Source: Acidobacteriaceae bacterium (lineage in GTDB: Bacteria > Acidobacteriota > Terriglobia > Terriglobales > Acidobacteriaceae). From it: a stretch of 64,000 nucleotides of DNA. The stretch is taken from assembly GCA_021323655.1 (NCBI GenBank), contig JAJPKO010000047.1, positions 62,001 through 126,000 of the forward strand, given 5' to 3'. The notes under the pieces are model-generated. The model made no database searches and was not told the DNA's origin. It was given only the letters and a program-made list of their open reading frames with translations. Positions 1 through 64,000 of the stretch are shown here, piece by piece. Numbering within the stretch: position 1 is the stretch's first letter; every line of letters starts with the position of its first letter. The position numbers and the translations under genes are program-made.

Positions 1-507
1 AAGTATCTTCGTTGCCAAACGCGACGGCAAATCGATCAGAAATATCACAAATGCTGCAGCTACCGCATGCGACACTGTTTCCGGCTGAATGGCAGAAGAG
101 ATATGAAAGAACGCCCCCCAGTGGAGATGCGGCCACAGTCCCCAGCCAATCAGGCCCAGCAGTCCTGCCACGCAAGTCATGACAGCTAATGCTGTTGTGG
201 TGTACCGGCTCGCATGCTCCTGGTCATTCCGTGCATATGCTTCTGAAATGAAATTTGTGAGAGAGTTCGCAATGCCGAGATCCAGGACCAGCAGCATTGT
301 AAGTGCCAGTGTGATTGTGGTCCAGATGCCAAAATTTTCGGCCCCGAGATAACGAATCGCGATCGGGATGGCCAAAGCATTGACCAGTACCAGAACGCCC
401 TTGCTCAATGCGGCCGAACCTACTGCTTCAAAAAGGCGCCGGGTGCGTTTAGTCCGTTCATGCGAAACAGGAGCGCCCAGAGAAGACAAGGTGGAGGGTT
501 CTGACAT
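1..507 (-). CDS. Oligosaccharide/polysaccharide flippase, N-terminal part (cut by window edge)
   Basis: Reading back from an ATG at 507, an open frame of 169 codons runs to the window edge without a stop. The translation starts MSEPSTLSSLGAPVSHE. It then has a run of hydrophobic segments: about residues 27-50 (VGSAALSKGVLVLVNALAIP), 60-85 (IWTTITLALTMLLVLDLGIA), 108-130 and 150-165. The pattern of a glycine-rich first helix, an LGAENFGIW-type loop and an LDLGIANSLTNFISE segment is typical of Wzx-like O-antigen/polysaccharide flippases of the MOP superfamily, which move lipid-linked glycans across the inner membrane. It lies 80 bp downstream of accC on the same strand. Only the first part is visible, so substrate and exact subfamily cannot be called. 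Confidence 0.75.
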   Translation of the reverse strand, partial: MSEPSTLSSLGAPVSHERTKRTRRLFEAVGSAALSKGVLVLVNALAIPIAIRYLGAENFGIWTTITLALTMLLVLDLGIANSLTNFISEAYARNDQEHASRYTTTALAVMTCVAGLLGLIGWGLWPHLHWGAFFHISSAIQPETVSHAVAAAFVIFLIDLPSRLATKIL

Positions 508-587
508 AATCAATTCGGGCCTGGGTGGTGGGCCTGATTCAGACCGTTGATGTTATTGTAACCAAGTGTCCCTGTGGCCCTGAAAAG

Positions 588-1967
588 TTAACTTTCCGCC
601 AACGCAGCTTCTCGACGCGCTTTCTCGCGCTCGAAGTACCGTTCCATGAACTTCGTGTCGAATTTCCCTTGCTGAAATTCCTCGTCCTGAAAAATTCCCC
701 GATGCAGCGGAATTGTGGTGTGGATACCTTCAACCACGAACATATCGAGAGCGCGGCGCATCCTTGCCATCGCTTCTTCGCGGTCCGTGCCATACGTAAT
801 CAGCTTGGCGATCAGCGAGTCGTAATACGGAGGCACAAATCCCTCAGAATACTGCGCCGTGTCCACCCGGACACCATTGCCACCCGGCACGTTGAAGGCC
901 GTAATCTTGCCTGCAGAAGGCGTGAACTTCTCAGGATGCTCGGCATTGATGCGGCACTCAATCGCATGCCCACGGATTGTGACCGGATCAGGAACAATGC
1001 TTGCCAGCTTTTCGCCCGATGCGATGCGCAACTGCGCCTTCACCAGATCAATGCCGGTGATCATCTCCGTCACCGGATGCTCCACCTGGATGCGCGTGTT
1101 CATTTCGATGAAGTAAAGTTTCCCATCCTCATCCATCAGAAACTCGATCGTCCCCGCATTCTGGTAGCCGACAGCTTCAAGCGATCTCTTCAGTGTCTTG
1201 CCAATCTCCTCGCGCAGCTTCTGGTTCACCTGCAAAGAAGGAGCTTCTTCTATCAGCTTCTGATGGCGGCGCTGAATCGAACATTCACGCTCGCCCAGCG
1301 ACATCACATTGCCATGCTCATCGGCCAGCACCTGGAACTCAATGTGGCGCGGGCGCTCGATGAACTTCTCCATGTAGAGGTCGCCGTTGCCAAACGCATT
1401 CGTCGCCTCGGTGTGTGCGGCATGAAAGAGTCCCGGTAGTTCTTCCGCCGAGCGCACCACACGCATTCCGCGCCCACCGCCGCCAGCCGAAGCCTTCAGA
1501 ATCACCGGAAAGCCTACCGACTTCGCCCATTCCAGCGCCTCTTCTGCCGTTTGAATCACACCATCCGATCCGGGAAGAATGGGCACCTTGGCCCTCTTCA
1601 TCGCCTGGCGGGCTTTCTCCTTCTCGCCCATCAGGCGGGTCACCTCCGGCGGAGGCCCGATGAATTTGATGTTCGACGCGCGGCATACCTCGGCAAAATT
1701 CGCATTCTCGCTCAAAAGCCCATAGCCCGGATGGATCGCATCCACGTCCGCAATTTCTGCTGCGCTGATGACCGCCGGAACGTGAAGGTAGCTCTCTGCC
1801 GAGCGCGGCGGCCCAATGCAGATGGCCTCATCGGCAAAACGCACGTGTAGAGAATTGCGGTCGGCTTCGCTATAGATGGCAACGGTGCGAATGCCCAGCT
1901 CCTTGCAGGCACAAATCACTCGCAGCGCAATCTCGCCTCGATTGGCGATAAGAACTTTCCGAAACAT
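588..1967 (-). CDS. accC: Acetyl-CoA carboxylase, biotin carboxylase subunit
   Basis: Biotin carboxylase uses ATP and bicarbonate to carboxylate biotin on AccB, the first half-reaction of malonyl-CoA formation for fatty acid synthesis. The 459 residues match the usual ~450. Visible elements are the N-terminal [12 protein letters not shown], the ATP-grasp glycine loop [10 protein letters not shown] (162-171), the [12 protein letters not shown] segment, and the active-site strand [14 protein letters not shown] (288-301). The C-terminal biotin-carboxylase domain carries [10 protein letters not shown] and the carboxylase signature. The gene follows accB with a 37-bp gap, the common accB-accC order, so the two are very likely co-transcribed. 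Nothing abnormal is seen. Confidence 0.97.
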
Positions 1968-2004
1968 AAAGAATCCGTGCTCGTATTAGATTGTTGTTCG
2001 ATAG

Positions 2005-2496
2005 TTACCGCGGCTTCAGAGCAAATAACGGCTGTCCATACTCCACGGGCTGTCCGTTTTCTACCAGGCGCTTTACAATTTCGCCCGCGGCATCGGATTC
2101 AATCTCATTCATCAGCTTCATGGCTTCGATAATGCAGAGCACCTGCCCTTTCTCAACCACGTCGCCGACCTTGGCAAAGGCAGAAGCTCCCGGCGATGGC
2201 GATTCGTAGAACGTGCCCACAATGGGCGACTTCACAATGTGCAGCGAAGCATCTTCGCTCTCTGTGGCCGTCGGCGCCGGTGTGGGAGCAGCAGACGCTG
2301 CCGCGTGGACTGTAGGCAGCGTGGTCGGGACCACAGCAGGTGCCGCAACCAGTCCTGCCAGGTTGGCAGGAGCGCCTTCCTGAGCGAACTTGATGCGCAC
2401 CTTCAGGTCACCGCGCTCCAGATCAAATTCGCCGATCTTACTTTCCTTCAGGAACTCAATCAGTTCCTTCAGCTCTTTCATCTCGTCTGCATTCAT
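2005..2496 (-). CDS. accB: Acetyl-CoA carboxylase, biotin carboxyl carrier protein
   Basis: AccB carries biotin and shuttles the carboxyl group between AccC and the carboxyltransferase. The ATG at 2496 gives 163 residues beginning [15 protein letters not shown], preceded by a GAGAAG-like ribosome site. A GTG five codons upstream is possible but less likely. The layout is an N-terminal helix, an Ala/Pro-rich flexible linker (about 41-80), and a biotinyl domain. The biotinylation motif is EAMKLMNEI with the modified lysine at residue 127, and the fold starts at [14 protein letters not shown]. It sits between the M24 peptidase gene (29 bp upstream) and accC (37 bp downstream), forming an operon on the minus strand. 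Confidence 0.97.
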
Positions 2497-2524
2497 CTTT
2501 GTTCTTCTCACTTGCCTCAGTGCA

Positions 2525-3613
2525 TCATAAACGAATCATCGCCTTCGGAGTGGGTGTCAGGACTCTCGCGCCGTTTTCTGTCACGGCCACCATGTCCTCA
2601 ATGCGAATGCCGAACTCTCCTTCAATATAAATACCCGGCTCGATGGTAATCACCATGCCCGGCTCCAGCACCTGCTCCTGCTTTGCTGCCACCCGCGGAG
2701 ACTCATGGATCTCAATCCCAACGCCGTGCCCTGTCGAGTGGGTAAAGTACTTCGCCAGCCCTGCTTTGCGCAGCACCTTCCGCGCAGCCTCATCAACCTG
2801 GCCGCAGGTCGCGCCTGGGGCCACAGCAGCTACTGCCGCCTCTTGCGCCGCAAGCACGGCCTCATAGGCTTCCAGCTCTTTTCTTCCCGGCTTGCCCAGA
2901 TACACGGTCCGCGTCATGTCCGAGCAATAACCATTGTGAATAACACCGAAGTCCAACATTATGAAGCCATTGCGGGGTAGCTTCTCACTCGTTGCGCGTC
3001 CATGCGGCAGTGCCGACCGCTTGCCTGAAGCAACGATCGTCTCGAATGACATGCCCTCCGCCCCCAGATTGCGCGCAAAGAACTCGAGCGTCGCGGCAAT
3101 CTCCACCTCTGGCACGCCCGGCTCCATGTGCGGCAGGACCGACTCAAAAAGCTGGCATCCCAGCAGCGCAGCTTTTTCCATCAGCGCCAGCTCGTCCGCA
3201 TCTTTTACCATGCGCAGCTCTGCGATCGGCCGCCTCTCCAACGGCTGAAAGAATGTCTGTTGCCGGCGCCGGACAATCGCTTTGCGCATAAGATCCAGCG
3301 ATGAGACCGTAGTGGAGGCAGGATCAAACCACGCCTTCTTCATCCCGGAGGATTGCAGCCACGTACACGCCTCGCGCAGCGCAGATTTTTTTTGAACTAC
3401 CACGCGTGCGCCCTGCGTCTCCAGCCGCGCCTGCGCCGTGTAGCGCCCATCGGTAAACATGGCCGCACGCTTTCCCGTCACTGCAAGCGCGGCGTTGGAT
3501 CCGGTAAAGCCGCACAGATAGCGCACATCCGGCAGATGTGTCACCAGAACAGCCTCAATCTTCTGTTCCCGCATTTTCCGGCGCAATGCGCGTAAACGCT
3601 TCTGATAATTCAT
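2525..3613 (-). CDS. M24 family metallopeptidase, Xaa-Pro aminopeptidase/dipeptidase-like
   Basis: Probable cytoplasmic proline-specific aminopeptidase or dipeptidase of the creatinase/aminopeptidase P fold. The N-terminal creatinase-type domain (about 1-125) contains [15 protein letters not shown] and the ATDGRYT-like [10 protein letters not shown]. The C-terminal pita-bread domain has all five metal ligands: Asp221 (MLDFG), Asp232 (CSDMTR), His296 (STGHGVG), Glu325 (TIEPG) and Glu339 (RIEDM). The length of 362 is normal for the short YqhT/PepQ-like group. Its place directly upstream of accB-accC resembles the arrangement in Firmicutes where a yqhT-like peptidase lies near accB. PepP versus PepQ specificity cannot be decided from sequence alone. 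Confidence 0.93.
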
Positions 3614-3800
3614 CTCTCACCAAGATATCAGGGGAGACTCGCCGTCCAGCCACATCTGCGCTTTGCGTGCCTTCCTGCGCATGCGAGAAATCTCGCGGCC
3701 TGTTTCGCTCCCCAATGATCGCTTGCGACCCAGGCGAAGCAGAGGGAAGAAACGCCGGGCCCTGAAGCCTGCCCCTGCGCCCGGGCCTGGGCCTGTCCTC

Positions 3801-3806
3801 TATACT
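3801..3806 (+). promoter_or_regulatory. Putative -10 box for engB, suggesting a very short or absent leader
   Basis: TATACT lies 12 bases before the engB ATG at 3819. Transcription starting about 7 bases downstream would leave only about 6 untranslated bases, and no Shine-Dalgarno-like sequence is seen there. No convincing -35 box is present at 16-18 bp spacing, so this is tentative. Confidence 0.3.
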
Positions 3807-3818
3807 TTTCTTTTGCCC

Positions 3819-4442
3819 ATGAACCGCATCCATGCCAGATTCGTGCTCTCGGCCACTGCTCCTGAGCACTTTCCTCAACCCACTGTTCCTGAGATCGCTT
3901 TCCTCGGGCGCTCCAATGTCGGCAAATCGAGCCTGCTGAATGCTCTGCTCGGGGCCAGGCTGGCCCACGTTTCATCCACGCCCGGACGCACACGCGCCAT
4001 CAACTTCTTTTCCATCACCGACTCGCCCCAGCGGCAGCAGCCGCAGATGTATTTTGCTGATCTGCCTGGCTACGGCTACGCGAAAATTTCCAAATCTGTC
4101 TCCGCCGAATGGCCCAGCTTCATCGAGCCTTATCTCGCCGAGCGCCCCACCCTCTCGCTATGCCTCTGCCTGGTGGACAGCAACATCCCTCCACAGAGCA
4201 GCGATGCCCAGCTCATCGCCTTCTTAAAAAACACCGGCCGCCGGCCCCTCATCGTCGGGACCAAATCCGACCGCCTCTCAGGAAACGGCCGCGTCAAAGC
4301 CATCTCAGCTTTACGCGCAGGATTGCACGTTGAAGACCTGCTTCTGTGCTCCTCCAAAACCGGCGCAGGCCTCAAGGAGCTCTGGGCGGCCATCCACTCC
4401 GCCGTAGCGGAGGCAGTAACCTCGCGCCACATTAAACGCTAA
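3819..4442 (+). CDS. engB: Ribosome biogenesis GTP-binding protein YsxC/EngB
   Basis: Essential GTPase that assists late assembly of the large ribosomal subunit. From ATG 3819 the protein has 207 residues, the normal size. G1 is GRSNVGKSSLL (30-40), G2 lies in STPGRTRAINFF, G3 is DLPGYGYAK, and G4 is GTKSDR. The G5-like region is SSKTGAGLKELW. An in-frame extension up to 3663 is open but low-complexity (Arg/Pro-rich) and matches nothing in the family, so the internal ATG is preferred. The 3' end overlaps the convergent rsmA gene by 11 bases. It is divergent from the peptidase-accB-accC operon. Confidence 0.95.
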   Translation: MNRIHARFVLSATAPEHFPQPTVPEIAFLGRSNVGKSSLLNALLGARLAHVSSTPGRTRAINFFSITDSPQRQQPQMYFADLPGYGYAKISKSVSAEWPSFIEPYLAERPTLSLCLCLVDSNIPPQSSDAQLIAFLKNTGRRPLIVGTKSDRLSGNGRVKAISALRAGLHVEDLLLCSSKTGAGLKELWAAIHSAVAEAVTSRHIKR

Positions 4443-5226
4443 GAGTCAGTCCCCGATACAAACTCGCCATCTGCTCCAGCGAAACTGCCTCGGCCCGCGC
4501 CTGAACAGAAACTCCTGCTCCGTCAGCAGCACCGGCAATCTCTGCCACACCGTACCCCGCGGCCCGAAGATTGTTCAGCAGCGTCTTGCGCTTCTGTGCA
4601 AAGGCCTTCCGCAAAAACGCAATGAACCCCTCCGCTTCCACGCCAAGCTCTTTAAATCGCGGAGCAAACGTCAGCCGCAATACGCTCGAATGCACCTGCG
4701 GAGGCGGCGAGAAGGCCCCGGGCGGCAGCGTCATCAGCCGCTCCACCTGCGCATACATCTGCGTCGTGGCAGAAAGCAACCCATAGTCGCGCATTCCAGG
4801 AGCGGCCGCTACACGCTCCGCCACCTCCCGCTGCATCATCACCACCGCACGTGAAATCGCCTCGTGATGCCGAAACAGATGCAGCAGAATGTCAGACGTG
4901 ATGTAATACGGCAGGTTTCCCACCACCATGAGCTTGCTCTCGCCGCTGCGCAGTGCAGACAAATCCACAGTGAGAATGTCCTGCTCCACAATGCGCACAT
5001 TCGCCTGGGTAGAAAAGCGCTCCCGCAGGGCCGCTGCCAGCTCGGGATCCAGTTCCACCGCAACCAGCTCGCCTGCCCGCTGCGCCAGGATCTCCGTAAT
5101 GGCTGCTTTGCCAGGCCCAATCTCTGCTACGGTCGTTGCAGAGATATCGCCCAGCGCCTCCACAATGCGTCTTCTGGCGTTGGCGTCAGCGAGAAAATTC
5201 TGTCCTAATTTTGCTTTCTGAGGCAT
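4432..5226 (-). CDS. rsmA: 16S rRNA (adenine1518/1519-N6) dimethyltransferase
   Basis: RsmA (KsgA) dimethylates two adjacent adenines in the 3' hairpin of 16S rRNA and acts as a late 30S assembly checkpoint. The 264-residue protein begins MPQKAKLGQNFLAD with the family signature LGQNFL. The SAM-binding motif I is EIGPGKAAITE (35-45), where most homologues have GLGALT after the first glycines. Motif II acid is VELDPELA, and the catalytic motif IV is NLPYYI (104-109). The C-terminal helical domain includes FAQKRKTLLNNL. It is monocistronic as far as can be seen, facing engB with an 11-base overlap of coding ends. Confidence 0.96.
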   Translation of the reverse strand: MPQKAKLGQNFLADANARRRIVEALGDISATTVAEIGPGKAAITEILAQRAGELVAVELDPELAAALRERFSTQANVRIVEQDILTVDLSALRSGESKLMVVGNLPYYITSDILLHLFRHHEAISRAVVMMQREVAERVAAAPGMRDYGLLSATTQMYAQVERLMTLPPGAFSPPPQVHSSVLRLTFAPRFKELGVEAEGFIAFLRKAFAQKRKTLLNNLRAAGYGVAEIAGAADGAGVSVQARAEAVSLEQMASLYRGLTLSV

Positions 5227-5292
5227 CTTATCTAAGTTGCTGTATCGATGAGTTTAGACTTCTTTCATACAAAGAAGGAGACCGCCGCACCC

Positions 5293-6747
5293 ATGCACAT
5301 CGTCTTTGCCGCGTCAGAATGCCTGCCCTTCATCAAGACCGGAGGGCTTGCCGACGTCATCGGCTCCCTACCGCGCGAAATCGCAAAACAGGACCACCAG
5401 GTCACCGTCTATCTGCCTTTTTACCGCCAGGTGCGCGACCACGTTCCTGAAAAGAAAATCGTCATCTCCAGCATCACTATTCCATTTCAGTATTACAACC
5501 GTTTTGCCGCCGTGGTGGACGGCGGAGAACGCGATGGCGTGCAGTTCTATTTCATAGATTGTCCTGAGCTGTTCGACCGCGAAGCGCCCTACGCCACTCC
5601 CGCCGGCGACTACGCTGACAACTGGGAGCGCTTCGGCCTCTTCTGCCGCGCTGTGCTTGAGGCCAGCAAGCAACTCGGCGTGCCAGACATCTTCCACGTG
5701 CACGACTGGCAGACGTCCCTGCTTCCCGTGTATCTGCGCACTGTGTATTACTTCGACCCGGTCCTGCGCAACATCGGGACCGTGCTCACCATCCACAACG
5801 CGGGTTATCACGGTCTCTTTCCGCCCGTCACCGTCGAGCGCCTCCTCCTGCCGTGGGACATCTTCACTCCAGAGAAGGTCGAATTCTTTGACTCTTTCAA
5901 TTTCCTCAAAGGCGGAATCGCCTACGCCGACATGATCACCACCGTGAGCCACAAGTACGCTGAGGAAATCCAGACCCCGGAATTTGGCCACGGTCTTGAA
6001 GGCCTTCTCAGCCGCCGCGCCTCTGACCTGCGCGGCATCCTCAACGGAGTGGACTACACCAAGTGGGACCCGGCCACCGACGGCAAAATCGCCGCGCACT
6101 ACTCAGCAGACGACCTGAGCGGCAAGGCCGAGTGCAGGCGCGACCTGCTCCACGCCTTCGGCGCACCCCAACTGCATGAAGACACGGCCGTGCTCGGTAT
6201 CGTCTCCCGCCTCGCTACGCAGAAAGGCTTTGACCTCACAGCGCAGATCATCGAACGCCTGACCTTTGAAAACATCTTCCTCGTCGTACTCGGCACCGGA
6301 GAACCATATTACGAAAATCTCTTCCGCACCCTGCACGAGCGCTTCCCGGAAAAGGTCTCCGTCCGCATCACTTACGACGAAATCCTTGCACACAAAATCG
6401 AGGCCGGATCGGACATCTACCTCATGCCCTCGCGCTACGAACCCTGCGGCCTCAATCAGATTTACAGCCTGAAATACGGTACCGTCCCCGTCGTCCGCGC
6501 CACCGGCGGACTCGACGACACCATCGAAGAGTGGGACCCGGAAAGGCACACTGGAACAGGCTTCAAATTCCAGAATTACTACGCAGACGATTACTTCAAT
6601 GCCGTCCAGCGCGCCCTCACCACCTTCCAGGACAAGGACGCGTGGCTCGACCTCATGCGCAACGGTATGAAGCAGGATTTCTCCTGGACCAGGCCCGCGC
6701 AGGAATACATCGAAGTCTACAAAGAAGTGGCCGGAAGGCGCAGTTAA
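5293..6747 (+). CDS. glgA: Glycogen synthase (ADP-glucose type, GT5)
   Basis: Transfers glucose from ADP-glucose to growing alpha-1,4-glucan. The start at 5293 (MHIVFAASECLPFIKTGGL) is preferred over an upstream in-frame ATG at 5248. It is preceded by AAGAAGGAG, 12 bases away, and matches the family N-terminus. The product is 484 residues, normal size. The KTGGL ADP-glucose motif starts at Lys15. The HVHDWQTSLLP segment, TIHNAGYHG and the C-terminal EPCGLNQIYSLKYGTVP and ATGGLDDTI motifs all match GT5 synthases. No other glycogen genes are adjacent. It is divergent from rsmA, with 66 bp between the two starts. Confidence 0.97.
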   Translation: MHIVFAASECLPFIKTGGLADVIGSLPREIAKQDHQVTVYLPFYRQVRDHVPEKKIVISSITIPFQYYNRFAAVVDGGERDGVQFYFIDCPELFDREAPYATPAGDYADNWERFGLFCRAVLEASKQLGVPDIFHVHDWQTSLLPVYLRTVYYFDPVLRNIGTVLTIHNAGYHGLFPPVTVERLLLPWDIFTPEKVEFFDSFNFLKGGIAYADMITTVSHKYAEEIQTPEFGHGLEGLLSRRASDLRGILNGVDYTKWDPATDGKIAAHYSADDLSGKAECRRDLLHAFGAPQLHEDTAVLGIVSRLATQKGFDLTAQIIERLTFENIFLVVLGTGEPYYENLFRTLHERFPEKVSVRITYDEILAHKIEAGSDIYLMPSRYEPCGLNQIYSLKYGTVPVVRATGGLDDTIEEWDPERHTGTGFKFQNYYADDYFNAVQRALTTFQDKDAWLDLMRNGMKQDFSWTRPAQEYIEVYKEVAGRRS

Positions 6748-6775
6748 ACGGAAAAACTCTAAATTCGGTAGAAGC

Positions 6776-6828
6776 ATCGGCCTTTAGGCCGGTGGAAACA
6801 GAACCATAAAACAGGGGCTTCGGCCCCG
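6776..6828. repeat. Two tandem GC-rich hairpins between glgA and the thioesterase gene
   Basis: Within the 108-bp gap, CGGCC-TTTA-GGCCG (6778-6791) is followed 22 bases later by GGGGC-TTCG-GCCCC (6814-6827). The second has a stable UUCG tetraloop. Neither is followed by a run of T, so they look more like a REP-type extragenic element or an RNA-stabilising structure than a classical terminator. They may end the glgA transcript. Confidence 0.5.
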
Positions 6829-6855
6829 GATGTCGCGCACCATTGCAGAACACTC

Positions 6856-7272
6856 ATGCCACAAACCACCATCACTGTCCGTGTGCGTTATGCCGAAACC
6901 GACCAGATGGGCGTCGTCTATCACGCAAATTATTTCGTCTGGTTTGAGATGGGCCGCGTCGAGTTCCTGCGCCAGCTCGGCTTCGAATACAAGCAAATGG
7001 AAATCGCGGACGACTGCCATCTGCCAGTCATCGAAGCCACCTGCCGCTACAAGGCCCCGGCCCGTTACGATGAGCTGCTCACAATTGAAACGCGCCTCTC
7101 GGCCTTTCGCTCCAGCGTTGTGAAATTCGCCTACCGCCTGCTCCGCGATTCACCGGGCGGCAAGCAACTCCTGGCTGAGGCCGAAACGACCCACGTCGTC
7201 GTGGATGGAACAATGCAGAAGCGTCCCCTGCCCGAAAAATATGCCGTTCCGCTTCGAGAAGCGTTGAGATAG
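6856..7272 (+). CDS. ybgC: Acyl-CoA thioesterase, YbgC/4-hydroxybenzoyl-CoA thioesterase family
   Basis: Hot-dog-fold thioesterase hydrolysing acyl-CoA (family substrates include short-chain or hydroxybenzoyl-CoA). The 138-residue protein begins MPQTTITVRVRYAETDQMG. The family catalytic region RYAETDQMGVVYHANYFVWFE holds the Asp nucleophile in ETDQMG and the HANY turn. FLRQLGFEYKQME and the CRYKAPARYDELL strand complete the pattern. The length is normal. In proteobacteria YbgC sits with tol-pal genes, but none are seen here. It lies between glgA and a small lipoprotein gene and may be transcribed alone. Confidence 0.92.
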   Translation: MPQTTITVRVRYAETDQMGVVYHANYFVWFEMGRVEFLRQLGFEYKQMEIADDCHLPVIEATCRYKAPARYDELLTIETRLSAFRSSVVKFAYRLLRDSPGGKQLLAEAETTHVVVDGTMQKRPLPEKYAVPLREALR

Positions 7273-7344
7273 GCACTCCACAGAAACGATTTGAACGGGT
7301 ACACTGTTTGCGCCGAAAAAAATGAACGCAGGAAAGGACATCTG

Positions 7345-7662
7345 ATGAAGTTCTCTCTCGCCCACGCAACCATGCTGGCCGCCGCAACGCTTCTCTTCGT
7401 CACAGGCTGCGAAACAGGACGTACCCACAAGTTCCATGCCACATGGCAGGCCGTATCGGATGAGACCACCACCGGAAAACCGCAGATGGCGAATGCCGCT
7501 CCTGCCACAGGACAGCCTCCCGTCCCCGGCTCACCCACCGCCGCTGGCGCCAACGGGCTTCAGCCAGCCCGCGACAGCGAAGCCCGCCTTGGCCCCGGTG
7601 CAGAAGAAGGCAAGCCCATCCCCTTCAACCGCCAGCGAAAAGATTCGTTCCAGAAGCAGTAA
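7345..7662 (+). CDS. Small putative lipoprotein of unknown function
   Basis: From ATG 7345, preceded by GGAAAGGA, a 105-residue protein starts MKFSLAHATMLAAATLLF. It has a lipobox VTGC with the acylated Cys at position 20. The mature part is short, rich in Pro, Ala and Gly (about 45-90), and ends in a basic segment NRQRKDSFQKQ. No domain is recognised. The signal peptide and lipobox indicate anchoring to the periplasmic face of a membrane. An upstream in-frame start at 7291 would place a hydrophilic stretch before the signal peptide and is rejected. It converges with the VWFA-related gene 28 bp away. Confidence 0.75.
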   Translation: MKFSLAHATMLAAATLLFVTGCETGRTHKFHATWQAVSDETTTGKPQMANAAPATGQPPVPGSPTAAGANGLQPARDSEARLGPGAEEGKPIPFNRQRKDSFQKQ

Positions 7663-7690
7663 ACTTTACAAAATCAAGAAAGAGCGCGAA

Positions 7691-8746
7691 TCACTGAACC
7701 TGTTGCCGCAGTCGATATCCGTCACGGGTTCGAACGCGGTACTTGTCCATCCCTTTGCCCACCAGTTTCACTGAAATCGAACGCCACCCCCGATTGGAAT
7801 TCGGCTGCGGATAGTAGCTGATCGAATACAGATGCGCCAGGTCTTCGCGAATGGAGCCAAACGCCCGCTTCTCATCTTCCCAGTTCCTGGCAAAGTAGGC
7901 CTTGCCACCCGTCGCCTTGCTCATCCGTTCAAAGACGGCTGTCGAAACAGGATCATTCTGTGCCTGCGCTGTGCTGACCATGTAGATGATCGTTCCCGTG
8001 GACTGCGCCAGTTCCGCCACGTCCTCCGGAGGAACTGAGCTGGCATTGTCCGGCCCATTGGAAAAGACCACGATCGCCTTTCTCCCGCGCAGCGGGACCG
8101 TGTCCTTCACCGTCAGCAGCAGAGAGTTATAAAGCGCGGCATCATCTCCAGCCACCGTACTGCGCACCCCCTGCATGATGGCCCCGCGGTCCGACGTAAG
8201 CATCGTCGACCGCGACAGGTCGCGGCTGTAGGAGTAAAACGCTACCTTGTCCACGCCCTCAAGCGACCGGATAAAGTTGGCAATCGCATCCTGCGCAAAT
8301 ACAAACCCGCGGTACATGTAGTTGCTGGTATCGAAAAGAATAAAGACATTCGCCCCCGCCAGAGAACTCACAGGAGCGCCGCTGATTGCGCTGTCAGTAA
8401 ACTTCATCGCCGTCGTTCCAGCGGAAGGATCAGCATGGTTGCTTTGCGCCACAAGGCTGTTCGCTGGCGGAGGAGCATTGTTCACCTTCACCACCGGCCC
8501 GTTACCTTCTTCAAATGTCGCAATCCGTTCAGGAATCTTGTCTTCAAGCACCTGAAAATTTTCCGGACGCAGCCCGGTAACGTAGTGCCCCTTGCGGTCC
8601 GTTACCGCCACATTCAGCTGCACCAGCACAACATTTACCAGAATGTGTGACGGGTCTTCCTGTGCAGCAACAAAGTTTCCGCTCGTTCTGCTGCCCAGAA
8701 AGAGGACTGAAAGCAAACCCAGAGAGAGAAGTCCTTTCATTTTCAT
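7691..8746 (-). CDS. Exported VWFA-related protein of the Acidobacteria family
   Basis: Matches the family known as VWFA-related Acidobacterial domain, secreted or surface proteins of unknown role found in many paralogues in this phylum. It has 351 residues. The signal peptide is MKMKGLLSLGLLSVLFLGS with probable cleavage near FVAAQE. The signature N-terminal strand segment is VVLVQLNVAVTDRKGHYV, with GLRPENFQVLEDKI after it. The von Willebrand A domain begins at ANVFILFDTSNYM (about 133-144). Its MIDAS motif reads DTSNY, lacking the final Ser of the canonical DxSxS. The C-terminal part shows the typical LYSISYYPQPNSNRGWRSISVKL ending. It overlaps no neighbour and precedes the 1036-residue unknown protein in the same orientation. 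Confidence 0.9.
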   Translation of the reverse strand: MKMKGLLSLGLLSVLFLGSRTSGNFVAAQEDPSHILVNVVLVQLNVAVTDRKGHYVTGLRPENFQVLEDKIPERIATFEEGNGPVVKVNNAPPPANSLVAQSNHADPSAGTTAMKFTDSAISGAPVSSLAGANVFILFDTSNYMYRGFVFAQDAIANFIRSLEGVDKVAFYSYSRDLSRSTMLTSDRGAIMQGVRSTVAGDDAALYNSLLLTVKDTVPLRGRKAIVVFSNGPDNASSVPPEDVAELAQSTGTIIYMVSTAQAQNDPVSTAVFERMSKATGGKAYFARNWEDEKRAFGSIREDLAHLYSISYYPQPNSNRGWRSISVKLVGKGMDKYRVRTRDGYRLRQQVQ

Positions 8747-8767
8747 AGAGCACCTGTCGCCGCATTC

Positions 8768-11700
8768 CTAGTGGGTAGAATTCACGTTCGCTACTTGCAC
8801 CGCATTGTTTTTCTTCAGCCTGAACTCAGCGCCAGCTTCCTGCATCGCACGCGCCACTGCCGGCCAGTCGTCCAGATCTGTGGCAAATATCTTTGCCACC
8901 ATATGGCTCGTCAGATCGGGCACTAGTTCATTCAGCATTGCCGGAGAGTAACCCGCCTCATCTGCGAGCCGTGCCCAGTACAAATTGCTTGACTCCCACG
9001 ACTCTCCAAACAGGCGGTAAGAATAGCCTCCGAACACTGGAAACGGTTTTTCATTCAGCAGTTCGCGCCTGTAATTCCCTGTCAGTGTAGGGTGAGGCAC
9101 TCCGAAGTCTTTTGAAATCTTCTCGAGGTTCGTATCTGCCGGGTCTTTCTGGCAAAGCGCAGCCAGCTCCTGGCTGACCGGCCCTGTAGCGGCCCCGTCT
9201 GCGGGAAATTTCTTCATAAATCCGGCAGCCAGGTAAAAATCATCTGCCGGCAGTATCGGAGGCCGCAACGCGTCCAGAGCTTCGGGACGCTGTAATGCCT
9301 GCTCTACCTGCCATACACGCTGTGGCGACATCCTCTCCGACAGCACCTCGACCACCTTGGCGCGAAGCGATGGATTCGATGCCGCAGCCCGCAGGATCTC
9401 TTCGCCCGCTTCCTGGTAAAGCGCAACCGCATGCAGCTCACGCGGACTCACTCTCCACCAGCGCGACAATGTTGCATCCACCAGCAGATTCGGCACCATT
9501 TCCTTCCAGATCAGCGCCTGCACATTTTCCGGCGAGATAAAGTCTTCTTCCACCGTCGCCAGCGCATAAGGCAGGTCAGCCAGCGACCCCATCAGATAGG
9601 CCCCTCCGCCCGCAGGCGTCCCTACGCCAATCAGGTCCGGAGGTCCCCACAGCTGGTCTGCGCCAATAATCGTGATTCCGGCAAAATCATGCGACCGCAC
9701 GAACAGAGGGTTATTGTGCAGGATCTGCGCGCCCGGCGGCTCATAGTAGGCATAGTTCAGGCCCACCAGCGTGTCTCGCAGGAATGGAGCAAGCTGTCCC
9801 CGCGCCGCTTCCAGTTGCGCCGGAGAAGGTGACGCCTTGATCAGTTTCGCCAGGTCTGTCTTGGCCTGCAGCTCCGCGTGACGGCTGCTGTACACCACCG
9901 GAGACCACTCCACCTTTTCACTCTTGGTAAAGATAGGTCGCGGCAGTTCAAAATCTTTCAGCTGGTTCGCCAGCGCCAGCATCCGCTCGCTGTCGCCCTT
10001 CCCCTGCGCCATCTGGTGCAGGCCATCGCCCAGCGCGAACAGGGTGTCCAGTGAAGCCAGACGCTGGTCATCCAGCACGGCATTCACCTTCGCCGCCATG
10101 TCGTCGCGCACACGCCGAGCATCCGGCGTCTCTTGCTGCGGACCTGCCAGCAACGCAATCACATCGTTCTGCGAGTACTCCGCATTTCCCGTGGCCGCCA
10201 GCATCAGCCCGTTCAGCGAATTACGCGCCGCATCAAAAAGCTGCGGTGAGCTGGATATCTTCGCAAACGGCCCGACCACGCTCTGCCACGACGCGCTCAT
10301 CTTCGCCGCAGGAATCTCTCCCTGCCGTGCCATGATCTGCCAGAGCCCTACATTGGCCTGGAACGCGCCCAGCGTATTCGCACGCAGCGAGGGATTCGAT
10401 ATCTTATCAATCGTCTCTGCTACATTCACGAAGTTGAAAATAGAGGTATCATCCAGTTCCGGAAATTCCGAGAAAACCGGGTACCAGCTCTTGAACTGCG
10501 AATACTTGTTCGCAATCAGCCGCACCGCGCCGTCCGAGAGACGCTTGTCCTGTCCCCGTCCCGCATCAATCTGCGACAGCGTCAGATAAATCTGCACCGG
10601 TCCTCTGTCCGTTTCCACACGCGAAAAAGCAACCAGCCCTTCCAGCAGTTGCTCCGGGCTGTTCCAGCCGCGCGACCGGTGCGCCCAGTCACGGACAAAC
10701 TTCGTTTCGTCTCGCTGGTTCAGAATCTCCTGCCAGATCTGCAAATTTCCCGGAACATACGGCTGTCCATTCTGGTCCCACCTCAGTTGGCTATACAGAA
10801 TCAGCAACTCTGGGCCTTTTCTGAAAACACCTCTCGTGGCCGCAGGGTCAGGACCAAGTGAACGATAGGCTTCATACAGGTGTTTCAGCCGCGCAGGCTC
10901 TGTAAGCCGCGCCTGCTGCCCTGCATCCACACGCGACAGAACATCAAAGTAAACCGCCAGCCAGCCCTTATCACGCGCTACCAGATGGCTGACGAAATCT
11001 CCCGGCGAATGCGGACTTGCACCCACCAGCTCTTTCCATCCCTGTTCCGCGCTGGTGCCTCCGGGGACCAACACGCGCCCACCGCGGATCGCAATCTGGC
11101 TGCCATAAAAATCAAGCACTGCCGCGTAAGGAAGCAGCCGCTTCAATCCCGGCGAATGCCGCAGTGCCTCCCGTGTCTCAGCGTCATTCTTCGCCAGTGC
11201 CGAATAGAGTCGCGCCACGTCCGGATCATGAATCAGCACATCCAGCAGGTCCGTCATGCCCTTCTTTCGCCACGCACTGATGCCCGCCCAGTCGCTCTCA
11301 TGGAAAAGTACCGGCACTCGACTTACCGGATACGCGTAGAAAAACGGCTTGTCCTGCTGCAGGTCCTGCTCCAGTTGCGTCAATGGAAAGCCGGAATCAA
11401 TCGTAAGAAACGCGCGCTCCGGATTCGCCGTCATCAGGTACGCGCTCTTCTGGCCGCAACTGCCATGGAGCTGATACCCAAGCACCTGCAGCAACTCTCT
11501 TGCCTGGTCGCAGTTCGCCATATGGATCGTGCCATCCGGCCCTGCCATCGCCTCCAGTTCCCTTGCCTGGTGCACATAACGGTCAAGCAGGCGCAGAAAC
11601 TCCGTTTCCGCGCCATCTTCATGGCCCCGCAGGTATACATTTCGCGCCAGCAGCGGCACTACATCCTCAGGCTGTATCTTCTGGCTGATGCCTGCCATTC

Positions 11701-11878
11701 GCAGGAACGAGCGCAATGGCCCGGGAATGGTAATCACATCGCCCGGAGGGGCCGCTAACGTTTTGCTCGCCGGCTCCGTCTCAGGATTAGGTGTGGTGGA
11801 AACCTGCTGCGCGGACGCGTAGCAGCACAGGGACACAAAAAGCGTGACAAACGCCCGGACGCATAGATGAAACCGCAT
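8768..11878 (-). CDS. Large secreted protein of unknown function (1036 residues)
   Basis: ATG 11878, preceded by GGAAGGGG, gives a 1036-residue protein. Its signal peptide is MRFHLCVRAFVTLFVSLCC with predicted cleavage after CYASA. The rest is soluble, mostly alpha-helical in appearance, with no transmembrane segment. It is poor in Cys, so no multi-disulfide domain is likely. No catalytic motif is recognised. The segments PGDVITIPGPLRSFLRMAGIS and LLARNVYLRGHEDGAETEFL resemble N-termini of long hypothetical proteins that I associate with Acidobacteria, but the family is unnamed to me. It lies 21 bp upstream of the VWFA-related gene on the same strand, so the two exported proteins may be co-transcribed. 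Confidence 0.85.
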   Translation of the reverse strand: MRFHLCVRAFVTLFVSLCCYASAQQVSTTPNPETEPASKTLAAPPGDVITIPGPLRSFLRMAGISQKIQPEDVVPLLARNVYLRGHEDGAETEFLRLLDRYVHQARELEAMAGPDGTIHMANCDQARELLQVLGYQLHGSCGQKSAYLMTANPERAFLTIDSGFPLTQLEQDLQQDKPFFYAYPVSRVPVLFHESDWAGISAWRKKGMTDLLDVLIHDPDVARLYSALAKNDAETREALRHSPGLKRLLPYAAVLDFYGSQIAIRGGRVLVPGGTSAEQGWKELVGASPHSPGDFVSHLVARDKGWLAVYFDVLSRVDAGQQARLTEPARLKHLYEAYRSLGPDPAATRGVFRKGPELLILYSQLRWDQNGQPYVPGNLQIWQEILNQRDETKFVRDWAHRSRGWNSPEQLLEGLVAFSRVETDRGPVQIYLTLSQIDAGRGQDKRLSDGAVRLIANKYSQFKSWYPVFSEFPELDDTSIFNFVNVAETIDKISNPSLRANTLGAFQANVGLWQIMARQGEIPAAKMSASWQSVVGPFAKISSSPQLFDAARNSLNGLMLAATGNAEYSQNDVIALLAGPQQETPDARRVRDDMAAKVNAVLDDQRLASLDTLFALGDGLHQMAQGKGDSERMLALANQLKDFELPRPIFTKSEKVEWSPVVYSSRHAELQAKTDLAKLIKASPSPAQLEAARGQLAPFLRDTLVGLNYAYYEPPGAQILHNNPLFVRSHDFAGITIIGADQLWGPPDLIGVGTPAGGGAYLMGSLADLPYALATVEEDFISPENVQALIWKEMVPNLLVDATLSRWWRVSPRELHAVALYQEAGEEILRAAASNPSLRAKVVEVLSERMSPQRVWQVEQALQRPEALDALRPPILPADDFYLAAGFMKKFPADGAATGPVSQELAALCQKDPADTNLEKISKDFGVPHPTLTGNYRRELLNEKPFPVFGGYSYRLFGESWESSNLYWARLADEAGYSPAMLNELVPDLTSHMVAKIFATDLDDWPAVARAMQEAGAEFRLKKNNAVQVANVNSTH

Positions 11879-12156
11879 GGCCCAACGCCCCTTCCAGGAC
11901 TTTTGAGAGCAGCCGAGGGAGTGTGCAGACAGCGCCATCCAATCCAGGAGACACTGCCAGTGGCCTTCTGAATTCAGGATTTAATTTATGCGACTGTCTC
12001 GCAGTCCTTTCCTTGTTCGGAGAGCATAATACCATTCACGTCAACCATCCACGTGAGTTTCAGGCCACTCTGATTTTGTAAGACGAACAACGCCTTTCAG
12101 ACAGCTGTAATCTGGCGTGACTTGGCAGCGCAGAAGACGGCCATGGGTAAAGATCA

Positions 12157-13032
12157 TCACCCCAGCACGACAATCGGCTGAAACAGCGTTCCCGCAATCC
12201 GGCGCCCGATCGCAATCAGCCTCGTCTGTCCCTCAAATACCTTCACCAGTGCGGATTGTGAAAACTCAGGAAGATTCACCGCTACCCCATTCCGAATCCT
12301 GCTCGCGGAAAAAACATCAGCCGTAACGGAGGGTAAATCTGGCAGAAGCGTCCTCGGATGAGGCATTCTTTCGCTCAGCGCCCCCTTGGCCGCCAGTGCC
12401 TCTGCTTCTGCAAGCCCGATGGCATTCTCTATCTCGAACGGCCCTGCCGCAATGCGGCGCAGACTGGCCAGATGCCCCCCGCAGCCCAGCGCCCGCCCAA
12501 GTTCGTGGGCCACACTCCGCACGTATCCGCCTGAAGAAACCGTCATGAGAAATGCCGCAATGTCCCCTTCGAACGAAGTGATTTCAAATCTGTGGATCGT
12601 AATCGGGACCGGCTTGAGCTTTGGCTCTTCTCCGGCGCGCGCCAGTTTGTACGCAGGCTTTCCCGCAATCTTTTTGGCCGAAAACGGAGGCGGCATCTGT
12701 TCGACTTCCCCCTGGAAACGCGAAGCAGCAGACCGCACCTGATCGAGCGTGAGGAAAACATCAACGGCACCGCCAGCCGGCTGACCTTCTGCGTCATAGG
12801 TGTCTGTCGCAAATCCAAACCGAATCGTGCCGGTATAAGTCTTTTTTAAAGGGCCAAAGAATTGCGCCAGCCGGGTAAATTTCCCCAGCAGAAGCGGAAG
12901 CACCCCCGTGGCCATCGGATCCAGCGTCCCCAGATGGCCAATCGAGCGTTCACCCGTAGCGCGGCGCACGCGGGCCACAACATCATGCGATGTCATACCC
13001 GTAGACTTGTCTACAATCAACAGCCCGTTCAC
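12157..13032 (-). CDS. truB: tRNA pseudouridine(55) synthase
   Basis: Forms pseudouridine at position 55 in the T-loop of tRNAs. The 291-residue protein begins MNGLLIVDKSTGMTSHDVV, the family N-terminus. The catalytic aspartate is Asp38 in HLGTLDPMATGVLP. Further motifs are YTGTIRFGFATDTYDAEG and GGYVRSVAHELGRALG. The C-terminal part (about 225-291) is a divergent PUA-like tail. In many bacteria truB follows rbfA and nusA, but here it stands between a 218-bp gap and folE (41 bp upstream, same strand), so it could be expressed with the pteridine genes. Confidence 0.96.
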   Translation of the reverse strand: MNGLLIVDKSTGMTSHDVVARVRRATGERSIGHLGTLDPMATGVLPLLLGKFTRLAQFFGPLKKTYTGTIRFGFATDTYDAEGQPAGGAVDVFLTLDQVRSAASRFQGEVEQMPPPFSAKKIAGKPAYKLARAGEEPKLKPVPITIHRFEITSFEGDIAAFLMTVSSGGYVRSVAHELGRALGCGGHLASLRRIAAGPFEIENAIGLAEAEALAAKGALSERMPHPRTLLPDLPSVTADVFSASRIRNGVAVNLPEFSQSALVKVFEGQTRLIAIGRRIAGTLFQPIVVLG

Positions 13033-13073
13033 CTGATTACTATAGCTGTCCAGCTGTCCGCGCCCTGTGGAAT

Positions 13074-13688
13074 TCAGAACCCGTTCTGCGTGCGCTCGCG
13101 CACCAGCGTCAGAAACTCATTGCGCGTATTCTGCTTCTGGAAGACTCCAACCATGGCCGAGGTCACCGTCGAGGAGTGCTGCTTCTCCACTCCGCGCATC
13201 ATCATGCAAAGATGCCGCGCCTCAATCACCACGCCCACACCCTGCGGTTGAATGGTTTCCTGAATGGCATCAGCAATCTGGCGTGTCATGCGTTCCTGCA
13301 CCTGCAAACGCCGGCCAAACACCTCGACAAGACGTGGGATCTTGCTCAACCCGATGACCTTGCCATTCGGAATATAAGCAACATGGACCTTCCCGAAGAA
13401 CGGAAGCATATGGTGCTCGCAGAGGGAGAACATCTCAATGTCCTTCACGATCACCATCTCGTCGTAATCCACATCGAAAAGCGCTCCGCGCAGGATCTCC
13501 GTAGGGTTCTCCCGGTAACCCTTCGTCAGAAACGTCAGTGCCCGCTCTACGCGCTCCGGCGTGCGCAGCAGCCCGTCGCGAGTGGGGTCTTCATCAAAAC
13601 GGCGCAGAATTTCCCGGTATATGTCCCGTGTAGATATGTTTTCAAGGCCCGCTTCCATCGACTTGCGAATCACTGCCGGTTTTGCCAT
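13074..13688 (-). CDS. folE: GTP cyclohydrolase I, type IA
   Basis: Converts GTP to 7,8-dihydroneopterin triphosphate, the entry step for folate, queuosine and tetrahydrobiopterin. The 204-residue protein has the zinc ligands Cys90 and His93 in [10 protein letters not shown] and Cys161 in RHLCMMMRG. Other signatures are the [12 protein letters not shown] segment and [17 protein letters not shown]. The start overlaps the end of the upstream PTPS paralogue by 19 bases, so the three pteridine genes form one translationally linked unit on the minus strand. This suggests that its product feeds the adjacent PTPS enzymes. Confidence 0.97.
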
Positions 13689-14125
13689 GTCTGTTCTCTT
13701 CCTTGTCTCGCTCTGCGCCCGTCCACTGGATACTCAAAGAAGTTATTGCTGGTTTCCTCAATCCGAACGCGCACCACCTCTGCTTCATCGAACGCGGCCT
13801 TCAGCAAGCGGTATACCTCCATACATAGATTCTCCGTAGTTGGCACGCGCTCCTGAAAAAGAGGGTCGAAATTCAGATTGGCATGGTCAAAGCGCCCGAC
13901 TACTTCCCTCTTCACGCACTCATCCAGGTCCACTAGATTGCACACCATCCCTGTTTCCGCTGCTACCTGCCCGCCTACCGTCACTTCAATCACATAATTG
14001 TGCCCATGCCCATGCGGGTTATTGCACTTGCCGTAGATGGCCTGGTTCTCTTCCGCGCTCAATCCATTAGAATGCAGCCGATGCGATGCGCTCAATCGGT
14101 AGCGCCGTGAAAAATACGCCCTCAT
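13670..14125 (-). CDS. 6-pyruvoyl-tetrahydropterin synthase/QueD family protein, copy A
   Basis: Member of the T-fold PTPS/6-carboxytetrahydropterin synthase family, acting on dihydroneopterin triphosphate. It has 151 residues. Zinc ligands are His15 (LSASHRL), His40 and His42. The motif reads [13 protein letters not shown], with the catalytic Cys34 conserved. The Asp-His pair is in RFDHANLN and the pterin-binding Glu in RIEETSN. The [13 protein letters not shown] block is very close to that of animal PTPS. The C-terminal tail ([17 protein letters not shown]) is basic and not typical. It overlaps copy B by 4 bases upstream and folE by 19 downstream. QueD versus biopterin-type activity cannot be resolved by eye. 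Confidence 0.9.
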
Positions 14126-14532
14126 GGCTCACCATAGTAGTCGGCAAAAAGGTCCGGCATCTCATACACGCGCACCCTGTGCAGCCTCGCCCCGGGAATC
14201 TTCCCCTCCAGCCGCTTCCACACTGCAATGGCAATGTTCTCGGTCGTAGGAATGGCCCTGGCAAACTCGGGAACTTCTTTGTTCAGGTGCCGATGGTCAT
14301 AAACGCTCACCACTTCGCGCTCCATCACGTCCTTCAGCTGCTTCAGGTCCACAACAAAGCCCGTGCTCCCGTCCACATCTCCGGCCACCGTGACCTCCAG
14401 TGTGTAGTTATGCCCATGGCCGTTCCTGTTGGCGCACTTTCCAAATACGCGCTCATTCTCTTCCGCAGACCACGCGTCGTTCCAGTAGTAATGCGATGCG
14501 GAAAATTCAGCTTTTCTGGTCAGTAAAATCAT
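14122..14532 (-). CDS. 6-pyruvoyl-tetrahydropterin synthase/QueD family protein, copy B
   Basis: Second PTPS-family protein, 136 residues from ATG 14532 (MILLTRKAEFSASHYYW). An upstream in-frame start at 14586 would add a non-family extension. Zinc ligands are His14, His39 and His41, with catalytic Cys33 in GKCANRNGHGHNY. The Asp-His pair is in VYDHRHLNK and Glu in RVYEMPD. All catalytic positions are therefore kept, but it differs from copy A through most of its length, so this is an old duplication or independent acquisition rather than a recent tandem copy. Its stop overlaps the start of copy A (ATGA), indicating translational coupling. First gene of the pteridine cluster. Confidence 0.9.
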   Translation of the reverse strand: MILLTRKAEFSASHYYWNDAWSAEENERVFGKCANRNGHGHNYTLEVTVAGDVDGSTGFVVDLKQLKDVMEREVVSVYDHRHLNKEVPEFARAIPTTENIAIAVWKRLEGKIPGARLHRVRVYEMPDLFADYYGEP

Positions 14533-14592
14533 CGTTGATTCAGCATCCCAAATCTGTCGTCCACAGCAGAGTCCAAGGCCAGACATCGCTTC

Positions 14593-15630
14593 TTACCAGG
14601 TTCCGCCCGCATACTCTCTGCCCTTCCAGACTACGCGTTTCGTTACATAATGGTCGAACCAGCTCCGCCACAGCAGCCAGATAAACAACGGCAGCGCAAA
14701 CACACTCAGCAGACAATCGCCCAGTGGAAAATTCGACTTCATCACACGCCGGTAAAAGCGCACCAGCGTCCGTAGCCATATCAACAGAATCAGCAATCGC
14801 GCGGTCAACCACGGCATTGCAGGACTCAGTGGCCAGCGGAAATACCACGCCAGCACCGGTAGTCCACACAGCAACAGCACATCCAGCACCTTCCAGGCCG
14901 CCGTCGTTAGCGTGTTGCTGAACAGCAGCGCCAGATTTTTCCTCCAGCCCTCGCACATCTGCCCAAAGCTGCGGTACATTCGCGTGCTCAACGCGTCAGG
15001 AGCATAGCGGAAGCGCAGCCCCAGCTTGCGCCGTTTCACCGTATAGGCAAGGTCCACGTCTTCCAGAATGGACTTCGCCACTGCCTCATGACCGCCAATC
15101 TGGAAATAAGCGTCGCGCCGCACCAGTAGAAACTGCCCATTCGCCGCCGCCACTCTCGATTCCGGATCAGACACCTTCGCCGGAGGATATGCCAGCGCCA
15201 GCTCACTGAAGACCAGCGGCATCAGCGCCCTCTGCCAGAAGCCGGTAACAATCTGCCGTGGCGAATAGGAAAGCATCGCCACTTCATGCTTTTCCGCCTC
15301 ATGCAGAGCGCGTCGCAGGTCGCCCGGCTCGTGGACCGTATCAGCATCCGTAAACAGCAGCCACTTCCCTTGCGCTTCTCTCGCCGCCGCCCAGACGGCG
15401 TTCGCCTTGCCCGTCCACCCCTTTTCCGGTGTGGGAGCACTCAGCACCGTAACGCCGCTATGACCTGTCGCAATCTCCCGTGTCCTGTCAGTCGAGTGGT
15501 CGTCCACCACCAGAAGCTCCCAGTCGCGGCCCAGCATCCAGCCTTCTTCAGATTGCGGCACCAGCGAATCCAGGCACGCGCCCAGACAATCTTCTTCATT
15601 TCGCGCAGGGACAATAACCGTAAGTTCCAA
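14593..15630 (-). CDS. Family 2 glycosyltransferase, HpnB/CrtQ-like
   Basis: Inverting GT-A glycosyltransferase with C-terminal membrane segments. From a TTG at 15630, preceded by GGGAG at good distance, it has 345 residues beginning with ELTVIVPARNEED. The nucleotide-binding DDHSTDRT, the metal-binding FTDADTVHEP (DxD), the acceptor motif ILEDVDLAY and GWRKNLAL mark the GT2 fold. EKGWTGKANA and the C-terminal VWKGREYAGG are typical of the hopanoid-associated HpnB and carotenoid CrtQ-like groups. Three hydrophobic segments lie at about 240-265, 270-290 and 310-330. A longer reading from TTG 15663 would include the putative -10 box. The acceptor is unknown, and no hopanoid genes are nearby. 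Confidence 0.85.
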   Translation of the reverse strand: MELTVIVPARNEEDCLGACLDSLVPQSEEGWMLGRDWELLVVDDHSTDRTREIATGHSGVTVLSAPTPEKGWTGKANAVWAAAREAQGKWLLFTDADTVHEPGDLRRALHEAEKHEVAMLSYSPRQIVTGFWQRALMPLVFSELALAYPPAKVSDPESRVAAANGQFLLVRRDAYFQIGGHEAVAKSILEDVDLAYTVKRRKLGLRFRYAPDALSTRMYRSFGQMCEGWRKNLALLFSNTLTTAAWKVLDVLLLCGLPVLAWYFRWPLSPAMPWLTARLLILLIWLRTLVRFYRRVMKSNFPLGDCLLSVFALPLFIWLLWRSWFDHYVTKRVVWKGREYAGGTW

Positions 15631-15646
15631 GTACGCTCCCGTATTT

Positions 15647-15652
15647 ATTATA
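15647..15652 (-). promoter_or_regulatory. Putative -10 box (TATAAT) of the glycosyltransferase gene
   Basis: On the minus strand, TATAAT is followed by AAATACGGGAGCGTAC and then the TTG start. A start of transcription about 7 bases downstream would give a short leader that still holds the GGGAG ribosome site. The -35 region is weak (GTGACT-like at 15 bp), so the box is plausible, not proven. Confidence 0.35.
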
Positions 15653-15684
15653 GAAATGTGCAAAGCCAGTCACGTTTTCAGCAG

Positions 15685-16188
15685 ATGCTCCATGCCTTGA
15701 ACAGTCCTCGCACATGGATATTTCTGTGTCTGCTCCTGACGATCCCGACTGGCTGCGACCGCGGCTCCCATCCTTCTCAGCTCGCAACCAGCGCTCCCGA
15801 CTTCACCATCACCGACGGCCCGCAAACCATCCATCTCAGCGATTACCGCGGCAAAATCGTCGTCCTCAATTTCTGGGCCTCCTGGTGCGCGCCTTGTATT
15901 GAAGAACTGCCCTCATTGAATGCTCTGCAAAAGCAGATGCCCCAGATCGTGGTCCTCGGCGTAAACTTCAACGACGACCTCGCTTCCTACCATCAGTTCC
16001 TCACCGACCACCACGTACAGTTTCAGACCATCCACGACGAATCGCAGCGCAGCAATCTCGCCTTTGGTACGACCCGCCCGCCCGAGACGTACATCATTGA
16101 TTCCCATGGCATAATCCGCCGGAAGTTCATCGGCCCCCAGGATTGGACCAGCCCCGAAATCATAAATTATTTGAGAAATCTTTCTTAG
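15685..16188 (+). CDS. TlpA/ResA-like thioredoxin-fold lipoprotein
   Basis: Periplasmic thiol-disulfide oxidoreductase of the TlpA/ResA group, typically reducing apocytochrome c or other secreted proteins. From ATG 15685 it has 167 residues. The signal segment is TWIFLCLLLTIPTGC, a lipobox with Cys24 as lipidation site, so it is probably membrane-anchored. The active site is WCAPC (Cys68, Cys71) in NFWASWCAPCIEELPS. The cis-Pro region is in TTRPPETYIID. Open frame continues upstream to 15286, but that part is antisense to the glycosyltransferase and lacks the signal peptide at its start. It is divergent from the glycosyltransferase, 55 bp apart, and 37 bp upstream of sppA. Confidence 0.92.
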   Translation: MLHALNSPRTWIFLCLLLTIPTGCDRGSHPSQLATSAPDFTITDGPQTIHLSDYRGKIVVLNFWASWCAPCIEELPSLNALQKQMPQIVVLGVNFNDDLASYHQFLTDHHVQFQTIHDESQRSNLAFGTTRPPETYIIDSHGIIRRKFIGPQDWTSPEIINYLRNLS

Positions 16189-16225
16189 ACTGCCGCGACT
16201 GCCAGTAAGTGCTACACTCGCCCCT

Positions 16226-17134
16226 ATGAGCGAAGATAAACGCCGTTCCGGTTGGTTCTGGTTTCTCGTTGGTGGCGGACTGTTTGTTGCCTTTATCATT
16301 GTGGTCGGGCTGCTCGGCTATGCTGCCGTGAAAGCAGTCGGAGGAGACACCAGCTTTTCCGATAACAGCATCGGTGTCATTGATATTAATGGGGTCATCG
16401 TCTCTGCCGACAAAACTGTGGACCAGTTGCGCAAGTTCGATCAAGACGACTCCATCAAGGCCATCATCCTGCACATCAATTCCCCCGGCGGAGGCGCCGC
16501 CGCATCGCAGGAGATTTACAACGAGGTCCTCCACATTCGCAATGAAAAGAAGAAGCCCGTCGTCGCTTCCATTGAAAGCATGGGCGCCAGCGGGGCCTAC
16601 TACATCGCCTCCGGCGCAAACAAAATCTATGCGAATGACGCCAGCATCGTCGGTTCCATCGGCGTCATCATGGAATGGACCAACTACGGCGACCTGCTGA
16701 AATGGGCCAAAATGAGGCCCGTCATCATGAAGGCCGGATCACTCAAAGACGCCGGCTCCCCTGTCCGTGAAATGACCCCGGAAGAACGCGCTTATTTCCA
16801 GGGTTTGCTCGACAATATGCATGCCCAGTTCATCCACGATGTCTCCCAGGGACGTGGCATTCCTGAAGCCACTCTTACCCCCCTCGCTACCGGACAGGTG
16901 TGGACCGGCCAGCAGGCCCTCCCCCTGCATCTGATTGATAAACAAGGTGGCTTTCGCGACGCCTTGCTCGATACAGCTAGGCAGGTGGGCATTTCCGGCG
17001 AGCCAAATGTGGTAAAACCCCCGAAAAGAGGCCCTTCTCTGCTCGACCTGATCACTACGGATGCAAGCGACCTCTGGCCCAACCCGGAAAAGTTGCTTGA
17101 AAAAAATGCAGGCTTCTATTTTCTTTGGAAATAG
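16226..17134 (+). CDS. sppA: Signal peptide peptidase SppA, short form
   Basis: Inner-membrane serine protease degrading remnant signal peptides. It has 302 residues with one N-terminal membrane anchor (about 9-36). The S49 domain has INSPGGGAAAS (85-95), the catalytic Ser122 in ESMGASGAYYIAS and the general-base Lys174 in KAGSLKDAGSPVREM. The length fits the short, single-domain SppA (Bacillus type), not the 67-kDa tandem form. The gene follows the TlpA-like lipoprotein by 37 bp and precedes the HU/IHF gene by 65 bp, all on the plus strand. Confidence 0.95.
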   Translation: MSEDKRRSGWFWFLVGGGLFVAFIIVVGLLGYAAVKAVGGDTSFSDNSIGVIDINGVIVSADKTVDQLRKFDQDDSIKAIILHINSPGGGAAASQEIYNEVLHIRNEKKKPVVASIESMGASGAYYIASGANKIYANDASIVGSIGVIMEWTNYGDLLKWAKMRPVIMKAGSLKDAGSPVREMTPEERAYFQGLLDNMHAQFIHDVSQGRGIPEATLTPLATGQVWTGQQALPLHLIDKQGGFRDALLDTARQVGISGEPNVVKPPKRGPSLLDLITTDASDLWPNPEKLLEKNAGFYFLWK

Positions 17135-17199
17135 GGGTAAATTTGTTGCATCTATTATAGTTAACAGGCGTACTCTATTTCTTTGGAGCGAGACTGGCC

Positions 17200-17511
17200 A
17201 TGACGAAAGCAGATTTGGTGGAGGAAGTGACCCAGCTAGGCGATCTGACGCGGCGGGACGGTGAGGTCATTGTAGACACAATTTTTGAGTCCGTGATTCA
17301 GGCGCTCAGAGCGGGAGACAAAATCGAAATACGCGGATTTGGCAGTTTCCGCATCCGCCAGCGCAAGCCGCGTACCGGGCGCAACCCCAAAACCGGGGCC
17401 AAAGTGGAAGTCCCCGCCAAACGTGTCCCTTATTTCAAACCCAGCAAAGAATTGCGCGACCTTGTAAACCCGAAGGATGAAGCAGCCGCTTCAGGGCCAT
17501 CCGCGGAATAA
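17200..17511 (+). CDS. HU/IHF family DNA-binding protein
   Basis: Small histone-like protein that bends DNA as a dimer. The 103 residues start MTKADLVEEVTQLGDLTR, preceded by GGAGCGAG. The family signature IRGFGSFRIRQRKPRTGRN spans about 46-64, followed by GAKVEVPAKRVPYFKPSKELRD with the conserved proline near the intercalating tip. A 12-residue acidic C-terminal tail (PKDEAAASGPSAE) is extra. HU and IHF subunits cannot be separated reliably here. An AT-rich stretch (17145-17185) just upstream is the probable promoter area. A hairpin follows 20 bp after the stop. Confidence 0.94.
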   Translation: MTKADLVEEVTQLGDLTRRDGEVIVDTIFESVIQALRAGDKIEIRGFGSFRIRQRKPRTGRNPKTGAKVEVPAKRVPYFKPSKELRDLVNPKDEAAASGPSAE

Positions 17512-17530
17512 CGGACGCCTTTCCACCATA

Positions 17531-17558
17531 CCCACCCTTTCAACAAGTGAAGGGTGGG
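17531..17558 (+). terminator. Hairpin downstream of the HU/IHF gene
   Basis: CCCACCCTTTCA (17531-17542) pairs with TGAAGGGTGGG (17548-17558) around a 5-base loop, with one unpaired base. It is placed 20 bp after the stop codon. It lacks a T run (TTCCTCC follows), so it may be an extragenic palindrome that also slows transcription. Confidence 0.4.
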
Positions 17559-17687
17559 GTTCCTCCTCTGAAATGTTCGCGACTCCCTGTCACCTGCGCA
17601 TCGCAGAGACCTCTTACCCAAACTCGCGTTCCACCGCAGCCGCCAGCACCGCATCGCATCCAGATAGCGCACCGGAGCGCTAGGGCC

Positions 17688-17864
17688 GCTCAGCTCCGCA
17701 AAAGCATTCAGAGCAGGATTGTGCCGTTCAATCTGGCGAATATGTTCTTCAGCAAGCCCAGGTGCCGATATCTTCTTCTCGCGCAACAGCTCTAGCTGTT
17801 CCACGGCAGGCAACAATGTCACATTTAATAGCAGGTAGCAAGAAGGCCTATCAGGGCCATTCAT
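17688..17864 (-). pseudogene. Remnant of an amidase (GatA-like) N-terminus
   Basis: On the minus strand an ATG at 17864 opens a frame reading LPAVEQLELLREKKI, then SAPGLAEEHIRQIE and RHNPALNAFAEL. This is the characteristic first 50 residues of amidase-signature enzymes (AS family, including GatA), with the leading helix and the IERxNPxLNAF motif. After NAFAEL the similarity stops, and none of the catalytic Lys-Ser-Ser region follows before the HU/IHF gene, which lies about 180 bp on in the opposite direction. The rest of the roughly 450-residue enzyme is missing, so this is a decayed or deleted gene. It starts 10 bp after the exported-protein gene, as if once in an operon with it. Confidence 0.6.
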
Positions 17865-17873
17865 TGGAGCGAA

Positions 17874-18461
17874 TCAATTCACACTCAGGTCACCATCCAC
17901 ATCCACCACCAGCGCATCTCCTTCTACCTGCATGGAGTGGATCTTCAGACGGTCGAGCTTCAGGTCGTATCCCGTGCTTTGCAAGGACTGCGCCAGGACT
18001 TTTCGCAGTAAGTCCGCAGCGTTCACCTTCATACTCGATGGCACTTTGTGGCTGAGAAATGGCATGAGCACAAAATTCAATTCACGCGACTCACTCAGGC
18101 GCTCAATCCGCGCATCACGAAAGCCAATCGTCTCCCCCTCCGCATCCGGCAGCAGCGAAACATCCGCATCAGGAGAAAGCCCGAAGCCAATGCACGCGCC
18201 CCGCAGATGTGTCCCCAACCTCGCGCTGGTATGGACATGAACAACGATGCGGTCCCCGGAAAATGAGACCTTCGGCGAATCAGCATAGACATAACAGGCA
18301 GAGTTGCTGCCACCCTTGATGTAATAGCGCCCGTTCGGCCCGTTAAAAAGCTGCACCTTCAGCGTATGCTCCAGGGCCTGCGCTGAGATCTTCAATTCAA
18401 CCGCGTGGAGATGCAAAGGCAGGCACAACAGAAACAGCAGGGCGAGAAAGCGGCTTTTCAT
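17874..18461 (-). CDS. Exported protein of unknown function
   Basis: From ATG 18461 (MKSRFLALLFLLCLPLHLHA) it has 195 residues with a clear signal peptide, cleaved probably after LHLHA. GAAGGA directly precedes the ATG. The mature part looks like an all-beta protein with alternating hydrophobic residues (VELKISAQALEHTL, VSFSGDRIVVHVHTSARLG, ELNFVLMPFLSHKVPS). Its C-terminus LKIHSMQVEGDALVVDVDGDLSV resembles lipid-binding or LmeA/DUF2993-like proteins in general form, but no family is firmly recognised. It is located between the FkbM gene and the amidase remnant on the same strand. Confidence 0.75.
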   Translation of the reverse strand: MKSRFLALLFLLCLPLHLHAVELKISAQALEHTLKVQLFNGPNGRYYIKGGSNSACYVYADSPKVSFSGDRIVVHVHTSARLGTHLRGACIGFGLSPDADVSLLPDAEGETIGFRDARIERLSESRELNFVLMPFLSHKVPSSMKVNAADLLRKVLAQSLQSTGYDLKLDRLKIHSMQVEGDALVVDVDGDLSVN

Positions 18462-18553
18462 TCCTTCTCTTATTCTAGTGGACTGTCGCAACGAACCCGT
18501 TACTGTTTTAGTAGACTACTGCGACCGGCAGATATCTCCCTCTCCCCGTTGCG

Positions 18554-19402
18554 CTACACTAACAATCTTGCTGGTACACTGTTGAAAGCAGCCGATACCA
18601 TGGACTCAAATTGTCCCTTCAAGTCGCTTCTTACAAACACATAATTTGAGTATCGAAAGTATTCTCGAAACCTGTCCGGATTGGCTGCGCTGATGCCGGT
18701 TTTGTTAATGAGATAGGTACTGTATCCTAAATTCCCCAACCAATCATGAGCGTGTCTTAAAGTCGATCCGGCATAGCGCCAGCCCTCTCCATATTCAAAT
18801 TGGCCAAAGCGAATCCGGCGATTGTTGAATAAATCTTTGGCTCCTCGCAAGACATAGAAATCGAATCCTTCGGCATCAATTTTCAGGTAATCTATCTCAT
18901 CCCATCCTGCCTGTGCCAATTCAGCATCAAGGGTTGTGATCTCAACCTTTCGCGCTAAAGCGTTGTTTGATACGGCCCTAATTAGGGATGAAGTCTCTCC
19001 GGCTGCCGGCTCTTCATAGAATTCCATCTCTCCAATGCTGTCGCTGACAGCCTTCCCGATGATCTTCAGGCATCCATTGGAAGCAAAGCGCTTCGTTAAT
19101 GCGGAGACCGCTGAACCTGATGGATCAAACAGAAGACCATGCGCGCCAGGCGACTGCGCCAGGAGAGATGCCGACCATTCGCCCTGATTGGCGCCTACAT
19201 CTATAAAGCGGTGAATCTCCTTATTTAAGGAACAAATCAGTTCCGCTTCACCTGTCCTTTCCATTGTCGGATTATCTATTCCATGGGCCCGCGCAATCAC
19301 AGCCTCACACTGATTGTGTAATTTTTCGATTATTTTGAGACCAGTTTTTGAGTGCGCAATGCAGGAATGCACGGAGCCTAACATATATCTGAAAATGGGC
19401 AT
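18554..19402 (-). CDS. FkbM family methyltransferase
   Basis: SAM-dependent O-methyltransferase of the FkbM group, commonly acting on glycans or secondary metabolites. From ATG 19402 (MPIFRYMLGSVHSC) it has 282 residues. SAM motif I is RFIDVGANQGEWS. The FkbM signature DEIDYLKIDAEGFDFYVLRGA lies near residue 185. The open frame continues 55 codons upstream, but that part is Cys/Arg-rich, crosses the area after the glnA terminator and does not resemble the family. The DNA is visibly AT-richer than its neighbours, suggesting horizontal transfer. It has no methylation partner or glycan operon around it. It lies just downstream of the glnA terminator, so it needs its own promoter. Confidence 0.88.
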   Translation of the reverse strand: MPIFRYMLGSVHSCIAHSKTGLKIIEKLHNQCEAVIARAHGIDNPTMERTGEAELICSLNKEIHRFIDVGANQGEWSASLLAQSPGAHGLLFDPSGSAVSALTKRFASNGCLKIIGKAVSDSIGEMEFYEEPAAGETSSLIRAVSNNALARKVEITTLDAELAQAGWDEIDYLKIDAEGFDFYVLRGAKDLFNNRRIRFGQFEYGEGWRYAGSTLRHAHDWLGNLGYSTYLINKTGISAANPDRFREYFRYSNYVFVRSDLKGQFESMVSAAFNSVPARLLV

Positions 19403-19600
19403 GCCTAACAATATGGAACATAACGGATTGTTCCAGCAACATTGATAACAAGACATGCAGCAGCACCGGTTCCGCAGTTCGTTGCGGCCGCAGTCATTCC
19501 GACCAGCGCAGGGCCTCTTTTTCCAGTAATGCTGCCAATTGGCGCATCTCTTCCGGCACTCTGGCAAACTTTTGCGGACGGGAACGCTGTCTCTTCATAC

Positions 19601-19631
19601 AAAAAGTATGCCCCGGTTTCGACCGGGGCAT
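19601..19631 (-). terminator. Rho-independent terminator of glnA
   Basis: A perfect 10-bp stem ATGCCCCGGT/ACCGGGGCAT (19608-19617 and 19622-19631) with a 4-base loop is followed, in the minus-strand direction, by ACTTTTTG. It begins 28 bp after the glnA stop. This is the clearest terminator in this part of the window. Confidence 0.85.
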
Positions 19632-19658
19632 AAGCAACAACGCATGATATGTGTCTTG

Positions 19659-21089
19659 TTAGAACTGGTTCCACAGGAACTGGTTGTAGACCTCATGGTG
19701 GAACTGGACTTCCGGCGCCTTGACGTAGGTGCCCAGCAGCCGCGGGCAGCGATCAGCTGAAGCCTGCTTCAGATCGGCAAAGCGTGCCTTTACATCCTCG
19801 CCCAGCAGCTTCGTTGTCCAGGTGGCATTGCGGAAGTTCTCTATCGCCGTATAGATGTTGTCAGGCAGGTAGCGTTCCGCCTGGCGCAGGTTGGCAATGT
19901 TTGCAGTCTCGCCTTCCAGTCCCGACTTGAAGATTGAGTAGAGCACCAGGTACGGATTCGCATCCGGAGCAACCGAGCGCACTTCCACGCGCATGCTCTT
20001 TTCATTGCCAATGGGGATGCGGACCATGGAGCCGCGGTCCGTGGCCGACGCCTTGATCTGGTTCGGCGCTTCAAAGTGCGGATCAAGACGGCGATACGCA
20101 TTGACGCTCGAATTCAGCAGCAGGCAGATATCATTGCCGTGCGTCAGAATGCGGTCCACAAAGTCCCATCCAAAGCGGGAGAGGTTTTCCTCGCCCTTCG
20201 GGTCCCAGAAAAGGTTCTTGCCATTTTTGCTTATCGAAACGTTCGTGTGCATGCCGCTTCCGTTCACGCCAACAACCGGCTTCGGCAGGAAGGAGGCAGT
20301 CAGCCCGAGCCGGGTTGCAACCTGGCGACAGACCAGCTTGTAGATCTGGATCTGGTCAGCAGCACCCAGCACTTCACCATAGCCGTAATTGATCTCAAAC
20401 TGTGAAGGTGCAACTTCCGGATGGTCCTTCTCGTTCTCAAAGCCCATCGCGCGCAGCACTTCAGCTGTCGTGTCAATAAAGGTGCGCAGCGGATCACCAG
20501 GCAGCGAATGGTAGTAGCCACCAGTGTTTACATATTCAAACTTGCCCGTCTCAGGAAAACGGCGCTCCGCATCGGTCCCGGCAAAGATAAAGCCTTCAAT
20601 TTCATTGGCTGCATTGAGCGTATAGCCCTCTTTTTTATGCAGCCCTTCCGCAAAGCTCTTGAGCAGGCCGCGAACATCGGCAGCATACGGCGAACCGCCC
20701 TTATCAATCACATCGCCAAAGACCAGCACCTTGCCAGGACCAAAAACATCCGCGGGCGCCCAATAAAATGACCCCCAGTCAATGCCGAGCCGCAGGTCGC
20801 TCTCGCGCTGCGCGGTAAATCCGCGAATCGAGGAGCCGTCAAAGGTCAGATTGTCGAAGCTCTTGATCAGGAACTTCTTGTCATAGTCCAGCATGTGCAG
20901 GCGCCCTTCAAGGTCGCTGAACAGCACTGTGACTGCTTTGATTTCCTTCGTATCGGTGAGGTACTTAAGGCGCTCTTCCTGGATCTTTCCAGCATCAACG
21001 CGCTTTTTGCGCTGCTCTTTGGCCTGCAGGTTTTTTTCTTCCAGCTCAGCGTATGAGAGCGAAAGGAAACTACGAAGTTCGTTGGACAT
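19659..21089 (-). CDS. glnA: Glutamine synthetase (GlnA-type)
   Basis: ATP-dependent synthesis of glutamine from glutamate and ammonia. It has 476 residues. The beta-grasp part contains FSDLEGRLHMLDYD and TFDGSSIRGF. The catalytic part has NEIEGFIF, NGSGMHTNVSISKNG, and the RGSMVRIPIGNEKSMRVEVRS region with DANPYLVL. An N-terminal helical extension of about 50 residues (SYAELEEKNLQAKEQRKKR) precedes the grasp domain. The C-terminus lacks the tyrosine adenylylation motif NLYDLP of enterobacterial GlnA, so GlnE control is unlikely. The start is preceded by AGAGGAGAAGC. The upstream 290 bp (21090-21379) are AT-rich and hold no gene. A strong terminator follows. Confidence 0.95.
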   Translation of the reverse strand: MSNELRSFLSLSYAELEEKNLQAKEQRKKRVDAGKIQEERLKYLTDTKEIKAVTVLFSDLEGRLHMLDYDKKFLIKSFDNLTFDGSSIRGFTAQRESDLRLGIDWGSFYWAPADVFGPGKVLVFGDVIDKGGSPYAADVRGLLKSFAEGLHKKEGYTLNAANEIEGFIFAGTDAERRFPETGKFEYVNTGGYYHSLPGDPLRTFIDTTAEVLRAMGFENEKDHPEVAPSQFEINYGYGEVLGAADQIQIYKLVCRQVATRLGLTASFLPKPVVGVNGSGMHTNVSISKNGKNLFWDPKGEENLSRFGWDFVDRILTHGNDICLLLNSSVNAYRRLDPHFEAPNQIKASATDRGSMVRIPIGNEKSMRVEVRSVAPDANPYLVLYSIFKSGLEGETANIANLRQAERYLPDNIYTAIENFRNATWTTKLLGEDVKARFADLKQASADRCPRLLGTYVKAPEVQFHHEVYNQFLWNQF

Positions 21090-21314
21090 GCTTCTCCTCT
21101 GGATGGGTCTGACCGAAGTCCATCTTTGTCATTGGTTCGGTTGTGTGTATGGCAACAGGGTAACGCCGTCCTTATAAGAAATCTTTAGTATCAGAAAAAG
21201 TAATAAACAGCATAGAAAATATTTATGCAGACACATCAACACAGCCTTAATCTGTCATCCTCGGACGAAGCCGAAGGACCTGCTTTTGCGATGCTGGCGC
21301 TTCTGAAAATCCCA

Positions 21315-21350
21315 GGTGCTCCATCCTTTCGCAAAGCGAGAGGGGGCACC
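21315..21350 (-). repeat. Long imperfect hairpin downstream of murA
   Basis: GGTGCTCCATCCTTTCGC (21315-21332), AAA, then GCGAGAGGGGGCACC (21336-21350) form an interrupted stem with GGTGC/GCACC at the base. It lies 30 bp after the murA stop (minus strand), in the otherwise empty 290-bp murA-glnA gap. It shares the form of the hairpin at 17531-17558 (CCTTTC core with GC-rich base). It could end murA transcription or be a dispersed extragenic repeat. Confidence 0.45.
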
Positions 21351-21379
21351 ACAACTGCCGTCAGCCCGCCGAGCTCCGC

Positions 21380-22690
21380 TCAATGAGCATCCACAGCAAC
21401 TGGCTCGCGCTTGTCCGCAAAAACATTCCCCATCCTGCGGACCTGTGCCCCCACACCGCGCAGCTTCTCTTCAATATGCTCGTATCCGCGGTCTATGTGA
21501 TACACGCGGTCCAGAATGGACTCCCCATCGGCCACCAGCGCAGCCAGCACCAGCGAGGCCGAAGCGCGCAGGTCAGAGCACATCACCGCAGCAGCCGAAA
21601 GCGGCGATTTGCCGCGCACCGTCGCACTGCGTCCATCTACCTTGATGTTCGCGCCCATGCGGACCAGCTCCAGCACATGCATAAAGCGGTTCTCAAAAAT
21701 GTTCTCAGTGATGACCGAAGTCCCTTCCGCCTGCGTCGCCAGCGCCATATATTGCGCCTGCATGTCCGTCGGAAAGCCAGGATACTCTTCCGTAGAAATA
21801 TCGGCAGCCTTCAGGTTCCCTTCGCTGCGTACACGGATCTGGTCTTTACTCAGCACATCAATGCGCGCCCCGGCCTCTTCCAGTTTGCTGATCACAGCGC
21901 CCAGGTGCGCGGGATTGCAGTTCGAAACACAAAGGTCACCGCCGGTAATCGCGCCCGCAATCAGAAAAGTACCTGCCTCAATGCGGTCCGGGTTGATGCG
22001 GTGCTTCGCCCCGTGCAGCTTCTCCACGCCCTGCACGCGAATCCTCGATGTCCCCGCGCCTTCAATCTTCGCGCCCATCGCATTCAGCAGTGCGGCAAGG
22101 TCAGTCACCTCCGGCTCGCGCGCGCAGTTCTCCATCACCGTTTCGCCTTCGGCCAGAACAGCGGCCATCAGCAGGTCTTCCGTCCCCGTAACGGTGATCT
22201 TGTCAAAAACAATGTTTGCGCCCTTCAGCCGGTCAGCGCGCGCCTCAATGTATCCATGCTCGTAGCTGATCTTCGCGCCCATCGTTTCCAGCCCTTTGAT
22301 GTGCAGATCAATGGGGCGTCCGCCAATGGCGCAGCCTCCGGGCATCGCCACGCGCGCCAGACCGGTGCGGGCAACCAGCGGTCCCATCACCAGCGCCGAA
22401 GCGCGCATGGTCTTCACAATCTCATACTTGGCCACAGGATCAGAAAGCAGCCGGCAACTGATGCTCGTGCGGTGCTGCGCGCGTCCATACCCAAGCTCAA
22501 CCTCTGCCCCCATCGAGACAAGCAGCTTGCGCTCCGTCTCAATGTCCCGCACCTGCGGAATATTTTCAAGGACCACCTCGTCCTCGGTAAGAATGGCCGC
22601 CGCCATACAAGGAAGGGCCGAGTTCTTGGCCCCGCTCACGCGAATAGTACCGATCAGAGGATTGCCGCCGCGAATAACAAACTTGTCCAT
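21380..22690 (-). CDS. murA: UDP-N-acetylglucosamine 1-carboxyvinyltransferase
   Basis: First committed step of peptidoglycan synthesis, transferring enolpyruvate to UDP-GlcNAc. From ATG 22690 (MDKFVIRGGNPLIGTIRVSGAK), preceded by AAGG, it has 436 residues, the usual length. An in-frame extension up to 22735 is non-conserved. The substrate-binding Lys22-Asn23 is in SGAKNSALP. The catalytic Cys120 is in AMPGGCAIGGRPID, so a fosfomycin-sensitive type is expected. The two inverse alpha/beta domains show the SEGNLKAADISTEEYPGFPTDMQ region. It lies between the ABC-2 permease end and the glnA promoter region, apparently transcribed alone. Confidence 0.97.
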   Translation of the reverse strand: MDKFVIRGGNPLIGTIRVSGAKNSALPCMAAAILTEDEVVLENIPQVRDIETERKLLVSMGAEVELGYGRAQHRTSISCRLLSDPVAKYEIVKTMRASALVMGPLVARTGLARVAMPGGCAIGGRPIDLHIKGLETMGAKISYEHGYIEARADRLKGANIVFDKITVTGTEDLLMAAVLAEGETVMENCAREPEVTDLAALLNAMGAKIEGAGTSRIRVQGVEKLHGAKHRINPDRIEAGTFLIAGAITGGDLCVSNCNPAHLGAVISKLEEAGARIDVLSKDQIRVRSEGNLKAADISTEEYPGFPTDMQAQYMALATQAEGTSVITENIFENRFMHVLELVRMGANIKVDGRSATVRGKSPLSAAAVMCSDLRASASLVLAALVADGESILDRVYHIDRGYEHIEEKLRGVGAQVRRMGNVFADKREPVAVDAH

Positions 22691-22827
22691 AATGCCTTGG
22701 ATTAGTGTAAATGGGACCCCGATGAGGATACACAAAGGAATCAGAGGAGATACCTCTGCCTGCTCGCATCTTTTGTGTTATTCCAGCACTGGATCAGACA
22801 GTCGAAGCACAAAAAAGCAAGGGCCCA

Positions 22828-23520
22828 TCAATCCGCCGCCAGGTTCAGATCACGCCGCGTGAAGACCCACGAGGCCGCTCCAAACCAGATCGCGGCAGCG
22901 ATAAGCGTCAGTACTGCATCAAGCCACACGTCAGCTCCAGCCCGCTTCGCAGCTGGGCCGGAAATCAATGATGCAAACAGCCTCGATGCTCCCGGAAAAC
23001 CGAAAGAACCCGCATATGTGGCCAGCGCCACGCAAAGAACAGACACCAGGGATGCGATCAATTGCGGCAGCAGCACCGACCATAAAATACTCACGGCTCC
23101 CGCCCAGGCGCCAAGCAGCAGTTGCAGCACGGCCATTTCGAACACCTCGTTCCATGGCTGGTGTGTGGAGCGCGCCAGCATCACTCCGGCCAGCAGAAAC
23201 CCGCTGGCATACAGAACAAGCGGCAGCCACGCCGTCACCAGCAGCGCAAATAAATACACTGGGCGGCTCACCGCCCGCGAAAGTACTGTGACAATGCGTC
23301 GCGAGCGCTGCTCATTGCCCAGCAGAGTGCTTCCGGTCACAGCGACGAGCGCCAGTCCGGCAAAGCATTCCTGATGCAGCATCCAGAGGACGTCGTCCGG
23401 ATCGGGTGTTCCAGCCGCCAGCAGAATTGCGGCCATAATGAAAGGCCATAGCGCGAGCAGCAGAAAAAGCCAGCGGTTCTGCCACAGAAGACGGCGCGCA
23501 ATCGGCCCCACGCTTCTCAT
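22828..23520 (-). CDS. ABC-2 type transporter permease
   Basis: Membrane subunit of an ABC exporter, 230 residues. About six hydrophobic segments are visible: near 18-37, 55-68, 90-112, 130-150, 155-175 and 200-218. The segment GNEQRSRRIVTVLSRAVSRP between helices resembles the conserved cytoplasmic ERxxGTL..L.SRPV region of ABC-2 permeases. The start overlaps the ATPase stop by 4 bases (ATGA), so the two are translationally coupled and form one exporter. The substrate is unknown. The last residues FTRRDLNLAAD are a typical cytoplasmic tail of this class. Confidence 0.85.
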   Translation of the reverse strand: MRSVGPIARRLLWQNRWLFLLLALWPFIMAAILLAAGTPDPDDVLWMLHQECFAGLALVAVTGSTLLGNEQRSRRIVTVLSRAVSRPVYLFALLVTAWLPLVLYASGFLLAGVMLARSTHQPWNEVFEMAVLQLLLGAWAGAVSILWSVLLPQLIASLVSVLCVALATYAGSFGFPGASRLFASLISGPAAKRAGADVWLDAVLTLIAAAIWFGAASWVFTRRDLNLAAD

Positions 23521-24410
23521 GCTTCTCCGCTCCCTCCATCACTCCAGGAAAGAAACAGCTCTTCCAGTGTGCGGCGCAGCGGCGTAACGCTGATAAGCTC
23601 GGCGCCTGCCGTCCAGGCATGCTCAATCAGTTCCCGCTGTCTCAGCACAGGGACAACATAACGGACCACCTCATCTTTCGCCTCACTCGCATAGGGCTGA
23701 AAATCCCTCAAAATCGGACCGCGTACCACAACTTCTGACCGGCCGCTCTCTTCCAGAAACTGCTCCATCTGGCCTTCCCGCAACAGTTTTCCTCGATGAA
23801 GAAAAGCAATGCGGTCGCAAATCTGCTCGACCTCAGACAGTTGGTGCGAGCTGAAGAAAATGCTCTTGCCCTCCTCCCGTGCCGCGCGCAAAAGCTCACG
23901 TACCTCCATCACCCCAGCCGGATCGAGCGCCGAAGTAGGCTCATCCAGAATCAGCACCTCCGGATCATTTACCAGCGCCTGTGCCAGTCCGAGCCGCTGC
24001 TGCATTCCACGCGAGAACTTCCGCGCATCCTTCCCGGCAGAGGACAAATTCATCCTCGCTACCAGCTCGCGCGCCCTCTCGCGCAGGCGCGGGTTTCGCA
24101 TCCCATTCAGCTTTCCGGCAAACTCGATCGCGCTGCGCGCCCCTTCAGCATAGAAGGAAGAAACATCGGGCAAATATCCGACGCGTGAGCGGACAGCAGT
24201 ATCTCCAAATGGCTTGCCGAGAATCGCGCCACCGCCCGACGTGGGCCTGAGAAATCCAAGCGCAAGATGAATGGCCGTGGTCTTCCCCGCACCGTTCGGC
24301 CCCAGAAACCCAAGTATCTCTCCCGGATGCAGAGCAAGCGTCAGCCCATCCAATGCCCGGTGCCTGCCAAAATTCTTCGTCGCCTGCCTGAACTCTAGCG
24401 CTGCGCTCAC
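23517..24410 (-). CDS. ABC transporter ATP-binding protein, ABC-2/DrrA-like
   Basis: ATPase subunit of the exporter with the downstream overlapping permease. It has 297 residues. Walker A is GPNGAGKTT in LGFLGPNGAGKTTAIHLAL. The Q-loop region is VGYLPDVSSFYAEGA. The signature is FSRGMQQRLGLAQ, where Ser-Arg-Gly replaces the usual Ser-Gly-Gly. Walker B is VLILDEPTSALDP, and the H-loop is FFSSHQLSEVEQ. The C-terminal 80 residues form the accessory domain common in BcrA/DrrA-type ATPases. Such pairs export drugs, lipids or polysaccharides, but the substrate cannot be inferred here. It begins about 120 bp downstream of the mini receptor-like frame. Confidence 0.92.
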   Translation of the reverse strand: MSAALEFRQATKNFGRHRALDGLTLALHPGEILGFLGPNGAGKTTAIHLALGFLRPTSGGGAILGKPFGDTAVRSRVGYLPDVSSFYAEGARSAIEFAGKLNGMRNPRLRERARELVARMNLSSAGKDARKFSRGMQQRLGLAQALVNDPEVLILDEPTSALDPAGVMEVRELLRAAREEGKSIFFSSHQLSEVEQICDRIAFLHRGKLLREGQMEQFLEESGRSEVVVRGPILRDFQPYASEAKDEVVRYVVPVLRQRELIEHAWTAGAELISVTPLRRTLEELFLSWSDGGSGEA

Positions 24411-24529
24411 AGCGGCATTGTCTCATGCGTCTGCGTGAAGATGTCTTTGTACAGCGCTGCGGAGACCGCGCATAACGAAGAAGGAGAGACCATTCTCATG
24501 GCCTCTTTCCTTACGCGGGGGCTGCCGTT

Positions 24530-24688
24530 TTAAAAGCTCAGCTTCAGACTCAGTTGCACCTGTCGCGGCGGGTTCGCGCTCGAGAGCGTTCCGAAGCTTG
24601 CATTGGAAGCATTCGCAGGCAGACATGCAGCGGCAATCGCCACTATCACGCATGCGTACCTTAAAAATGTCCTGATGCATTGCTTCAC
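24530..24688 (-). pseudogene. Miniature frame joining a signal peptide to a TonB-receptor C-terminus
   Basis: On the minus strand a GTG at 24688, preceded by AGAGGG at 7 bases, opens a 52-codon frame. Residues 1-27 form a signal peptide (KQCIRTFLRYACVIVAI, then AAACLPANA). Residues 28-52 read SNASFGTLSSANPPR then QVQLSLKLSF, ending in a terminal Phe. The second half is the typical last barrel strand of Oar-like TonB-dependent receptors, including the C-terminal Phe beta-signal. The whole receptor middle, which would be around a thousand residues, is absent. The simplest reading is a clean in-frame internal deletion, leaving signal and tail. It could still be translated and exported. A functional small protein is possible but unproven. 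Confidence 0.55.
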
Positions 24689-24886
24689 TGTACCGCCCTC
24701 TCGCGAAACACAATCGTTTTCTTATCTTTTCCGCAGGTTTACTGATTGCGGACTATAGGAGTAAGTACAGGGACGTAAAAATGACTGTCAATGAATCAGG
24801 CAAAAGCCCATACCGCTCAGTGGTACGACGAGCATTTTGCAGAATGACATACCGCATTGCGAAACATCAGGTCGGATGGTCCTTGG

Positions 24887-25927
24887 CTACAACTTCGCAA
24901 CTTCTTCCGCCATCATCTTCGCAGCCAATTCGCAGGCGGCGCGGTCTACATCACGATGTGTCACAATACGCACTGCGTTTCTGTTTACGATTCCGGTAAG
25001 CACGCCGCGATGCTTCAATCGCCCCACCAGCTCGCCAGCTTTTTCTTCGGCCTTGAGCGTAAAGATCACGATATTGCTCTGCACCGTCGCCAGATCAAGC
25101 TTCACCTGCGGCAGCGCAGCCAGATGCTCCGCCAGGAACCGTGCATTCGCATGGTCTTCGTGCAGGCGCTTCGGCATCTCTTCGAGAGCAATCAGCCCCG
25201 CGGCGGCAAGAACGCCCGCCTGCCGCATGCCTCCACCCAGCGCCTTGCGGATCATCCGTGCGTGCTCAATGGTCTTGCGGCTGCCCACCAGCACAGAGCC
25301 TGCCGGCGCACAAAGCCCTTTCGACAGGCAAAACATGACCGTGCTGAACCCGCTCGTCAGCTCCGCAACCGGAATACGCAATGCCACCGAAGCATGAAAG
25401 ATGCGCGCGCCATCCAGATGCAGCGGGATCCCGTATTCCCGCGCACCGTTCCATATCTCGCCAAATACGGTCAGCGGTGTGATCGTACCGCCAGCCATGT
25501 TGTGCGTGTTTTCAAGAGAAATCAACCCAGTGGGAGCATTGTTCACGCTGGCCCGCTTCAGTGCCGGTTCAATGTGTTCCCATGTCAGAATGCCGCGCTC
25601 GGCAAACACTGTCCGCAACTGGCAGCCAGAAAATGAAGCCGCCATCGCCATCTCCCAGTCCACAATGTGCGCGCGCGATTCGCAGACAATTTCCTGTCCT
25701 GGCTGCGTGAGGACCTTGATGGCAATCTGGTTTCCCATCGTTCCGGTCGGGACAAACAGCGCCGCTTCCCGCCCAAAGATGCGGGCCGCGCTTGCTTCCA
25801 GCATGTTGACCGTCGGGTCTTCCCCGTAAACATCGTCTCCCACTTCAGCGGCAGCCATGGCTGCGCGCATCGCCGCGGTGGGCTTAGTCACTGTATCGCT
25901 GCGCAGATCAATCATGTGTTCCGTCAT
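24887..25927 (-). CDS. ltaE: Low-specificity L-threonine aldolase
   Basis: PLP enzyme cleaving L-threonine/allo-threonine to glycine and acetaldehyde. It has 346 residues. It begins with [13 protein letters not shown], the family N-terminus, with [12 protein letters not shown] after it. Phosphate binding is in PTGTMGNQ, the PLP-facing Asp172 in [10 protein letters not shown], and the Schiff-base lysine at about 203 in [12 protein letters not shown]. The C-terminal small domain ends in [10 protein letters not shown], normal for this fold I family. The gene is 12 bp downstream of the ABC ATPase gene, which follows mqnA, so the three may be one transcript. A role in glycine supply or threonine breakdown is expected. 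Confidence 0.95.
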
Positions 25928-25939
25928 AAAATTTCTCAG

Positions 25940-26572
25940 CTAGCCAATTGTGGCAATGCTTCCGGCCACCAGCGTAATCAGAGCATCGGCCAGAGGCTCG
26001 GCCAGTTCGCGCTGATGGGTTGTCAGCACAATGGTCCGTTGCTGTTCTTTCGTCTTTTTCAAAAGCGCCAGCATCTGGTGCGCGCTGCTCATGTCCATGT
26101 TTGAGAAAGGCTCATCGAGCAGCAGCAGGTCTGGCTGTGGCAGCAGCACCCTGGCCAGCGATGTCCGCTGTCGCATGCCCTGTGAGTACTGACCCACCGG
26201 CCGCTCCAGCGCCGGATCCAGTCCGACAGACCGCAACACATCTTCCCCGCTCAGGCAAGGCCGCGTGCGGTACAGATCAGCAAAATATCGCAGGTTCTCC
26301 ATCGCTGTGTATTCGTCATACAGCATTGGAGCATGGCTCATATACCCGATGCGGTCGCGCGCCTCTTCCGGGGCAACGCCAAATACCTTCACCGTCCCAT
26401 ACGAAGGCCGCAGCAATCCAGCCATCACGCGCAGCAGCGTAGACTTCCCCGCTCCGTTTTCGCCCAGCAGAACATAGCAGCGCCCCGCCTCCAGCGTGAG
26501 CGAGATCTTTCGCAGCGCGGCAAATCTGCCGTACAGGCGGGAGACATCTTCAATCTGGACAGTGGGAGCCAT
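25940..26572 (-). CDS. Orphan ABC transporter ATP-binding protein, CcmA-like
   Basis: From ATG 26572 (MAPTVQIEDVSRLYGRFAAL) it has 210 residues. A TTG three codons earlier is possible. Walker A is GENGAGKST. The signature is YSQGMRQRTSLARVL. Walker B is LLLLDEPFSNMD and the switch histidine is in VLTTHQREL. The size and the LRVMAGLLRPSYGTV region resemble CcmA-type ATPases. No permease gene is adjacent, since its neighbours are mqnA (33 bp upstream) and ltaE (12 bp downstream). A partner may be encoded elsewhere. The link with a menaquinone gene could point to respiratory-chain or cytochrome assembly, but this is only inference from position. Confidence 0.85.
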   Translation of the reverse strand: MAPTVQIEDVSRLYGRFAALRKISLTLEAGRCYVLLGENGAGKSTLLRVMAGLLRPSYGTVKVFGVAPEEARDRIGYMSHAPMLYDEYTAMENLRYFADLYRTRPCLSGEDVLRSVGLDPALERPVGQYSQGMRQRTSLARVLLPQPDLLLLDEPFSNMDMSSAHQMLALLKKTKEQQRTIVLTTHQRELAEPLADALITLVAGSIATIG

Positions 26573-26605
26573 TCGCAGCAATCAGTTTACAGGGACAGAA
26601 ACCCG

Positions 26606-27448
26606 TCACAGGAAGCGCAGCTCAGGAACGCCCGGCAGATGTCCGCACTCAGCTCCGTAGTGATAGAAGAGCCGCAGGCCCTCCAGGCAGTCCTCATCCA
26701 GATGGTAGTGAATATTGCGCGTCAGATAGGCGCGGATCGTCTCCGCTGGGACCGGCATTCGTGCTGACCATTCCGCCACCAGGTCTTCTGTATGGGCAAT
26801 ACCGTGGTCGCGTGATTGCTGAAAGTCCCGCACAACCTGCTCGCGGGGGATCTCCATGTCGCGTACCGCCCAGAAGGCCGAGACCCAGGCCGTTCCCGTC
26901 AGCTTGCGCCACTCACGCCCCAGGTCAAGGTACTGCAATCGTTCGCCTGTGCGGCGCTCACGCTGCTCGCGATCTTCCAGTGCAAACAATGCCGGATCAC
27001 CAATCAGCAGCGCGGCATCGGCCACCTTCAGCATTGCGTCCAGATCCGGCACATGCGGCACGAACTCCGCCTGTGGGTTCCAGAATTTATGGAAGAGAAT
27101 GCGCGTGTAGGTGGCCGATGTGCGCGATGAAGTATCGAGGGCAACCTTGCGCGCGGCGCGTACCCCGCCCGGGTCCCTCACCACCAGCACAATCGAGCGG
27201 ATATCGCCGAGCGAAGCAATCGCGCACCCGGGAATGATCTTCCACGTTGGCGATGAGGCATAAGCTGCAACCGGAACAAGCCCGATATCAGAGGTCCCCC
27301 GCGCCAGCTCATCCGCGCAGCTTGCGGGCGTGGTCTGGTGAATCACATATCGCTGCGCCAGTTCACTCTTCGCGGGCTCATGTTCAAAGTCCCACATCAG
27401 AGGCGCAGGATTCAGAAATTGAATGGCAGCAATGCGAAAAAGGCTCAC
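26606..27448 (-). CDS. mqnA: Chorismate dehydratase (futalosine pathway menaquinone synthesis)
   Basis: MqnA dehydrates chorismate to 3-enolpyruvylbenzoate, the first step of the futalosine route to menaquinone. From GTG 27448 it has 280 residues beginning SLFRIAAIQFLNPAPLMWDFEH, close to the family N-terminus. The frame is open further upstream to 28309, but that stretch is antisense to the oxidoreductase gene and is not coding. Periplasmic-binding-protein-like features are TTPASCADELARGTSDIGLVPVAAY and LDTSSRTSATYTRILFHKFW. The C-terminal helices are AETIRAYLTRNIHYHLDEDCLEGL. A TTG at 27463 is an alternative start. A UbiA-type gene at 42.7-43.5 kb is a probable later step in the same pathway. 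Confidence 0.92.
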   Translation of the reverse strand: MSLFRIAAIQFLNPAPLMWDFEHEPAKSELAQRYVIHQTTPASCADELARGTSDIGLVPVAAYASSPTWKIIPGCAIASLGDIRSIVLVVRDPGGVRAARKVALDTSSRTSATYTRILFHKFWNPQAEFVPHVPDLDAMLKVADAALLIGDPALFALEDREQRERRTGERLQYLDLGREWRKLTGTAWVSAFWAVRDMEIPREQVVRDFQQSRDHGIAHTEDLVAEWSARMPVPAETIRAYLTRNIHYHLDEDCLEGLRLFYHYGAECGHLPGVPELRFL

Positions 27449-27541
27449 CGACCAGTGTAACAATTCCGCTATGCAACCGTTTCCATAAGTAGGTAGAATG
27501 GCCGCAATCAACATCACAACAGAAAGTGAGACCTTTCTACG

Positions 27542-28879
27542 ATGCTGGACCGCAGGACGTTCATGAAGTTTACTGCCGCCACTGCCACCACAACTTATCT
27601 GAAGCCTCTCTTCGCGCAGGCCCAGTCTCCAGCACGGCGCTCGCCCAATGACAACATTCATCTCGCGCTCATCGGCGCAGGCATTCAGGGCCAGGGAGAC
27701 ACCCACACTGCCCTCCAGGTGCCCGGCGTCAAACTGGTCGCCGTGGCCGACTGTTATGACGGTCGCCTGACCCACGCGAAAGAAATGTGGGGGCAGGACG
27801 TCTTCACCACTCGCGATTATCGCGAGATCCTCGCCCGCCCCGATGTGGATGCGGTCCTCATCGCCACACCGGACCACTGGCACAAGCAGGCCGCGGTAGA
27901 TGCGATGAACGCCGGCAAGGATGTTTATCTTGAAAAGCCGATGATCCACATCTATTCCGATGGCCCGGAGATCATCGCTACGGCCCGCAAAACCAACCGC
28001 ATCCTTCAGGTCGGCAGCCAGCGCGTCAGCTCGGTGGTATACGCCAAGGCAAAAGAGCTTCTCGCCGCCGGGACCATCGGCAAGCTCAACATGGTCAGCG
28101 CCTACTGGGACCGCAATTCCTCCATCGGCGCCTGGAACTACTCCATCCCTCTGGACGCTTCCACTCAGACCTGCGACTGGCCGCGTTTCCTGGGCACCGC
28201 ACCCAAAATTCCCTGGAACGCCGAGCACTTCTTCCAATGGCGCAAATGGAAGGCCTACGGCTCCGGCGTGGCGGGCGACCTCTTCGTGCATCTCTTCAGC
28301 GGAACGCACTTCATCACCGGCGCAAATGGCCCCACGCGCGCCTATGCTACCGGCGGCCTGCGTTACTGGAAAGACGGGCGCGACGCATACGACGTGCTCC
28401 TCGCGCTCTTTGACTATCCGCAGGAATTCAACCTGGCCCTGCGCGTCAACTTCGTAGACGGCGGCGAGGAGAGCGAAGGCTTCCTCTTCACCGGCTCAGA
28501 AGGGCAGATGGCTATCGCCGGAAACGCCGTGACCGTGACCCGCGTCCCTCCGGCCACCGAACCCGGCTACACAGTTTCCACGTTTGCAGATGCGATGCAG
28601 CAGGAATACCTGAAGCAATATCGCGAAAAATATCCCATCCAGCATTTCTCCGGTGAGGTCCCCGCCGCTACGCAGAGATTTGCCGCACCTGAAGGCTACT
28701 CTGACAGCTACGACCACTTCCACAATTTCTTCAATGCTGTCCGCAACCGCACGGCCGTCGTCGAAGACCCCGTCTTCGGCTTCCGCGCTGCCGGCGCAGC
28801 CCTTCTGTCCAATCTCAGCGTGGAACACGGCAACGCCGTCCACTGGAACCCCGAAGCCATGAAACTGGAGAAGGCATAA
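27542..28879 (+). CDS. Tat-exported Gfo/Idh/MocA family oxidoreductase
   Basis: NAD(P)-dependent sugar oxidoreductase-like protein of 445 residues. The N-terminus MLDRRTFMKFTAATATT holds a twin-arginine motif (RRTFMK) followed by a hydrophobic segment and AQAQS, so export in folded form is expected. The Rossmann fold starts at IHLALIGAGIQGQG, with VADCYDG as the second strand. The family motif DAVLIATPDHWHKQAA and EKPM lies at about 115-145, with the conserved Lys. The C-terminal domain contains GVAGDLFVHLFSGTHFITG. The next gene starts 1 base after its stop, so the two exported proteins are one unit. Such proteins are numerous in Acidobacteria and Planctomycetes. The substrate is unknown. 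Confidence 0.93.
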   Translation: MLDRRTFMKFTAATATTTYLKPLFAQAQSPARRSPNDNIHLALIGAGIQGQGDTHTALQVPGVKLVAVADCYDGRLTHAKEMWGQDVFTTRDYREILARPDVDAVLIATPDHWHKQAAVDAMNAGKDVYLEKPMIHIYSDGPEIIATARKTNRILQVGSQRVSSVVYAKAKELLAAGTIGKLNMVSAYWDRNSSIGAWNYSIPLDASTQTCDWPRFLGTAPKIPWNAEHFFQWRKWKAYGSGVAGDLFVHLFSGTHFITGANGPTRAYATGGLRYWKDGRDAYDVLLALFDYPQEFNLALRVNFVDGGEESEGFLFTGSEGQMAIAGNAVTVTRVPPATEPGYTVSTFADAMQQEYLKQYREKYPIQHFSGEVPAATQRFAAPEGYSDSYDHFHNFFNAVRNRTAVVEDPVFGFRAAGAALLSNLSVEHGNAVHWNPEAMKLEKA

Positions 28880-28880
28880 G

Positions 28881-30296
28881 ATGAAAAATCGTTTCCATCT
28901 TCTTCTGCCCTTGCTGGCCCTGCCTCTGCTGCTCCCCGCGTACGCACAGGAGCCGGGCAAGGCCACTGAATTCCGCAAACCTGATCCGGGCAATGGCCCC
29001 GGCGGGCAGCAGCGCATTGCATTTCTCTCGCACCGTCTCGGCAACGACCATGCCGAGGGCATTTCCCTGCTCGACATGAACGGCGATGGCTATCCTGACC
29101 TGCTCAGCGGCGCCTACTGGTATGAAAATCCAGGCCCCGACGGCGGCGAATGGAAGCAGCACCAGTTCCGCACCGTCGGCATCCATAACGAATTCGTCTC
29201 CGACTGCGGCGAATGGATCGTGGACGTGGACCACGATGGCCTGCCTGACCTCGTCACCACTGGATGGATCACCAACGGCCTGTGGTGGTACAAAAACCCC
29301 GGCCCCGCTGCCACCAAATCCGGACAGATGTGGAAGGCCGAAAAAATCACCGACAGCTACGATACCGAGGGCGGCGCCTTCGCCGATATTAATGGCGATG
29401 GCAAGCCTGACGTGGTACTCGCGCACTACAACCGCGCGGGCGTCATCTGGGTGGACTTCTCAAAAAGCAAGCCCGTGGTCCATCATCTGGGCGGGCGTGA
29501 GCAGGACGGCCACGGCATTGGCGTGGCCGACATCAACGGCGACGGAAAGGCCGATGTGCTGACCACCCATGGCTGGTTCGAGCAGATGGATGCCGATAAA
29601 GACCAGTGGAAGTGGCATGGCGACTGGGACCTCGGCGACACCGGCTTCCCCATCATCGGCTACGACGTAAACCACGACGGCAAGCTCGACCTCATCTTTG
29701 GACAGGGCCACAGCTACGGCCTCTACTGGCTGGAACAGGCGGGCACCTCATCGCACCCGTTGTGGATTCGGCACACGATTGATGAGTCATTCTCGCAATC
29801 TCATGCGCTCCTGCTCACAGACATAGATGGCGACGGCCAGCCTGAGCTGATTACCGGAAAGCGCTATCGTGGACACTCCGGAAACGATCCCGGCTCCTAC
29901 GATCCGGTGGTCGTCTATGCCTACAAGCTTCCCACGCGGGCCGAGCTCGCAAAGGTCAAGCCCTACTCCGGCAAGACCGTTCAGGCACAACACGCTCAGG
30001 GTATCGGCGACACCATGCGTGTCTCCGTCCCGGAAGCGGATCCGCTCTTCACCCGCTATGCTCTGTCCGTGAATGGCACAGCCAGCGCTGGAACCCAGTT
30101 CATCGCAGCTGACCTGGACAAGGACGGCGATATAGATATCGCCAGCGCCGGAAAACTCGGCGTCCACGTTCTGGAAAACCTGAAGGTGAACAAAGTGCCC
30201 AAAGCGATCCGCGAAGAAACCCAGCCGCTCCTCCGCAAATGGCCCTTCCCCGGTGAGGGTCCTGAAGTAGAACAGGAAGACGGCCCGAACCAGTAA
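28881..30296 (+). CDS. Exported FG-GAP/VCBS repeat protein
   Basis: 471-residue secreted beta-propeller-like protein. The signal peptide is MKNRFHLLLPLLALPLLLPAYAQ. At least six FG-GAP/VCBS-like repeats carry the calcium-binding pattern DxNGDGxPD: DMNGDGYPDLLSG, DVDHDGLPDLVT, DINGDGKPDVVLA, DINGDGKADVLT, DVNHDGKLDLIFG, DIDGDGQPELITG and the last DLDKDGDIDIASAG. They are spaced roughly 50-70 residues apart and spread over 50-440. It starts one base after the oxidoreductase stop, so co-expression is almost certain. A role in binding or processing carbohydrate outside the cytoplasm fits the pair, but there is no direct evidence. A hairpin follows the stop. Confidence 0.92.
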   Translation: MKNRFHLLLPLLALPLLLPAYAQEPGKATEFRKPDPGNGPGGQQRIAFLSHRLGNDHAEGISLLDMNGDGYPDLLSGAYWYENPGPDGGEWKQHQFRTVGIHNEFVSDCGEWIVDVDHDGLPDLVTTGWITNGLWWYKNPGPAATKSGQMWKAEKITDSYDTEGGAFADINGDGKPDVVLAHYNRAGVIWVDFSKSKPVVHHLGGREQDGHGIGVADINGDGKADVLTTHGWFEQMDADKDQWKWHGDWDLGDTGFPIIGYDVNHDGKLDLIFGQGHSYGLYWLEQAGTSSHPLWIRHTIDESFSQSHALLLTDIDGDGQPELITGKRYRGHSGNDPGSYDPVVVYAYKLPTRAELAKVKPYSGKTVQAQHAQGIGDTMRVSVPEADPLFTRYALSVNGTASAGTQFIAADLDKDGDIDIASAGKLGVHVLENLKVNKVPKAIREETQPLLRKWPFPGEGPEVEQEDGPNQ

Positions 30297-30302
30297 AGCC
30301 TA

Positions 30303-30338
30303 AAGTCAGGGGGACGATACCCACTCTCCTCCTGACTT
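30303..30338 (+). terminator. Hairpin after the FG-GAP gene
   Basis: AAGTCAGG (30303-30310) pairs with CCTGACTT (30331-30338). The stem extends inward by about four further pairs, one a G-T wobble. It starts 6 bp after the stop codon. The following bases are CCCAAGCC, so there is no T run. It is a plausible but weak transcription end. Confidence 0.4.
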
Positions 30339-30544
30339 CCCAAGCCTATCCGCAGCCAGGGGTTTGTGGAAAAATTGCTGTCAAGCTCTCCTTGCTCCCA
30401 TTCTCATCTAAGTCCAACAAAATAAGATGTTTATTTTTTCAGCCATCTGCCGGTTATTTTCGTCTCATTTGGTATCCTGAACTTAACAGCCGATTTCCAT
30501 CGCCGCCCGCGCGATAGCCGGACATCTTCACCGAGACCCCCTCA

Positions 30545-30632
30545 TAAGTTATTGAAAACACTAGGTCGAACCTAACCCTATCAGAATCAGTAGCTTAGCA
30601 GGGGATGATCCCCCGCTAAGTTATTGAAAACA
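30545..30632. repeat. Pair of 16-bp direct repeats in a 376-bp non-coding stretch
   Basis: TAAGTTATTGAAAACA occurs at 30545-30560 and again at 30617-30632, 72 bp apart. The surrounding stretch (30297-30672) has no gene that I can support. It contains an AT-rich half (30410-30480) and a purine-rich tail AGAGGGGAGGGGGAGGGG near 30650. The repeat spacing, palindrome and G-rich tract suggest a decayed mobile or dispersed extragenic element, not a coding remnant. Confidence 0.6.
30594..30620. repeat. Imperfect palindrome between the direct repeats
   Basis: CTTAGC(A)GGGGAT and ATCCCC(C)GCTAAG form a 27-base hairpin with one mismatch and a single-base centre, ending where the second direct repeat begins. 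There is no T run beyond it. It is part of the same repeated structure. Confidence 0.5.
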
Positions 30633-30672
30633 AAGGAATCTCAAAAAGAAGAGGGGAGGGGGAGGGGTATCG

Positions 30673-30867
30673 CTATTCCCGTCCCGTGGTGGCCACGTAC
30701 ACAATTCCTGAAAGAATGCTGGTCAGCACAATCCACGCCATCTGGTACCAGTAGAAAAAGGGAAAACCCCACAGTTCAGGAGTGCGGCGCGCATAGATCC
30801 CCGGAAACATCAGGGCCAGGGCAGGGACCACCAGAAGCCAGTACCACAGTGCGCGGCGCGATTTCAT
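30673..30867 (-). CDS. DUF3311 family small membrane protein
   Basis: 64 residues from ATG 30867 (MKSRRALWYWLLVVPALAL), with two hydrophobic segments (about 8-22 and 38-58). The family signature GFPFFYWYQMAWIVLTSILS is clear. DUF3311 proteins are usually encoded beside a sodium:solute symporter of the SSS family and are thought to be small accessory subunits. No symporter is visible here. Its start overlaps the stop of the DUF488 gene (ATGA), so translation is coupled. A longer frame upstream to 31080 lies antiparallel within the DUF488 region and is rejected. Confidence 0.85.
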   Translation of the reverse strand: MKSRRALWYWLLVVPALALMFPGIYARRTPELWGFPFFYWYQMAWIVLTSILSGIVYVATTGRE

Positions 30868-31421
30868 GCTTCCGATTCTATCCCGGAAGCAAACAGATCG
30901 TCTTCCGCCGGATACCACAGCTTCTTCCCCTTCACTCGCGCAAACCGCGTAAGCTTGTGCGGCTCGCGGCGGCTGTGACCCTTGGCGGTGTAGTAGATGT
31001 CTTCGACTTCGATTCCGCGGACCAAAAGCGCATCCGCCACAAGCGAGCGATGACAGCGCCAGGGCACGGCCTCGGCGCACATGATCGCCGTATGCTCCTG
31101 CGGACTGGCCTGCAAAAGCTCATCCATCGCTGCCTTGAATTCCGCTGTCTGCATGTAATCGGCATATCCGCGAAAACTGGCATTGCGCCAGCCGGTGTTG
31201 ATCGTATCTTTCCGCGCGTGGCGCAACCCGCCCAGTGACTTCTGCCAGCGATACGCAATACCCGCGTCCTGTAAGGATGGTTCGAGGTCCTCCTGCGCGA
31301 ACTGCGGATTGTGCCGCGACTTCGGAATCGTGCGGATGTCCACCAACCAGCGCACGCCATTCTCTTTCAGGATGGCGACGAAAATCTTAATGGGCAGTGT
31401 GGAATGTCCAATCGTCAACAT
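30864..31421 (-). CDS. DUF488 family protein
   Basis: 185-residue cytoplasmic protein with the DUF488 signature: MLTIGHSTLPIKIFVAIL, VRWLVDIRTIPKSRHNPQF, and the Cys/His motif MCAEAVPWRCHRSLVADAL. The conserved Cys-x6-Cys-His cluster suggests a catalytic or metal-binding centre, but the biochemical function of the family is not established. Length is normal. Its stop codon overlaps the DUF3311 start by 4 bases. Upstream, 31422-31668 contains nothing I can assign. Confidence 0.9.
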   Translation of the reverse strand: MLTIGHSTLPIKIFVAILKENGVRWLVDIRTIPKSRHNPQFAQEDLEPSLQDAGIAYRWQKSLGGLRHARKDTINTGWRNASFRGYADYMQTAEFKAAMDELLQASPQEHTAIMCAEAVPWRCHRSLVADALLVRGIEVEDIYYTAKGHSRREPHKLTRFARVKGKKLWYPAEDDLFASGIESEA

Positions 31422-31668
31422 GTTCCGTGCACCAAAGACAGGCAGTTCAGGTTCTTCCCCACCCGGCCAATCGTACTTTCTGTCAGATGCTTCGTTGTAA
31501 TATCAGGAACATACGGGACGGGATACACTCGCTGAGACCTGTTGAAGACATTCGTATTCTGCCTTGCCGTTTTGATGGCTTCCAGTTCCAGCGCGCAGAC
31601 GATTCTGGTACAGAACACCATTCCCGGAAGCGCTGGCCCAATGGCTGCCCGCGAAAAAAACTGCACCC

Positions 31669-32601
31669 TTAAGCGTATCGCCGCAGATAAACGGAACACG
31701 GGAAATGACCGTCGCTGACACCCAGGCCGTCGTTGAATTTCCTGGGCTGCATCTCTGGAAAAAATTGCAGCAGATCATCCAGTCGTTGATGGTGCAGCAT
31801 GGACAAGGATGCGGCAATTTCATACTGCTGGTTCATCACCAGGAATGCATAGAGCAGCGCTGTTTCATGGGGGAAGAACAACGCATCGGAAAGGGTCACG
31901 GGCGAGTAGTCATACGGGAAATAGATGTCATGGAAATGCACGTAAACATCTTTGGCCAGACGCGGCAGAATTTCCAGAATAATCAAATTGACTTCGCCAG
32001 CTGGGGCCAGCGTATGACTCGAGTCCACAAAGAAGAAGTCGCCGCTGTTTACCCAATGGGCGCATTCCGCTCCGACTTCCTGGAGCTTTTTGCCTATGAG
32101 CTGAATGTGGCCTGATCTCGCCTCCGTTTTGAGGAACTCATCCGGATATGGCTCAATGCATGTGATTTTTGGCGCATAGCCCTCGTCACGGGCAGCCATA
32201 AGACAAACTGCGGTGGAAACCCCGCAACCGATCTGCACGATGTGGCTGGGCCGCATGGAGCGCACAAAACAGTAGAGCAGGTCGGCCTCCACTTCGCCAA
32301 ATCCTTTGTCCATCCCATTCCATTGCAGAGCATTTTTGTGGACTCCAAAATGCTTCAGCTGGTCGCGGTATTTGCGGGTACATTCATCAACCCATGCCAC
32401 CTGCGCATCCATATCTGAGGCGATGGACTGGAAACTCCGCGGTGCTCGCCAGTGGTGGGACTTCCTCAGGTCATGCAGGTCAGGTATTTCTGAGTAGAAG
32501 TGCCGCGGCAGAATGTCGAGTTTACAGCGCTGGCCCAGCTCAAAGGTGGCATGCAGCAGGTGCTTTCTCTCATTCTTCAGGAACCGTGAAAGGGCGGGCA
32601 T
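31669..32601 (-). CDS. Class I SAM-dependent methyltransferase
   Basis: From ATG 32601 (MPALSRFLKNERKHLLH), preceded by GAGGA at about 10 bases, it has 310 residues. The start at 32655 lacks such a site. SAM motif I reads HIVQIGCGVSTAVCLMAA, in which Gln replaces the usual acidic residue. It continues with ITCIEPYPDEFLK (motif II acid), then FFFVDSSHTLAPAGEVNLIILEILPRL (motif III/IV), like Methyltransf_24 members. The DSSHT and HFHDIYFPYDY segments suggest a metal-assisted or glycan-modifying enzyme. The substrate is unknown. It lies between DUF488 and the divergent ZIP transporter. Confidence 0.85.
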   Translation of the reverse strand: MPALSRFLKNERKHLLHATFELGQRCKLDILPRHFYSEIPDLHDLRKSHHWRAPRSFQSIASDMDAQVAWVDECTRKYRDQLKHFGVHKNALQWNGMDKGFGEVEADLLYCFVRSMRPSHIVQIGCGVSTAVCLMAARDEGYAPKITCIEPYPDEFLKTEARSGHIQLIGKKLQEVGAECAHWVNSGDFFFVDSSHTLAPAGEVNLIILEILPRLAKDVYVHFHDIYFPYDYSPVTLSDALFFPHETALLYAFLVMNQQYEIAASLSMLHHQRLDDLLQFFPEMQPRKFNDGLGVSDGHFPCSVYLRRYA

Positions 32602-32719
32602 AAAAGTGTGTCCTCTGGCTCGAGATGACAACTGGATCCCGGTTTCAATTCGCATGGAATGCTATACGATGGGGCCATTGCAAGGTATGAGTTTTTCTTC
32701 TCATTTCCACGCAGCAGTT

Positions 32720-33472
32720 ATGATGAAGGATTGCCTTTTGACGAACATGATGCTGCTCTCGTTCATTCTCGGATCTGTGGCCGCCTTCGCTGATATATTC
32801 GGTGGCCTCGTCCTCGTGCGCTCCAACTGGGAGAAGCGCTATCTGCGTTACTTTGTGGCGATGGGCGCCGGATTCATGCTCGCCGTGGCGTTTCTGGAGA
32901 TGCTGCCAGAGAGCATGCACTTTTCCGCAAAATGGGCGCCCGTACTCGTCCTGGGTGGATATTGCATCGTCCATCTGCTGGAACACACGATTGTTCCCCA
33001 CTTCCACTTCGGCGAAGAAACCCACCACGACGAGTTCATTTCGGCGCACACCAGCTACTCCGTACTGGCCGGGCTGGCAGTGCATGCTCTGTTTGACGGC
33101 ATCGCGATCGCCTCAGGCTTTGTGCTTTCGGGCCGGCTGGGATGGCTGATCTTTATCGCCATTTTCCTGCACAAGGTGCCGGAAGGGTTTACCGTCGCTT
33201 CCATCATGATGGCCTCAGGACGCGGGCGCACAGCCGCCATCTTTGCCGCTGCGATCCTGGCCACCGCCACTCTGCTGGGAGTCGTCGTCATCAATGTCCT
33301 TCCTGCGTGGGTCGAAGCGGGACTGCCGCTCTCTGCCGGAGTGGCCATTTATGTTGCGGCCACGGATCTGGTCCCGGAGGTCAATCGCGAACCCGGGATA
33401 CGGATGGCGCTGATTTTCTTTGCTGGAGTTCTGCTCTTTCTGCTGCTGCAGTCACTCTTGCCAGCCATGTAA
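32720..33472 (+). CDS. ZIP family metal transporter
   Basis: Membrane transporter for zinc or other divalent metals, eight expected helices. ATG 32720 gives 250 residues; starts at 32687, 32723 or 32747 are also possible because no clear ribosome site decides. Key ligands are in helix IV, HALFDGIAIASGF, and helix V, FLHKVPEGFTVASIM, which are the ZIP metal-binding motifs. The loop between helices III and IV is His-rich (EHTIVPHFHFGEETHHDEF), typical for metal sensing. Length and motifs fit the ZupT/GufA-like group. It is divergent from the methyltransferase, with overlapping promoter areas. Confidence 0.9.
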   Translation: MMKDCLLTNMMLLSFILGSVAAFADIFGGLVLVRSNWEKRYLRYFVAMGAGFMLAVAFLEMLPESMHFSAKWAPVLVLGGYCIVHLLEHTIVPHFHFGEETHHDEFISAHTSYSVLAGLAVHALFDGIAIASGFVLSGRLGWLIFIAIFLHKVPEGFTVASIMMASGRGRTAAIFAAAILATATLLGVVVINVLPAWVEAGLPLSAGVAIYVAATDLVPEVNREPGIRMALIFFAGVLLFLLLQSLLPAM

Positions 33473-33611
33473 ACGCGGTAATACTCCAAAGTCATCATCT
33501 TTGCCTGGAAACAGAAAACTATTTTGCGCACCAGAATTGGAGGATTTTTCTTCTTTTCTGGGGAAGAGTAGATAAGATGCAGGATAACTAGGACCCTAAA
33601 ATCCATTCGCA

Positions 33612-34514
33612 TTGAAGCTGCTCGCATTGACGACGAAGAGAAAGCCCGCGTCCCTTGCCCTGTGCTGCATTTTTGTGTGGCTTGCAGGCGCTCTGCTTTT
33701 TGGGGGATTCTGTTTCCTCACAGCGCCTTCTTTTAGGCCCGGCACTGGGCTGAGCCTGTTTCATCCTGCAACGCTGCGCGACGAGCTGCACAATACCTGG
33801 ATTTTTGTCGCAGTATTTGCGTCCTTGGGAATAGCTGGGTTCCTCTGGGTCCTTATAGAACACTGGCGGCAGCAGATGGCGTGGACCTGGCAGGCGGCGC
33901 TGCGAATGGCATATCTGGAAGGCATGCTCTTTGCCTGCACACTTTTATACGGGTTAGGTACCAACGGCGTGATTGCTAGAAAAGCTCCATCTTCGGTGAC
34001 GATTTCAGACGTGCTTGGTATAGCGGTTGTCCTCGCACTTCCCTTCGTGGTGTGGAAACAATGGCGCGTGGAAGATAACCACAGATCCTCCAGCATTTTT
34101 GGACTCGAGAGCCGGCCAACAGCCGAATCGGGCACTCAGCTTGAGAAGCCCTTACAGCCGCAACCTGTGAAGTCTCCCATTGTGAAAACAGAGGAGTACC
34201 GTCCCATGACTGCAAGGCCAGGTTTCCGCGAGCAGTTGTCCGCGCTAAATGCAAGCTGGCAATCCATTGAAGGTTCCAGCAAGGAAATTGAGCGGTGGTT
34301 CCGCCAGCAGCAGCAGCGGGTGGTGGCACATCTGGAGCGGCGCGCACCAGGGAACGAAACGGCAGAAATGCTGGATGGCAATTTTGTCGAAGCAAGAATA
34401 CAAAATGTGGATGCCGAGTGGGCGAGGATCCAGCAGATTGTTCACGAGATGGGTCGCTGGCTCGAAAACGCTCCACCTGTAAACCAGCTGGAAAAGAACG
34501 TGAAGGTAGGATAA
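33612..34514 (+). CDS. Membrane protein of unknown function
   Basis: A 300-residue protein in an open frame whose first usable start is a TTG at 33612; a TTG at 33627 is also possible and no convincing ribosome site is seen. Four hydrophobic segments lie at about 15-36, 61-80, 98-118 and 132-147, followed by a soluble C-terminal half. The latter contains a Gln/Arg-rich helical stretch (EIERWFRQQQQRVVAHLE). No domain is recognised. It is followed 10 bp downstream by another exported protein gene, so the two probably work together. The weak start makes the N-terminus uncertain. Confidence 0.6.
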   Translation: MKLLALTTKRKPASLALCCIFVWLAGALLFGGFCFLTAPSFRPGTGLSLFHPATLRDELHNTWIFVAVFASLGIAGFLWVLIEHWRQQMAWTWQAALRMAYLEGMLFACTLLYGLGTNGVIARKAPSSVTISDVLGIAVVLALPFVVWKQWRVEDNHRSSSIFGLESRPTAESGTQLEKPLQPQPVKSPIVKTEEYRPMTARPGFREQLSALNASWQSIEGSSKEIERWFRQQQQRVVAHLERRAPGNETAEMLDGNFVEARIQNVDAEWARIQQIVHEMGRWLENAPPVNQLEKNVKVG

Positions 34515-34524
34515 GCCCGGAACG

Positions 34525-35376
34525 ATGAACGCTGATCGTCCATCTGGATTTTCATTACGAACGCGTCCACTCTACATCGCCGGGGGTGGTATTGCACTCG
34601 GCTTGCTGTTTGCCGGAACACTCGCCTCCGGAGCATGGAATGAACCCAGCATCCCCGTCGGCGACCTTGTGGCCCAGGATGCGCTCCTGAGCGGCGTGGT
34701 ACACATGAAGGGCGCGGACTTTACCGTCTACAGCGGCGCCCGCATTCGCGCGCTCAACAGCAGCGTGGATATGAACTTGCAACGCGGCGGAACCATTCAG
34801 CTCTGTCCCCGTTCTGAAGTGCAGGTCATACGCTCCTCCGAACATGCTCCGGTTCTGCTTGCCTTTCAAAGCGGTGGCGCCGTTGTGCCTTTTGAGATGC
34901 GCCCGGGTGATGTGGCCATGACTCCCGACTGGCGAATCGAATTTCAGGGTCCGGAAGCATCGCGCGGACAACTGAGCATGAGCATGAATGAAAATGGCGG
35001 TCTTTGCTTCCACTCCGACGCGCCACAAGAATCGCATTTCCACATCAGTCAGTTGAGCGGCACTGCCGACTTCAACATGGAAGGTTCGGGCGGAGCACAC
35101 TTTTTGAATGGTGTATTCCGCAAAGATCCATCACCGTGCAGCTGCGAAACTGCTCCGGTGAGCGCATCATCTCCTCCCGTCACGACAGTTGCCGAAGAAG
35201 CGCCACCCTCTTCCGGCGCACAGCCTACAGAGGTGCAGAAGCCCGCACCCGTGAATACGGTGGCTGAGCCTGCCCCCATTCAGCCGGTGGTTCCGCTCAA
35301 AGTAAAAGTCCGCAGGCACCCACAGGATGTGGTCGGATACGTAGGATCAGCGATCCACTTCCTCTTTGGCCGCTAA
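34525..35376 (+). CDS. Membrane-anchored protein with FecR-like beta region, unknown function
   Basis: 283 residues with one N-terminal hydrophobic segment (TRPLYIAGGGIALGLLFAG, about 13-33). A beta-rich region, about 45-205, resembles FecR/OstA-like folds with alternating hydrophobic residues (VHMKGADFTVYSGARIRAL, LQRGGTIQLCPRSEVQV). It is followed by a Pro/Ala/Glu-rich linker (215-265) and a short basic C-terminus (VKVRRHPQDVVGYVGSAIHFLFGR). Four Cys residues may pair. It lies 10 bp after the preceding membrane protein gene and overlaps the convergent Nudix gene by 30 bp. No function can be assigned. Confidence 0.7.
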   Translation: MNADRPSGFSLRTRPLYIAGGGIALGLLFAGTLASGAWNEPSIPVGDLVAQDALLSGVVHMKGADFTVYSGARIRALNSSVDMNLQRGGTIQLCPRSEVQVIRSSEHAPVLLAFQSGGAVVPFEMRPGDVAMTPDWRIEFQGPEASRGQLSMSMNENGGLCFHSDAPQESHFHISQLSGTADFNMEGSGGAHFLNGVFRKDPSPCSCETAPVSASSPPVTTVAEEAPPSSGAQPTEVQKPAPVNTVAEPAPIQPVVPLKVKVRRHPQDVVGYVGSAIHFLFGR

Positions 35377-35910
35377 ACCGGACTGCTGCCACAGCTTATA
35401 CAGTCCCCACGCGGCCACAGTGCTGCAGTCCCGAATGGTGCCGTCCAGCAGCATCCGCTCAAATTCCGCGATGGTGTATGAGTGCAGTGTCAGGTCGTGC
35501 TCTTCCGGATCAAAGTCAGTGCCGACATGCTTGAGTCCACGCGCCAGAAAGACGTGCTGCTTCTGGTTGGCGAAGCCATAGGCAATATAGAGAGTGCCGA
35601 GGTAAGTCATCTCCTCAGCGTCGAAACCAGTTTCTTCGCGCAGCTCTCCGCGTGCCAGCTCTTCTGGCTGTACGTCCGCGGTCTCCCACCCGCCCTGCGG
35701 CAATTCCAGACAGTGTTGCTGGATCGTATAACGAAACTGCCCGACGAGATAAACACGGTCACCTTCCACCGGAATAATGACGGCACAATCGTCCTTATCT
35801 ACAACGCCATAGATGCCGCGCGCCCCATCGTCGCGCTCGATTTCATCTTCCCGGAGACGCAGCCAGGGATTGCGGTAAACTTCGCGAGTGTTCAGTGTTT
35901 TGATGCTCAT
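35347..35910 (-). CDS. Nudix hydrolase, ADP-ribose pyrophosphatase-like
   Basis: Hydrolyses nucleoside diphosphate sugars such as ADP-ribose. From ATG 35910 (MSIKTLNTREVYRNPWLRL) it has 187 residues; an upstream ATG at 35934 is possible. The Nudix box reads GGWETADVQPEELARGELREETGF, with the metal-binding REETG core. The Arg of the classical REUxEE appears as Gly preceded by Arg. The helical segment before it (FRYTIQQHCLELPQGG) matches the ADPRase dimer region. Its 3' end overlaps the convergent gene by 30 bp. It is divergent from the GH5 gene. Confidence 0.88.
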   Translation of the reverse strand: MSIKTLNTREVYRNPWLRLREDEIERDDGARGIYGVVDKDDCAVIIPVEGDRVYLVGQFRYTIQQHCLELPQGGWETADVQPEELARGELREETGFDAEEMTYLGTLYIAYGFANQKQHVFLARGLKHVGTDFDPEEHDLTLHSYTIAEFERMLLDGTIRDCSTVAAWGLYKLWQQSGLAAKEEVDR

Positions 35911-35996
35911 GAGATTCAAACTGTATTCTGCCATGCAGATACTCAATCTACGAAAGACCACGCGGATTTCTATCTAAAAAAATGGGGCTGCCCTCG

Positions 35997-37127
35997 ATGA
36001 AAAGAAGTAGCTTTTTGCTGTCAGTAGCGCTCGCTTGCTCATTGCTTTCTGCCATGGCGCAGTCTGCAGATGACCAGATTGCTTCCCGCCGCGCCCAACA
36101 TCTGCAGCACGGCATTAACGCGAGCATGTGGTTCGCCCAGTCGCCGGGAAACTATTCCGTGGAGCGTCTGCGCTCCTTCACCACCGCCGATGATATTGCG
36201 CTGATGCACCAGCTCGGCTTTGACCATGTCCGCCTGAGCATTGACGTGCAGCCGCTCGAAGACTGGCTGAGAAATCCGCAGACCAACACCGCATTTGTGA
36301 CCGAGTTGGACCGCGTTATACGCGAGATGACGGGCCAGCAGCTTGCCGTCATCGTTGACGTTCACCCGGAAGATGATTTCAAGCAGCGGCTGCTCCACGG
36401 CAGTGAGAGTGTTGAAGATTTTGCGCGTCTGTGGCGGGCACTGGCAACGCACTTCACTTCTACTGATCCGGAACTGGTCTTCTTTGAAATTCTGAATGAG
36501 CCGGAACAGGACGATCCCTATCGCTGGCAAGGAATTGAAAGCTACATTGCAGAACAGATTCGCCAGGTAGCGCCAAAGCACACCATTATCGCAGCTGGCG
36601 CGCACTGGTCCGGATTGAGCGACCTGCTCACACTGGAGCCCATCGCCGATCCCAATGTGATCTACACCTTCCACGACTATGAGCCATTTCCCTTCACGCA
36701 TCAGGGAGCAACATGGACCTCATCCCAGGTGCGCTCGCTGCGCAATGTTCCCTATCCTTCCACGCCACGGAACGTACAGCAAAATGTTGACCAGGAAGCG
36801 ACACTGGCCGCGCAATACTGGGTCGCCCTGTATGGACTCGACCAGTGGAATGCACAGCGCATAGACGTGACGCTGGCCTTCGCGCAGAAGTGGTCCGAGT
36901 TGCACCACGCTCCCGTGTATTGCGGCGAATTTGGAGTGCTGCGCGATTATGCAGACCCTGCCATGCGCGCGCAATGGTTGCATGACATGCGTACGGCAAT
37001 GGAGAAGCACCACATCGGATGGGCCATGTGGGACTACCAGGCAAACTTTGGTGTGGTAACAAAGAAGAACGGCAAGGCCGTGCCTGATCCTGAAGTAGTC
37101 AAGGCGCTGGGGCTGAAGATGCCGTAA
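35997..37127 (+). CDS. Secreted glycoside hydrolase family 5 (endoglucanase-like)
   Basis: Retaining glycosidase with a TIM-barrel fold. From ATG 35997 (MKRSSFLLSVALACSLLSAMAQ) it has 376 residues with a signal peptide cleaved after AMA. An ATG five codons upstream (35982) is less likely. The acid/base Glu168 is in FFEILNEPEQDD and the nucleophile Glu311 in VYCGEFGVLRDY. HVRLSID, VIVDVHPEDDF and YTFHDYEPFPFTHQG are the other barrel signatures. No carbohydrate-binding module is attached. It is likely to act on beta-glucans or mannans in the periplasm or outside. It is 51 bp upstream of the SpoIIE-like gene, but a common operon is not evident. Confidence 0.93.
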   Translation: MKRSSFLLSVALACSLLSAMAQSADDQIASRRAQHLQHGINASMWFAQSPGNYSVERLRSFTTADDIALMHQLGFDHVRLSIDVQPLEDWLRNPQTNTAFVTELDRVIREMTGQQLAVIVDVHPEDDFKQRLLHGSESVEDFARLWRALATHFTSTDPELVFFEILNEPEQDDPYRWQGIESYIAEQIRQVAPKHTIIAAGAHWSGLSDLLTLEPIADPNVIYTFHDYEPFPFTHQGATWTSSQVRSLRNVPYPSTPRNVQQNVDQEATLAAQYWVALYGLDQWNAQRIDVTLAFAQKWSELHHAPVYCGEFGVLRDYADPAMRAQWLHDMRTAMEKHHIGWAMWDYQANFGVVTKKNGKAVPDPEVVKALGLKMP

Positions 37128-37178
37128 AGGAGAACACCTGGGCCGGAGTGACTGCCAGGTGCTGTACCATTTCCTCGA

Positions 37179-38558
37179 ATGCAACTCTCGGCAAGCGAAG
37201 TCCTGCATACCTTCCATCGTGACGAAATATCGCTCTTCCTGGGCGCGACCTTCGCCACAGTGGGGCTGATTTCCTTTGGTTTTCTGCTGGTCCGGCGCAG
37301 GTTTGATGCTCTGCTCTTCTGGCTGGGCCTCTTTGCCTTGCTATATGGCGGACGGCTCTGGATGCAGGCCCAGCTGATGTCTCTGATGGTGCCGCCGTCG
37401 GAGTGGTTTGACAGGCTCAAGGCCGCCACGAATTTTCTTGTGGCCATTCCTGGGTTCTTCTTCTTTCAGGCGACGCGCTTCCTTGGCCGCTTGAGCGATT
37501 ACATCGCCTATATTTCAGCCTTTGTTCTTTCGGTGCTTCTTCTGGCCACCTTCTTTGGCGCACCGCTGAACGCCCTTTATCTCGTCAATAACATTGTCGT
37601 CATTGCCGCCCTTTTTCTACTGCTCTTTCAATCTTTTCTTACAGCATCTCCCGGGAAGGAACTCGTAGTCGCCCGCAATGGCCTTCTGGCATTTGTCGCT
37701 TTTGCTTTGTGGAACAATATCGGGAATCTCTTCGGCCTGTATCCCGATACAGAAAAATATGGATTTGCCATCTTTCTGGCCTGCCTCGGTTACGTTGCCG
37801 CTCGACGCGCACAGGAGCGCGATCAGCAGCTCAATGAAATCCAGAAAGAGCTGGAAATCGCCACCCGCATTCAACTTCCCATTCTGCCTGGCGAGTACCC
37901 ACCCTCCCGGTACTTCCGCGTTGCGGCGCGATATGTGCCCATGCGCTCTGTTGCCGGCGATTTCTATGATTTTGTAGTGGCCGGCGAGAAGCAAACTGGT
38001 CTTCTGATTGCGGATGTCTCTGGTCACGGCGTACCCGCCGCTCTGATCGCTTCCATGGTGAAGGTTGCGGCTTCCTCTCATAAGGAGAGCGCCAGTGACC
38101 CGCCGCAATTTCTTTCCGCCATCAATACGACGCTGTGCGGCAATACGCAGAACCAGTTTGTGACCGCGGCCTTTGTGCACCTCGATGCGGAACGCCGTGA
38201 GCTTCGCTACGCCGCTGCAGGGCATCCTCCCATGCTGCTTCTGCGCGACGGGCAAATACGACAGATTGAAGAAAATGGCCTGATACTCGCGCTTTTTCCT
38301 GCCGCCACCTATGCTTCGGCCACTCTCCCCCTCCAGCATAGAGACCGGATTGTGCTTTATACCGATGGAGTGATTGAAGCAACGGATCGAAATGCAGAAC
38401 AATTTGGCCAGGAGAGGCTCGCAGCACTCTTACAGGAAACTCTGGCCAGTTCTCATCGAACCGCGGCTGACCACATCATCACTGCTGTACAAAATTGGGC
38501 GGTTGCGCAGGAAGATGACCTGACGGTGATTGTGTGCGACTACGTTGAGCAGATTTAA
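37179..38558 (+). CDS. Membrane-bound SpoIIE-type PP2C phosphatase
   Basis: 459 residues. The N-terminal half has about seven membrane segments (20-230), including LGATFATVGLISFGFLL and YIAYISAFVLSVLLLATFFGA. A short coiled linker (RRAQERDQQLNEIQKEL) leads to the PP2C/SpoIIE domain (about 225-459). Its signatures are VAGDFYDF, LLIADVSGHGVPAALIAS, RYAAAGHPPMLL and DRIVLYTDGVIEATD, with the metal-binding Asp residues retained. Such proteins usually control anti-anti-sigma (STAS) switches or exopolysaccharide pathways. No STAS or RsbW partner is adjacent. It converges with lon over a shared hairpin. Confidence 0.92.
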   Translation: MQLSASEVLHTFHRDEISLFLGATFATVGLISFGFLLVRRRFDALLFWLGLFALLYGGRLWMQAQLMSLMVPPSEWFDRLKAATNFLVAIPGFFFFQATRFLGRLSDYIAYISAFVLSVLLLATFFGAPLNALYLVNNIVVIAALFLLLFQSFLTASPGKELVVARNGLLAFVAFALWNNIGNLFGLYPDTEKYGFAIFLACLGYVAARRAQERDQQLNEIQKELEIATRIQLPILPGEYPPSRYFRVAARYVPMRSVAGDFYDFVVAGEKQTGLLIADVSGHGVPAALIASMVKVAASSHKESASDPPQFLSAINTTLCGNTQNQFVTAAFVHLDAERRELRYAAAGHPPMLLLRDGQIRQIEENGLILALFPAATYASATLPLQHRDRIVLYTDGVIEATDRNAEQFGQERLAALLQETLASSHRTAADHIITAVQNWAVAQEDDLTVIVCDYVEQI

Positions 38559-38589
38559 AAGCGGCCGATGAGTTCTTCACCGGTCGCTT
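38559..38589. terminator. Hairpin shared by the convergent phosphatase and lon genes
   Basis: AAGCGGCCG (38559-38567) pairs with CGGTCGCTT (38581-38589), with one G-T wobble, around a 13-base loop. On the minus strand it is followed by CTTTTAAATC, so it may end lon transcription; on the plus strand it is followed by CTACATTTATT. It sits exactly between the two stop codons. Confidence 0.5.
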
Positions 38590-38603
38590 CTACATTTATT
38601 CAC

Positions 38604-41051
38604 TTACGCTTGTGCAGCTGCTTCCTGCAAGACCTCTTCCCTTACCTCTTCATCTTTCTTTTCTTCAGCTCTGGACCTGGGCAACGCCACGGCCAGCACG
38701 TCCTCAATGCGCTTGGCATAGTGGATGGTCACGCCGTCAATCTGGTCGGGGGTCAGGTCTTCTTCCACATTCAGCTTGTTTTCTGCAGGAAGAATCACGT
38801 CTTTCACACCCGCCCGTTTTGCCGCCAGAAACTTCTCCTTAATGCCGCCAACGGGGAGCACGTTTCCGCTCAGGGTGATCTCGCCCGTCATCGCCGTCAG
38901 CGGATGCACCCGCGTGTCGGTCAGCAGAGAGACCAGTGCGGTTGCCATGGTTACGCCCGCCGAAGGGCCGTCTTTCGGGATCGCTCCCGCCGGAACGTGG
39001 ATGTGCAGATCAATCTCCTTCATCAGGTCATCTTCCAGACCCAGAGATTTTGCATTCGACCGTACCCAGGTCAACGCAGCCTGCATGGACTCCTGCATGA
39101 CCTGGCCCAACTGGCCTGTCATCGTAAATCCACCTTTGCCCTTCATCTTGTTGGCTTCAATAAAGAGCACATCACCACCAGACGGGGTCCAGGCCAGTCC
39201 TACGGCCACACCGGCACGTTTGGTGCGCTCGGCAATCTCGGTGTCCACGCGGACCTTGATGCCGCCTAGAAACTCGTGAATGATTTCCTGGGTGACGACC
39301 AGCTTTTCCATCTTCCCTTCCGCAATGCGGCGCGCCTGCTTGCGGCAGATTGTCCCGATCAGCTGCTCCAGCTTGCGCACACCGGCTTCACGCGTGTAAT
39401 GACGCACGATGTAGGAAACAGATTCTTCCGGAAATTCAATGTTTTCCGGCTGAATGCCATTTTCCTTGATCTGCCGCGGAATCAGATAGCGGAATGCAAT
39501 GTGCCGCTTCTCTTCTTCCGTATAACCCTGCAGCTCAATGATCTCCATGCGGTCGAGCAAAGGAGCGGGCATCGTGTCCAGCATGTTTGCAGTGCAGATA
39601 AAAAGCACCTTTGACAGATCGAACGGCTGGTCTAGATAGTTGTCGCGGAATGTGTTGTTCTGTTCCGGGTCCAGAACTTCAAGCAGCGCCGATGCCGGAT
39701 CGCCACGGAAGTCGCGCCCCAGCTTGTCTACCTCATCCAGCATGAAAACCGGGTCGTTTGCCCCCGCCCGGCGCAGGTTCTGAATGATCTGGCCAGGCAA
39801 CGCGCCAATGTAAGTGCGACGATGCCCGCGCAGCTCGGCTTCATCATGCATTCCGCCCAGCGAAATCCGCTGGAACTTGCGGTCCAGAGCGCGCGCGATG
39901 CTGCGGCCGAGTGAGGTCTTTCCCACTCCCGGAGGTCCTACAAAGCAAAGAATCGGCCCCTTCATGTCCGGTTTCAGGCGCCGCACGGCCAGGTAGTCCA
40001 GAATGCGGTCTTTCACCTTCTTCAGATCGTAGTGGTCCTCATCAAGGATCTCCTTGGCCTTGGCGATGTCCACTTCGCCGCCTGACGACTTGGCCCACGG
40101 TAACGCCGCCAGCCACTCAATGTAGTTACGCGTCAGCGAATAGTCCGCCGCCATGGGAGACATGCGCGAAAGCCGGTTCAATTCCTTCAGGGCTTCCTTC
40201 TTTGTCTCCTCCGGCATACCTGCGGACTCAATTTTCTGACGCAGTTCCTCAATGTCCTTCTGGCTCTCGTCCTGTTCGCCTAATTCCTTCTGGATGGCCT
40301 TGAGCTGTTCACGCAGATAGTAGTCGCGCTGCGACTGCTGCACCTGGTCCTGCACTTCAGACTGGATCTTATTGCGAAGCTGCTGGACTTCGATCTCCTT
40401 CACCAGGTGCTTGTGCAGCTTGTCCAGACGGGCGTGAACATCCGAGGTTTCCAGAAGCTCCTGCCGGTCCGGCGTGGCCAGAAACGGCAGATTTGCCGTC
40501 ACAAAATCGCTGAGCCTTCCGGGATCATCCATCTGCGCTGCAATCGTGGAAAGCTCGTCAGAGAGCGTGGGCGACGCGGCCACAATCTGCTGAAACTGCT
40601 CCAGAATATTGCGCTGCAGCGCCTCAAGCTCTGGCCCAGGCTGCGCAGGAACATCGCGCACAGGGTCAACATGCGCCGTCATAAACGGCTCAACTTGTGT
40701 AAATTCGCCCAGCTTAACGCGTTCCGTGCCTTCGGTAAAGACAAAGAGGCTCTGGTTGGGCATCTTGACCACCTTATGCACGGTAGCCATGGTCCCGAAC
40801 ACATGCAGATCAGCAGGCTGGGGCCTGTCCTGGTGCGCGTCTCGCTGCGCCACCACAACGATGGTCTTTTCCTCGCCCAACGACTGGATCAGTTGGATGG
40901 AGCTTTCGCGGCCCACTGTGAGCGGCAGCACGGCATGGGGAAACAGGACTGTGTCCCGTACCGGAAGGACAGGCAGCACCCTGCCTTCATCGCGGCCCTC
41001 GCGCTGCTTGGGGTCGCTGGGATGGATTACGCTGAGAAAATCGCTAGCCAT
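38604..41051 (-). CDS. lon: ATP-dependent protease Lon
   Basis: Cytoplasmic AAA+ serine protease degrading misfolded and regulatory proteins. It has 815 residues. The N-terminal LON domain (about 25-220) begins LPVLPVRDTVLFPHAVLPL, followed by a coiled segment (220-290). Walker A is GPPGVGKTSLG (372-382), Walker B is PVFMLDEVDKLG, and the sensor segment FICTANMLDTMPAPLLDRME is clear. The protease domain has the Ser697-Lys740 dyad in PKDGPSAGVTMA and GGIKEKFLAAKRAG. Its C-terminal tail is charged (RAEEKKDEEVREEVLQEA). An inverted repeat overlaps its putative -10 box, suggesting regulated (stress-induced) expression. Confidence 0.98.
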   Translation of the reverse strand: MASDFLSVIHPSDPKQREGRDEGRVLPVLPVRDTVLFPHAVLPLTVGRESSIQLIQSLGEEKTIVVVAQRDAHQDRPQPADLHVFGTMATVHKVVKMPNQSLFVFTEGTERVKLGEFTQVEPFMTAHVDPVRDVPAQPGPELEALQRNILEQFQQIVAASPTLSDELSTIAAQMDDPGRLSDFVTANLPFLATPDRQELLETSDVHARLDKLHKHLVKEIEVQQLRNKIQSEVQDQVQQSQRDYYLREQLKAIQKELGEQDESQKDIEELRQKIESAGMPEETKKEALKELNRLSRMSPMAADYSLTRNYIEWLAALPWAKSSGGEVDIAKAKEILDEDHYDLKKVKDRILDYLAVRRLKPDMKGPILCFVGPPGVGKTSLGRSIARALDRKFQRISLGGMHDEAELRGHRRTYIGALPGQIIQNLRRAGANDPVFMLDEVDKLGRDFRGDPASALLEVLDPEQNNTFRDNYLDQPFDLSKVLFICTANMLDTMPAPLLDRMEIIELQGYTEEEKRHIAFRYLIPRQIKENGIQPENIEFPEESVSYIVRHYTREAGVRKLEQLIGTICRKQARRIAEGKMEKLVVTQEIIHEFLGGIKVRVDTEIAERTKRAGVAVGLAWTPSGGDVLFIEANKMKGKGGFTMTGQLGQVMQESMQAALTWVRSNAKSLGLEDDLMKEIDLHIHVPAGAIPKDGPSAGVTMATALVSLLTDTRVHPLTAMTGEITLSGNVLPVGGIKEKFLAAKRAGVKDVILPAENKLNVEEDLTPDQIDGVTIHYAKRIEDVLAVALPRSRAEEKKDEEVREEVLQEAAAQA

Positions 41052-41063
41052 GAGTGTCTTCTT

Positions 41064-41083
41064 ATCAGATTATATGATCTGAT
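41064..41083 (-). promoter_or_regulatory. Inverted repeat overlapping the lon -10 box (putative operator)
   Basis: Perfect arms ATCAGAT and ATCTGAT (41064-41070 and 41077-41083) are separated by six bases. On the minus strand the inverted repeat contains TATAAT (41069-41074), 17 bases before the lon ATG, with an AAGAAG ribosome site in between. A repressor bound here would block the promoter. No recognisable -35 element is present at 16-18 bp. The site is not the classical CIRCE or HspR sequence. Confidence 0.5.
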
Positions 41084-41233
41084 TATGATGAATTTGATTC
41101 ATTCTCTTGGAAAAAGTTGCAGGCGCTAGCTCAAATTGAGCCACCCTACGCCCTTTCTCCGTTGGATGCACGCTCTTGCCGTCCTTTTGGTTCCCCCTCT
41201 GGGTATCGGCAGATGTGGTCCAAATCAATCGGC

Positions 41234-42058
41234 TCATCCCAGATGAATGCCGGAGCAGTATTTCCCTAATTCCTTGACCATGGAGCAGTAATCTGAAAGC
41301 CGATGGATGATTGCATCCATGCGGGTCTCTGGCGTCAACTGATAATCCACATAGAAGACGTACTCCCACGGCCTGCCCTGGACCGGACGGGACTCGATCT
41401 TGGTCAGGTTCGTCCCTTGCCCGGCAAAAACCTGAAGTGCAGCTACCAGCGTTCCGGGCCTGTTCTCCACGGTAAAAGCCAGGCTTACTTTGTCTGCTCC
41501 CGGCCCCGTCTGAACTTCCTCCCTGCGGCGCACCAGAAAAAAGCGGGTGTAGTTTTCCTGATTGTCCTCTATTCCCGGCGCCAGAATCTGCGCGCCATAA
41601 TGCTCCGCGGCCCGCGAACTGGCGATGGCCCCGGACTGAGTGTCCCCCAGTTCCATCAGGTGTTTCACGCTTCCCGCCGTGTCATAGAAGGGCGTAGCCT
41701 GCATCTCCGGATGCTTCAAAAAAAAAGCGCGACATTGCGCGAGCGCCACAGGGTGTGAATAGACCCGCCGGAGCTCTTCCATTTTTGCCCCGGGAGCAGC
41801 AATCAAATTGTGGCGTATACGCAAAAGACCTTCGCGTTCAATGGCGACCGGATGCTGCAGCAGGAGATCGTAATGTTCGGTCACCGGCCCGGCAAGACTG
41901 TTTTCAATCGGAATGACCGCGGCTTCCACTTCGCGCTCAACCAGCGCGCGGAAGACATCGGCAGAAAGTGCACAGGGCAGAATGGTTGCCTCATGCAGCA
42001 TTTTTCCTGCGGCTTCATGGCTGAATGATCCCGGCTCTCCCTGGATGGCCACTTTCAT
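41234..42058 (-). CDS. pheA: Prephenate dehydratase
   Basis: Converts prephenate to phenylpyruvate for phenylalanine synthesis. It has 274 residues without a fused chorismate mutase. It begins MKVAIQGEPGSFSHEAAGK, the family start. The PDT domain has VIPIENSLAGPVTEHYDLL, the HPVALAQCRAFF segment and the catalytic Thr region reading VKHLMELGDTQSGAIASSRAAEHYG. The usual TxG triplet appears here as TQS. The C-terminal ACT domain (about 190-270) contains LAFTVENRPGTLVAALQVFAGQGTNLTKIESRP, with the phenylalanine-binding GALV/ESRP motif, indicating feedback inhibition. It lies between lon and the lmo0937 gene, in reverse orientation to the latter. Confidence 0.94.
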   Translation of the reverse strand: MKVAIQGEPGSFSHEAAGKMLHEATILPCALSADVFRALVEREVEAAVIPIENSLAGPVTEHYDLLLQHPVAIEREGLLRIRHNLIAAPGAKMEELRRVYSHPVALAQCRAFFLKHPEMQATPFYDTAGSVKHLMELGDTQSGAIASSRAAEHYGAQILAPGIEDNQENYTRFFLVRRREEVQTGPGADKVSLAFTVENRPGTLVAALQVFAGQGTNLTKIESRPVQGRPWEYVFYVDYQLTPETRMDAIIHRLSDYCSMVKELGKYCSGIHLG

Positions 42059-42147
42059 TTTTGAGTTCTCCTTGCGACTGCTTGAAGTTTTGCGGCAACC
42101 CGGATGCCGTCAAGCGCACCATACCACACCATAGGAGAACAAAGCTT

Positions 42148-42297
42148 ATGCTCTGGACGATTTTTGTAATTCTTCTGGTGCTCTGGCTGGTAGGGCTGGT
42201 AAGTTTTCACGCTATTGGGTGGTATATCCACATTCTGCTGGTGATTGCACTCGTAGTGTTGCTCATCCAGCTCATTAGCGGCAGAAGGGCCGTCTGA
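42148..42297 (+). CDS. lmo0937-family small membrane protein
   Basis: 49 residues from ATG 42148, preceded by AGGAG at 42133. The protein starts MLWTIFVILLVLWLVG and has two hydrophobic helices (about 2-20 and 24-43) with a short charged end (SGRRAV). The sequence pattern (LWTIFVILLVLWLVGLV, then GGW/IGWYIHILLVIALVVLL) is the lmo0937 family, small membrane proteins often found with stress genes. The function is unknown. It is 16 bp upstream of a CsbD gene, so they share a transcript. Confidence 0.88.
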   Translation: MLWTIFVILLVLWLVGLVSFHAIGWYIHILLVIALVVLLIQLISGRRAV

Positions 42298-42313
42298 ATG
42301 AAAGGAGAACGTC

Positions 42314-42610
42314 ATGAACAAGGACCGGGTCAGCGGAAAAATTGATCAGGCGAAGGGCAAAGTGAAGGAAAAGGTTGGCACAGCGCTGAATGACGAACGC
42401 ATGGCAAACAGCGGTGTTGCTGACCAGGTGAAGGGCGCAGCAAAAGAGGTATGGGGCAACGTAAAGGACGCAGCCAGAGATGCGGCCAGAGACAAAGAGG
42501 AGAAGCATCATCGCGAATCCGCCGAGACACGGCAGCGCATCATGGACAAAACAGACGAAGTAAAAGACCAGGCGAACCGTAAAATTGACGAGTTTAAAAA
42601 GTCCGCCTGA
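42314..42610 (+). CDS. CsbD family stress-response protein
   Basis: 98 residues, highly charged (Lys, Glu, Asp and Ala), starting MNKDRVSGKIDQAKGKVKEK. The CsbD signature covers GKIDQAKGKVKEKVGTAL and ADQVKGAAKEVWGNVKDAARD. The rest is a long amphipathic helix (about 55-98). CsbD-like proteins are induced by general stress in Bacillus and many other bacteria; the molecular role is not clear. The start is preceded by AAAGGAG. A strong GC-rich terminator follows. It pairs with the upstream lmo0937 membrane protein in one operon. Confidence 0.92.
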   Translation: MNKDRVSGKIDQAKGKVKEKVGTALNDERMANSGVADQVKGAAKEVWGNVKDAARDAARDKEEKHHRESAETRQRIMDKTDEVKDQANRKIDEFKKSA

Positions 42611-42630
42611 TTCCCGATTCCGTAACCACA

Positions 42631-42670
42631 GGGCGCGGGCCTCTCCCTAAGGGGCCCCCGGCGCCTTTTT
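42631..42670 (+). terminator. Rho-independent terminator after the CsbD gene
   Basis: GGGCGCGGGCC (from 42631) pairs with GGCCCCCGGCGCC (ending 42665), with a small bulge, and is followed by TTTTT at 42666-42670. It starts 21 bp after the CsbD stop. Its T run reaches into the end of the convergent prenyltransferase gene. Confidence 0.8.
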
Positions 42671-43532
42671 AGCGCCTGGCAAGAATGTCTGCCGCAACAA
42701 AGATAAAAAAGACAATAGAAATAATGCCGTTCATTGTGAAGAAGGCGGCATTGAGCCTGCGCAGGTCTTTCGGCGAGACGATGAGGTGTTCATAAAGCAG
42801 AAGCACTGCAACCACTATGATGCCGGCAAGCGCAATCGCTCCCAGCGAGAACAGTTTCACCAACAGTAGCAGGAGGCCCAGCGTAATGGCGTGCAGAACG
42901 CGTGTTACCCAGAAAGCCTTGGAAATCCCCATCGCAGCGGGCAGGCTGTATAAACGATGCGCCCTGTCATGCTCCGCATCCTGACAGGCATAAAGAATAT
43001 CGAACCCCGCAACCCAGAAGAGCACCGCCACAGTAAGAATAAGGATCCGCAGGTCCAAAGTCCCGCGAATGGCAATCCATGCCGCCGACGGAGCAATCCC
43101 CAGAGATAGTCCAAGTACAAGATGTGACCAGCGCGTAAATCGCTTGGTGTACGAATAGGAAAGCACAATCGCGAGTGCTACAGGCGAAAGCAGAAGGGCC
43201 AGCCGGTTTAGTTGCGCAGCAGACAGCACAAACAGGCCCGCCATCACCGCCGCAAATACTCCTGCAAAACTGCGCGAGAGGAGCCCGGCAGGTATAGCGC
43301 GGCTGGCGGTGCGCGGATTTACCGCGTCCAGATCAGCATCGGCCCAGCGGTTAAAGGCCATCGCCGCAGAACGCGCCGTGACCATGCAGACGATGATCCA
43401 AAGCAGCTGTACCGGGCGGGGCCAGCCATGGGCCGCGAGCATGGCTCCGGTAAGCGCAAAAGGCAGCGCAAAAACAGAGTGTTCCCATTTGATCATTTCA
43501 AGCGTTGTGCCAACGCTACGCAAAAAAGCCAT
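42669..43532 (-). CDS. UbiA-family prenyltransferase, probable menaquinone (MqnP-type) enzyme
   Basis: Membrane aromatic prenyltransferase. From ATG 43532 (MAFLRSVGTTLEMIKWEHSVF) it has 287 residues; a TTG at 43544 directly after GGAG is an alternative. The two Asp-rich motifs are NRWADADLD (N-x3-D-x3-D) and YACQDAEHDRAH, the Mg-prenyl-diphosphate sites. About eight hydrophobic helices are present. The N-terminal IKWEHSVFALPFALTGAMLA is characteristic of the putative 4-hydroxybenzoate polyprenyltransferases used in the futalosine route (MqnP), and mqnA is present in the window. UbiA proper (ubiquinone) is less likely given mqnA. It ends at the CsbD terminator. Confidence 0.85.
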   Translation of the reverse strand: MAFLRSVGTTLEMIKWEHSVFALPFALTGAMLAAHGWPRPVQLLWIIVCMVTARSAAMAFNRWADADLDAVNPRTASRAIPAGLLSRSFAGVFAAVMAGLFVLSAAQLNRLALLLSPVALAIVLSYSYTKRFTRWSHLVLGLSLGIAPSAAWIAIRGTLDLRILILTVAVLFWVAGFDILYACQDAEHDRAHRLYSLPAAMGISKAFWVTRVLHAITLGLLLLLVKLFSLGAIALAGIIVVAVLLLYEHLIVSPKDLRRLNAAFFTMNGIISIVFFIFVAADILARR

Positions 43533-43570
43533 TGTTCGGTGCAATGCTCCTCATTCCTAGTTTAAGGCAC

Positions 43571-43603
43571 AAAATAAAACGGCCCCGCACAAACGCGGGG
43601 TCC
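43571..43603 (-). terminator. Rho-independent terminator of the BON-domain gene
   Basis: On the minus strand GGACCCCGC pairs with GCGGGGCC around a 6-base loop (one bulged A), followed by GTTTTATTTTG. It is 26 bp beyond the BON gene stop. It separates that gene from the prenyltransferase gene, which then needs its own promoter. Confidence 0.8.
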
Positions 43604-43629
43604 GCTCTATGTCTGCTCTTCCGAGAAAG

Positions 43630-44418
43630 CTATTTCTTTTCCGGCTGGTTGGCCACTTGCAGGTTGTTGGTGACGCTGAAGACACCAGGGACGGAGTTGG
43701 CACGGATTCCGGCGGCATCTTTGTCTGCCTGATTGTCTACCTCACCATATAGCGTCACATGCCCATTCTGCACAGAGATGCGAATCGGCTTGCCAGGATC
43801 AATGGCGTATTTATTCAGGCTCGGGAAGCCATACACAGCACGGAAGACCGCAATGCGGATACGATCATCCATGGGCGAAACCGGGTCCACCTGAATGTCA
43901 TTGATCACGTCTTTCACGCCTTTGGTGTTGGCCGCTACTGCGACTGCGGAATCTGCATCCACCGGGCCATAGGCATGTCCGCCCAGCGTAACAACGCCAT
44001 TCTGTACATTCACAGAAATGGCATTGAACGCCGTCGTGCCATAGCCCACGCGATCATACTGAATCGCTTTCAGCAGTTTCTGTTGGAGCTCCTGATCTGA
44101 AACCTCAGGGCCGGCAACTTCGATGTCATTTTCAACGCCCTTCACGTTCTTGATGCGATGCACACGCCGGTCCGCATCCGCCTTGGTGTCGTATACATCC
44201 ACCGTGCCGGTGAGGGTCACAATACCATTCTGCACGTTGACCTGAACGTTTTTGAACTTGGATTTGTTGAGCGCATTGTTCAGGACATCCGCTTTAATCT
44301 GTGTGTCCTGTGAGTTTTGCGCAACAGCAACGGCAGAGTGGGGCGCCATTGCTGAAGGGACGGCCACGAGCAAAGCCGCGGCCAAAGCTGGGACAAGACT
44401 GCGTGATACTTTATTCAT
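43630..44418 (-). CDS. Periplasmic protein with three BON domains
   Basis: 262 residues with a signal peptide (MNKVSRSLVPALAAALLVAVPSAMA). Three BON domains follow, each with the IKADVLNNAL-helix, the VNVQNGIVTLTGTV-type strands and the KGVxxVxNDIxV ending: about 38-103, 108-180 and 186-258. The repeated VQNG segments are VNVQNGIVTL, VNVQNGVVTLGGHA and ISVQNGHVTLYGE. BON proteins such as OsmY bind phospholipid or outer-membrane surfaces under osmotic stress. A strong terminator follows. A stress-envelope role fits the nearby CsbD/lmo0937 genes, but no shared regulation is seen. Confidence 0.93.
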   Translation of the reverse strand: MNKVSRSLVPALAAALLVAVPSAMAPHSAVAVAQNSQDTQIKADVLNNALNKSKFKNVQVNVQNGIVTLTGTVDVYDTKADADRRVHRIKNVKGVENDIEVAGPEVSDQELQQKLLKAIQYDRVGYGTTAFNAISVNVQNGVVTLGGHAYGPVDADSAVAVAANTKGVKDVINDIQVDPVSPMDDRIRIAVFRAVYGFPSLNKYAIDPGKPIRISVQNGHVTLYGEVDNQADKDAAGIRANSVPGVFSVTNNLQVANQPEKK

Positions 44419-44563
44419 GTCAATCTTTCTCCTGGCTGGCTGCGCTTTTACCTTCTGGCACGACTAGGGACCAAAGCCGAATCAAAGGCAGCCTGAGATG
44501 AACTACGCACACATTGTAACTACATTCGATGCAGCAGCGGCCTATTTTTTGCCCTGGGCGCAC

Positions 44564-47500
44564 TCAACGATAACGCCGATGCACCTTGAACAGAAGGCTG
44601 AAGACGCCTGACTCGTCGCGCACCGCAAGGATGGACACCGTTGGAGTCACATTGACCTCGGCCTGGATAAGCTGCTGTGCGGTTGAATTGATGTTCGTGG
44701 CATAGGTCAGGGTCGCATTCTTTGAGACCTGCTGCGAAACCGTGATACGGGCCGTAGAATTCCCTATCGAGCCCACCCATGAGGGATCAATCTTCACGCT
44801 GCCACCGCCAAACAACTTCTGGATACGGCTGCTCAGGGTTGCGTTCAGCGCGCCGCCCAGAATCGCGTCTGCCGTGGTGTTGACTCCCGCCTGCTGTGCC
44901 TGCATGGAATAAATTTGCTGCTCTTCCTGGGTACGCCCCATGGCCAGGAGCGAAAAGATGTCCTGCTGCGTAAGCGGCGGCTCAGAGCGGAAGGTAGGAC
45001 TCAGATTGCTGGGTGTGCCATGCACCCCGATCGTAATGTCGTAGTCTTCTACACGGGTGGTGGCGTCAATGTCAATCACCGGCTCAATGCGGACCGGATT
45101 GCTGAAGAAAATCTCGCCGTGCTGGAGCTGGTATTTTGTTCCGGCAAAGGTAGCGCTGCCTTCAGTGATGGTAATGCGCCCCAGCATAGAGGGCTGCGCT
45201 ACGGTCCCTCGAACATGCAAATCCACGTCTCCTGCCAGCTTCGCGTAGGAGTTCTGGAAATCAAGCTCCGGAGACGAGGTGATGTGTATGTTCAACCGGA
45301 CATGATTGGAGAACGCATTTGGATCAGGAGGAGGCGCTGTATTGGACGAAAGGCTACTGAAGCTGGCAAAATCCAGGTTCGGGTTGATGGTAAAACGTGT
45401 CAGCTGAACATTGCCGCTTACCACCAATGCGCTCTGCGTTCCCTGCAAACGCAACTTTGTATCAATCATCGAACTGATGCCAGCCGGGTATCGAATACGA
45501 ATGTCTTTCCCCGTGGCCGTCAGGTCCGTATAAATTCCCTGCTGATATGTAACATATCCGGCTACTTTTACCTGCCCACCGCCCGTGGTCCCCGTCAGGT
45601 TCTGCACCTGGAGCCTGCCTTGCGTAAATTGAAGGGTCCCGTTCAGCTGGTTGATGCCGTTCGGAAAACCCTCCACGCTCATCGCAACATTCGTCAGCTT
45701 TACCTGCCCGGTCAGATCTGGATTTTTGAACGTACCGCCAGCGTTCATCGAGAACGTGACCTCTCCAGACGAGGAGATATCGGAGCGTAGGGTCTGCAGC
45801 AACGCCAGATTCATGGAACCCTGCGCCTGAAAGTTCATTGGATGGCTGTCCTCGAAAATTCCAGCCTCGCCCTGCGCCCGCAGGTCCGTGTTGTCTCCTG
45901 TAATGTGAATGGGATCGAGATGCAGATTACCGTTGCGAAGCTGCGCATGCAGCGGTCCCTCGCTTCGCAGTGGGACGCCAGCAAGAGAAACGGCAAGCTG
46001 GCTGATCTGGGCATCTCCCTGCATCTGGCGCGGCATACGCAGCGGCCCTGAAACCGTGAGCATTCCTGCAATGGAGGAGTGCCCACGCACACTGTCCACG
46101 TGAAACATCTCAAGGAACGGATCTATGTCCACATTGGAGAGCTGCGCCTGCGCGTGGGTCAGGTAGTCGCCCGAGAGGGCCGTCTGCCCGCTGATCTCCA
46201 GTTGTGCCTGCGCCAGATGTCCGGTCGTGGTGTAGATCAGTTGGCCATTGCTGGTGTGCGCCGTCAGGTCCACCGCCCCATTCAACTGGTTTCCGACCAC
46301 GACGTGGGTCAGGTGCGCATTCACCTGCAAATTCGGCGCAGCCACCGTGCCTGACCCATTGGCCGTGAATACAAGCTGCCCCGTCACCGGCACACGCGTG
46401 TTCTGCAACCGCTCCATGTGCGAAAGGTCGAACCCTTTCCCTTGCGCTGCAAACTGGAATTGCTTTGTGCGGATGTGGTATCCGCCTTGCGCCGTCAGCT
46501 GCCCGCCATTTTCAAGCAGCGTCAGCTTTGTGGCACTCACCTCATCTCCGGCAAAGCGTAGATCGGCGGTCAGGCTGCGGTATGGCTCGCCATAAATCTT
46601 GCCTCCGGCAACTGAAAGATGTCCGCCTCCATTCAAATCGTCCAGCCTGCCCGCAGCATGCGCACTCAGGTTTACTGTTCCCGTCGTGTTGGGTATGTTA
46701 CGGCCCGACATTACGATTACGTCTGCAAGCTGAGCGTCCTTGACTGTAACATCTGCCTCAATCGCTGACTCCTCATCAAAAGACGGCCTGTGACCGCTGA
46801 AGTGATGCGCATGCAGCTGGCCTGAGGCGTGGATGATTGTAGTTCCACGCGTAAGTGTCGCCTGCTGGACCGCAATCAACCACTGTGAATATTCGGCATC
46901 CGTCACCAGTGAATCCCAGTGCAGCGTCTGGTCAGCGAGCAAAAGGTCAAAATTGCTGGCGGTCAAATGCCCCTTTGCATCCGGATGACTCAGTGTTCCG
47001 GAAACCGTGCCATGGAATTGCGCCTGCCCATCCAGACGCACGGGCAGCGCCTGGACGCCTCGCTTGCCCTGCGCTGCTACTCCCAGCGTGGAAAGCGCCT
47101 TATCAAACTCGCCCAGGTTCGTGGTTTCAACATTCACCAAAAGCGTAGAAGTGCGGCTGAGCGGATACACGCCAAGGCCGCCGCTGACGTCAAAGCGCGA
47201 CGCCGGCGTATGTGCCTGTAATTGCTTTACCTGGACCGTGCCATTGCTCTGGAAGTACGTTGCGTCTACGATTCCGGAGAGTGGCACCTCGCCTGCTGGA
47301 GTCTGCCTGGAAGGCGTAAGTGTCACGTTCGCCCTTCCCCGCAAATCAGAGGCATCTCCTGTCCAGTCTACGAATGTGTCACCGGCTACCCATGTATCGA
47401 ACCCAAGGTCCTCGTAATGTGGAGGAGCAACCATCGCCATGACGGGCTGCAACGAAAATCCGGCAATCTTTGCCCGAATACTTCCTTGCCGCACCCGTCC

Positions 47501-48589
47501 ATCCATCCAGTGGGCGATCCGCATCTCTGCATTCACTACACCACCGCGATCCAGCTTTACACGAATGTTCGTCAGTGCCAGGTCATCTTCCGTCATATGC
47601 AGCGACATATCAGCATTTGCGCCGCTGACGTGGACCGAACCGGTGTGGTACGCGGCCCCGGCCACGCGAACAAGCCCATTCATCAGGAACTGCTTTCCGA
47701 TCCCCTGCCCTTTTATGTCCAGCGCTGCAATGCCGCTGTCTACTCCCGGCACAGGCTCCAGCGCCATCACTTCGCGCACGTCTACGTTGCCCTGGGCGGT
47801 GAACGTCCAATGCGGGGCCGCAAAATCTTTCACTGAAGCCGTGGCCTGGAGCGCCTGACGGCCAGTCTGTAAACGAAACTGCGTCACGTCCAGCGTGTTC
47901 CGTCCTGCATCGGCAGAAAGATCTAGCTGAGAGCGCACCGGAGGCCGAATGCCCCGCTGCGCCACGATGTCCCCCGCGTGCAGCGCAGCCAGATAATGGT
48001 CATTGGCAGGCGAGTACGTCACTACCGCACCTAAATTATTCGCGGAAAGGTCAAAGGGCAGCACGCGTTGATTGATCAGTGCAACACCATCATGAATTTC
48101 TATTCGCCCCACCTGAAGATCAAAAATCTCATCTTTGATGGGTTTGCCGGTGTGCTGCGTCTTGGGCCGCGGCTGGTTCGTTAATCCATCCGGATAAACA
48201 ATCAGATGGATAGCCGGTTTATCCGCTTCAAGGTAGTTCAGGTCTATCTTTTTTGTGCCGAAGAAAGACAGTATCTTCACCCGCACGTAAATTCGGTTCA
48301 CATGCACATAGGGTGCTTCGTTGGCAGCTTCCAGGCCGTGGATCGTCAATCCATCAGCCTCAAAGGCAAGATGACGCAGCGACCAGCGAAACGCCTGCAA
48401 CTCAACCCGTCCGCCAGTGGATTGCTCCAGAACTGCCACCAGCTTTTCCCGCACAAGGTCCTCAAATTGCGGAGTGGATGCGTACCAGACCGCGGCGCCG
48501 ACGATCGCCAGCAGCACCGCAGCAATGATAAGCACCACACGCAGCCAGATGCGGCGGCGCGCCGGAGAAGCAACGGGTTCGGTGCTCAT
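44564..48589 (-). CDS. tamB: TamB/YtfN-like translocation and assembly module protein
   Basis: Very long periplasmic protein of 1341 residues anchored by one N-terminal helix (IWLRVVLIIAAVLLAIVGA, 14-36). The middle is a beta-rich repetitive body with alternating hydrophobics, as expected for AsmA/TamB-type lipid-conducting or barrel-assembly scaffolds. The C-terminal TamB (DUF490) domain carries GRITITEGSATFAGTKYQL, FFSNPVRIEPVIDIDA and TFRSEPPLTQQDIFSLLAMG. The start overlaps the stop of the SurA-N gene by 4 bases (ATGA). It is the last of a three-gene operon with an Omp85 protein, so a role in outer-membrane protein or phospholipid delivery is very likely. Confidence 0.94.
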   Translation of the reverse strand: MSTEPVASPARRRIWLRVVLIIAAVLLAIVGAAVWYASTPQFEDLVREKLVAVLEQSTGGRVELQAFRWSLRHLAFEADGLTIHGLEAANEAPYVHVNRIYVRVKILSFFGTKKIDLNYLEADKPAIHLIVYPDGLTNQPRPKTQHTGKPIKDEIFDLQVGRIEIHDGVALINQRVLPFDLSANNLGAVVTYSPANDHYLAALHAGDIVAQRGIRPPVRSQLDLSADAGRNTLDVTQFRLQTGRQALQATASVKDFAAPHWTFTAQGNVDVREVMALEPVPGVDSGIAALDIKGQGIGKQFLMNGLVRVAGAAYHTGSVHVSGANADMSLHMTEDDLALTNIRVKLDRGGVVNAEMRIAHWMDGRVRQGSIRAKIAGFSLQPVMAMVAPPHYEDLGFDTWVAGDTFVDWTGDASDLRGRANVTLTPSRQTPAGEVPLSGIVDATYFQSNGTVQVKQLQAHTPASRFDVSGGLGVYPLSRTSTLLVNVETTNLGEFDKALSTLGVAAQGKRGVQALPVRLDGQAQFHGTVSGTLSHPDAKGHLTASNFDLLLADQTLHWDSLVTDAEYSQWLIAVQQATLTRGTTIIHASGQLHAHHFSGHRPSFDEESAIEADVTVKDAQLADVIVMSGRNIPNTTGTVNLSAHAAGRLDDLNGGGHLSVAGGKIYGEPYRSLTADLRFAGDEVSATKLTLLENGGQLTAQGGYHIRTKQFQFAAQGKGFDLSHMERLQNTRVPVTGQLVFTANGSGTVAAPNLQVNAHLTHVVVGNQLNGAVDLTAHTSNGQLIYTTTGHLAQAQLEISGQTALSGDYLTHAQAQLSNVDIDPFLEMFHVDSVRGHSSIAGMLTVSGPLRMPRQMQGDAQISQLAVSLAGVPLRSEGPLHAQLRNGNLHLDPIHITGDNTDLRAQGEAGIFEDSHPMNFQAQGSMNLALLQTLRSDISSSGEVTFSMNAGGTFKNPDLTGQVKLTNVAMSVEGFPNGINQLNGTLQFTQGRLQVQNLTGTTGGGQVKVAGYVTYQQGIYTDLTATGKDIRIRYPAGISSMIDTKLRLQGTQSALVVSGNVQLTRFTINPNLDFASFSSLSSNTAPPPDPNAFSNHVRLNIHITSSPELDFQNSYAKLAGDVDLHVRGTVAQPSMLGRITITEGSATFAGTKYQLQHGEIFFSNPVRIEPVIDIDATTRVEDYDITIGVHGTPSNLSPTFRSEPPLTQQDIFSLLAMGRTQEEQQIYSMQAQQAGVNTTADAILGGALNATLSSRIQKLFGGGSVKIDPSWVGSIGNSTARITVSQQVSKNATLTYATNINSTAQQLIQAEVNVTPTVSILAVRDESGVFSLLFKVHRRYR

Positions 48590-49335
48590 GCTCCTCCTCC
48601 CGTGTCGTCATCAGTGCCCGTGCTCTTGCCATATTTTGGATCGAGGACCTGCACACTGCCCTGTTCGCGCAGGCTCTGGAGCCAGTCTCTCAACTGCGAA
48701 TTGACCTGCTGCTGGAGCAGAATCTCGCGAATGCGCGGAGCAACACTCTCCAGCTTCGGGGCAGGCTGTTTGGACTTTGCAAAAGCGGGAAGAAAATTGT
48801 TCTTGTAGTAATTTTCAATGTCCTGGCGGCCGATGTGGATGCTAACGCCAAAACGCTGATCAATAAATTTCAGTATTTCAAGCCGCTCTTTCCATCTGTC
48901 GTCCACTTCCTGTTCGGTCAGGCCACTCTTCCGCAAAAACGCCTGCCATCCGGCTTCCGTCGTGCAGTGCATCGGGCCGCATGCCGGAATCTGGTGGCGC
49001 AACTCGTCCAGGCTCTTCCGCACCTCCTCATCGCTCACAGAGTAGTTGATGCCATTCTGTTCCTTCATCTGCCGCAGAATAAGCGTCCTCGTAATCAGCC
49101 GCTGCGCGGCGCGCTCCTCCGTGTTCTGGCTTGCTGGCACTGAAATAGGCTGAAGGACAGAGAAGCGCATCTCTTCCCGCACATCGCTTTCCAGCAACAC
49201 ATCTCCGTTAATAATGGCAATCACGCGGTCCAGCACAACCGGCTGAGTGGCTATCTGCGAAAAAGCAGGGGCGCCCATGCAGCCGGAGAGCACGATCCCC
49301 GCCATCACAACTCCGCAATGTTTACGCCACGCCAT
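48586..49335 (-). CDS. SurA N-terminal-domain lipoprotein without a PPIase domain
   Basis: 249 residues. The N-terminus MAWRKHCGVVMAGIVLSGC has a lipobox (LSGC, Cys19), followed by a second cleavage-like AFSQ. The SurA N-domain begins VVLDRVIAIINGDVLLESDVREEM and continues through ERAAQRLITRTLILRQMKEQNGINYSVSDEEV. A C-terminal helix (PAPKLESVAPRIREILLQQQ) completes the SurA chaperone core. The parvulin PPIase domain, with its HILV...GGDLG motifs, is missing. Chaperone function for outer-membrane proteins is therefore expected without isomerase activity. The ATG overlaps the stop of the Omp85 gene (TGATG), and the end overlaps tamB (ATGA). Confidence 0.88.
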   Translation of the reverse strand: MAWRKHCGVVMAGIVLSGCMGAPAFSQIATQPVVLDRVIAIINGDVLLESDVREEMRFSVLQPISVPASQNTEERAAQRLITRTLILRQMKEQNGINYSVSDEEVRKSLDELRHQIPACGPMHCTTEAGWQAFLRKSGLTEQEVDDRWKERLEILKFIDQRFGVSIHIGRQDIENYYKNNFLPAFAKSKQPAPKLESVAPRIREILLQQQVNSQLRDWLQSLREQGSVQVLDPKYGKSTGTDDDTGGGA

Positions 49336-52300
49336 CAGAATGCCTGCCCAATGCTGAAGAAGAAATTAAAGTGTGGCGCCTGTCCGATTCGCGGAACGGG
49401 GCCACCGGAATAATCAATAATGATGGGGTAGATCGGCGGATTCAGGTTGTAGCTGAAATCCAGGCGCAACGGCCCCACAGGCGTGTGATACCTTACCCCC
49501 AGCCCGAGAGCATGTGAAAAATCATTAAAGCTGCACGTGCCCGCTCCGCCCGTGCTGGAGTGCTGATGCGGCACAGACTGGTCTGCTTCGCTCGTGTCTT
49601 TGCAGGTATAACTGTGCGGCTGCTTAATGCGAAACATGCTCGGCCATATGTCAGAGGAATTCTCAAAGACATTGCCCATATCGTGGAACAGCACAAACCC
49701 GAGAGCATTGCCAACATACGGCAGCGTTGGATTCGGCATGCGAAGCTCGGTGCTGTTTACAAACGCGCCCGCTCCTCCAATGGGATAGCCCGTCAGCGAA
49801 TCTCGCGGCCCCGCCGAATTAATACCAAAGCCACGATGCGACTGTGCGCCGCCAGCATACAGGCGCTCCGGAAGAGGAATCAGCTCATACTTGTCGGCTC
49901 CATACGATCGCTCAACCCCAATCCGGGTGCTCCGCGCCACTACCCATTTGTTCTGCTTCCCAAAGGAGTAGTAACTGGAGTTCGTTGCATCAATGCGATT
50001 AAAGTTCGCCTGCGAACCAAAGTGTGAATCGGCCCACGTGTCTTGGACCGTGTTGTAGGTGCCCCGCGTCGCATCCAGTGGCGTGGGCACGCGCGTGTCC
50101 CTCAGCCATGTAATGCCCGGCCCGCCAACGCGTACCGGCTGCGATACCAACGGAATCTCATTCGGAGCCACCTGCACGCTGTTCGGGTCCACCTTCACGC
50201 GGCGATAGCTCCATAGATAAATCAGCGTGTTCGGCTTGTTCACGTGGTGCGTCACGCGCATCGAGGCTTCCAGGCGGGATGCCGCATAGGTTGTCAGGTC
50301 CTGCGCGTTGGTGTAGCCGCCGGAGAGGATAGCATCGAATTTTGGATTGTCGAAAAGATGCGGATTCGAGAATATCGTCTGCACCCGCTGCTCCAACGTG
50401 CCATAGGTGGTGTTCAACGAGATGGATTTATCTGTTCCACGAAGATTGATGCGTGACACATTGAACAGAAATGCCGGACTTACGCCTGTCTTGCCATTCG
50501 GACTGCACGTATATGTGGACGGGTTGATGCCAAGCTGAATCAGTTCCTGCGGTGTGATGCTCTTGCAGTTCGTTTGCGGGTTCCCCGTCTGCGCCTGGAA
50601 ACCAAACCCATAGCTCACGTCCCATCGCCGCGCCTCAGTAAATTGCACCAGCACATTCTTGCGCAGCTCATCACCGCCCGGATTCTGCACCGCCGTATTG
50701 ACCTGATTAAAGAGCGTCAGGTCATACAGGCGCCGTTGCGTATCCAGCAGTGCTGACTGGTCCAGCGGATCACCAGGATGCAGCAGGACGCGGTCTTCCA
50801 CCGTGCTCGGACGCGTGTAATGCAGTCCTGAAATCAGCACGCGATTCACAAACACCTGCTCGCCTTCTGTCACATCCATGGTTACATCCATGGTGTTCGG
50901 CTTCGTCGTAGAGCGGTGCTGCGTCACCTGCACCTGGGCCTTATCAAAGCCATGGCTCAGGTAATAGCTCAGGATTGTGTCGCGATCGTTATTGACGTTC
51001 GCTGCCGAGTAGGGCTGCCCGGATTGTGTATTCAGCAAGGGAGTCAACTGGTCCCGCGGGATTTGCTGTGCGCCCTGGATCTCATAGTTCCCCAGCCGCA
51101 TCTGTGCCCCTTCTTCAATTCGGTAAGTCACCGTCATCAGGTCTGTCTTCAGGGGCTGTCCGTTTGGTGCCGTATCCACGTCCTTGATCTCCGGCGTGAC
51201 TTTCACGTCAGTAAAACCATTGCTCTGGTACAGGGCCTCAATACTACTGGCATCCGCCTGTGCCAGCGCGTAGCTGTACATGCCATGCCGGTTCACTATG
51301 TTTGCAGGAACAACACTCAGCCGTTGCCGAATCAGGTCGCTGTCAAAGTACTTATTGCCCGTAACGTGTACCGCATCCACGCGATGCTTGCTTCCCAGCG
51401 AAACATGGAAGGTAATCACAGCGTGCCGCGGATCCACCTGCTGCTCGGAATGTGTGACCTTTGCGTCAAAGTAGCTCTGGCGCTGGAAGTAATCGCGGAT
51501 GCGGCGGTCTGCCTCATTCAGCAGGTCCTCATCCACCGTGCCTTCTTCATAGATAGGGACCAGATTCTTGATCTTGCTCCGGCTGAGCGATGCTCCCTGC
51601 ACCTGGATCTTCACCAACGGTCCACGATTGGATGTAAAGCCGTAATTTAAATGGTTCACAGGAGGCTGGTAGTCCCGCGAATCCAGCTTGATGGTCGCTT
51701 CCAGACGGTCGTTCTTCTGGTAGTTCTTCCGCAGGCGGGTCAGCGCATTGCTTACCGTATTGCGCGTGACCTTCGAGCCTTCTTTCAGCTTGCCCGTTTT
51801 GCGGAACTTCTCAACGCTCATGCCGCTGTCACCCTGCACGGTCACATCGCCCACACGCGCCTGTTTTCCCAGTTCAATCTGGAAAGCCACATTTACCTGA
51901 GAATTGGGCTGGTCAATGCTGGTGCTGGCAAAGATCCGCGCAGCATAGTAGCCGTTTTCTTCCAGCGTCTGCCGCAACTGCAATTCGGCCTGTTGCAGCT
52001 TGTCGTCGGAAAAGACTGTTCCCGGATTCATGCGCGTCGAGCGCTCCAGCACGCCGGAAAGCCGTTCGCTTTTTACGCCTTCCACCGTAATGCGGCCGAT
52101 GAAGAGGTTGGGCGTCCCATCAAAAATAATCGTGACGGCGTTCCCACGGCGAATTCCTTCAACTTCGATCGTCTTGTACAGGCCGGTCTCATACAGGCGG
52201 CGCAGGCTCTCCCTCACCTTGTCAGGGTCCAGCGGCTGATGGGGCTGCTGGGCGAGCTTCTGGACCAGCGGTCCCAGACGGTCTGCATCAATTCCCTTGA

Positions 52301-52454
52301 ACTGGATGCCGTCTATCTGGAGCCCTTTCCACGTGCGCAGCGTATCGCCCGCCTGTGCGTCACTCTGCCCTCCTGCCCAGGTTGCATCAAACAACGTCAG
52401 GACCAGAAGGCCAATCCAGCAAATTCTCCACCAGGATTTGCAGCTAACGTCCAA
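49335..52454 (-). CDS. Omp85 family outer-membrane assembly protein (BamA/TamA-like) with seven POTRA repeats
   Basis: 1039 residues from a TTG at 52454 preceded by AGAGAGG. Signal peptide is WWRICWIGLLVLTLFDATWA. Seven POTRA-like repeats can be read, each with the beta-alpha-alpha-beta-beta layout and the glycine turn of the family: about 42-115, 116-197, 198-277, 278-355, 356-449, 450-533 and 534-608. A 16-strand barrel follows (609-1039) with the lid-loop motif SHRGFGIN and a C-terminal aromatic strand ending GQAF. BamA normally has five POTRA and TamA three. Heading an operon with SurA-N and TamB, it could serve as BamA or TamA; no second Omp85 is in the window. Located in the outer membrane. 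Confidence 0.92.
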   Translation of the reverse strand: MDVSCKSWWRICWIGLLVLTLFDATWAGGQSDAQAGDTLRTWKGLQIDGIQFKGIDADRLGPLVQKLAQQPHQPLDPDKVRESLRRLYETGLYKTIEVEGIRRGNAVTIIFDGTPNLFIGRITVEGVKSERLSGVLERSTRMNPGTVFSDDKLQQAELQLRQTLEENGYYAARIFASTSIDQPNSQVNVAFQIELGKQARVGDVTVQGDSGMSVEKFRKTGKLKEGSKVTRNTVSNALTRLRKNYQKNDRLEATIKLDSRDYQPPVNHLNYGFTSNRGPLVKIQVQGASLSRSKIKNLVPIYEEGTVDEDLLNEADRRIRDYFQRQSYFDAKVTHSEQQVDPRHAVITFHVSLGSKHRVDAVHVTGNKYFDSDLIRQRLSVVPANIVNRHGMYSYALAQADASSIEALYQSNGFTDVKVTPEIKDVDTAPNGQPLKTDLMTVTYRIEEGAQMRLGNYEIQGAQQIPRDQLTPLLNTQSGQPYSAANVNNDRDTILSYYLSHGFDKAQVQVTQHRSTTKPNTMDVTMDVTEGEQVFVNRVLISGLHYTRPSTVEDRVLLHPGDPLDQSALLDTQRRLYDLTLFNQVNTAVQNPGGDELRKNVLVQFTEARRWDVSYGFGFQAQTGNPQTNCKSITPQELIQLGINPSTYTCSPNGKTGVSPAFLFNVSRINLRGTDKSISLNTTYGTLEQRVQTIFSNPHLFDNPKFDAILSGGYTNAQDLTTYAASRLEASMRVTHHVNKPNTLIYLWSYRRVKVDPNSVQVAPNEIPLVSQPVRVGGPGITWLRDTRVPTPLDATRGTYNTVQDTWADSHFGSQANFNRIDATNSSYYSFGKQNKWVVARSTRIGVERSYGADKYELIPLPERLYAGGAQSHRGFGINSAGPRDSLTGYPIGGAGAFVNSTELRMPNPTLPYVGNALGFVLFHDMGNVFENSSDIWPSMFRIKQPHSYTCKDTSEADQSVPHQHSSTGGAGTCSFNDFSHALGLGVRYHTPVGPLRLDFSYNLNPPIYPIIIDYSGGPVPRIGQAPHFNFFFSIGQAF

Positions 52455-52555
52455 TCAGCCTCTCTTCACTCAGTCTTGCGGCATCGCTAAAGGCCCATTC
52501 ACAACCCGAGCACGCCATCCACTCTTATACTAATTAGGAGACGGGAAATCATCCG

Positions 52556-53581
52556 ATGCTTTTGGCGCAGTTTACCGAACGTTATTCCCGCCAGGTTCTC
52601 TACCCCGGAATTGGGGAAGAAGGCCAGGCAAAACTGGCCCGCTCGCACGTCGCTATCATCGGCTGCGGGGCCACCGGGGCGGCCGCCGCCAGTCTTCTGG
52701 CCCGCGCCGGAGTGGGCACTCTCACGCTGATAGACCGCGACTTCGTCGAGGAAAGCAACCTCCAGAGGCAGGTGCTGTTTGATGAAGCCGATGCGGCCCA
52801 GTCTCTTGCCAAAGCAGAAGCTGCCCGCCGGAAAATCTCTAGCTTTAACAGCGAAATCACCGTACATGCCCATGTCGCTGACCTGGTGCCAGGAAACATT
52901 CACAACCTGCTGTATGATGCAGCGATTGTTCTGGATGCAACCGACAATTTTGAGACGCGTTATCTGTTAAATGACTACGCGGTGGAACAGAACAAGCCGT
53001 GGATTTACGCCGCCGCCATTGGTGCTTATGCCGTCACAATGAATGTGCTTCCAGGCGAAACCGCGTGCCTCGCCTGCATCTTTCCTAAACCGCCGGGCGG
53101 CACGGTAGAGACCTGTGATACTGCAGGCATCCTGAATACTGCCGTCAATCTCGCCGCCTCCGTGGAAGCCACCGAGGCCATCAAACTCATCGTCGGCGCG
53201 CGGGAAAAAGTCCGCCGCAGCCTTCTCTCATTTGATCTCTGGACAAACGACCGCTCTGAAGTCCCCACTCAGCACCCCCGTCAGGACTGCGAAGTCTGCC
53301 AACAGCGCAATTTCGCCCATCTCCGGGGAGAGGGCCGGCCTCACATCACACTCTGCGGACGCAATTCCGTACAGATACACGAACGCCACCGCCCGGTAGA
53401 CTTTGTAGAGATGGAGCAGCGCCTTCGCCCTCACGGCACCGTGCGGCATAACAATATGCTTCTGCGGTTTGAATACAACGAGTATGTCCTCACCATCTTT
53501 GCCGACGGACGCGCAATTGTTCAGGGCACAACAGATGTGGCACAGGCCCGTAGCCTGTACGCGCGCTTCATCGGATCCTGA
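52556..53581 (+). CDS. ThiF/MoeB/HesA family E1-like adenylyltransferase
   Basis: Activates the C-terminus of a sulfur-carrier protein (ThiS, MoaD type) by adenylation. It has 341 residues. It begins with [16 protein letters not shown], the family start. The ATP/Rossmann loop is [19 protein letters not shown], followed by [15 protein letters not shown] with the catalytic Arg residues. The zinc Cys pairs are CLACIFP and CEVCQQ. The active Cys region is [11 protein letters not shown]. The C-terminal 80 residues ([17 protein letters not shown]) form an extra small domain with beta-rich character. No thiS or moaD is adjacent. The start follows GGGA at 9 bases. Divergent from the Omp85 operon. Confidence 0.92.
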
Positions 53582-53735
53582 AGGCAACCCTTGCTGTCCT
53601 GACTGGCGTCCAACTCATAGTTTCCAAACCAGATTTCCAAAAACAAGCGTCATGAATCTTGTTACGCCATCAGGAACCTGCAGTGGATTGACGGAGGCCG
53701 CAAAGTATGGAACTTTTACGACAGGCAGAGTGCGA

Positions 53736-54365
53736 ATGAACGCAGAACCTCACCATGCAAAAATAGTTCAACATATGCGCCGCAATCCCCCCATTGAAGG
53801 AGAAGCAGAAGCCATCTCCCGCGCCCAGGCCGGCGACTCAAAGGCCTTTGAGACACTGTACGCCCTGCACAAGCGGCGTGTGTATTCCTTGTGCCTGCGC
53901 ATGCTGGGCAATGTAGCCGAAGCAGAGGACCTTACACAGGAGGCCTTCCTTCAGCTCTATCGCAAGATTGGCACCTTCCGCGGTGATTCCGCCTTCTCCA
54001 CATGGCTGCACCGTCTCGCCGTCAACGTCGTGCTCATGCACCTGCGCAAAAAAGGACTGCCGCAGGTTTCTCTCGAAGAGGCCCTGGAGCCTTCGCAGGA
54101 CGATGGACCGCGCAAGGACATCGGCGAGCGGGACCTGATGCTCTCTGGCTCCATTGACCGTGTCGCCCTCGAGCGCGCCGTCGAAAATCTGCCCCCGGGA
54201 TACAGGCTCGTTTTTGTGCTGCACGATGTGGAAGGCTACGAGCATAATGAAATTGCTGAAATGCTGGATTGCTCCATTGGCAATAGCAAGTCTCAATTGC
54301 ACAAAGCGCGAATGAAATTGCGCGACCTTCTCCGCTCCGGCGAACGCAAGGAGTCGTTGGTATGA
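53736..54365 (+). CDS. ECF-type RNA polymerase sigma factor
   Basis: From ATG 53736 ([19 protein letters not shown]) it has 209 residues; ATG 53652 or 53775 cannot be excluded. Sigma-2 region contains [20 protein letters not shown], with [20 protein letters not shown] (2.2/2.3) and [20 protein letters not shown]. Sigma-4 is [36 protein letters not shown], with the helix-turn-helix [21 protein letters not shown]. It is of the ECF class that pairs with a zinc-finger anti-sigma factor. The stop overlaps an ATG of the downstream anti-sigma frame (54362, ATGA). Since that partner is disrupted, the factor may be poorly restrained. Confidence 0.93.
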
Positions 54366-54397
54366 GCAGCCGCAATCATCAGCAAGACAAGGAAACC

Positions 54398-54648
54398 ATG
54401 AACTGCGCGGAATTTCAGGCGAAACTACCCGAGCTGTTTGAATCGGGTGTAGATGTAAGTAACGATCCGCACGTGAAAGCTGCGAAAACTGCGCTGCCCT
54501 GGTGCGCGACCTTGAATATATCGCATCCCAGGCAAAGCTCCTGCTTCCCATCCATGACCCGAGTCCAAAGGTATGGGAAAATATTCAGTCTGCTATTCGC
54601 GGGAATGACGGCCCGAAAGAGCCAGTCGGCGCAGCAAAAAGACTCTGA
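54398..54648 (+). pseudogene. Zinc-finger anti-sigma factor gene with a frameshift
   Basis: ATG 54398, preceded by AAGGA, starts MNCAEFQAKLPELF, then ESGVDVSNDPH, the typical anti-sigma (ZAS) opening. At about 54473 the frame must change by one base for the family sequence to continue: ESCENCAALVRDLEY, IASQAKLLLPIHDPS, then PKVWENIQSAIRGNDGPKE, ending at TGA 54646. If one base were restored after CAC-GT, the motif would read H-x3-C-x2-C (HVESCENC), the exact ZAS zinc signature. As read, the upstream frame runs on as unrelated residues. Mutation or sequencing error cannot be told apart here. It has no transmembrane helix. Confidence 0.7.
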
Positions 54649-54670
54649 CCCACCAGACGTGCGTCTTTGT

Positions 54671-55912
54671 TCACTGCGTTTTGGCTGCCTTTGCTGAACG
54701 CAGTGCGATACCTCCCAGGATTGCCACAGCTGCCACCAGAGCTACCCACAGCAGCGCAGGGTGCTTTTCTGTGAATGGGCGCGTGTCCGGGCGCGGCTCA
54801 TATTTCTGGTTTTCTTCTTCCGGTCCCAGCGTCGCCTCTGCGGGGTTTTTGTCCGGCTGAAAAAGCCGGGCGTAATCATACTGCGGAGGGCTCAGCGCCG
54901 CATCGCCATAATAGACCGTGTAACTCGCCCCCGGTTCAGCGTCAAAGCATATCCCCTGCTTTTGCATCTCAAGCCGAACTGTATTCAGCGCCAGCGGAAG
55001 GTCATCGCCATTTTCAATCCTCACCGTCCATCGGGAAGTGAATTTTTCGCCTGCATTACCCACATCTATGGCAAGGCGCTCATCATCAATTCGACGGCCC
55101 GCCCGCAAAATATGGACACGCCGAATTTCGCCCGAATAGATCGCGGCAGGATTCGCCTTCTTCTCCTGCTCCGGCACAACCTCGATGCTCACATAGCGGC
55201 TGAAGTTGGCCACACCCTCCGCCGGCACGAACTCCACTCTGTCTACAGGAACATGAGGCGGAACTGAAAATTCGATCACCGTGTCGCGGTCCTGCTGCTT
55301 CATCTGTTTTGATTCAGCGACCATCGCATACGCGGCACCCTGCAATGCCTCCCGCTCAATCGAGAGGCCGGACACATCCGCTGGCTTGACTGGAGCACTG
55401 ATGCGAAAGTGCAGAAAACGAAAATCAGAAACCGGCAGATGCAACACCATGCTGCGGCCCAGCTTTTGCCCCGTGAGATCAAAAATTGTGTAGGAACCGA
55501 GGTCCGTTCCATCAGAAGCCTGCTGCGTCTGGCTCCCTGTTACATTCACAGTTGCGATAAAGTCCTTGCGCGAGACCTCAAGCTGGAGCGCGCTGTAGCT
55601 TTGCTGCGGCATTTCTGCGTCAAACACAATCTCGCCACTCCGGTTGATGCCCAGGTTCAATACCTCAAGACTTGCATGCTCCGCCAGCCCCTGCGCATAA
55701 ACGCGCAGAGCATAAGGAATCTCCTGGCCATCACGGTAGAGGCGCAAGTCGGCCAAACCAGGAGCAGCATGCGCAAAGGCCGTCACATCCAAAGCCGCGC
55801 AAGTCTGCTTTTGCCCGGACACGGGGCCGCCGTTTACCGGACGCATGTAACGGAGAAAGCGCTGCTCTGGCTGCACAAACAGCAGCAGCAGCGCCAGCAA
55901 ACGGGCGCTCAT
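54671..55912 (-). CDS. DUF3999 family exported membrane protein
   Basis: 413 residues. Signal peptide-like start MSARLLALLLLFVQ, a long beta-rich exported part (about 20-370), and one C-terminal hydrophobic helix (LLWVALVAAVAILGGIALR) with a short cytoplasmic tail. Characteristic segments are YMRPVNGGPVSGQKQTCAALD, then AALQLEVSRKDFIATVNV-type strands and FRFLHFRIS. DUF3999 proteins are typically encoded next to DUF2339, as here, where the start overlaps the DUF2339 stop by 4 bases (ATGA). The function is unknown; a membrane complex of the two is the obvious inference. Confidence 0.85.
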   Translation of the reverse strand: MSARLLALLLLFVQPEQRFLRYMRPVNGGPVSGQKQTCAALDVTAFAHAAPGLADLRLYRDGQEIPYALRVYAQGLAEHASLEVLNLGINRSGEIVFDAEMPQQSYSALQLEVSRKDFIATVNVTGSQTQQASDGTDLGSYTIFDLTGQKLGRSMVLHLPVSDFRFLHFRISAPVKPADVSGLSIEREALQGAAYAMVAESKQMKQQDRDTVIEFSVPPHVPVDRVEFVPAEGVANFSRYVSIEVVPEQEKKANPAAIYSGEIRRVHILRAGRRIDDERLAIDVGNAGEKFTSRWTVRIENGDDLPLALNTVRLEMQKQGICFDAEPGASYTVYYGDAALSPPQYDYARLFQPDKNPAEATLGPEEENQKYEPRPDTRPFTEKHPALLWVALVAAVAILGGIALRSAKAAKTQ

Positions 55913-57741
55913 TCTTTCGCCTCTCCATGCCTGCGCAGGTTCAGCCAGTCACGCTGATACGCAAAACTAACTGCGAGCAGCAGCGCTCCCAGCCCCAGAA
56001 AGCTGAGGATGCGATATCCCTGGCTCAACTGGCTCGTGTCCACCAGAAACACCTTGCCAATGCTTCCGGCAATCAACGCCAGCGCCTGCCACCGCAGAAA
56101 GGCTGACTTCCTCCAGAATCCGCTGGCGAGCAGCACCGCTCCAAACAGCATCGTCCACGCCGAGTAGGTAAATTGCGCATACATTCCGTGCTGATGAAAA
56201 TCCCTCCACCCCTGGCCGCCTGGGACCTGGTTCCACCAGTAGGAGTGAATTTCCAGGCAAACCGCAATCATAATCAGCACATTCATAACAATCACCGCGC
56301 CAGCCGCAATCCCGCTCCAGGGCACACTCTCTGCCTGCTTCTCCGGCACAGCCTTGGCAGCAATCCATGCAGAAAAAGCGAAGGCCGCAATACCCACAAG
56401 ATAGGTGGCAAACCGCGCATTGAAAATAACAGTTGTGGACGCAGAAGTATTCAGCCCAATTAGCGAGCAGAGACCGAGCGCCAGTGCCCCCAGCGACAAC
56501 ACTCGCAGCAGCAACAATCCCAGCCTGCGCGACAGCCACAGCAGCACGACTCCTTCGCCCAGCCACCCTATCGTGATCCAGCGGCCATGCGCTTCCATTG
56601 GAATCGCAATGGTCAGGAAAATGACTGCAATCGCCAGGTGCAGCGACGACAGCACAACAGGCTTTGCCGTTGCTTCGGTCCTTGCAGGAAGCTTCAGCAG
56701 CAGCAAATAAAACGCCGCAAAAAAGACCGCCGTCCACGGCTGCGCCCAGCGGCGGCCAGCCACATCCAGCAGCAGGTAAAACTCAAGAAACCCAAGCGCT
56801 GCATTCGCCAGCGGCAACAACACCAGAACAATATTGTCACGGGTTGAAAGATGCGTCGCATTTGTCGCCTGCATACCGCGCAGCAGTTTCGGAGCTACCG
56901 CAAACAGCAGAAAAAATGCTGCTGTAAAAAATGCAGTAATCGCGAATTGCGAATCACTATAAAAACGGACGGACCACGCCACAAAACAAAATACTGTGCC
57001 TACAAAGGCCCCCAGCAGCAGGCGCGACCACGGACGCAGTGCAACCAGCACCAACACCGCAATGTCCAGCAGTAACAAATAGCTGAAGAGCACCATCTCG
57101 TGGTTCTCTCCCGTAGAAAGAAGCAGCGGAGTACCAAAGCCGCCCACAATGGCATACAGCGCCAGAAGTTCAGCACCCTGCACCCAGCACATGAAGCCGT
57201 TCCACGCTGTCACCAGCACCATGCCTGCAAATGCCACGCCGGAAGAAATCAGATGGTAAAGCTCATACGCTGCCCAAAGATCCAGGTACAGAATGCCGCT
57301 GCCAATCGCTTTCAATGAATAGGAAAAAGCCGGATAGCCCTTGCTGCGGAAACGCTCAGACCAGACAATAGCTCCGACCCCGGCAATCAACCCAATCAGA
57401 ATGCGCCCGAGCGGCCCAATCCAGTGATTATCAATGGCAAATTTCAGAAACCACGCCATCCCAATCAGAACAGCGAGAATCCCAATGCGATTGAACCATT
57501 GCGAGCCAATGCGGCTTTCCAGCGAACCGTCCATAAGCCTGGCGTTGCGCACAGGTTCTGCCACAGCAAAGGAAGGCTCACTCACCGTTTCCGTCTGCTC
57601 CGGGAGCGCCCCTGCCTGTACCTCGGCCACTGGAGCAGGTTTCACTTCCGCTGTCTGCTGTCCTACAACCTGTTCCAGACGCCATACACGTGCCGTTAAT
57701 TCCTGTACCTGCCGGCTCAGAGCTTCAAGTTCATCAGCCAT
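55909..57741 (-). CDS. DUF2339 multi-spanning membrane protein
   Basis: From ATG 57741 (MADELEALSRQVQELTARVWRLEQVV) it has 610 residues. An upstream start at 57801 would overlap the receptor terminator and is rejected. The N-terminal coiled coil (1-40) is followed by a Pro/Glu-rich linker, then about 17 hydrophobic segments from residue 90. DUF2339 hallmarks are LESRIGSQWFNRIGILAVLIGMAWFLKFA and KGYPAFSYSLKAIGSGILYLDLWAAYELY. It is co-expressed with DUF3999 through an ATGA overlap. The pair occurs in many Gram-negatives. Function is unknown; an envelope role is inferred only from topology. Confidence 0.9.
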   Translation of the reverse strand: MADELEALSRQVQELTARVWRLEQVVGQQTAEVKPAPVAEVQAGALPEQTETVSEPSFAVAEPVRNARLMDGSLESRIGSQWFNRIGILAVLIGMAWFLKFAIDNHWIGPLGRILIGLIAGVGAIVWSERFRSKGYPAFSYSLKAIGSGILYLDLWAAYELYHLISSGVAFAGMVLVTAWNGFMCWVQGAELLALYAIVGGFGTPLLLSTGENHEMVLFSYLLLLDIAVLVLVALRPWSRLLLGAFVGTVFCFVAWSVRFYSDSQFAITAFFTAAFFLLFAVAPKLLRGMQATNATHLSTRDNIVLVLLPLANAALGFLEFYLLLDVAGRRWAQPWTAVFFAAFYLLLLKLPARTEATAKPVVLSSLHLAIAVIFLTIAIPMEAHGRWITIGWLGEGVVLLWLSRRLGLLLLRVLSLGALALGLCSLIGLNTSASTTVIFNARFATYLVGIAAFAFSAWIAAKAVPEKQAESVPWSGIAAGAVIVMNVLIMIAVCLEIHSYWWNQVPGGQGWRDFHQHGMYAQFTYSAWTMLFGAVLLASGFWRKSAFLRWQALALIAGSIGKVFLVDTSQLSQGYRILSFLGLGALLLAVSFAYQRDWLNLRRHGEAKE

Positions 57742-57760
57742 CCCGTTCAATGTATCGCAT

Positions 57761-57794
57761 GAAACGAAAACAGGGGCCAAAAATTCGGCCCCTG
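57761..57794 (-). terminator. Rho-independent terminator of the TonB-dependent receptor gene
   Basis: CAGGGGCC and GGCCCCTG (57771-57778 and 57787-57794) form a perfect 8-bp stem around 8 bases. In the minus direction it is followed by TTTTCGTTTC. It lies 19 bp after the receptor stop and 20 bp before the DUF2339 start, so the two units are separate. Confidence 0.85.
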
Positions 57795-57812
57795 TCTCCA
57801 CACCAAGTCTAA

Positions 57813-60800
57813 TTAGTAGGTAAGTTTCAATCCGAACTGGATGATGCGCGGCTGGAAGGTGCTGGTCACCTGGCCACCCGTGCTCGGAGTACCGCCATGG
57901 ATTGCGCCCACAGGAACAGTCGCTCCCGGCGCGAACGTACCTGAGACGGTACCCAGCGTACCGCCCAGACCACTGCTGGGCAGGTAATAGTTCGTGTGGT
58001 TGAAGATGTTGTAGAACTCTGACCGAAACTCCAGCTTCATGCCTTCAATCGGCAGGCTGAATGTCTTGTTCGCCGCCAGGTCGGTCTGGTAAAACGCCGG
58101 GGTCCTTCCTGGATTTCTGGAAGAATTTCCAAAAGGGCTCAACAGGTTTCCAGCCGCGTCCTTTGTGGGTGGCAGCACAAATGCCGCATAGTTCACATAC
58201 TGCACGTATCCAGTACCCGGCAGCCTTGATTTCTTGACCAGCGGCTGGCCCGGCACACGGTTCGGGCGATAAAGGTTCGCGCCGCGATAGCTGGCCGTGA
58301 TCTGCTGCGAAACCTGGTTCGACGAGCTCGGCGAGTACGTAATGTTAAACGGAGTGCCCGCCTGCATCGTATTGATCCCGCTGATCTGCCATCCACCGAG
58401 AACAGCATTCACAAAGCCGTTCGCATCAGACAAAAACGCACGGCCGCGCCCGAAGGGCAGTTCGTAAACCAGGCTGGTAATGTTCGCAATCGGCAGGTTG
58501 TAGTCCGACTGTGAATAATCCGCGCTGAGGTGCGTTCCATCCTGTGGAGATGGCGTATTGCCTTCGAGTGAGGCGCTGGCGTTGTCCAGCGAATGCTCCG
58601 AGGTAAATGAATTCAGCAGCGTCAATCCTCCGGTAAAGCGCTGCTCATAGCGCGATTGCAGCGAATCAAAGTGCGAATAGAAAGCGTTCAACGCTTCGGT
58701 AATATCCGAAGGCCAGTTCGCAAATGGTCGCGTCGTAAAGTTGGTGGAAGGAATTTTCTGATTGGCATTCAGGAAACCCTGTAGCTTTACGCCATGGTTC
58801 CCAACGTAAGCCACGTCAAAAACGATGTTCTTTGCAAGTTGCCGTTGCACGCTCACAAAGTAGCTCTCAACGTAGCTGTCGCTGGTATTTTTCGGGATCC
58901 ACGTAATATTGTCAGTCGCCGCATTGAACACCATCAAAGACGAGGGAAAGCCCTGATCAATCGTCACAAAGCACGAAGTGGCAGGTGCGCCAGCCGGGCA
59001 ATGCGTTGCGCTCGAAGGCTTCACCGCCTGCGATCCAACAGCGGCAAACTGCGCCTGCGGCGCATTGATGCCCAGGATGTCTCCAGACCCCGCGCGCGTG
59101 TAGTGAACAAAGCTCACGCCAAAACCACCATGTACCACCGTCTTTGCATCGGGCGACCAGGCAAAACCAATGCGTGGCCCAAAGTCGTTCAGATCAGGAT
59201 TCACCAGCGTGCTGCCATACACTCCACCCGCTTTCACCGGAGTAATCCCATTGCCGGCAACCGCGTTCGGATTGATCGTAAGCACAGTCTGCGAAACCGG
59301 ATCGAAGTTGGAAATATAGTTGTGCTGTTCTGAGTAGGGCGCGCCATATTCCCAACGCAACCCATAATTCAGCGTAAGCTGCGGCGTAATCTTCCAGTCG
59401 TCCTGCGCATACACGTTGTCCATCGTCGTGCGCAGGTGCGCTACAAAATAATTGGCCAGCGCATAAGAAGACGGCGTCCCAAAAAGGAAATCGGCCCAGT
59501 AATTGTCGGCAACTGGAGGGCCGGAGCCGGTGTTTGTGTAGTCTGACGTGAAGCCGAATGCGCCATACAGCGGATTGTTGTCATTCACCGCCATCCAGAT
59601 GTGCTCATATTCGTAGCCGAACTTCATCGAGTGCTTGCCTTTCACCCATGTGAAGTTGACCTTTGGATCAAGCAGCGCCGGGTTCTGCCACTGCGGATTC
59701 GTGCTCTGGCGTCCGAACGCGCTGAAATTCGTAATGCTGGTCGAAGGCAGTCCGCCAGCCACCACAGGGTTGGAAGGCAGACCGGGAATGGTGATGGAGT
59801 GGTCCCCGATTGAAAGCGTGTACTTCCCTGCTTTTGTGCGCGAAACTCCCAACCGTGCCTCCAGCACTTTGTTCGAGCCAAAAAGATGTGTATATCCAAG
59901 CGCAACCTGCTGGTCCAGAATCCGGATCGTTCCGTTCGTCTGCCCGTCCAGAGGCAGCGGCAATGCAGGATAATTCACGCCCGTCTCTTTCCTGTCGCTG
60001 ATACGCAAAAACCAGGAACTCGATGCGCTCTGCTGCCAGTCCAGGCGAAGGTCGCCTTTGTCGGAATTGTCCGTAAATGGCACCAGACGGGAATAATCGT
60101 TCGACGCTACACCGGTGGACGGAGATCCCGCGACTGGCAGAGGAATCTGCCGGAAAAACTTGACCACCTGCAATGAGATCGGATTAAAGTCGCTGTCTGG
60201 AATCTGCTGGCCTTTACCGTAGATTTTTCCTGTAATCGGATTCTTCACCGGAACCACCAGAATTCCGTTCAGCTCATTCTGCGTAGGCAGTGTAAATGCG
60301 CCGAGAGGCTTCAGCGTCTGGCGAAAGCCCTCATAGTCCAGGAAAAAGAAGAGCCGGTTCCACAGAATAGGCCCGCCAAAATTCATTCCGAACTGGTTGC
60401 GGTTAAATGTGGGCTTCTGGAACGGCACCGGTCCCAGCGTCCCCGTCAGTGTGGGCTTAAAAAATCCAGCCGCATTCAGGTCCGTATTACGAATGAACTC
60501 ATACAGCATGGCATGAAAATTGTTCGTGCCCGACTGCGATGCCACATTGATGGTCGCTCCGGAAGAACGCCCATATTCCGCATTTTCGTTGTTCGTAACA
60601 ATCTGCCACTGCGAAACCGAGTCTGGCGGAATCGCGATGATCTGGTTATCAAATCCCTGATTGCTTTCGCCGTAAGCATTGTTGTCCAGGCCATCCAGCA
60701 AAAAGTTATTGAAAACACTGCGCTGTCCGTTGATGTTATAAGATCCGGCGCGCGTCAGGCTGTTCACAGAACTGGTGAGCGCCGCAGTCGGTGCCTGTCG

Positions 60801-61298
60801 TGATCCGGTAACCAGCGCAAGCAGATCAGAATAATTCCGGCTCACCAGCGGCAGCGCCGCGCTCTGGTACTGCGTAATCACTTGCCCGCGCTGGCTGGAT
60901 TCAGTTTCAAGCTGCAGCGCAACATCACTCACTTCTACCGTTTCCTGCGCCTGCCCTGGTTGCAGCTTCAGATCAATGCGCTGGCGGCTGCCAACAGAAA
61001 GCGTAATCTTCTCTGCCACAGCATCAGAAAATCCCGGCATCGAAGCCACTACCCGATACACCCCTACGCGCAGCGACGGAATTTCCCAGTTCCCACTGCC
61101 ATCCGTCGTCGTCTTGTTTTCGATTCCTGTAGCCGTATTGGTAACAACAATCGTTGCACCGGCAACATTCGCGCCCGTTGAATCGTGGATCGTGCCCACC
61201 AGACTTCCATTATCAAACTGCGCACGGGCAGCACAGGGAATCAAAAGAACAAAGCCCGCCAGGAGCAGGCAAAACTGGCCAAACCTGTTGGATTGCAT
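57813..61298 (-). CDS. Oar-like TonB-dependent receptor with carboxypeptidase-regulatory domain
   Basis: Outer-membrane transporter of 1161 residues. Signal peptide MQSNRFGQFCLLLAGFVLLIPCAARA. Residues about 27-110 form the carboxypeptidase-regulatory (CarboxypepD_reg) domain: GSLVGTIHDSTGANVAGATIVVTN and NGWE-like GNWEIPSLRVGVYRV. The plug (about 115-230) contains TVEVSDVALQLE and NTYG-like NNAYGESNQGFDNQIIAIPPDSV. The large barrel has GWQISGINTMQAGTPFNITY and ends with IIQFGLKLTY. This type is expanded in Acidobacteria and thought to take up large glycans or oligopeptides, and may be energised by a TonB not seen here. The operator is unknown. A clean terminator follows. Confidence 0.95.
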   Translation of the reverse strand: MQSNRFGQFCLLLAGFVLLIPCAARAQFDNGSLVGTIHDSTGANVAGATIVVTNTATGIENKTTTDGSGNWEIPSLRVGVYRVVASMPGFSDAVAEKITLSVGSRQRIDLKLQPGQAQETVEVSDVALQLETESSQRGQVITQYQSAALPLVSRNYSDLLALVTGSRQAPTAALTSSVNSLTRAGSYNINGQRSVFNNFLLDGLDNNAYGESNQGFDNQIIAIPPDSVSQWQIVTNNENAEYGRSSGATINVASQSGTNNFHAMLYEFIRNTDLNAAGFFKPTLTGTLGPVPFQKPTFNRNQFGMNFGGPILWNRLFFFLDYEGFRQTLKPLGAFTLPTQNELNGILVVPVKNPITGKIYGKGQQIPDSDFNPISLQVVKFFRQIPLPVAGSPSTGVASNDYSRLVPFTDNSDKGDLRLDWQQSASSSWFLRISDRKETGVNYPALPLPLDGQTNGTIRILDQQVALGYTHLFGSNKVLEARLGVSRTKAGKYTLSIGDHSITIPGLPSNPVVAGGLPSTSITNFSAFGRQSTNPQWQNPALLDPKVNFTWVKGKHSMKFGYEYEHIWMAVNDNNPLYGAFGFTSDYTNTGSGPPVADNYWADFLFGTPSSYALANYFVAHLRTTMDNVYAQDDWKITPQLTLNYGLRWEYGAPYSEQHNYISNFDPVSQTVLTINPNAVAGNGITPVKAGGVYGSTLVNPDLNDFGPRIGFAWSPDAKTVVHGGFGVSFVHYTRAGSGDILGINAPQAQFAAVGSQAVKPSSATHCPAGAPATSCFVTIDQGFPSSLMVFNAATDNITWIPKNTSDSYVESYFVSVQRQLAKNIVFDVAYVGNHGVKLQGFLNANQKIPSTNFTTRPFANWPSDITEALNAFYSHFDSLQSRYEQRFTGGLTLLNSFTSEHSLDNASASLEGNTPSPQDGTHLSADYSQSDYNLPIANITSLVYELPFGRGRAFLSDANGFVNAVLGGWQISGINTMQAGTPFNITYSPSSSNQVSQQITASYRGANLYRPNRVPGQPLVKKSRLPGTGYVQYVNYAAFVLPPTKDAAGNLLSPFGNSSRNPGRTPAFYQTDLAANKTFSLPIEGMKLEFRSEFYNIFNHTNYYLPSSGLGGTLGTVSGTFAPGATVPVGAIHGGTPSTGGQVTSTFQPRIIQFGLKLTY

Positions 61299-61529
61299 GC
61301 GCTTACCTTAGCGCCCCAATGAAAACAGCTTTTAAATGCTCTGTAAACAACAGGTAAATGCACGGGGACCCTAACTGCTCAAAATCAGCAGAAGCCAGGG
61401 TTGCTCCGTCTGCAACCACATGCTGCCGCAGTCTGCTCCGCACCAGTAAAAGCCGCGGCCCGCCCGGGGACTCGTGTCACAAGCCTTCTTTTTGCCTCCG
61501 CTCTATGACTTTGCGAATCTAATATCACC

Positions 61530-62411
61530 ATGCGGATTGCATTTTTAGGAACAGGCCTGATGGGGAGCGCCATCACTTCGCGCCTCATCGAGAGTGGACA
61601 CAGCCTCACCGTCTGGAATCGGACCGCCTCCAAAGTAAAGCCGCTCGTTGAAAAAGGCGCTGCCTCTGCAGCTTCTCCATCGGAAGCAGTTCGTGAAAGC
61701 GAAGTCGTCTTCACCATGCTCATGGACGACCACGCCGTAGTGGAAGTGGTCCTGAACGGGGACCTGATTGAATCCTTACCCAACGGCGCGGTCCACGTCT
61801 CCCTCAGCACCCTCAGCGTGCAGTTGTCGCAGCAGCTTACCATCGAGCACTCCGTGCGCAAGCGCACCTTTGTGGCCGCGCCTGTCTTCGGGCGCCCCAA
61901 CGTTGCAGCTGAAGGCAAGCTCTGGACGGTCGTAGCAGGCAGGCCCGATGCCGTTGAAAAAGTACGCCCCTTGCTCGAAACCTTCAGCCGCGGAATCACT
62001 ATGCTGGGCGACAAGCCGTACAAGGCACACGCCATGAAAATCGGAGGAAATTTCCTCATCACCGCCATGATTGCCTCTCTCAGTGAGGGCTTCGTCTACG
62101 CCGAATCCCAAAGCATTGACCCCGCCCAGTATGCTGAAGTCGTAAACTCCGCCCTCTTCCGCTCACCCTTTTACGAGGCCTACTCCGGCGTGATGCTCCA
62201 CCCTCCCGATGTCCCCGGAGCTACCGTCGCTCTCGGGCAAAAGGACGTGCGCCTCTTCCGCGAATCCGCTCAAGCCACAAGCACGCGCACACCGCTGGCC
62301 GACCACTTCGCCGAACAACTGCACGAAGCTGCAGAGGCCGGCTTGCGCGACCGCGACTGGGCCGCCGGATACTACCAATTCGTTCGCAGTGTTTCGCACA
62401 AATCTGAATAG
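61530..62411 (+). CDS. NAD(P)-dependent oxidoreductase, 3-hydroxyisobutyrate dehydrogenase family
   Basis: Beta-hydroxyacid dehydrogenase of 293 residues. The Rossmann loop is FLGTGLMGSAITSRL with the following VWNRTASKVKPL. The substrate signature region is SLSTLSVQLSQQL and the catalytic Lys is in HAMKIGGNFLI, with the conserved Asn four residues later. The C-terminal helical domain contains FYEAYSGVMLHPPDVPGATVALGQKDVRL. It is closest to the NAD-binding 6-phosphogluconate-dehydrogenase/HIBADH-like group; the substrate (3-hydroxyisobutyrate, tartronate semialdehyde, succinic semialdehyde or glyoxylate) cannot be inferred. The preceding 231 bp carry no gene. It is 48 bp upstream of an SDR gene. 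Confidence 0.9.
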   Translation: MRIAFLGTGLMGSAITSRLIESGHSLTVWNRTASKVKPLVEKGAASAASPSEAVRESEVVFTMLMDDHAVVEVVLNGDLIESLPNGAVHVSLSTLSVQLSQQLTIEHSVRKRTFVAAPVFGRPNVAAEGKLWTVVAGRPDAVEKVRPLLETFSRGITMLGDKPYKAHAMKIGGNFLITAMIASLSEGFVYAESQSIDPAQYAEVVNSALFRSPFYEAYSGVMLHPPDVPGATVALGQKDVRLFRESAQATSTRTPLADHFAEQLHEAAEAGLRDRDWAAGYYQFVRSVSHKSE

Positions 62412-62459
62412 GCACTGCCACCGCTACAAATGACCGCGCCCCTCAGCTACGATGACCAC

Positions 62460-63233
62460 ATGGGAAATCTGAAAGACAAAATCGTCTTCATCACCGGAGC
62501 AAGCTCAGGCATTGGCGAAGCCACCGCCTATGCCTTTGCCGCCCAAGGTGCTCGCCTTCTTCTCGCCGCGCGCCGTATCGAACGCCTGCAGGCCCTGCAG
62601 CCAAAGCTTCAGGAAAAAGGCGCAGCAGCGGTCCATGCTTTCGCGCTTGACGTGCGCAACAAGGCCGAGGTCGAAAAACAGCTCTCCGGTCTCCCCGAGA
62701 CATGGAAAGCCATAGACGTCCTCGTCAATAACGCCGGCCTCAGCCGCGGGCTTGAAAAACTCCATGAGGGGAAGCATCAGGACTGGGAGGAGATGATTGA
62801 CACCAATATCAAGGGTCTGCTCTATGTCATTCGTGCCGTGGTCCCCGGAATGGTCGCCCGAGGCCGTGGTCACGTCGTAAACCTTGGCTCAACTGCCGGA
62901 GAAATCACCTATCCGGGCGGATCCGTGTACTGCGGAACCAAGGCCGCCGAACACTCTATCAATGATGGCCTGCGGCAGGACCTCCTCGGCACACCCGTCC
63001 GCGTCACCAGCATTGATCCTGGAATGGTCGAAACAGAATTCAGCGAAGTGCGCTTCCACGGCGACAAGGAGCGCGCCGCAAAAGTCTATCAGGGCCTCAC
63101 GCCGCTCACGCCTGCAGACGTTGCAGATGCCATCGTCTGGGCCGTCTCCCGCCCCGTGCACGTAAACATCGCCCGCGTGCTCATGACCAGCATTGACCAG
63201 GCCAATTCCCTGCTCTTCAACCGCAAACAGTAG
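62460..63233 (+). CDS. Short-chain dehydrogenase/reductase, YdfG-like
   Basis: Classical SDR of 257 residues from ATG 62460 (MGNLKDKIVFITGASSGIG). An ATG at 62430 adds ten unrelated residues; neither has a strong ribosome site. TGASSGIGEAT is the cofactor loop, VNNAG the stabilising motif, and the Ser-Tyr-Lys catalytic set lies in NLGSTAGEITYPGGSVYCGTKAA (YxxxK). It continues with TSIDPGMVETEFSEVRF, typical of YdfG-type NADP-dependent 3-hydroxy-acid dehydrogenases. It could form a unit with the hydroxyisobutyrate-family gene 48 bp upstream, together handling 3-hydroxyacids, but that is inference. Confidence 0.9.
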   Translation: MGNLKDKIVFITGASSGIGEATAYAFAAQGARLLLAARRIERLQALQPKLQEKGAAAVHAFALDVRNKAEVEKQLSGLPETWKAIDVLVNNAGLSRGLEKLHEGKHQDWEEMIDTNIKGLLYVIRAVVPGMVARGRGHVVNLGSTAGEITYPGGSVYCGTKAAEHSINDGLRQDLLGTPVRVTSIDPGMVETEFSEVRFHGDKERAAKVYQGLTPLTPADVADAIVWAVSRPVHVNIARVLMTSIDQANSLLFNRKQ

Positions 63234-63278
63234 GTGAATGCCCGGCATCTTTAAACAGACGCTGGGCTTCACACCGCG

Positions 63279-63512
63279 TTAAATCTCTGCCAGTTTTGAC
63301 TCGATATCTGCAAGTGCTGCTTCCAGTGCAGCGCGCCGGTTCGGGTTTGAGGTGCGTTCGTCCAGAATTCGTTCTCGCTGCAATTCAAGCGCCTGGCGCT
63401 GCCGTGCCCTGGCCGCTTCTTTCGCGGCGTCTGGCTTGCCATCTGCCCTGAGTGCGCTCTCTTTTTCAGCCACCTGTTCCTCCACCGATTTGCTTTCCCA
63501 TCCTCTCGCCAT
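63279..63512 (-). CDS. Small hypothetical coiled-coil protein
   Basis: 77 residues from ATG 63512 (MARGWESKSVEEQVAEKESAL). It is nearly all helix-forming, rich in Ala, Arg, Glu and Gln, with heptad-like spacing (ARARQRQALELQRERILDERT and AALEAALADIESKLAEI). No domain is recognised. Proteins with this GWESKSVEEQ start occur as short conserved hypotheticals in Acidobacteria, as far as I recall. It lies between the convergent SDR gene and the divergent alcohol dehydrogenase gene, alone on its strand. Confidence 0.7.
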   Translation of the reverse strand: MARGWESKSVEEQVAEKESALRADGKPDAAKEAARARQRQALELQRERILDERTSNPNRRAALEAALADIESKLAEI

Positions 63513-63594
63513 ATCTTTATGGTATCGCTGTACAGGCGCATCGTTAAAGTGTGCTCGCTCATCTCATTTGTTACCAGCAAAAGGGAGAAGCAGA

Positions 63595-64000
63595 ATGAAA
63601 TTCTGGCAAATTCCAGCTTTCGGCATAAACCATCTGCAACTGGCTGAAAAACCCGTTCCGCAGCCCGGACCCCATCAGGTCCTCATCAAAGTACGCGCCG
63701 TCTCCCTCAACTACCGTGATCTCATGATCACACTCGGCAAGTACAACCCCCGCATGCACCTGCCTCGGGTCCCGGCCTCGGACGGGGCAGGCGAGGTGGT
63801 TGCCATCGGAGACGAAGTGACTCGGTCCAAACCCGGCGACCGCGTCGCCGGCATCTTTATGCAGAACTGGCTGGACGGCCCTCCTTCTCCATCAAAACTC
63901 CGCGGCGCCCTCGGAGGCGACATAGACGGAATGCTCACCGAATATGTGGTCCTGCCCGAAAGCGGCGTCGTTCCCCTGCCCGAACATCTCTCCTGGGAGG
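63595..64000 (+). CDS. MDR-type NAD(P)-dependent alcohol dehydrogenase, N-terminal part
   Basis: ATG 63595, preceded by GGGAGAAG, opens a frame of 135 full codons that continues to the window edge. It starts MKFWQIPAFGINHLQLAEKP, then PGPHQVLIKVRAVSLNYRDL and LPRVPASDGAGEVVAIGDEV, with KPGDRVAGIF. These mark the GroES-like domain of medium-chain dehydrogenase/quinone oxidoreductase proteins. The zinc-binding Cys seen in true zinc alcohol dehydrogenases (CxxD/GHE) is not visible: SLNYRDL replaces CHTD, so a zinc-free quinone-oxidoreductase-like enzyme is more likely. The rest of the gene lies outside. Confidence 0.85.
   Translation, partial: MKFWQIPAFGINHLQLAEKPVPQPGPHQVLIKVRAVSLNYRDLMITLGKYNPRMHLPRVPASDGAGEVVAIGDEVTRSKPGDRVAGIFMQNWLDGPPSPSKLRGALGGDIDGMLTEYVVLPESGVVPLPEHLSWE

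Follow-up and report, generated by a model that had tools for sequence, protein, structure and literature searches.

The window, a 64,000-nucleotide stretch of an Acidobacteriaceae contig, carries a gene for an Omp85 protein that was originally predicted to hold seven POTRA-like repeats (residues about 42-608) before its barrel, raising the question of what such a long periplasmic arm would serve. How TamB delivers its cargo to the outer membrane is still under study, and a tamB gene lies in the same cluster. We propose that the window Omp85 is probably a partner of TamB, that is, a BamA paralogue that does the work of TamA with a seven-POTRA arm.

Architecture of the seven-POTRA arm

When the entire Omp85 protein was searched with PF07244, seven stretches were matched, each with E ≤ 1. 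The profile also matched every POTRA segment scanned singly, and only the first fell below the cut-off (residues 41-118, E = 7.9e-4, 20.5 bits against 21.3). The remaining segments gave E = 1.4e-11 (117-197), 1.1e-7 (197-281, covering only positions 2-64 of the 79 in the profile), 9.5e-10 (280-356), 1.7e-10 (355-453), 7e-14 (452-532) and 1.2e-6 (531-612). A six-frame scan of the genome for POTRA listed six of the seven repeats, all above the cut-off. The AlphaFold2 model, built with 49 aligned relatives (mean pLDDT 83.2, pTM 0.65), contains seven complete beta-alpha-alpha-beta-beta units at residues 46-607 followed by 16 barrel strands (611-1035), so that PF07244, PF01103 and the model all place the protein in the Omp85 superfamily, defined by POTRAs followed by a 16-strand barrel. 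In this model POTRA 3 adopts a regular POTRA fold (pLDDT ~90), which rules out the reading of the third segment as a linker. Both the predicted number of repeats and their predicted limits were thus borne out, the profile and structure counts giving seven and not five or fewer, compared to five POTRAs in the canonical BamA of the same genome.

To count POTRAs in relatives we used the first iteration of a custom profile, which counts seven and five on two reference proteins; later iterations drifted (model length 96, 106, 122 and 118) and blurred the boundaries. Of 80 related loci, 77 have seven POTRAs by this profile and 3 have six, ruling out that the arm is peculiar to one genome. POTRAs were then mapped one by one, a comparison that is clear between profiles and noisy for single sequences, controls included. 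The mapping was limited to rows in which every expected POTRA was hit, namely 22 of 26 separate-gene rows, 21 of 21 Terriglobia-type rows, including the window protein, 2 of 2 fused rows with seven POTRAs, 19 of 29 fused rows with fewer and 14 of 20 BamA rows. POTRA 1 was closest to BamA POTRA 1 in 43 of 43 sequences.

Table 1. Features of the omp85-tamB region, in window positions.
Feature	Positions	Strand	Evidence and remarks
omp85, 1039 aa, TamB-linked BamA paralogue	49335..52454	-	ORF (52454..49335, TTG start codon), Pfam, model, tree
POTRA 1, residues 46-115, resembles BamA POTRA 1 most	52110..52319	-	Model; Pfam E = 7.9e-4, slightly below cut-off
POTRA 2, residues 118-194	51873..52103	-	Pfam, model
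POTRA 3, residues 200-276, one of two extra internal POTRAs by profile comparison	51627..51857	-	Pfam, model
POTRA 4, residues 280-352, one of two extra internal POTRAs by profile comparison	51399..51617	-	Pfam, model
POTRA 5, residues 357-447	51114..51386	-	Pfam, model
POTRA 6, residues 453-529	50868..51098	-	Pfam, model
POTRA 7, residues 535-607, adjoins barrel	50634..50852	-	Pfam, model
16-strand Omp85 barrel, residues 611-1035	49350..50624	-	PF01103 at 670-1039; model
SurA-core-like gene, 249 aa, without PPIase domain	48586..49335	-	1-nt overlap with omp85 stop
tamB, 1341 aa	44564..48589	-	PF04357; 4-nt overlap with SurA-like gene
Three-BON-domain gene, 262 aa	43630..44418	-	Pfam; 145 nt after tamB
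Terminator-like hairpin after BON gene	43583..43600	-	Weak evidence: 11 such sites in region vs 8.8 by chance

The gene cluster and kinship of the Omp85 protein

The tamB gene, the sole PF04357 match in the genome, is located two genes downstream of omp85, with the SurA-like gene between them. Its product scored 144.1 bits for the C-terminal TamB domain PF04357 (cut-off 22.4) and did not pass the NCBIfam TamB equivalog (71 vs 825 bits). In 77 of 80 related loci the three genes share a strand and follow in this order; at either junction, taken by itself, the gap is at most 5 nt, overlaps counted, in 75 of these 77. Of the 64 loci whose flanks are long enough, 43 have the BON gene in the same position, and it probably belongs to the cluster. 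Among separate-gene rows from other families, 24 of 26 had a same-strand tamB frame within the locus. Two relatives were counted against the TamB-partner reading: L136, a separate-gene relative whose 17 kb locus lacks a tamB frame, and L211, which starts at a contig end.

The SurA-like protein is predicted by AlphaFold to adopt the SurA core fold (pLDDT 88), and its best Foldseek matches were SurA in BAM-SurA complexes (E = 1.7e-5); against Pfam SurA_N it scored 27.3 bits, below the cut-off of 30.8. No parvulin PPIase domain was present among its Pfam matches, and a rotamase scan of the genome gave matches on other contigs only. As modelled, the conserved gene between omp85 and tamB encodes a SurA core without the PPIase domain. 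This neighbour was not found at six loci that have a separate seven-POTRA gene and sufficient flanking sequence, nor adjoining any fused TamB-Omp85 gene.

To place the Omp85 protein we built a tree of 98 chosen rows, omitting duplicate or short loci (L143-L171, L137, L200, L206, L208 and L210) as well as most of L013-L122. Frames were also dropped if they covered a short span, had no hit to the barrel or had under three hits to POTRA (L184, L192, L195, L197 and 1 of 21 BamA rows). The 78 rows of the window Omp85 kind split from the 20 canonical BamA rows with an SH-aLRT of 100. The window protein nevertheless passed TIGR03303, the NCBIfam BamA equivalog (359.7 vs 297.15 bits), as did two fused relatives (340.9 and 397.6), whereas the separate-gene relative L138 failed (275.8); the NCBIfam TamA model was not passed (88.1 vs 625 bits). 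Foldseek returned E. coli BamA chains as the best matches. In a second structural comparison the TamA structure 8us1 aligned over residues 358-1039 (Z 25.6); the matches were chiefly to the barrel and last POTRA, with little information on POTRAs 1-4.

TamB-Omp85 fusions in relatives and alternative readings

One open frame encodes both TamB and Omp85 in at least 33 of the 149 Acidobacteriota genomes sampled. The TamB domain, preserved through to its terminus, is followed by a short linker (12-53 residues), the POTRAs and the barrel. Pfam confirmed the fusion in the three cases tested (L124, L125 and L126), in which it counted 4, 6 and 4 POTRAs (E ≤ 0.01) and the custom profile 5, 7 and 5. The tree requires three changes between the fused and separate states; the test of a single origin of the fused rows was run on a 44-row subset (18 of 31 fused rows) under a simpler model. 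No report of a TamB-Omp85 fusion was found on searching the full text of open-licence papers in PubMed Central, a set without preprints and most subscription papers. On the evidence of these frames, the fusion suggests that TamB and Omp85 may act together as one bridge linking the two membranes.

The fusions could be artefacts of wrong-frame extension or assembly error, given that long frames in GC-rich genomes may overrun their neighbours in a wrong frame. Such overrun over a separate tamB probably explains why the N-terminal parts of L141 and L142 are long, and these two were not counted; likewise excluded were L184, where TamB and five POTRAs share one frame and the barrel lies in another, and L194, which is cut by its contig. 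In the fused cases, however, the TamB, POTRA and barrel profiles all match the same frame in 33 genomes spread over 21 of 62 family labels, one of these genomes (G057) is a single 6.0 Mb contig, and Pfam agrees in the tested cases, making an artefact very improbable. A different reading takes the window protein as a second BamA for general outer-membrane-protein assembly, with tamB nearby merely as a fellow envelope gene. The BamA cut-off passed, the Foldseek matches, the BamA-like POTRA 1 and the adjoining SurA-core gene would all fit, but a BamA with five POTRAs is already encoded in the genome, the canonical BamA branch does not include the window protein, and it is to this kind of Omp85 that TamB is fused in relatives; we regard this reading as unlikely.

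The two extra POTRAs might also merely lengthen the arm across a wide periplasm, with no particular binding, since length by itself could account for the retention of seven. The main fused clade argues against this and leaves it somewhat doubtful: its five POTRAs best match numbers 3-7, indicating that the internal POTRAs were retained and that 1 and 2 are missing.

Proposed mechanism and comparison with known systems

If the window Omp85 is a TamB partner, TamB, with its inner-membrane anchor and periplasmic groove, would dock on the POTRA arm and supply the lateral gate of the barrel with phospholipid and/or unfolded outer-membrane protein. The extra POTRAs 3 and 4 would represent an addition to the BamA-like array on the TamB side, and POTRA 1, with POTRA 2, would take the SurA-core protein as E. 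coli BamA POTRA 1 takes SurA. Earlier papers describe TamB contacting POTRAs 1-3 of TamA (PMC12800296), Borrelia TamB binding POTRAs 2 and 3 of BamA (PMC11361582) and SurA bound to BamA POTRA 1 (PMC11970506, PMC11366764). The original prediction that the long arm might reach as far as TamB or offer additional sites for chaperones gains genome support in so far as it links the arm to both, from the neighbouring tamB, the conserved gene order, the fusions and the SurA-core gene; which repeat would bind which partner is our proposal. More tentatively, the whole could be an Acidobacteriota transenvelope machine, running from inner-membrane helix through TamB groove and POTRAs to barrel, whose halves were joined several times and whose arm is a docking plan, with BamA-like POTRAs 1-2 dedicated to the PPIase-less SurA core, 3-4 receiving the end of TamB and 5-7 feeding the barrel. 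A natural single-chain TamB-Omp85 sets the order in which the parts follow and their ratio, and it could be purified as one piece; in the seven-POTRA form the candidate sites for TamB and the chaperone are separable.

Compared to BamA, the window Omp85 has the same POTRA and barrel fold, as its profile score and top structural matches reflect, but it has two more POTRAs, a separate branch and a tamB neighbour. TamA of Proteobacteria is a 16-strand Omp85 partner of TamB, the role proposed here for the window protein, with three POTRAs instead of seven. The SurA-like protein shares the core fold of SurA but is without the PPIase domain and below the SurA_N cut-off. The closest known system is the second BamA of Acidobacteria, which Heinz et al. 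2015 (PMC4494059) place beside tamB and apart from the canonical BamA branch, with seven POTRAs in some, one internal POTRA being diverged; the window Omp85 has the same neighbour, a branch of its own and the same number of POTRAs, and its type is already known in print. Heinz et al. doubted that the internal segments are true POTRAs and left the question open, a doubt on which our model bears. The words SurA, fusion and fused have no match in the main text of that paper, and the PPIase-less SurA-core gene between omp85 and tamB, as predicted by the model, and the TamB-Omp85 fusion are additions to the known type.

Seven POTRA domains in the window Omp85 and its relatives

The original prediction that seven POTRA-like repeats precede the barrel of the window Omp85 was confirmed by Pfam scans of the segments and by an AlphaFold2 model. 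PF07244, the POTRA profile, hit the protein in seven places (E = 4.9e-64 for the protein as a whole), and PF01103, the Omp85 barrel profile, matched residues 670-1039. All seven segments also matched POTRA when scanned singly, the weakest being the first (E = 7.9e-4; 20.5 bits vs a cut-off of 21.3); the third aligned to profile positions 2-64 of 79 only. The model, made with 49 input sequences (relatives 48-76% identical), displays seven β-α-α-β-β units followed by 16 strands (mean pLDDT 83.2, pTM 0.65). Its modest pTM fits a flexible arm, and the spatial arrangement of its domains is unreliable. The top Foldseek matches were E. coli BamA chains, and TamA structures aligned to residues 358-1039.

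We compared POTRA counts with those of other Acidobacteriota using our own profile, which in its first iteration gave seven hits on the window protein and five on L009, the genome's own canonical BamA (contig C61), where Pfam also finds five. Among the best 80 of 236 relatives from named genomes, 77 had seven POTRAs and three had six, one of these being truncated by a contig end (L034) and two lacking a detectable first repeat (L064, L082); a further relative, L104, also gave six hits. The 21 BamA frames chosen from the phylum never had more than five (five in 15, four in 6). The span from the first POTRA to the barrel model was 532-579 residues in 45 seven-hit rows, compared to 398-419 in 15 five-hit BamA rows. 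In a quick-search tree built from the barrel and the three POTRAs nearest to it in 98 chosen rows, the 78 rows of the window's kind were split from 20 canonical BamA rows with an SH-aLRT of 100.

Features of the omp85 cluster and of related loci
Feature	Coordinates	Strand or position	Remark
omp85 ORF	window 52454..49335	minus	1039 aa from TTG start
POTRA units 1-7	residues 46-115, 118-194, 200-276, 280-352, 357-447, 453-529, 535-607	minus	AlphaFold2
SurA-like middle gene	48586-49335		overlaps omp85 stop by 1 nt
tamB	44564-48589		overlaps middle gene by 4 nt
Three-BON-domain gene	43630-44418	3' of tamB	same position in 43/64 loci with enough flank
Terminator-like hairpin	43600-43583	3' of BON gene	scan: 11 sites in region vs 8.8 by chance
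ThiF/HesA-like ORF	52556-53581	divergent from omp85, ~100 nt off	judged by eye
TonB-receptor-like ORF	57813-61298		1161 aa
ORF similar to the 1161-aa ORF	L009:526-3969	near BamA gene	
Same cluster, contig titled Rhodanobacteraceae	L087:9001-12015		
Fused frames	L123-L132, L172-L183, L185-L188, L190-L193, L195-L198 (e.g. L126:4414-10620)		about 1560-2540 aa; other Acidobacteriota families
TamB plus five POTRAs, barrel in another overlapping frame	L184:4458-10905		

The omp85 cluster and its SurA-like gene

The TamB match (PF04357, E = 9e-42) is the sole one in the window's genome at E ≤ 0.001. The order omp85, SurA-like gene, tamB on one strand was found in 77 of the best 80 of 236 related loci, with gaps of at most 5 nt, overlaps included, in 75/77 at each of the two junctions; the other three loci (L079, L085, L091) stop at contig ends. 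The three-BON-domain gene is perhaps a fourth member. The 1161-aa ORF resembles, by eye, TonB-receptor-like proteins common in Acidobacteria. The same cluster also occurs on a contig titled Rhodanobacteraceae (Pseudomonadota), which groups within Acidobacteriaceae in the tree and is probably mis-assigned or mis-binned. Other families contributed 26 separate-gene rows, and in 24 of these the locus carries tamB on the strand of omp85, preceding omp85 in 21 and following it in three; among them the omp85-first arrangement of the window is the less common. No tamB frame was found in the L136 locus, and the other row without tamB, L211, starts at a contig end.

The middle gene codes for a PPIase-free SurA core. 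Its product scored 27.3 bits for SurA_N, under the cut-off of 30.8, its family is conserved (45-row alignment), and the model is helical (pLDDT 88), with SurA in BAM-SurA complexes as top structural matches (Foldseek E = 1.7e-5). In the same genome, a 741-aa frame has two regions matching this family on either side of a rotamase domain, and the middle gene thus resembles a SurA-type chaperone minus its PPIase. Within the window's clade the gene adjoins omp85 in 19 of 20 rows and lies farther away in the remaining one; of the 26 other separate rows, 12 have it adjacent and one more has it at 791 nt. Seven of the 13 separate rows without it have <900 nt downstream, and longer copies of three of these loci (L206, L208, L210) do carry it. 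The gene was not found beside 31 fused rows, of which 28 have ≥900 nt downstream. Several points speak against a strict rule: the gene is missing from six separate seven-POTRA loci whose flanks are long enough and from both seven-POTRA fusions, the fused rows are not independent, and our profile was made from separate-gene loci.

TamB fused to Omp85 in other families

We searched 149 sampled Acidobacteriota genomes with Omp85 and TamB profiles, fetching only long frames, many of which hold both matches. For L124, L125 and L126 (2036-2428 aa), Pfam showed a single chain carrying TamB, POTRAs and barrel. With our own profiles, TamB, one or more POTRAs and a barrel shared a frame in at least 34 distinct frames (41 loci minus seven duplicates) from at least 33 genomes and at least 21 of 62 family labels, including one genome that is a single 6.0 Mb contig (G057); low POTRA counts were seen in L192 and L195 (two hits each) and L197 (one). 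In 31 fused proteins the TamB match reaches profile position 356-359 of 359, and the first POTRA begins 12-53 residues later. In 21/31 its last position is 359, occupied by F, Y or W, as it is in 19/20 separate TamB proteins, there at most 2 residues from the stop. A strongly hydrophobic stretch within the first 120 residues, suiting an inner-membrane anchor, is present in 26/31; two of the other five are open at a contig edge. The split frame L184 is a broken or mis-sequenced fusion gene.

Profile-profile comparison mapped the fused clade's five POTRAs diagonally to numbers 3, 4, 5, 6 and 7 of seven, against both seven-POTRA sets, suggesting that this clade lacks POTRAs 1 and 2. Canonical BamA POTRAs mapped to 1, 2 (tied with 6), 5, 6 and 7, so the two extra POTRAs look internal (3 and 4), in agreement with Heinz et al. 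Single-sequence assignment matched in part (diagonal hits in 12, 16, 14, 10 and 19 of 19 for one set and in 7, 14, 6, 7 and 16 of 19 for the other), its control also being imperfect (7/22 for number 3, 10/22 for number 5). All seven POTRAs of the two seven-POTRA fusions fell on the diagonal.

On the 98-row tree, fused versus separate needs three changes: 28 fused rows form one clade, a second clade holds the two seven-POTRA fusions, and L181, with four POTRA hits, stands alone. The changes could reflect three fusion events or a smaller number followed by splitting. With a simpler model on a subset of 44 rows, 18 of them fused, topologies forcing all fused rows together (p-AU 1.4e-6), the seven-POTRA fusions with the main fused clade (p = 0.0013) or L181 with that clade (p = 1.6e-80 as printed) were rejected, with p values that are generous because we defined the groups only once the first tree was known.

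Comparison with known systems

The seven-POTRA architecture is already known in outline. Heinz et al. 2015 (PMC4494059) describe a second Acidobacteria BamA whose gene accompanies tamB; some of these proteins have seven POTRAs, of which the third is diverged, and the authors call it unclear whether such segments are genuine. BamA with more than five POTRAs is noted by Heinz and Lithgow 2014 (PMC4104836). New, to our knowledge, are the model, in which the doubted third repeat appears as a regular POTRA, the conserved gene for a PPIase-less SurA core, and the recurrent natural TamB fusions to Omp85 proteins of this type, of which we found no report in the full text of open-licence PubMed Central papers. 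The window Omp85 and two fusions (L125, L126) pass the NCBIfam BamA cut-off, so automatic annotation may label such proteins BamA.

We hypothesize that POTRAs 1-2 would dock the SurA core and 3-4 the TamB end, with 5-7 feeding the barrel. POTRA 1 of seven is closest to BamA POTRA 1 in 43/43 sequences, and by analogy the middle-gene protein would bind POTRA 1 of the window Omp85: in E. coli, according to PMC11970506 and PMC11366764, the N-terminal strand of SurA joins the sheet of BamA POTRA 1. As for TamB, TamAB structures (PMC12800296) show it contacting TamA POTRAs 1-3 and pairing its last strand with TamA strand 1, and Borrelia TamB binds BamA POTRAs 2 and 3 (PMC11361582).
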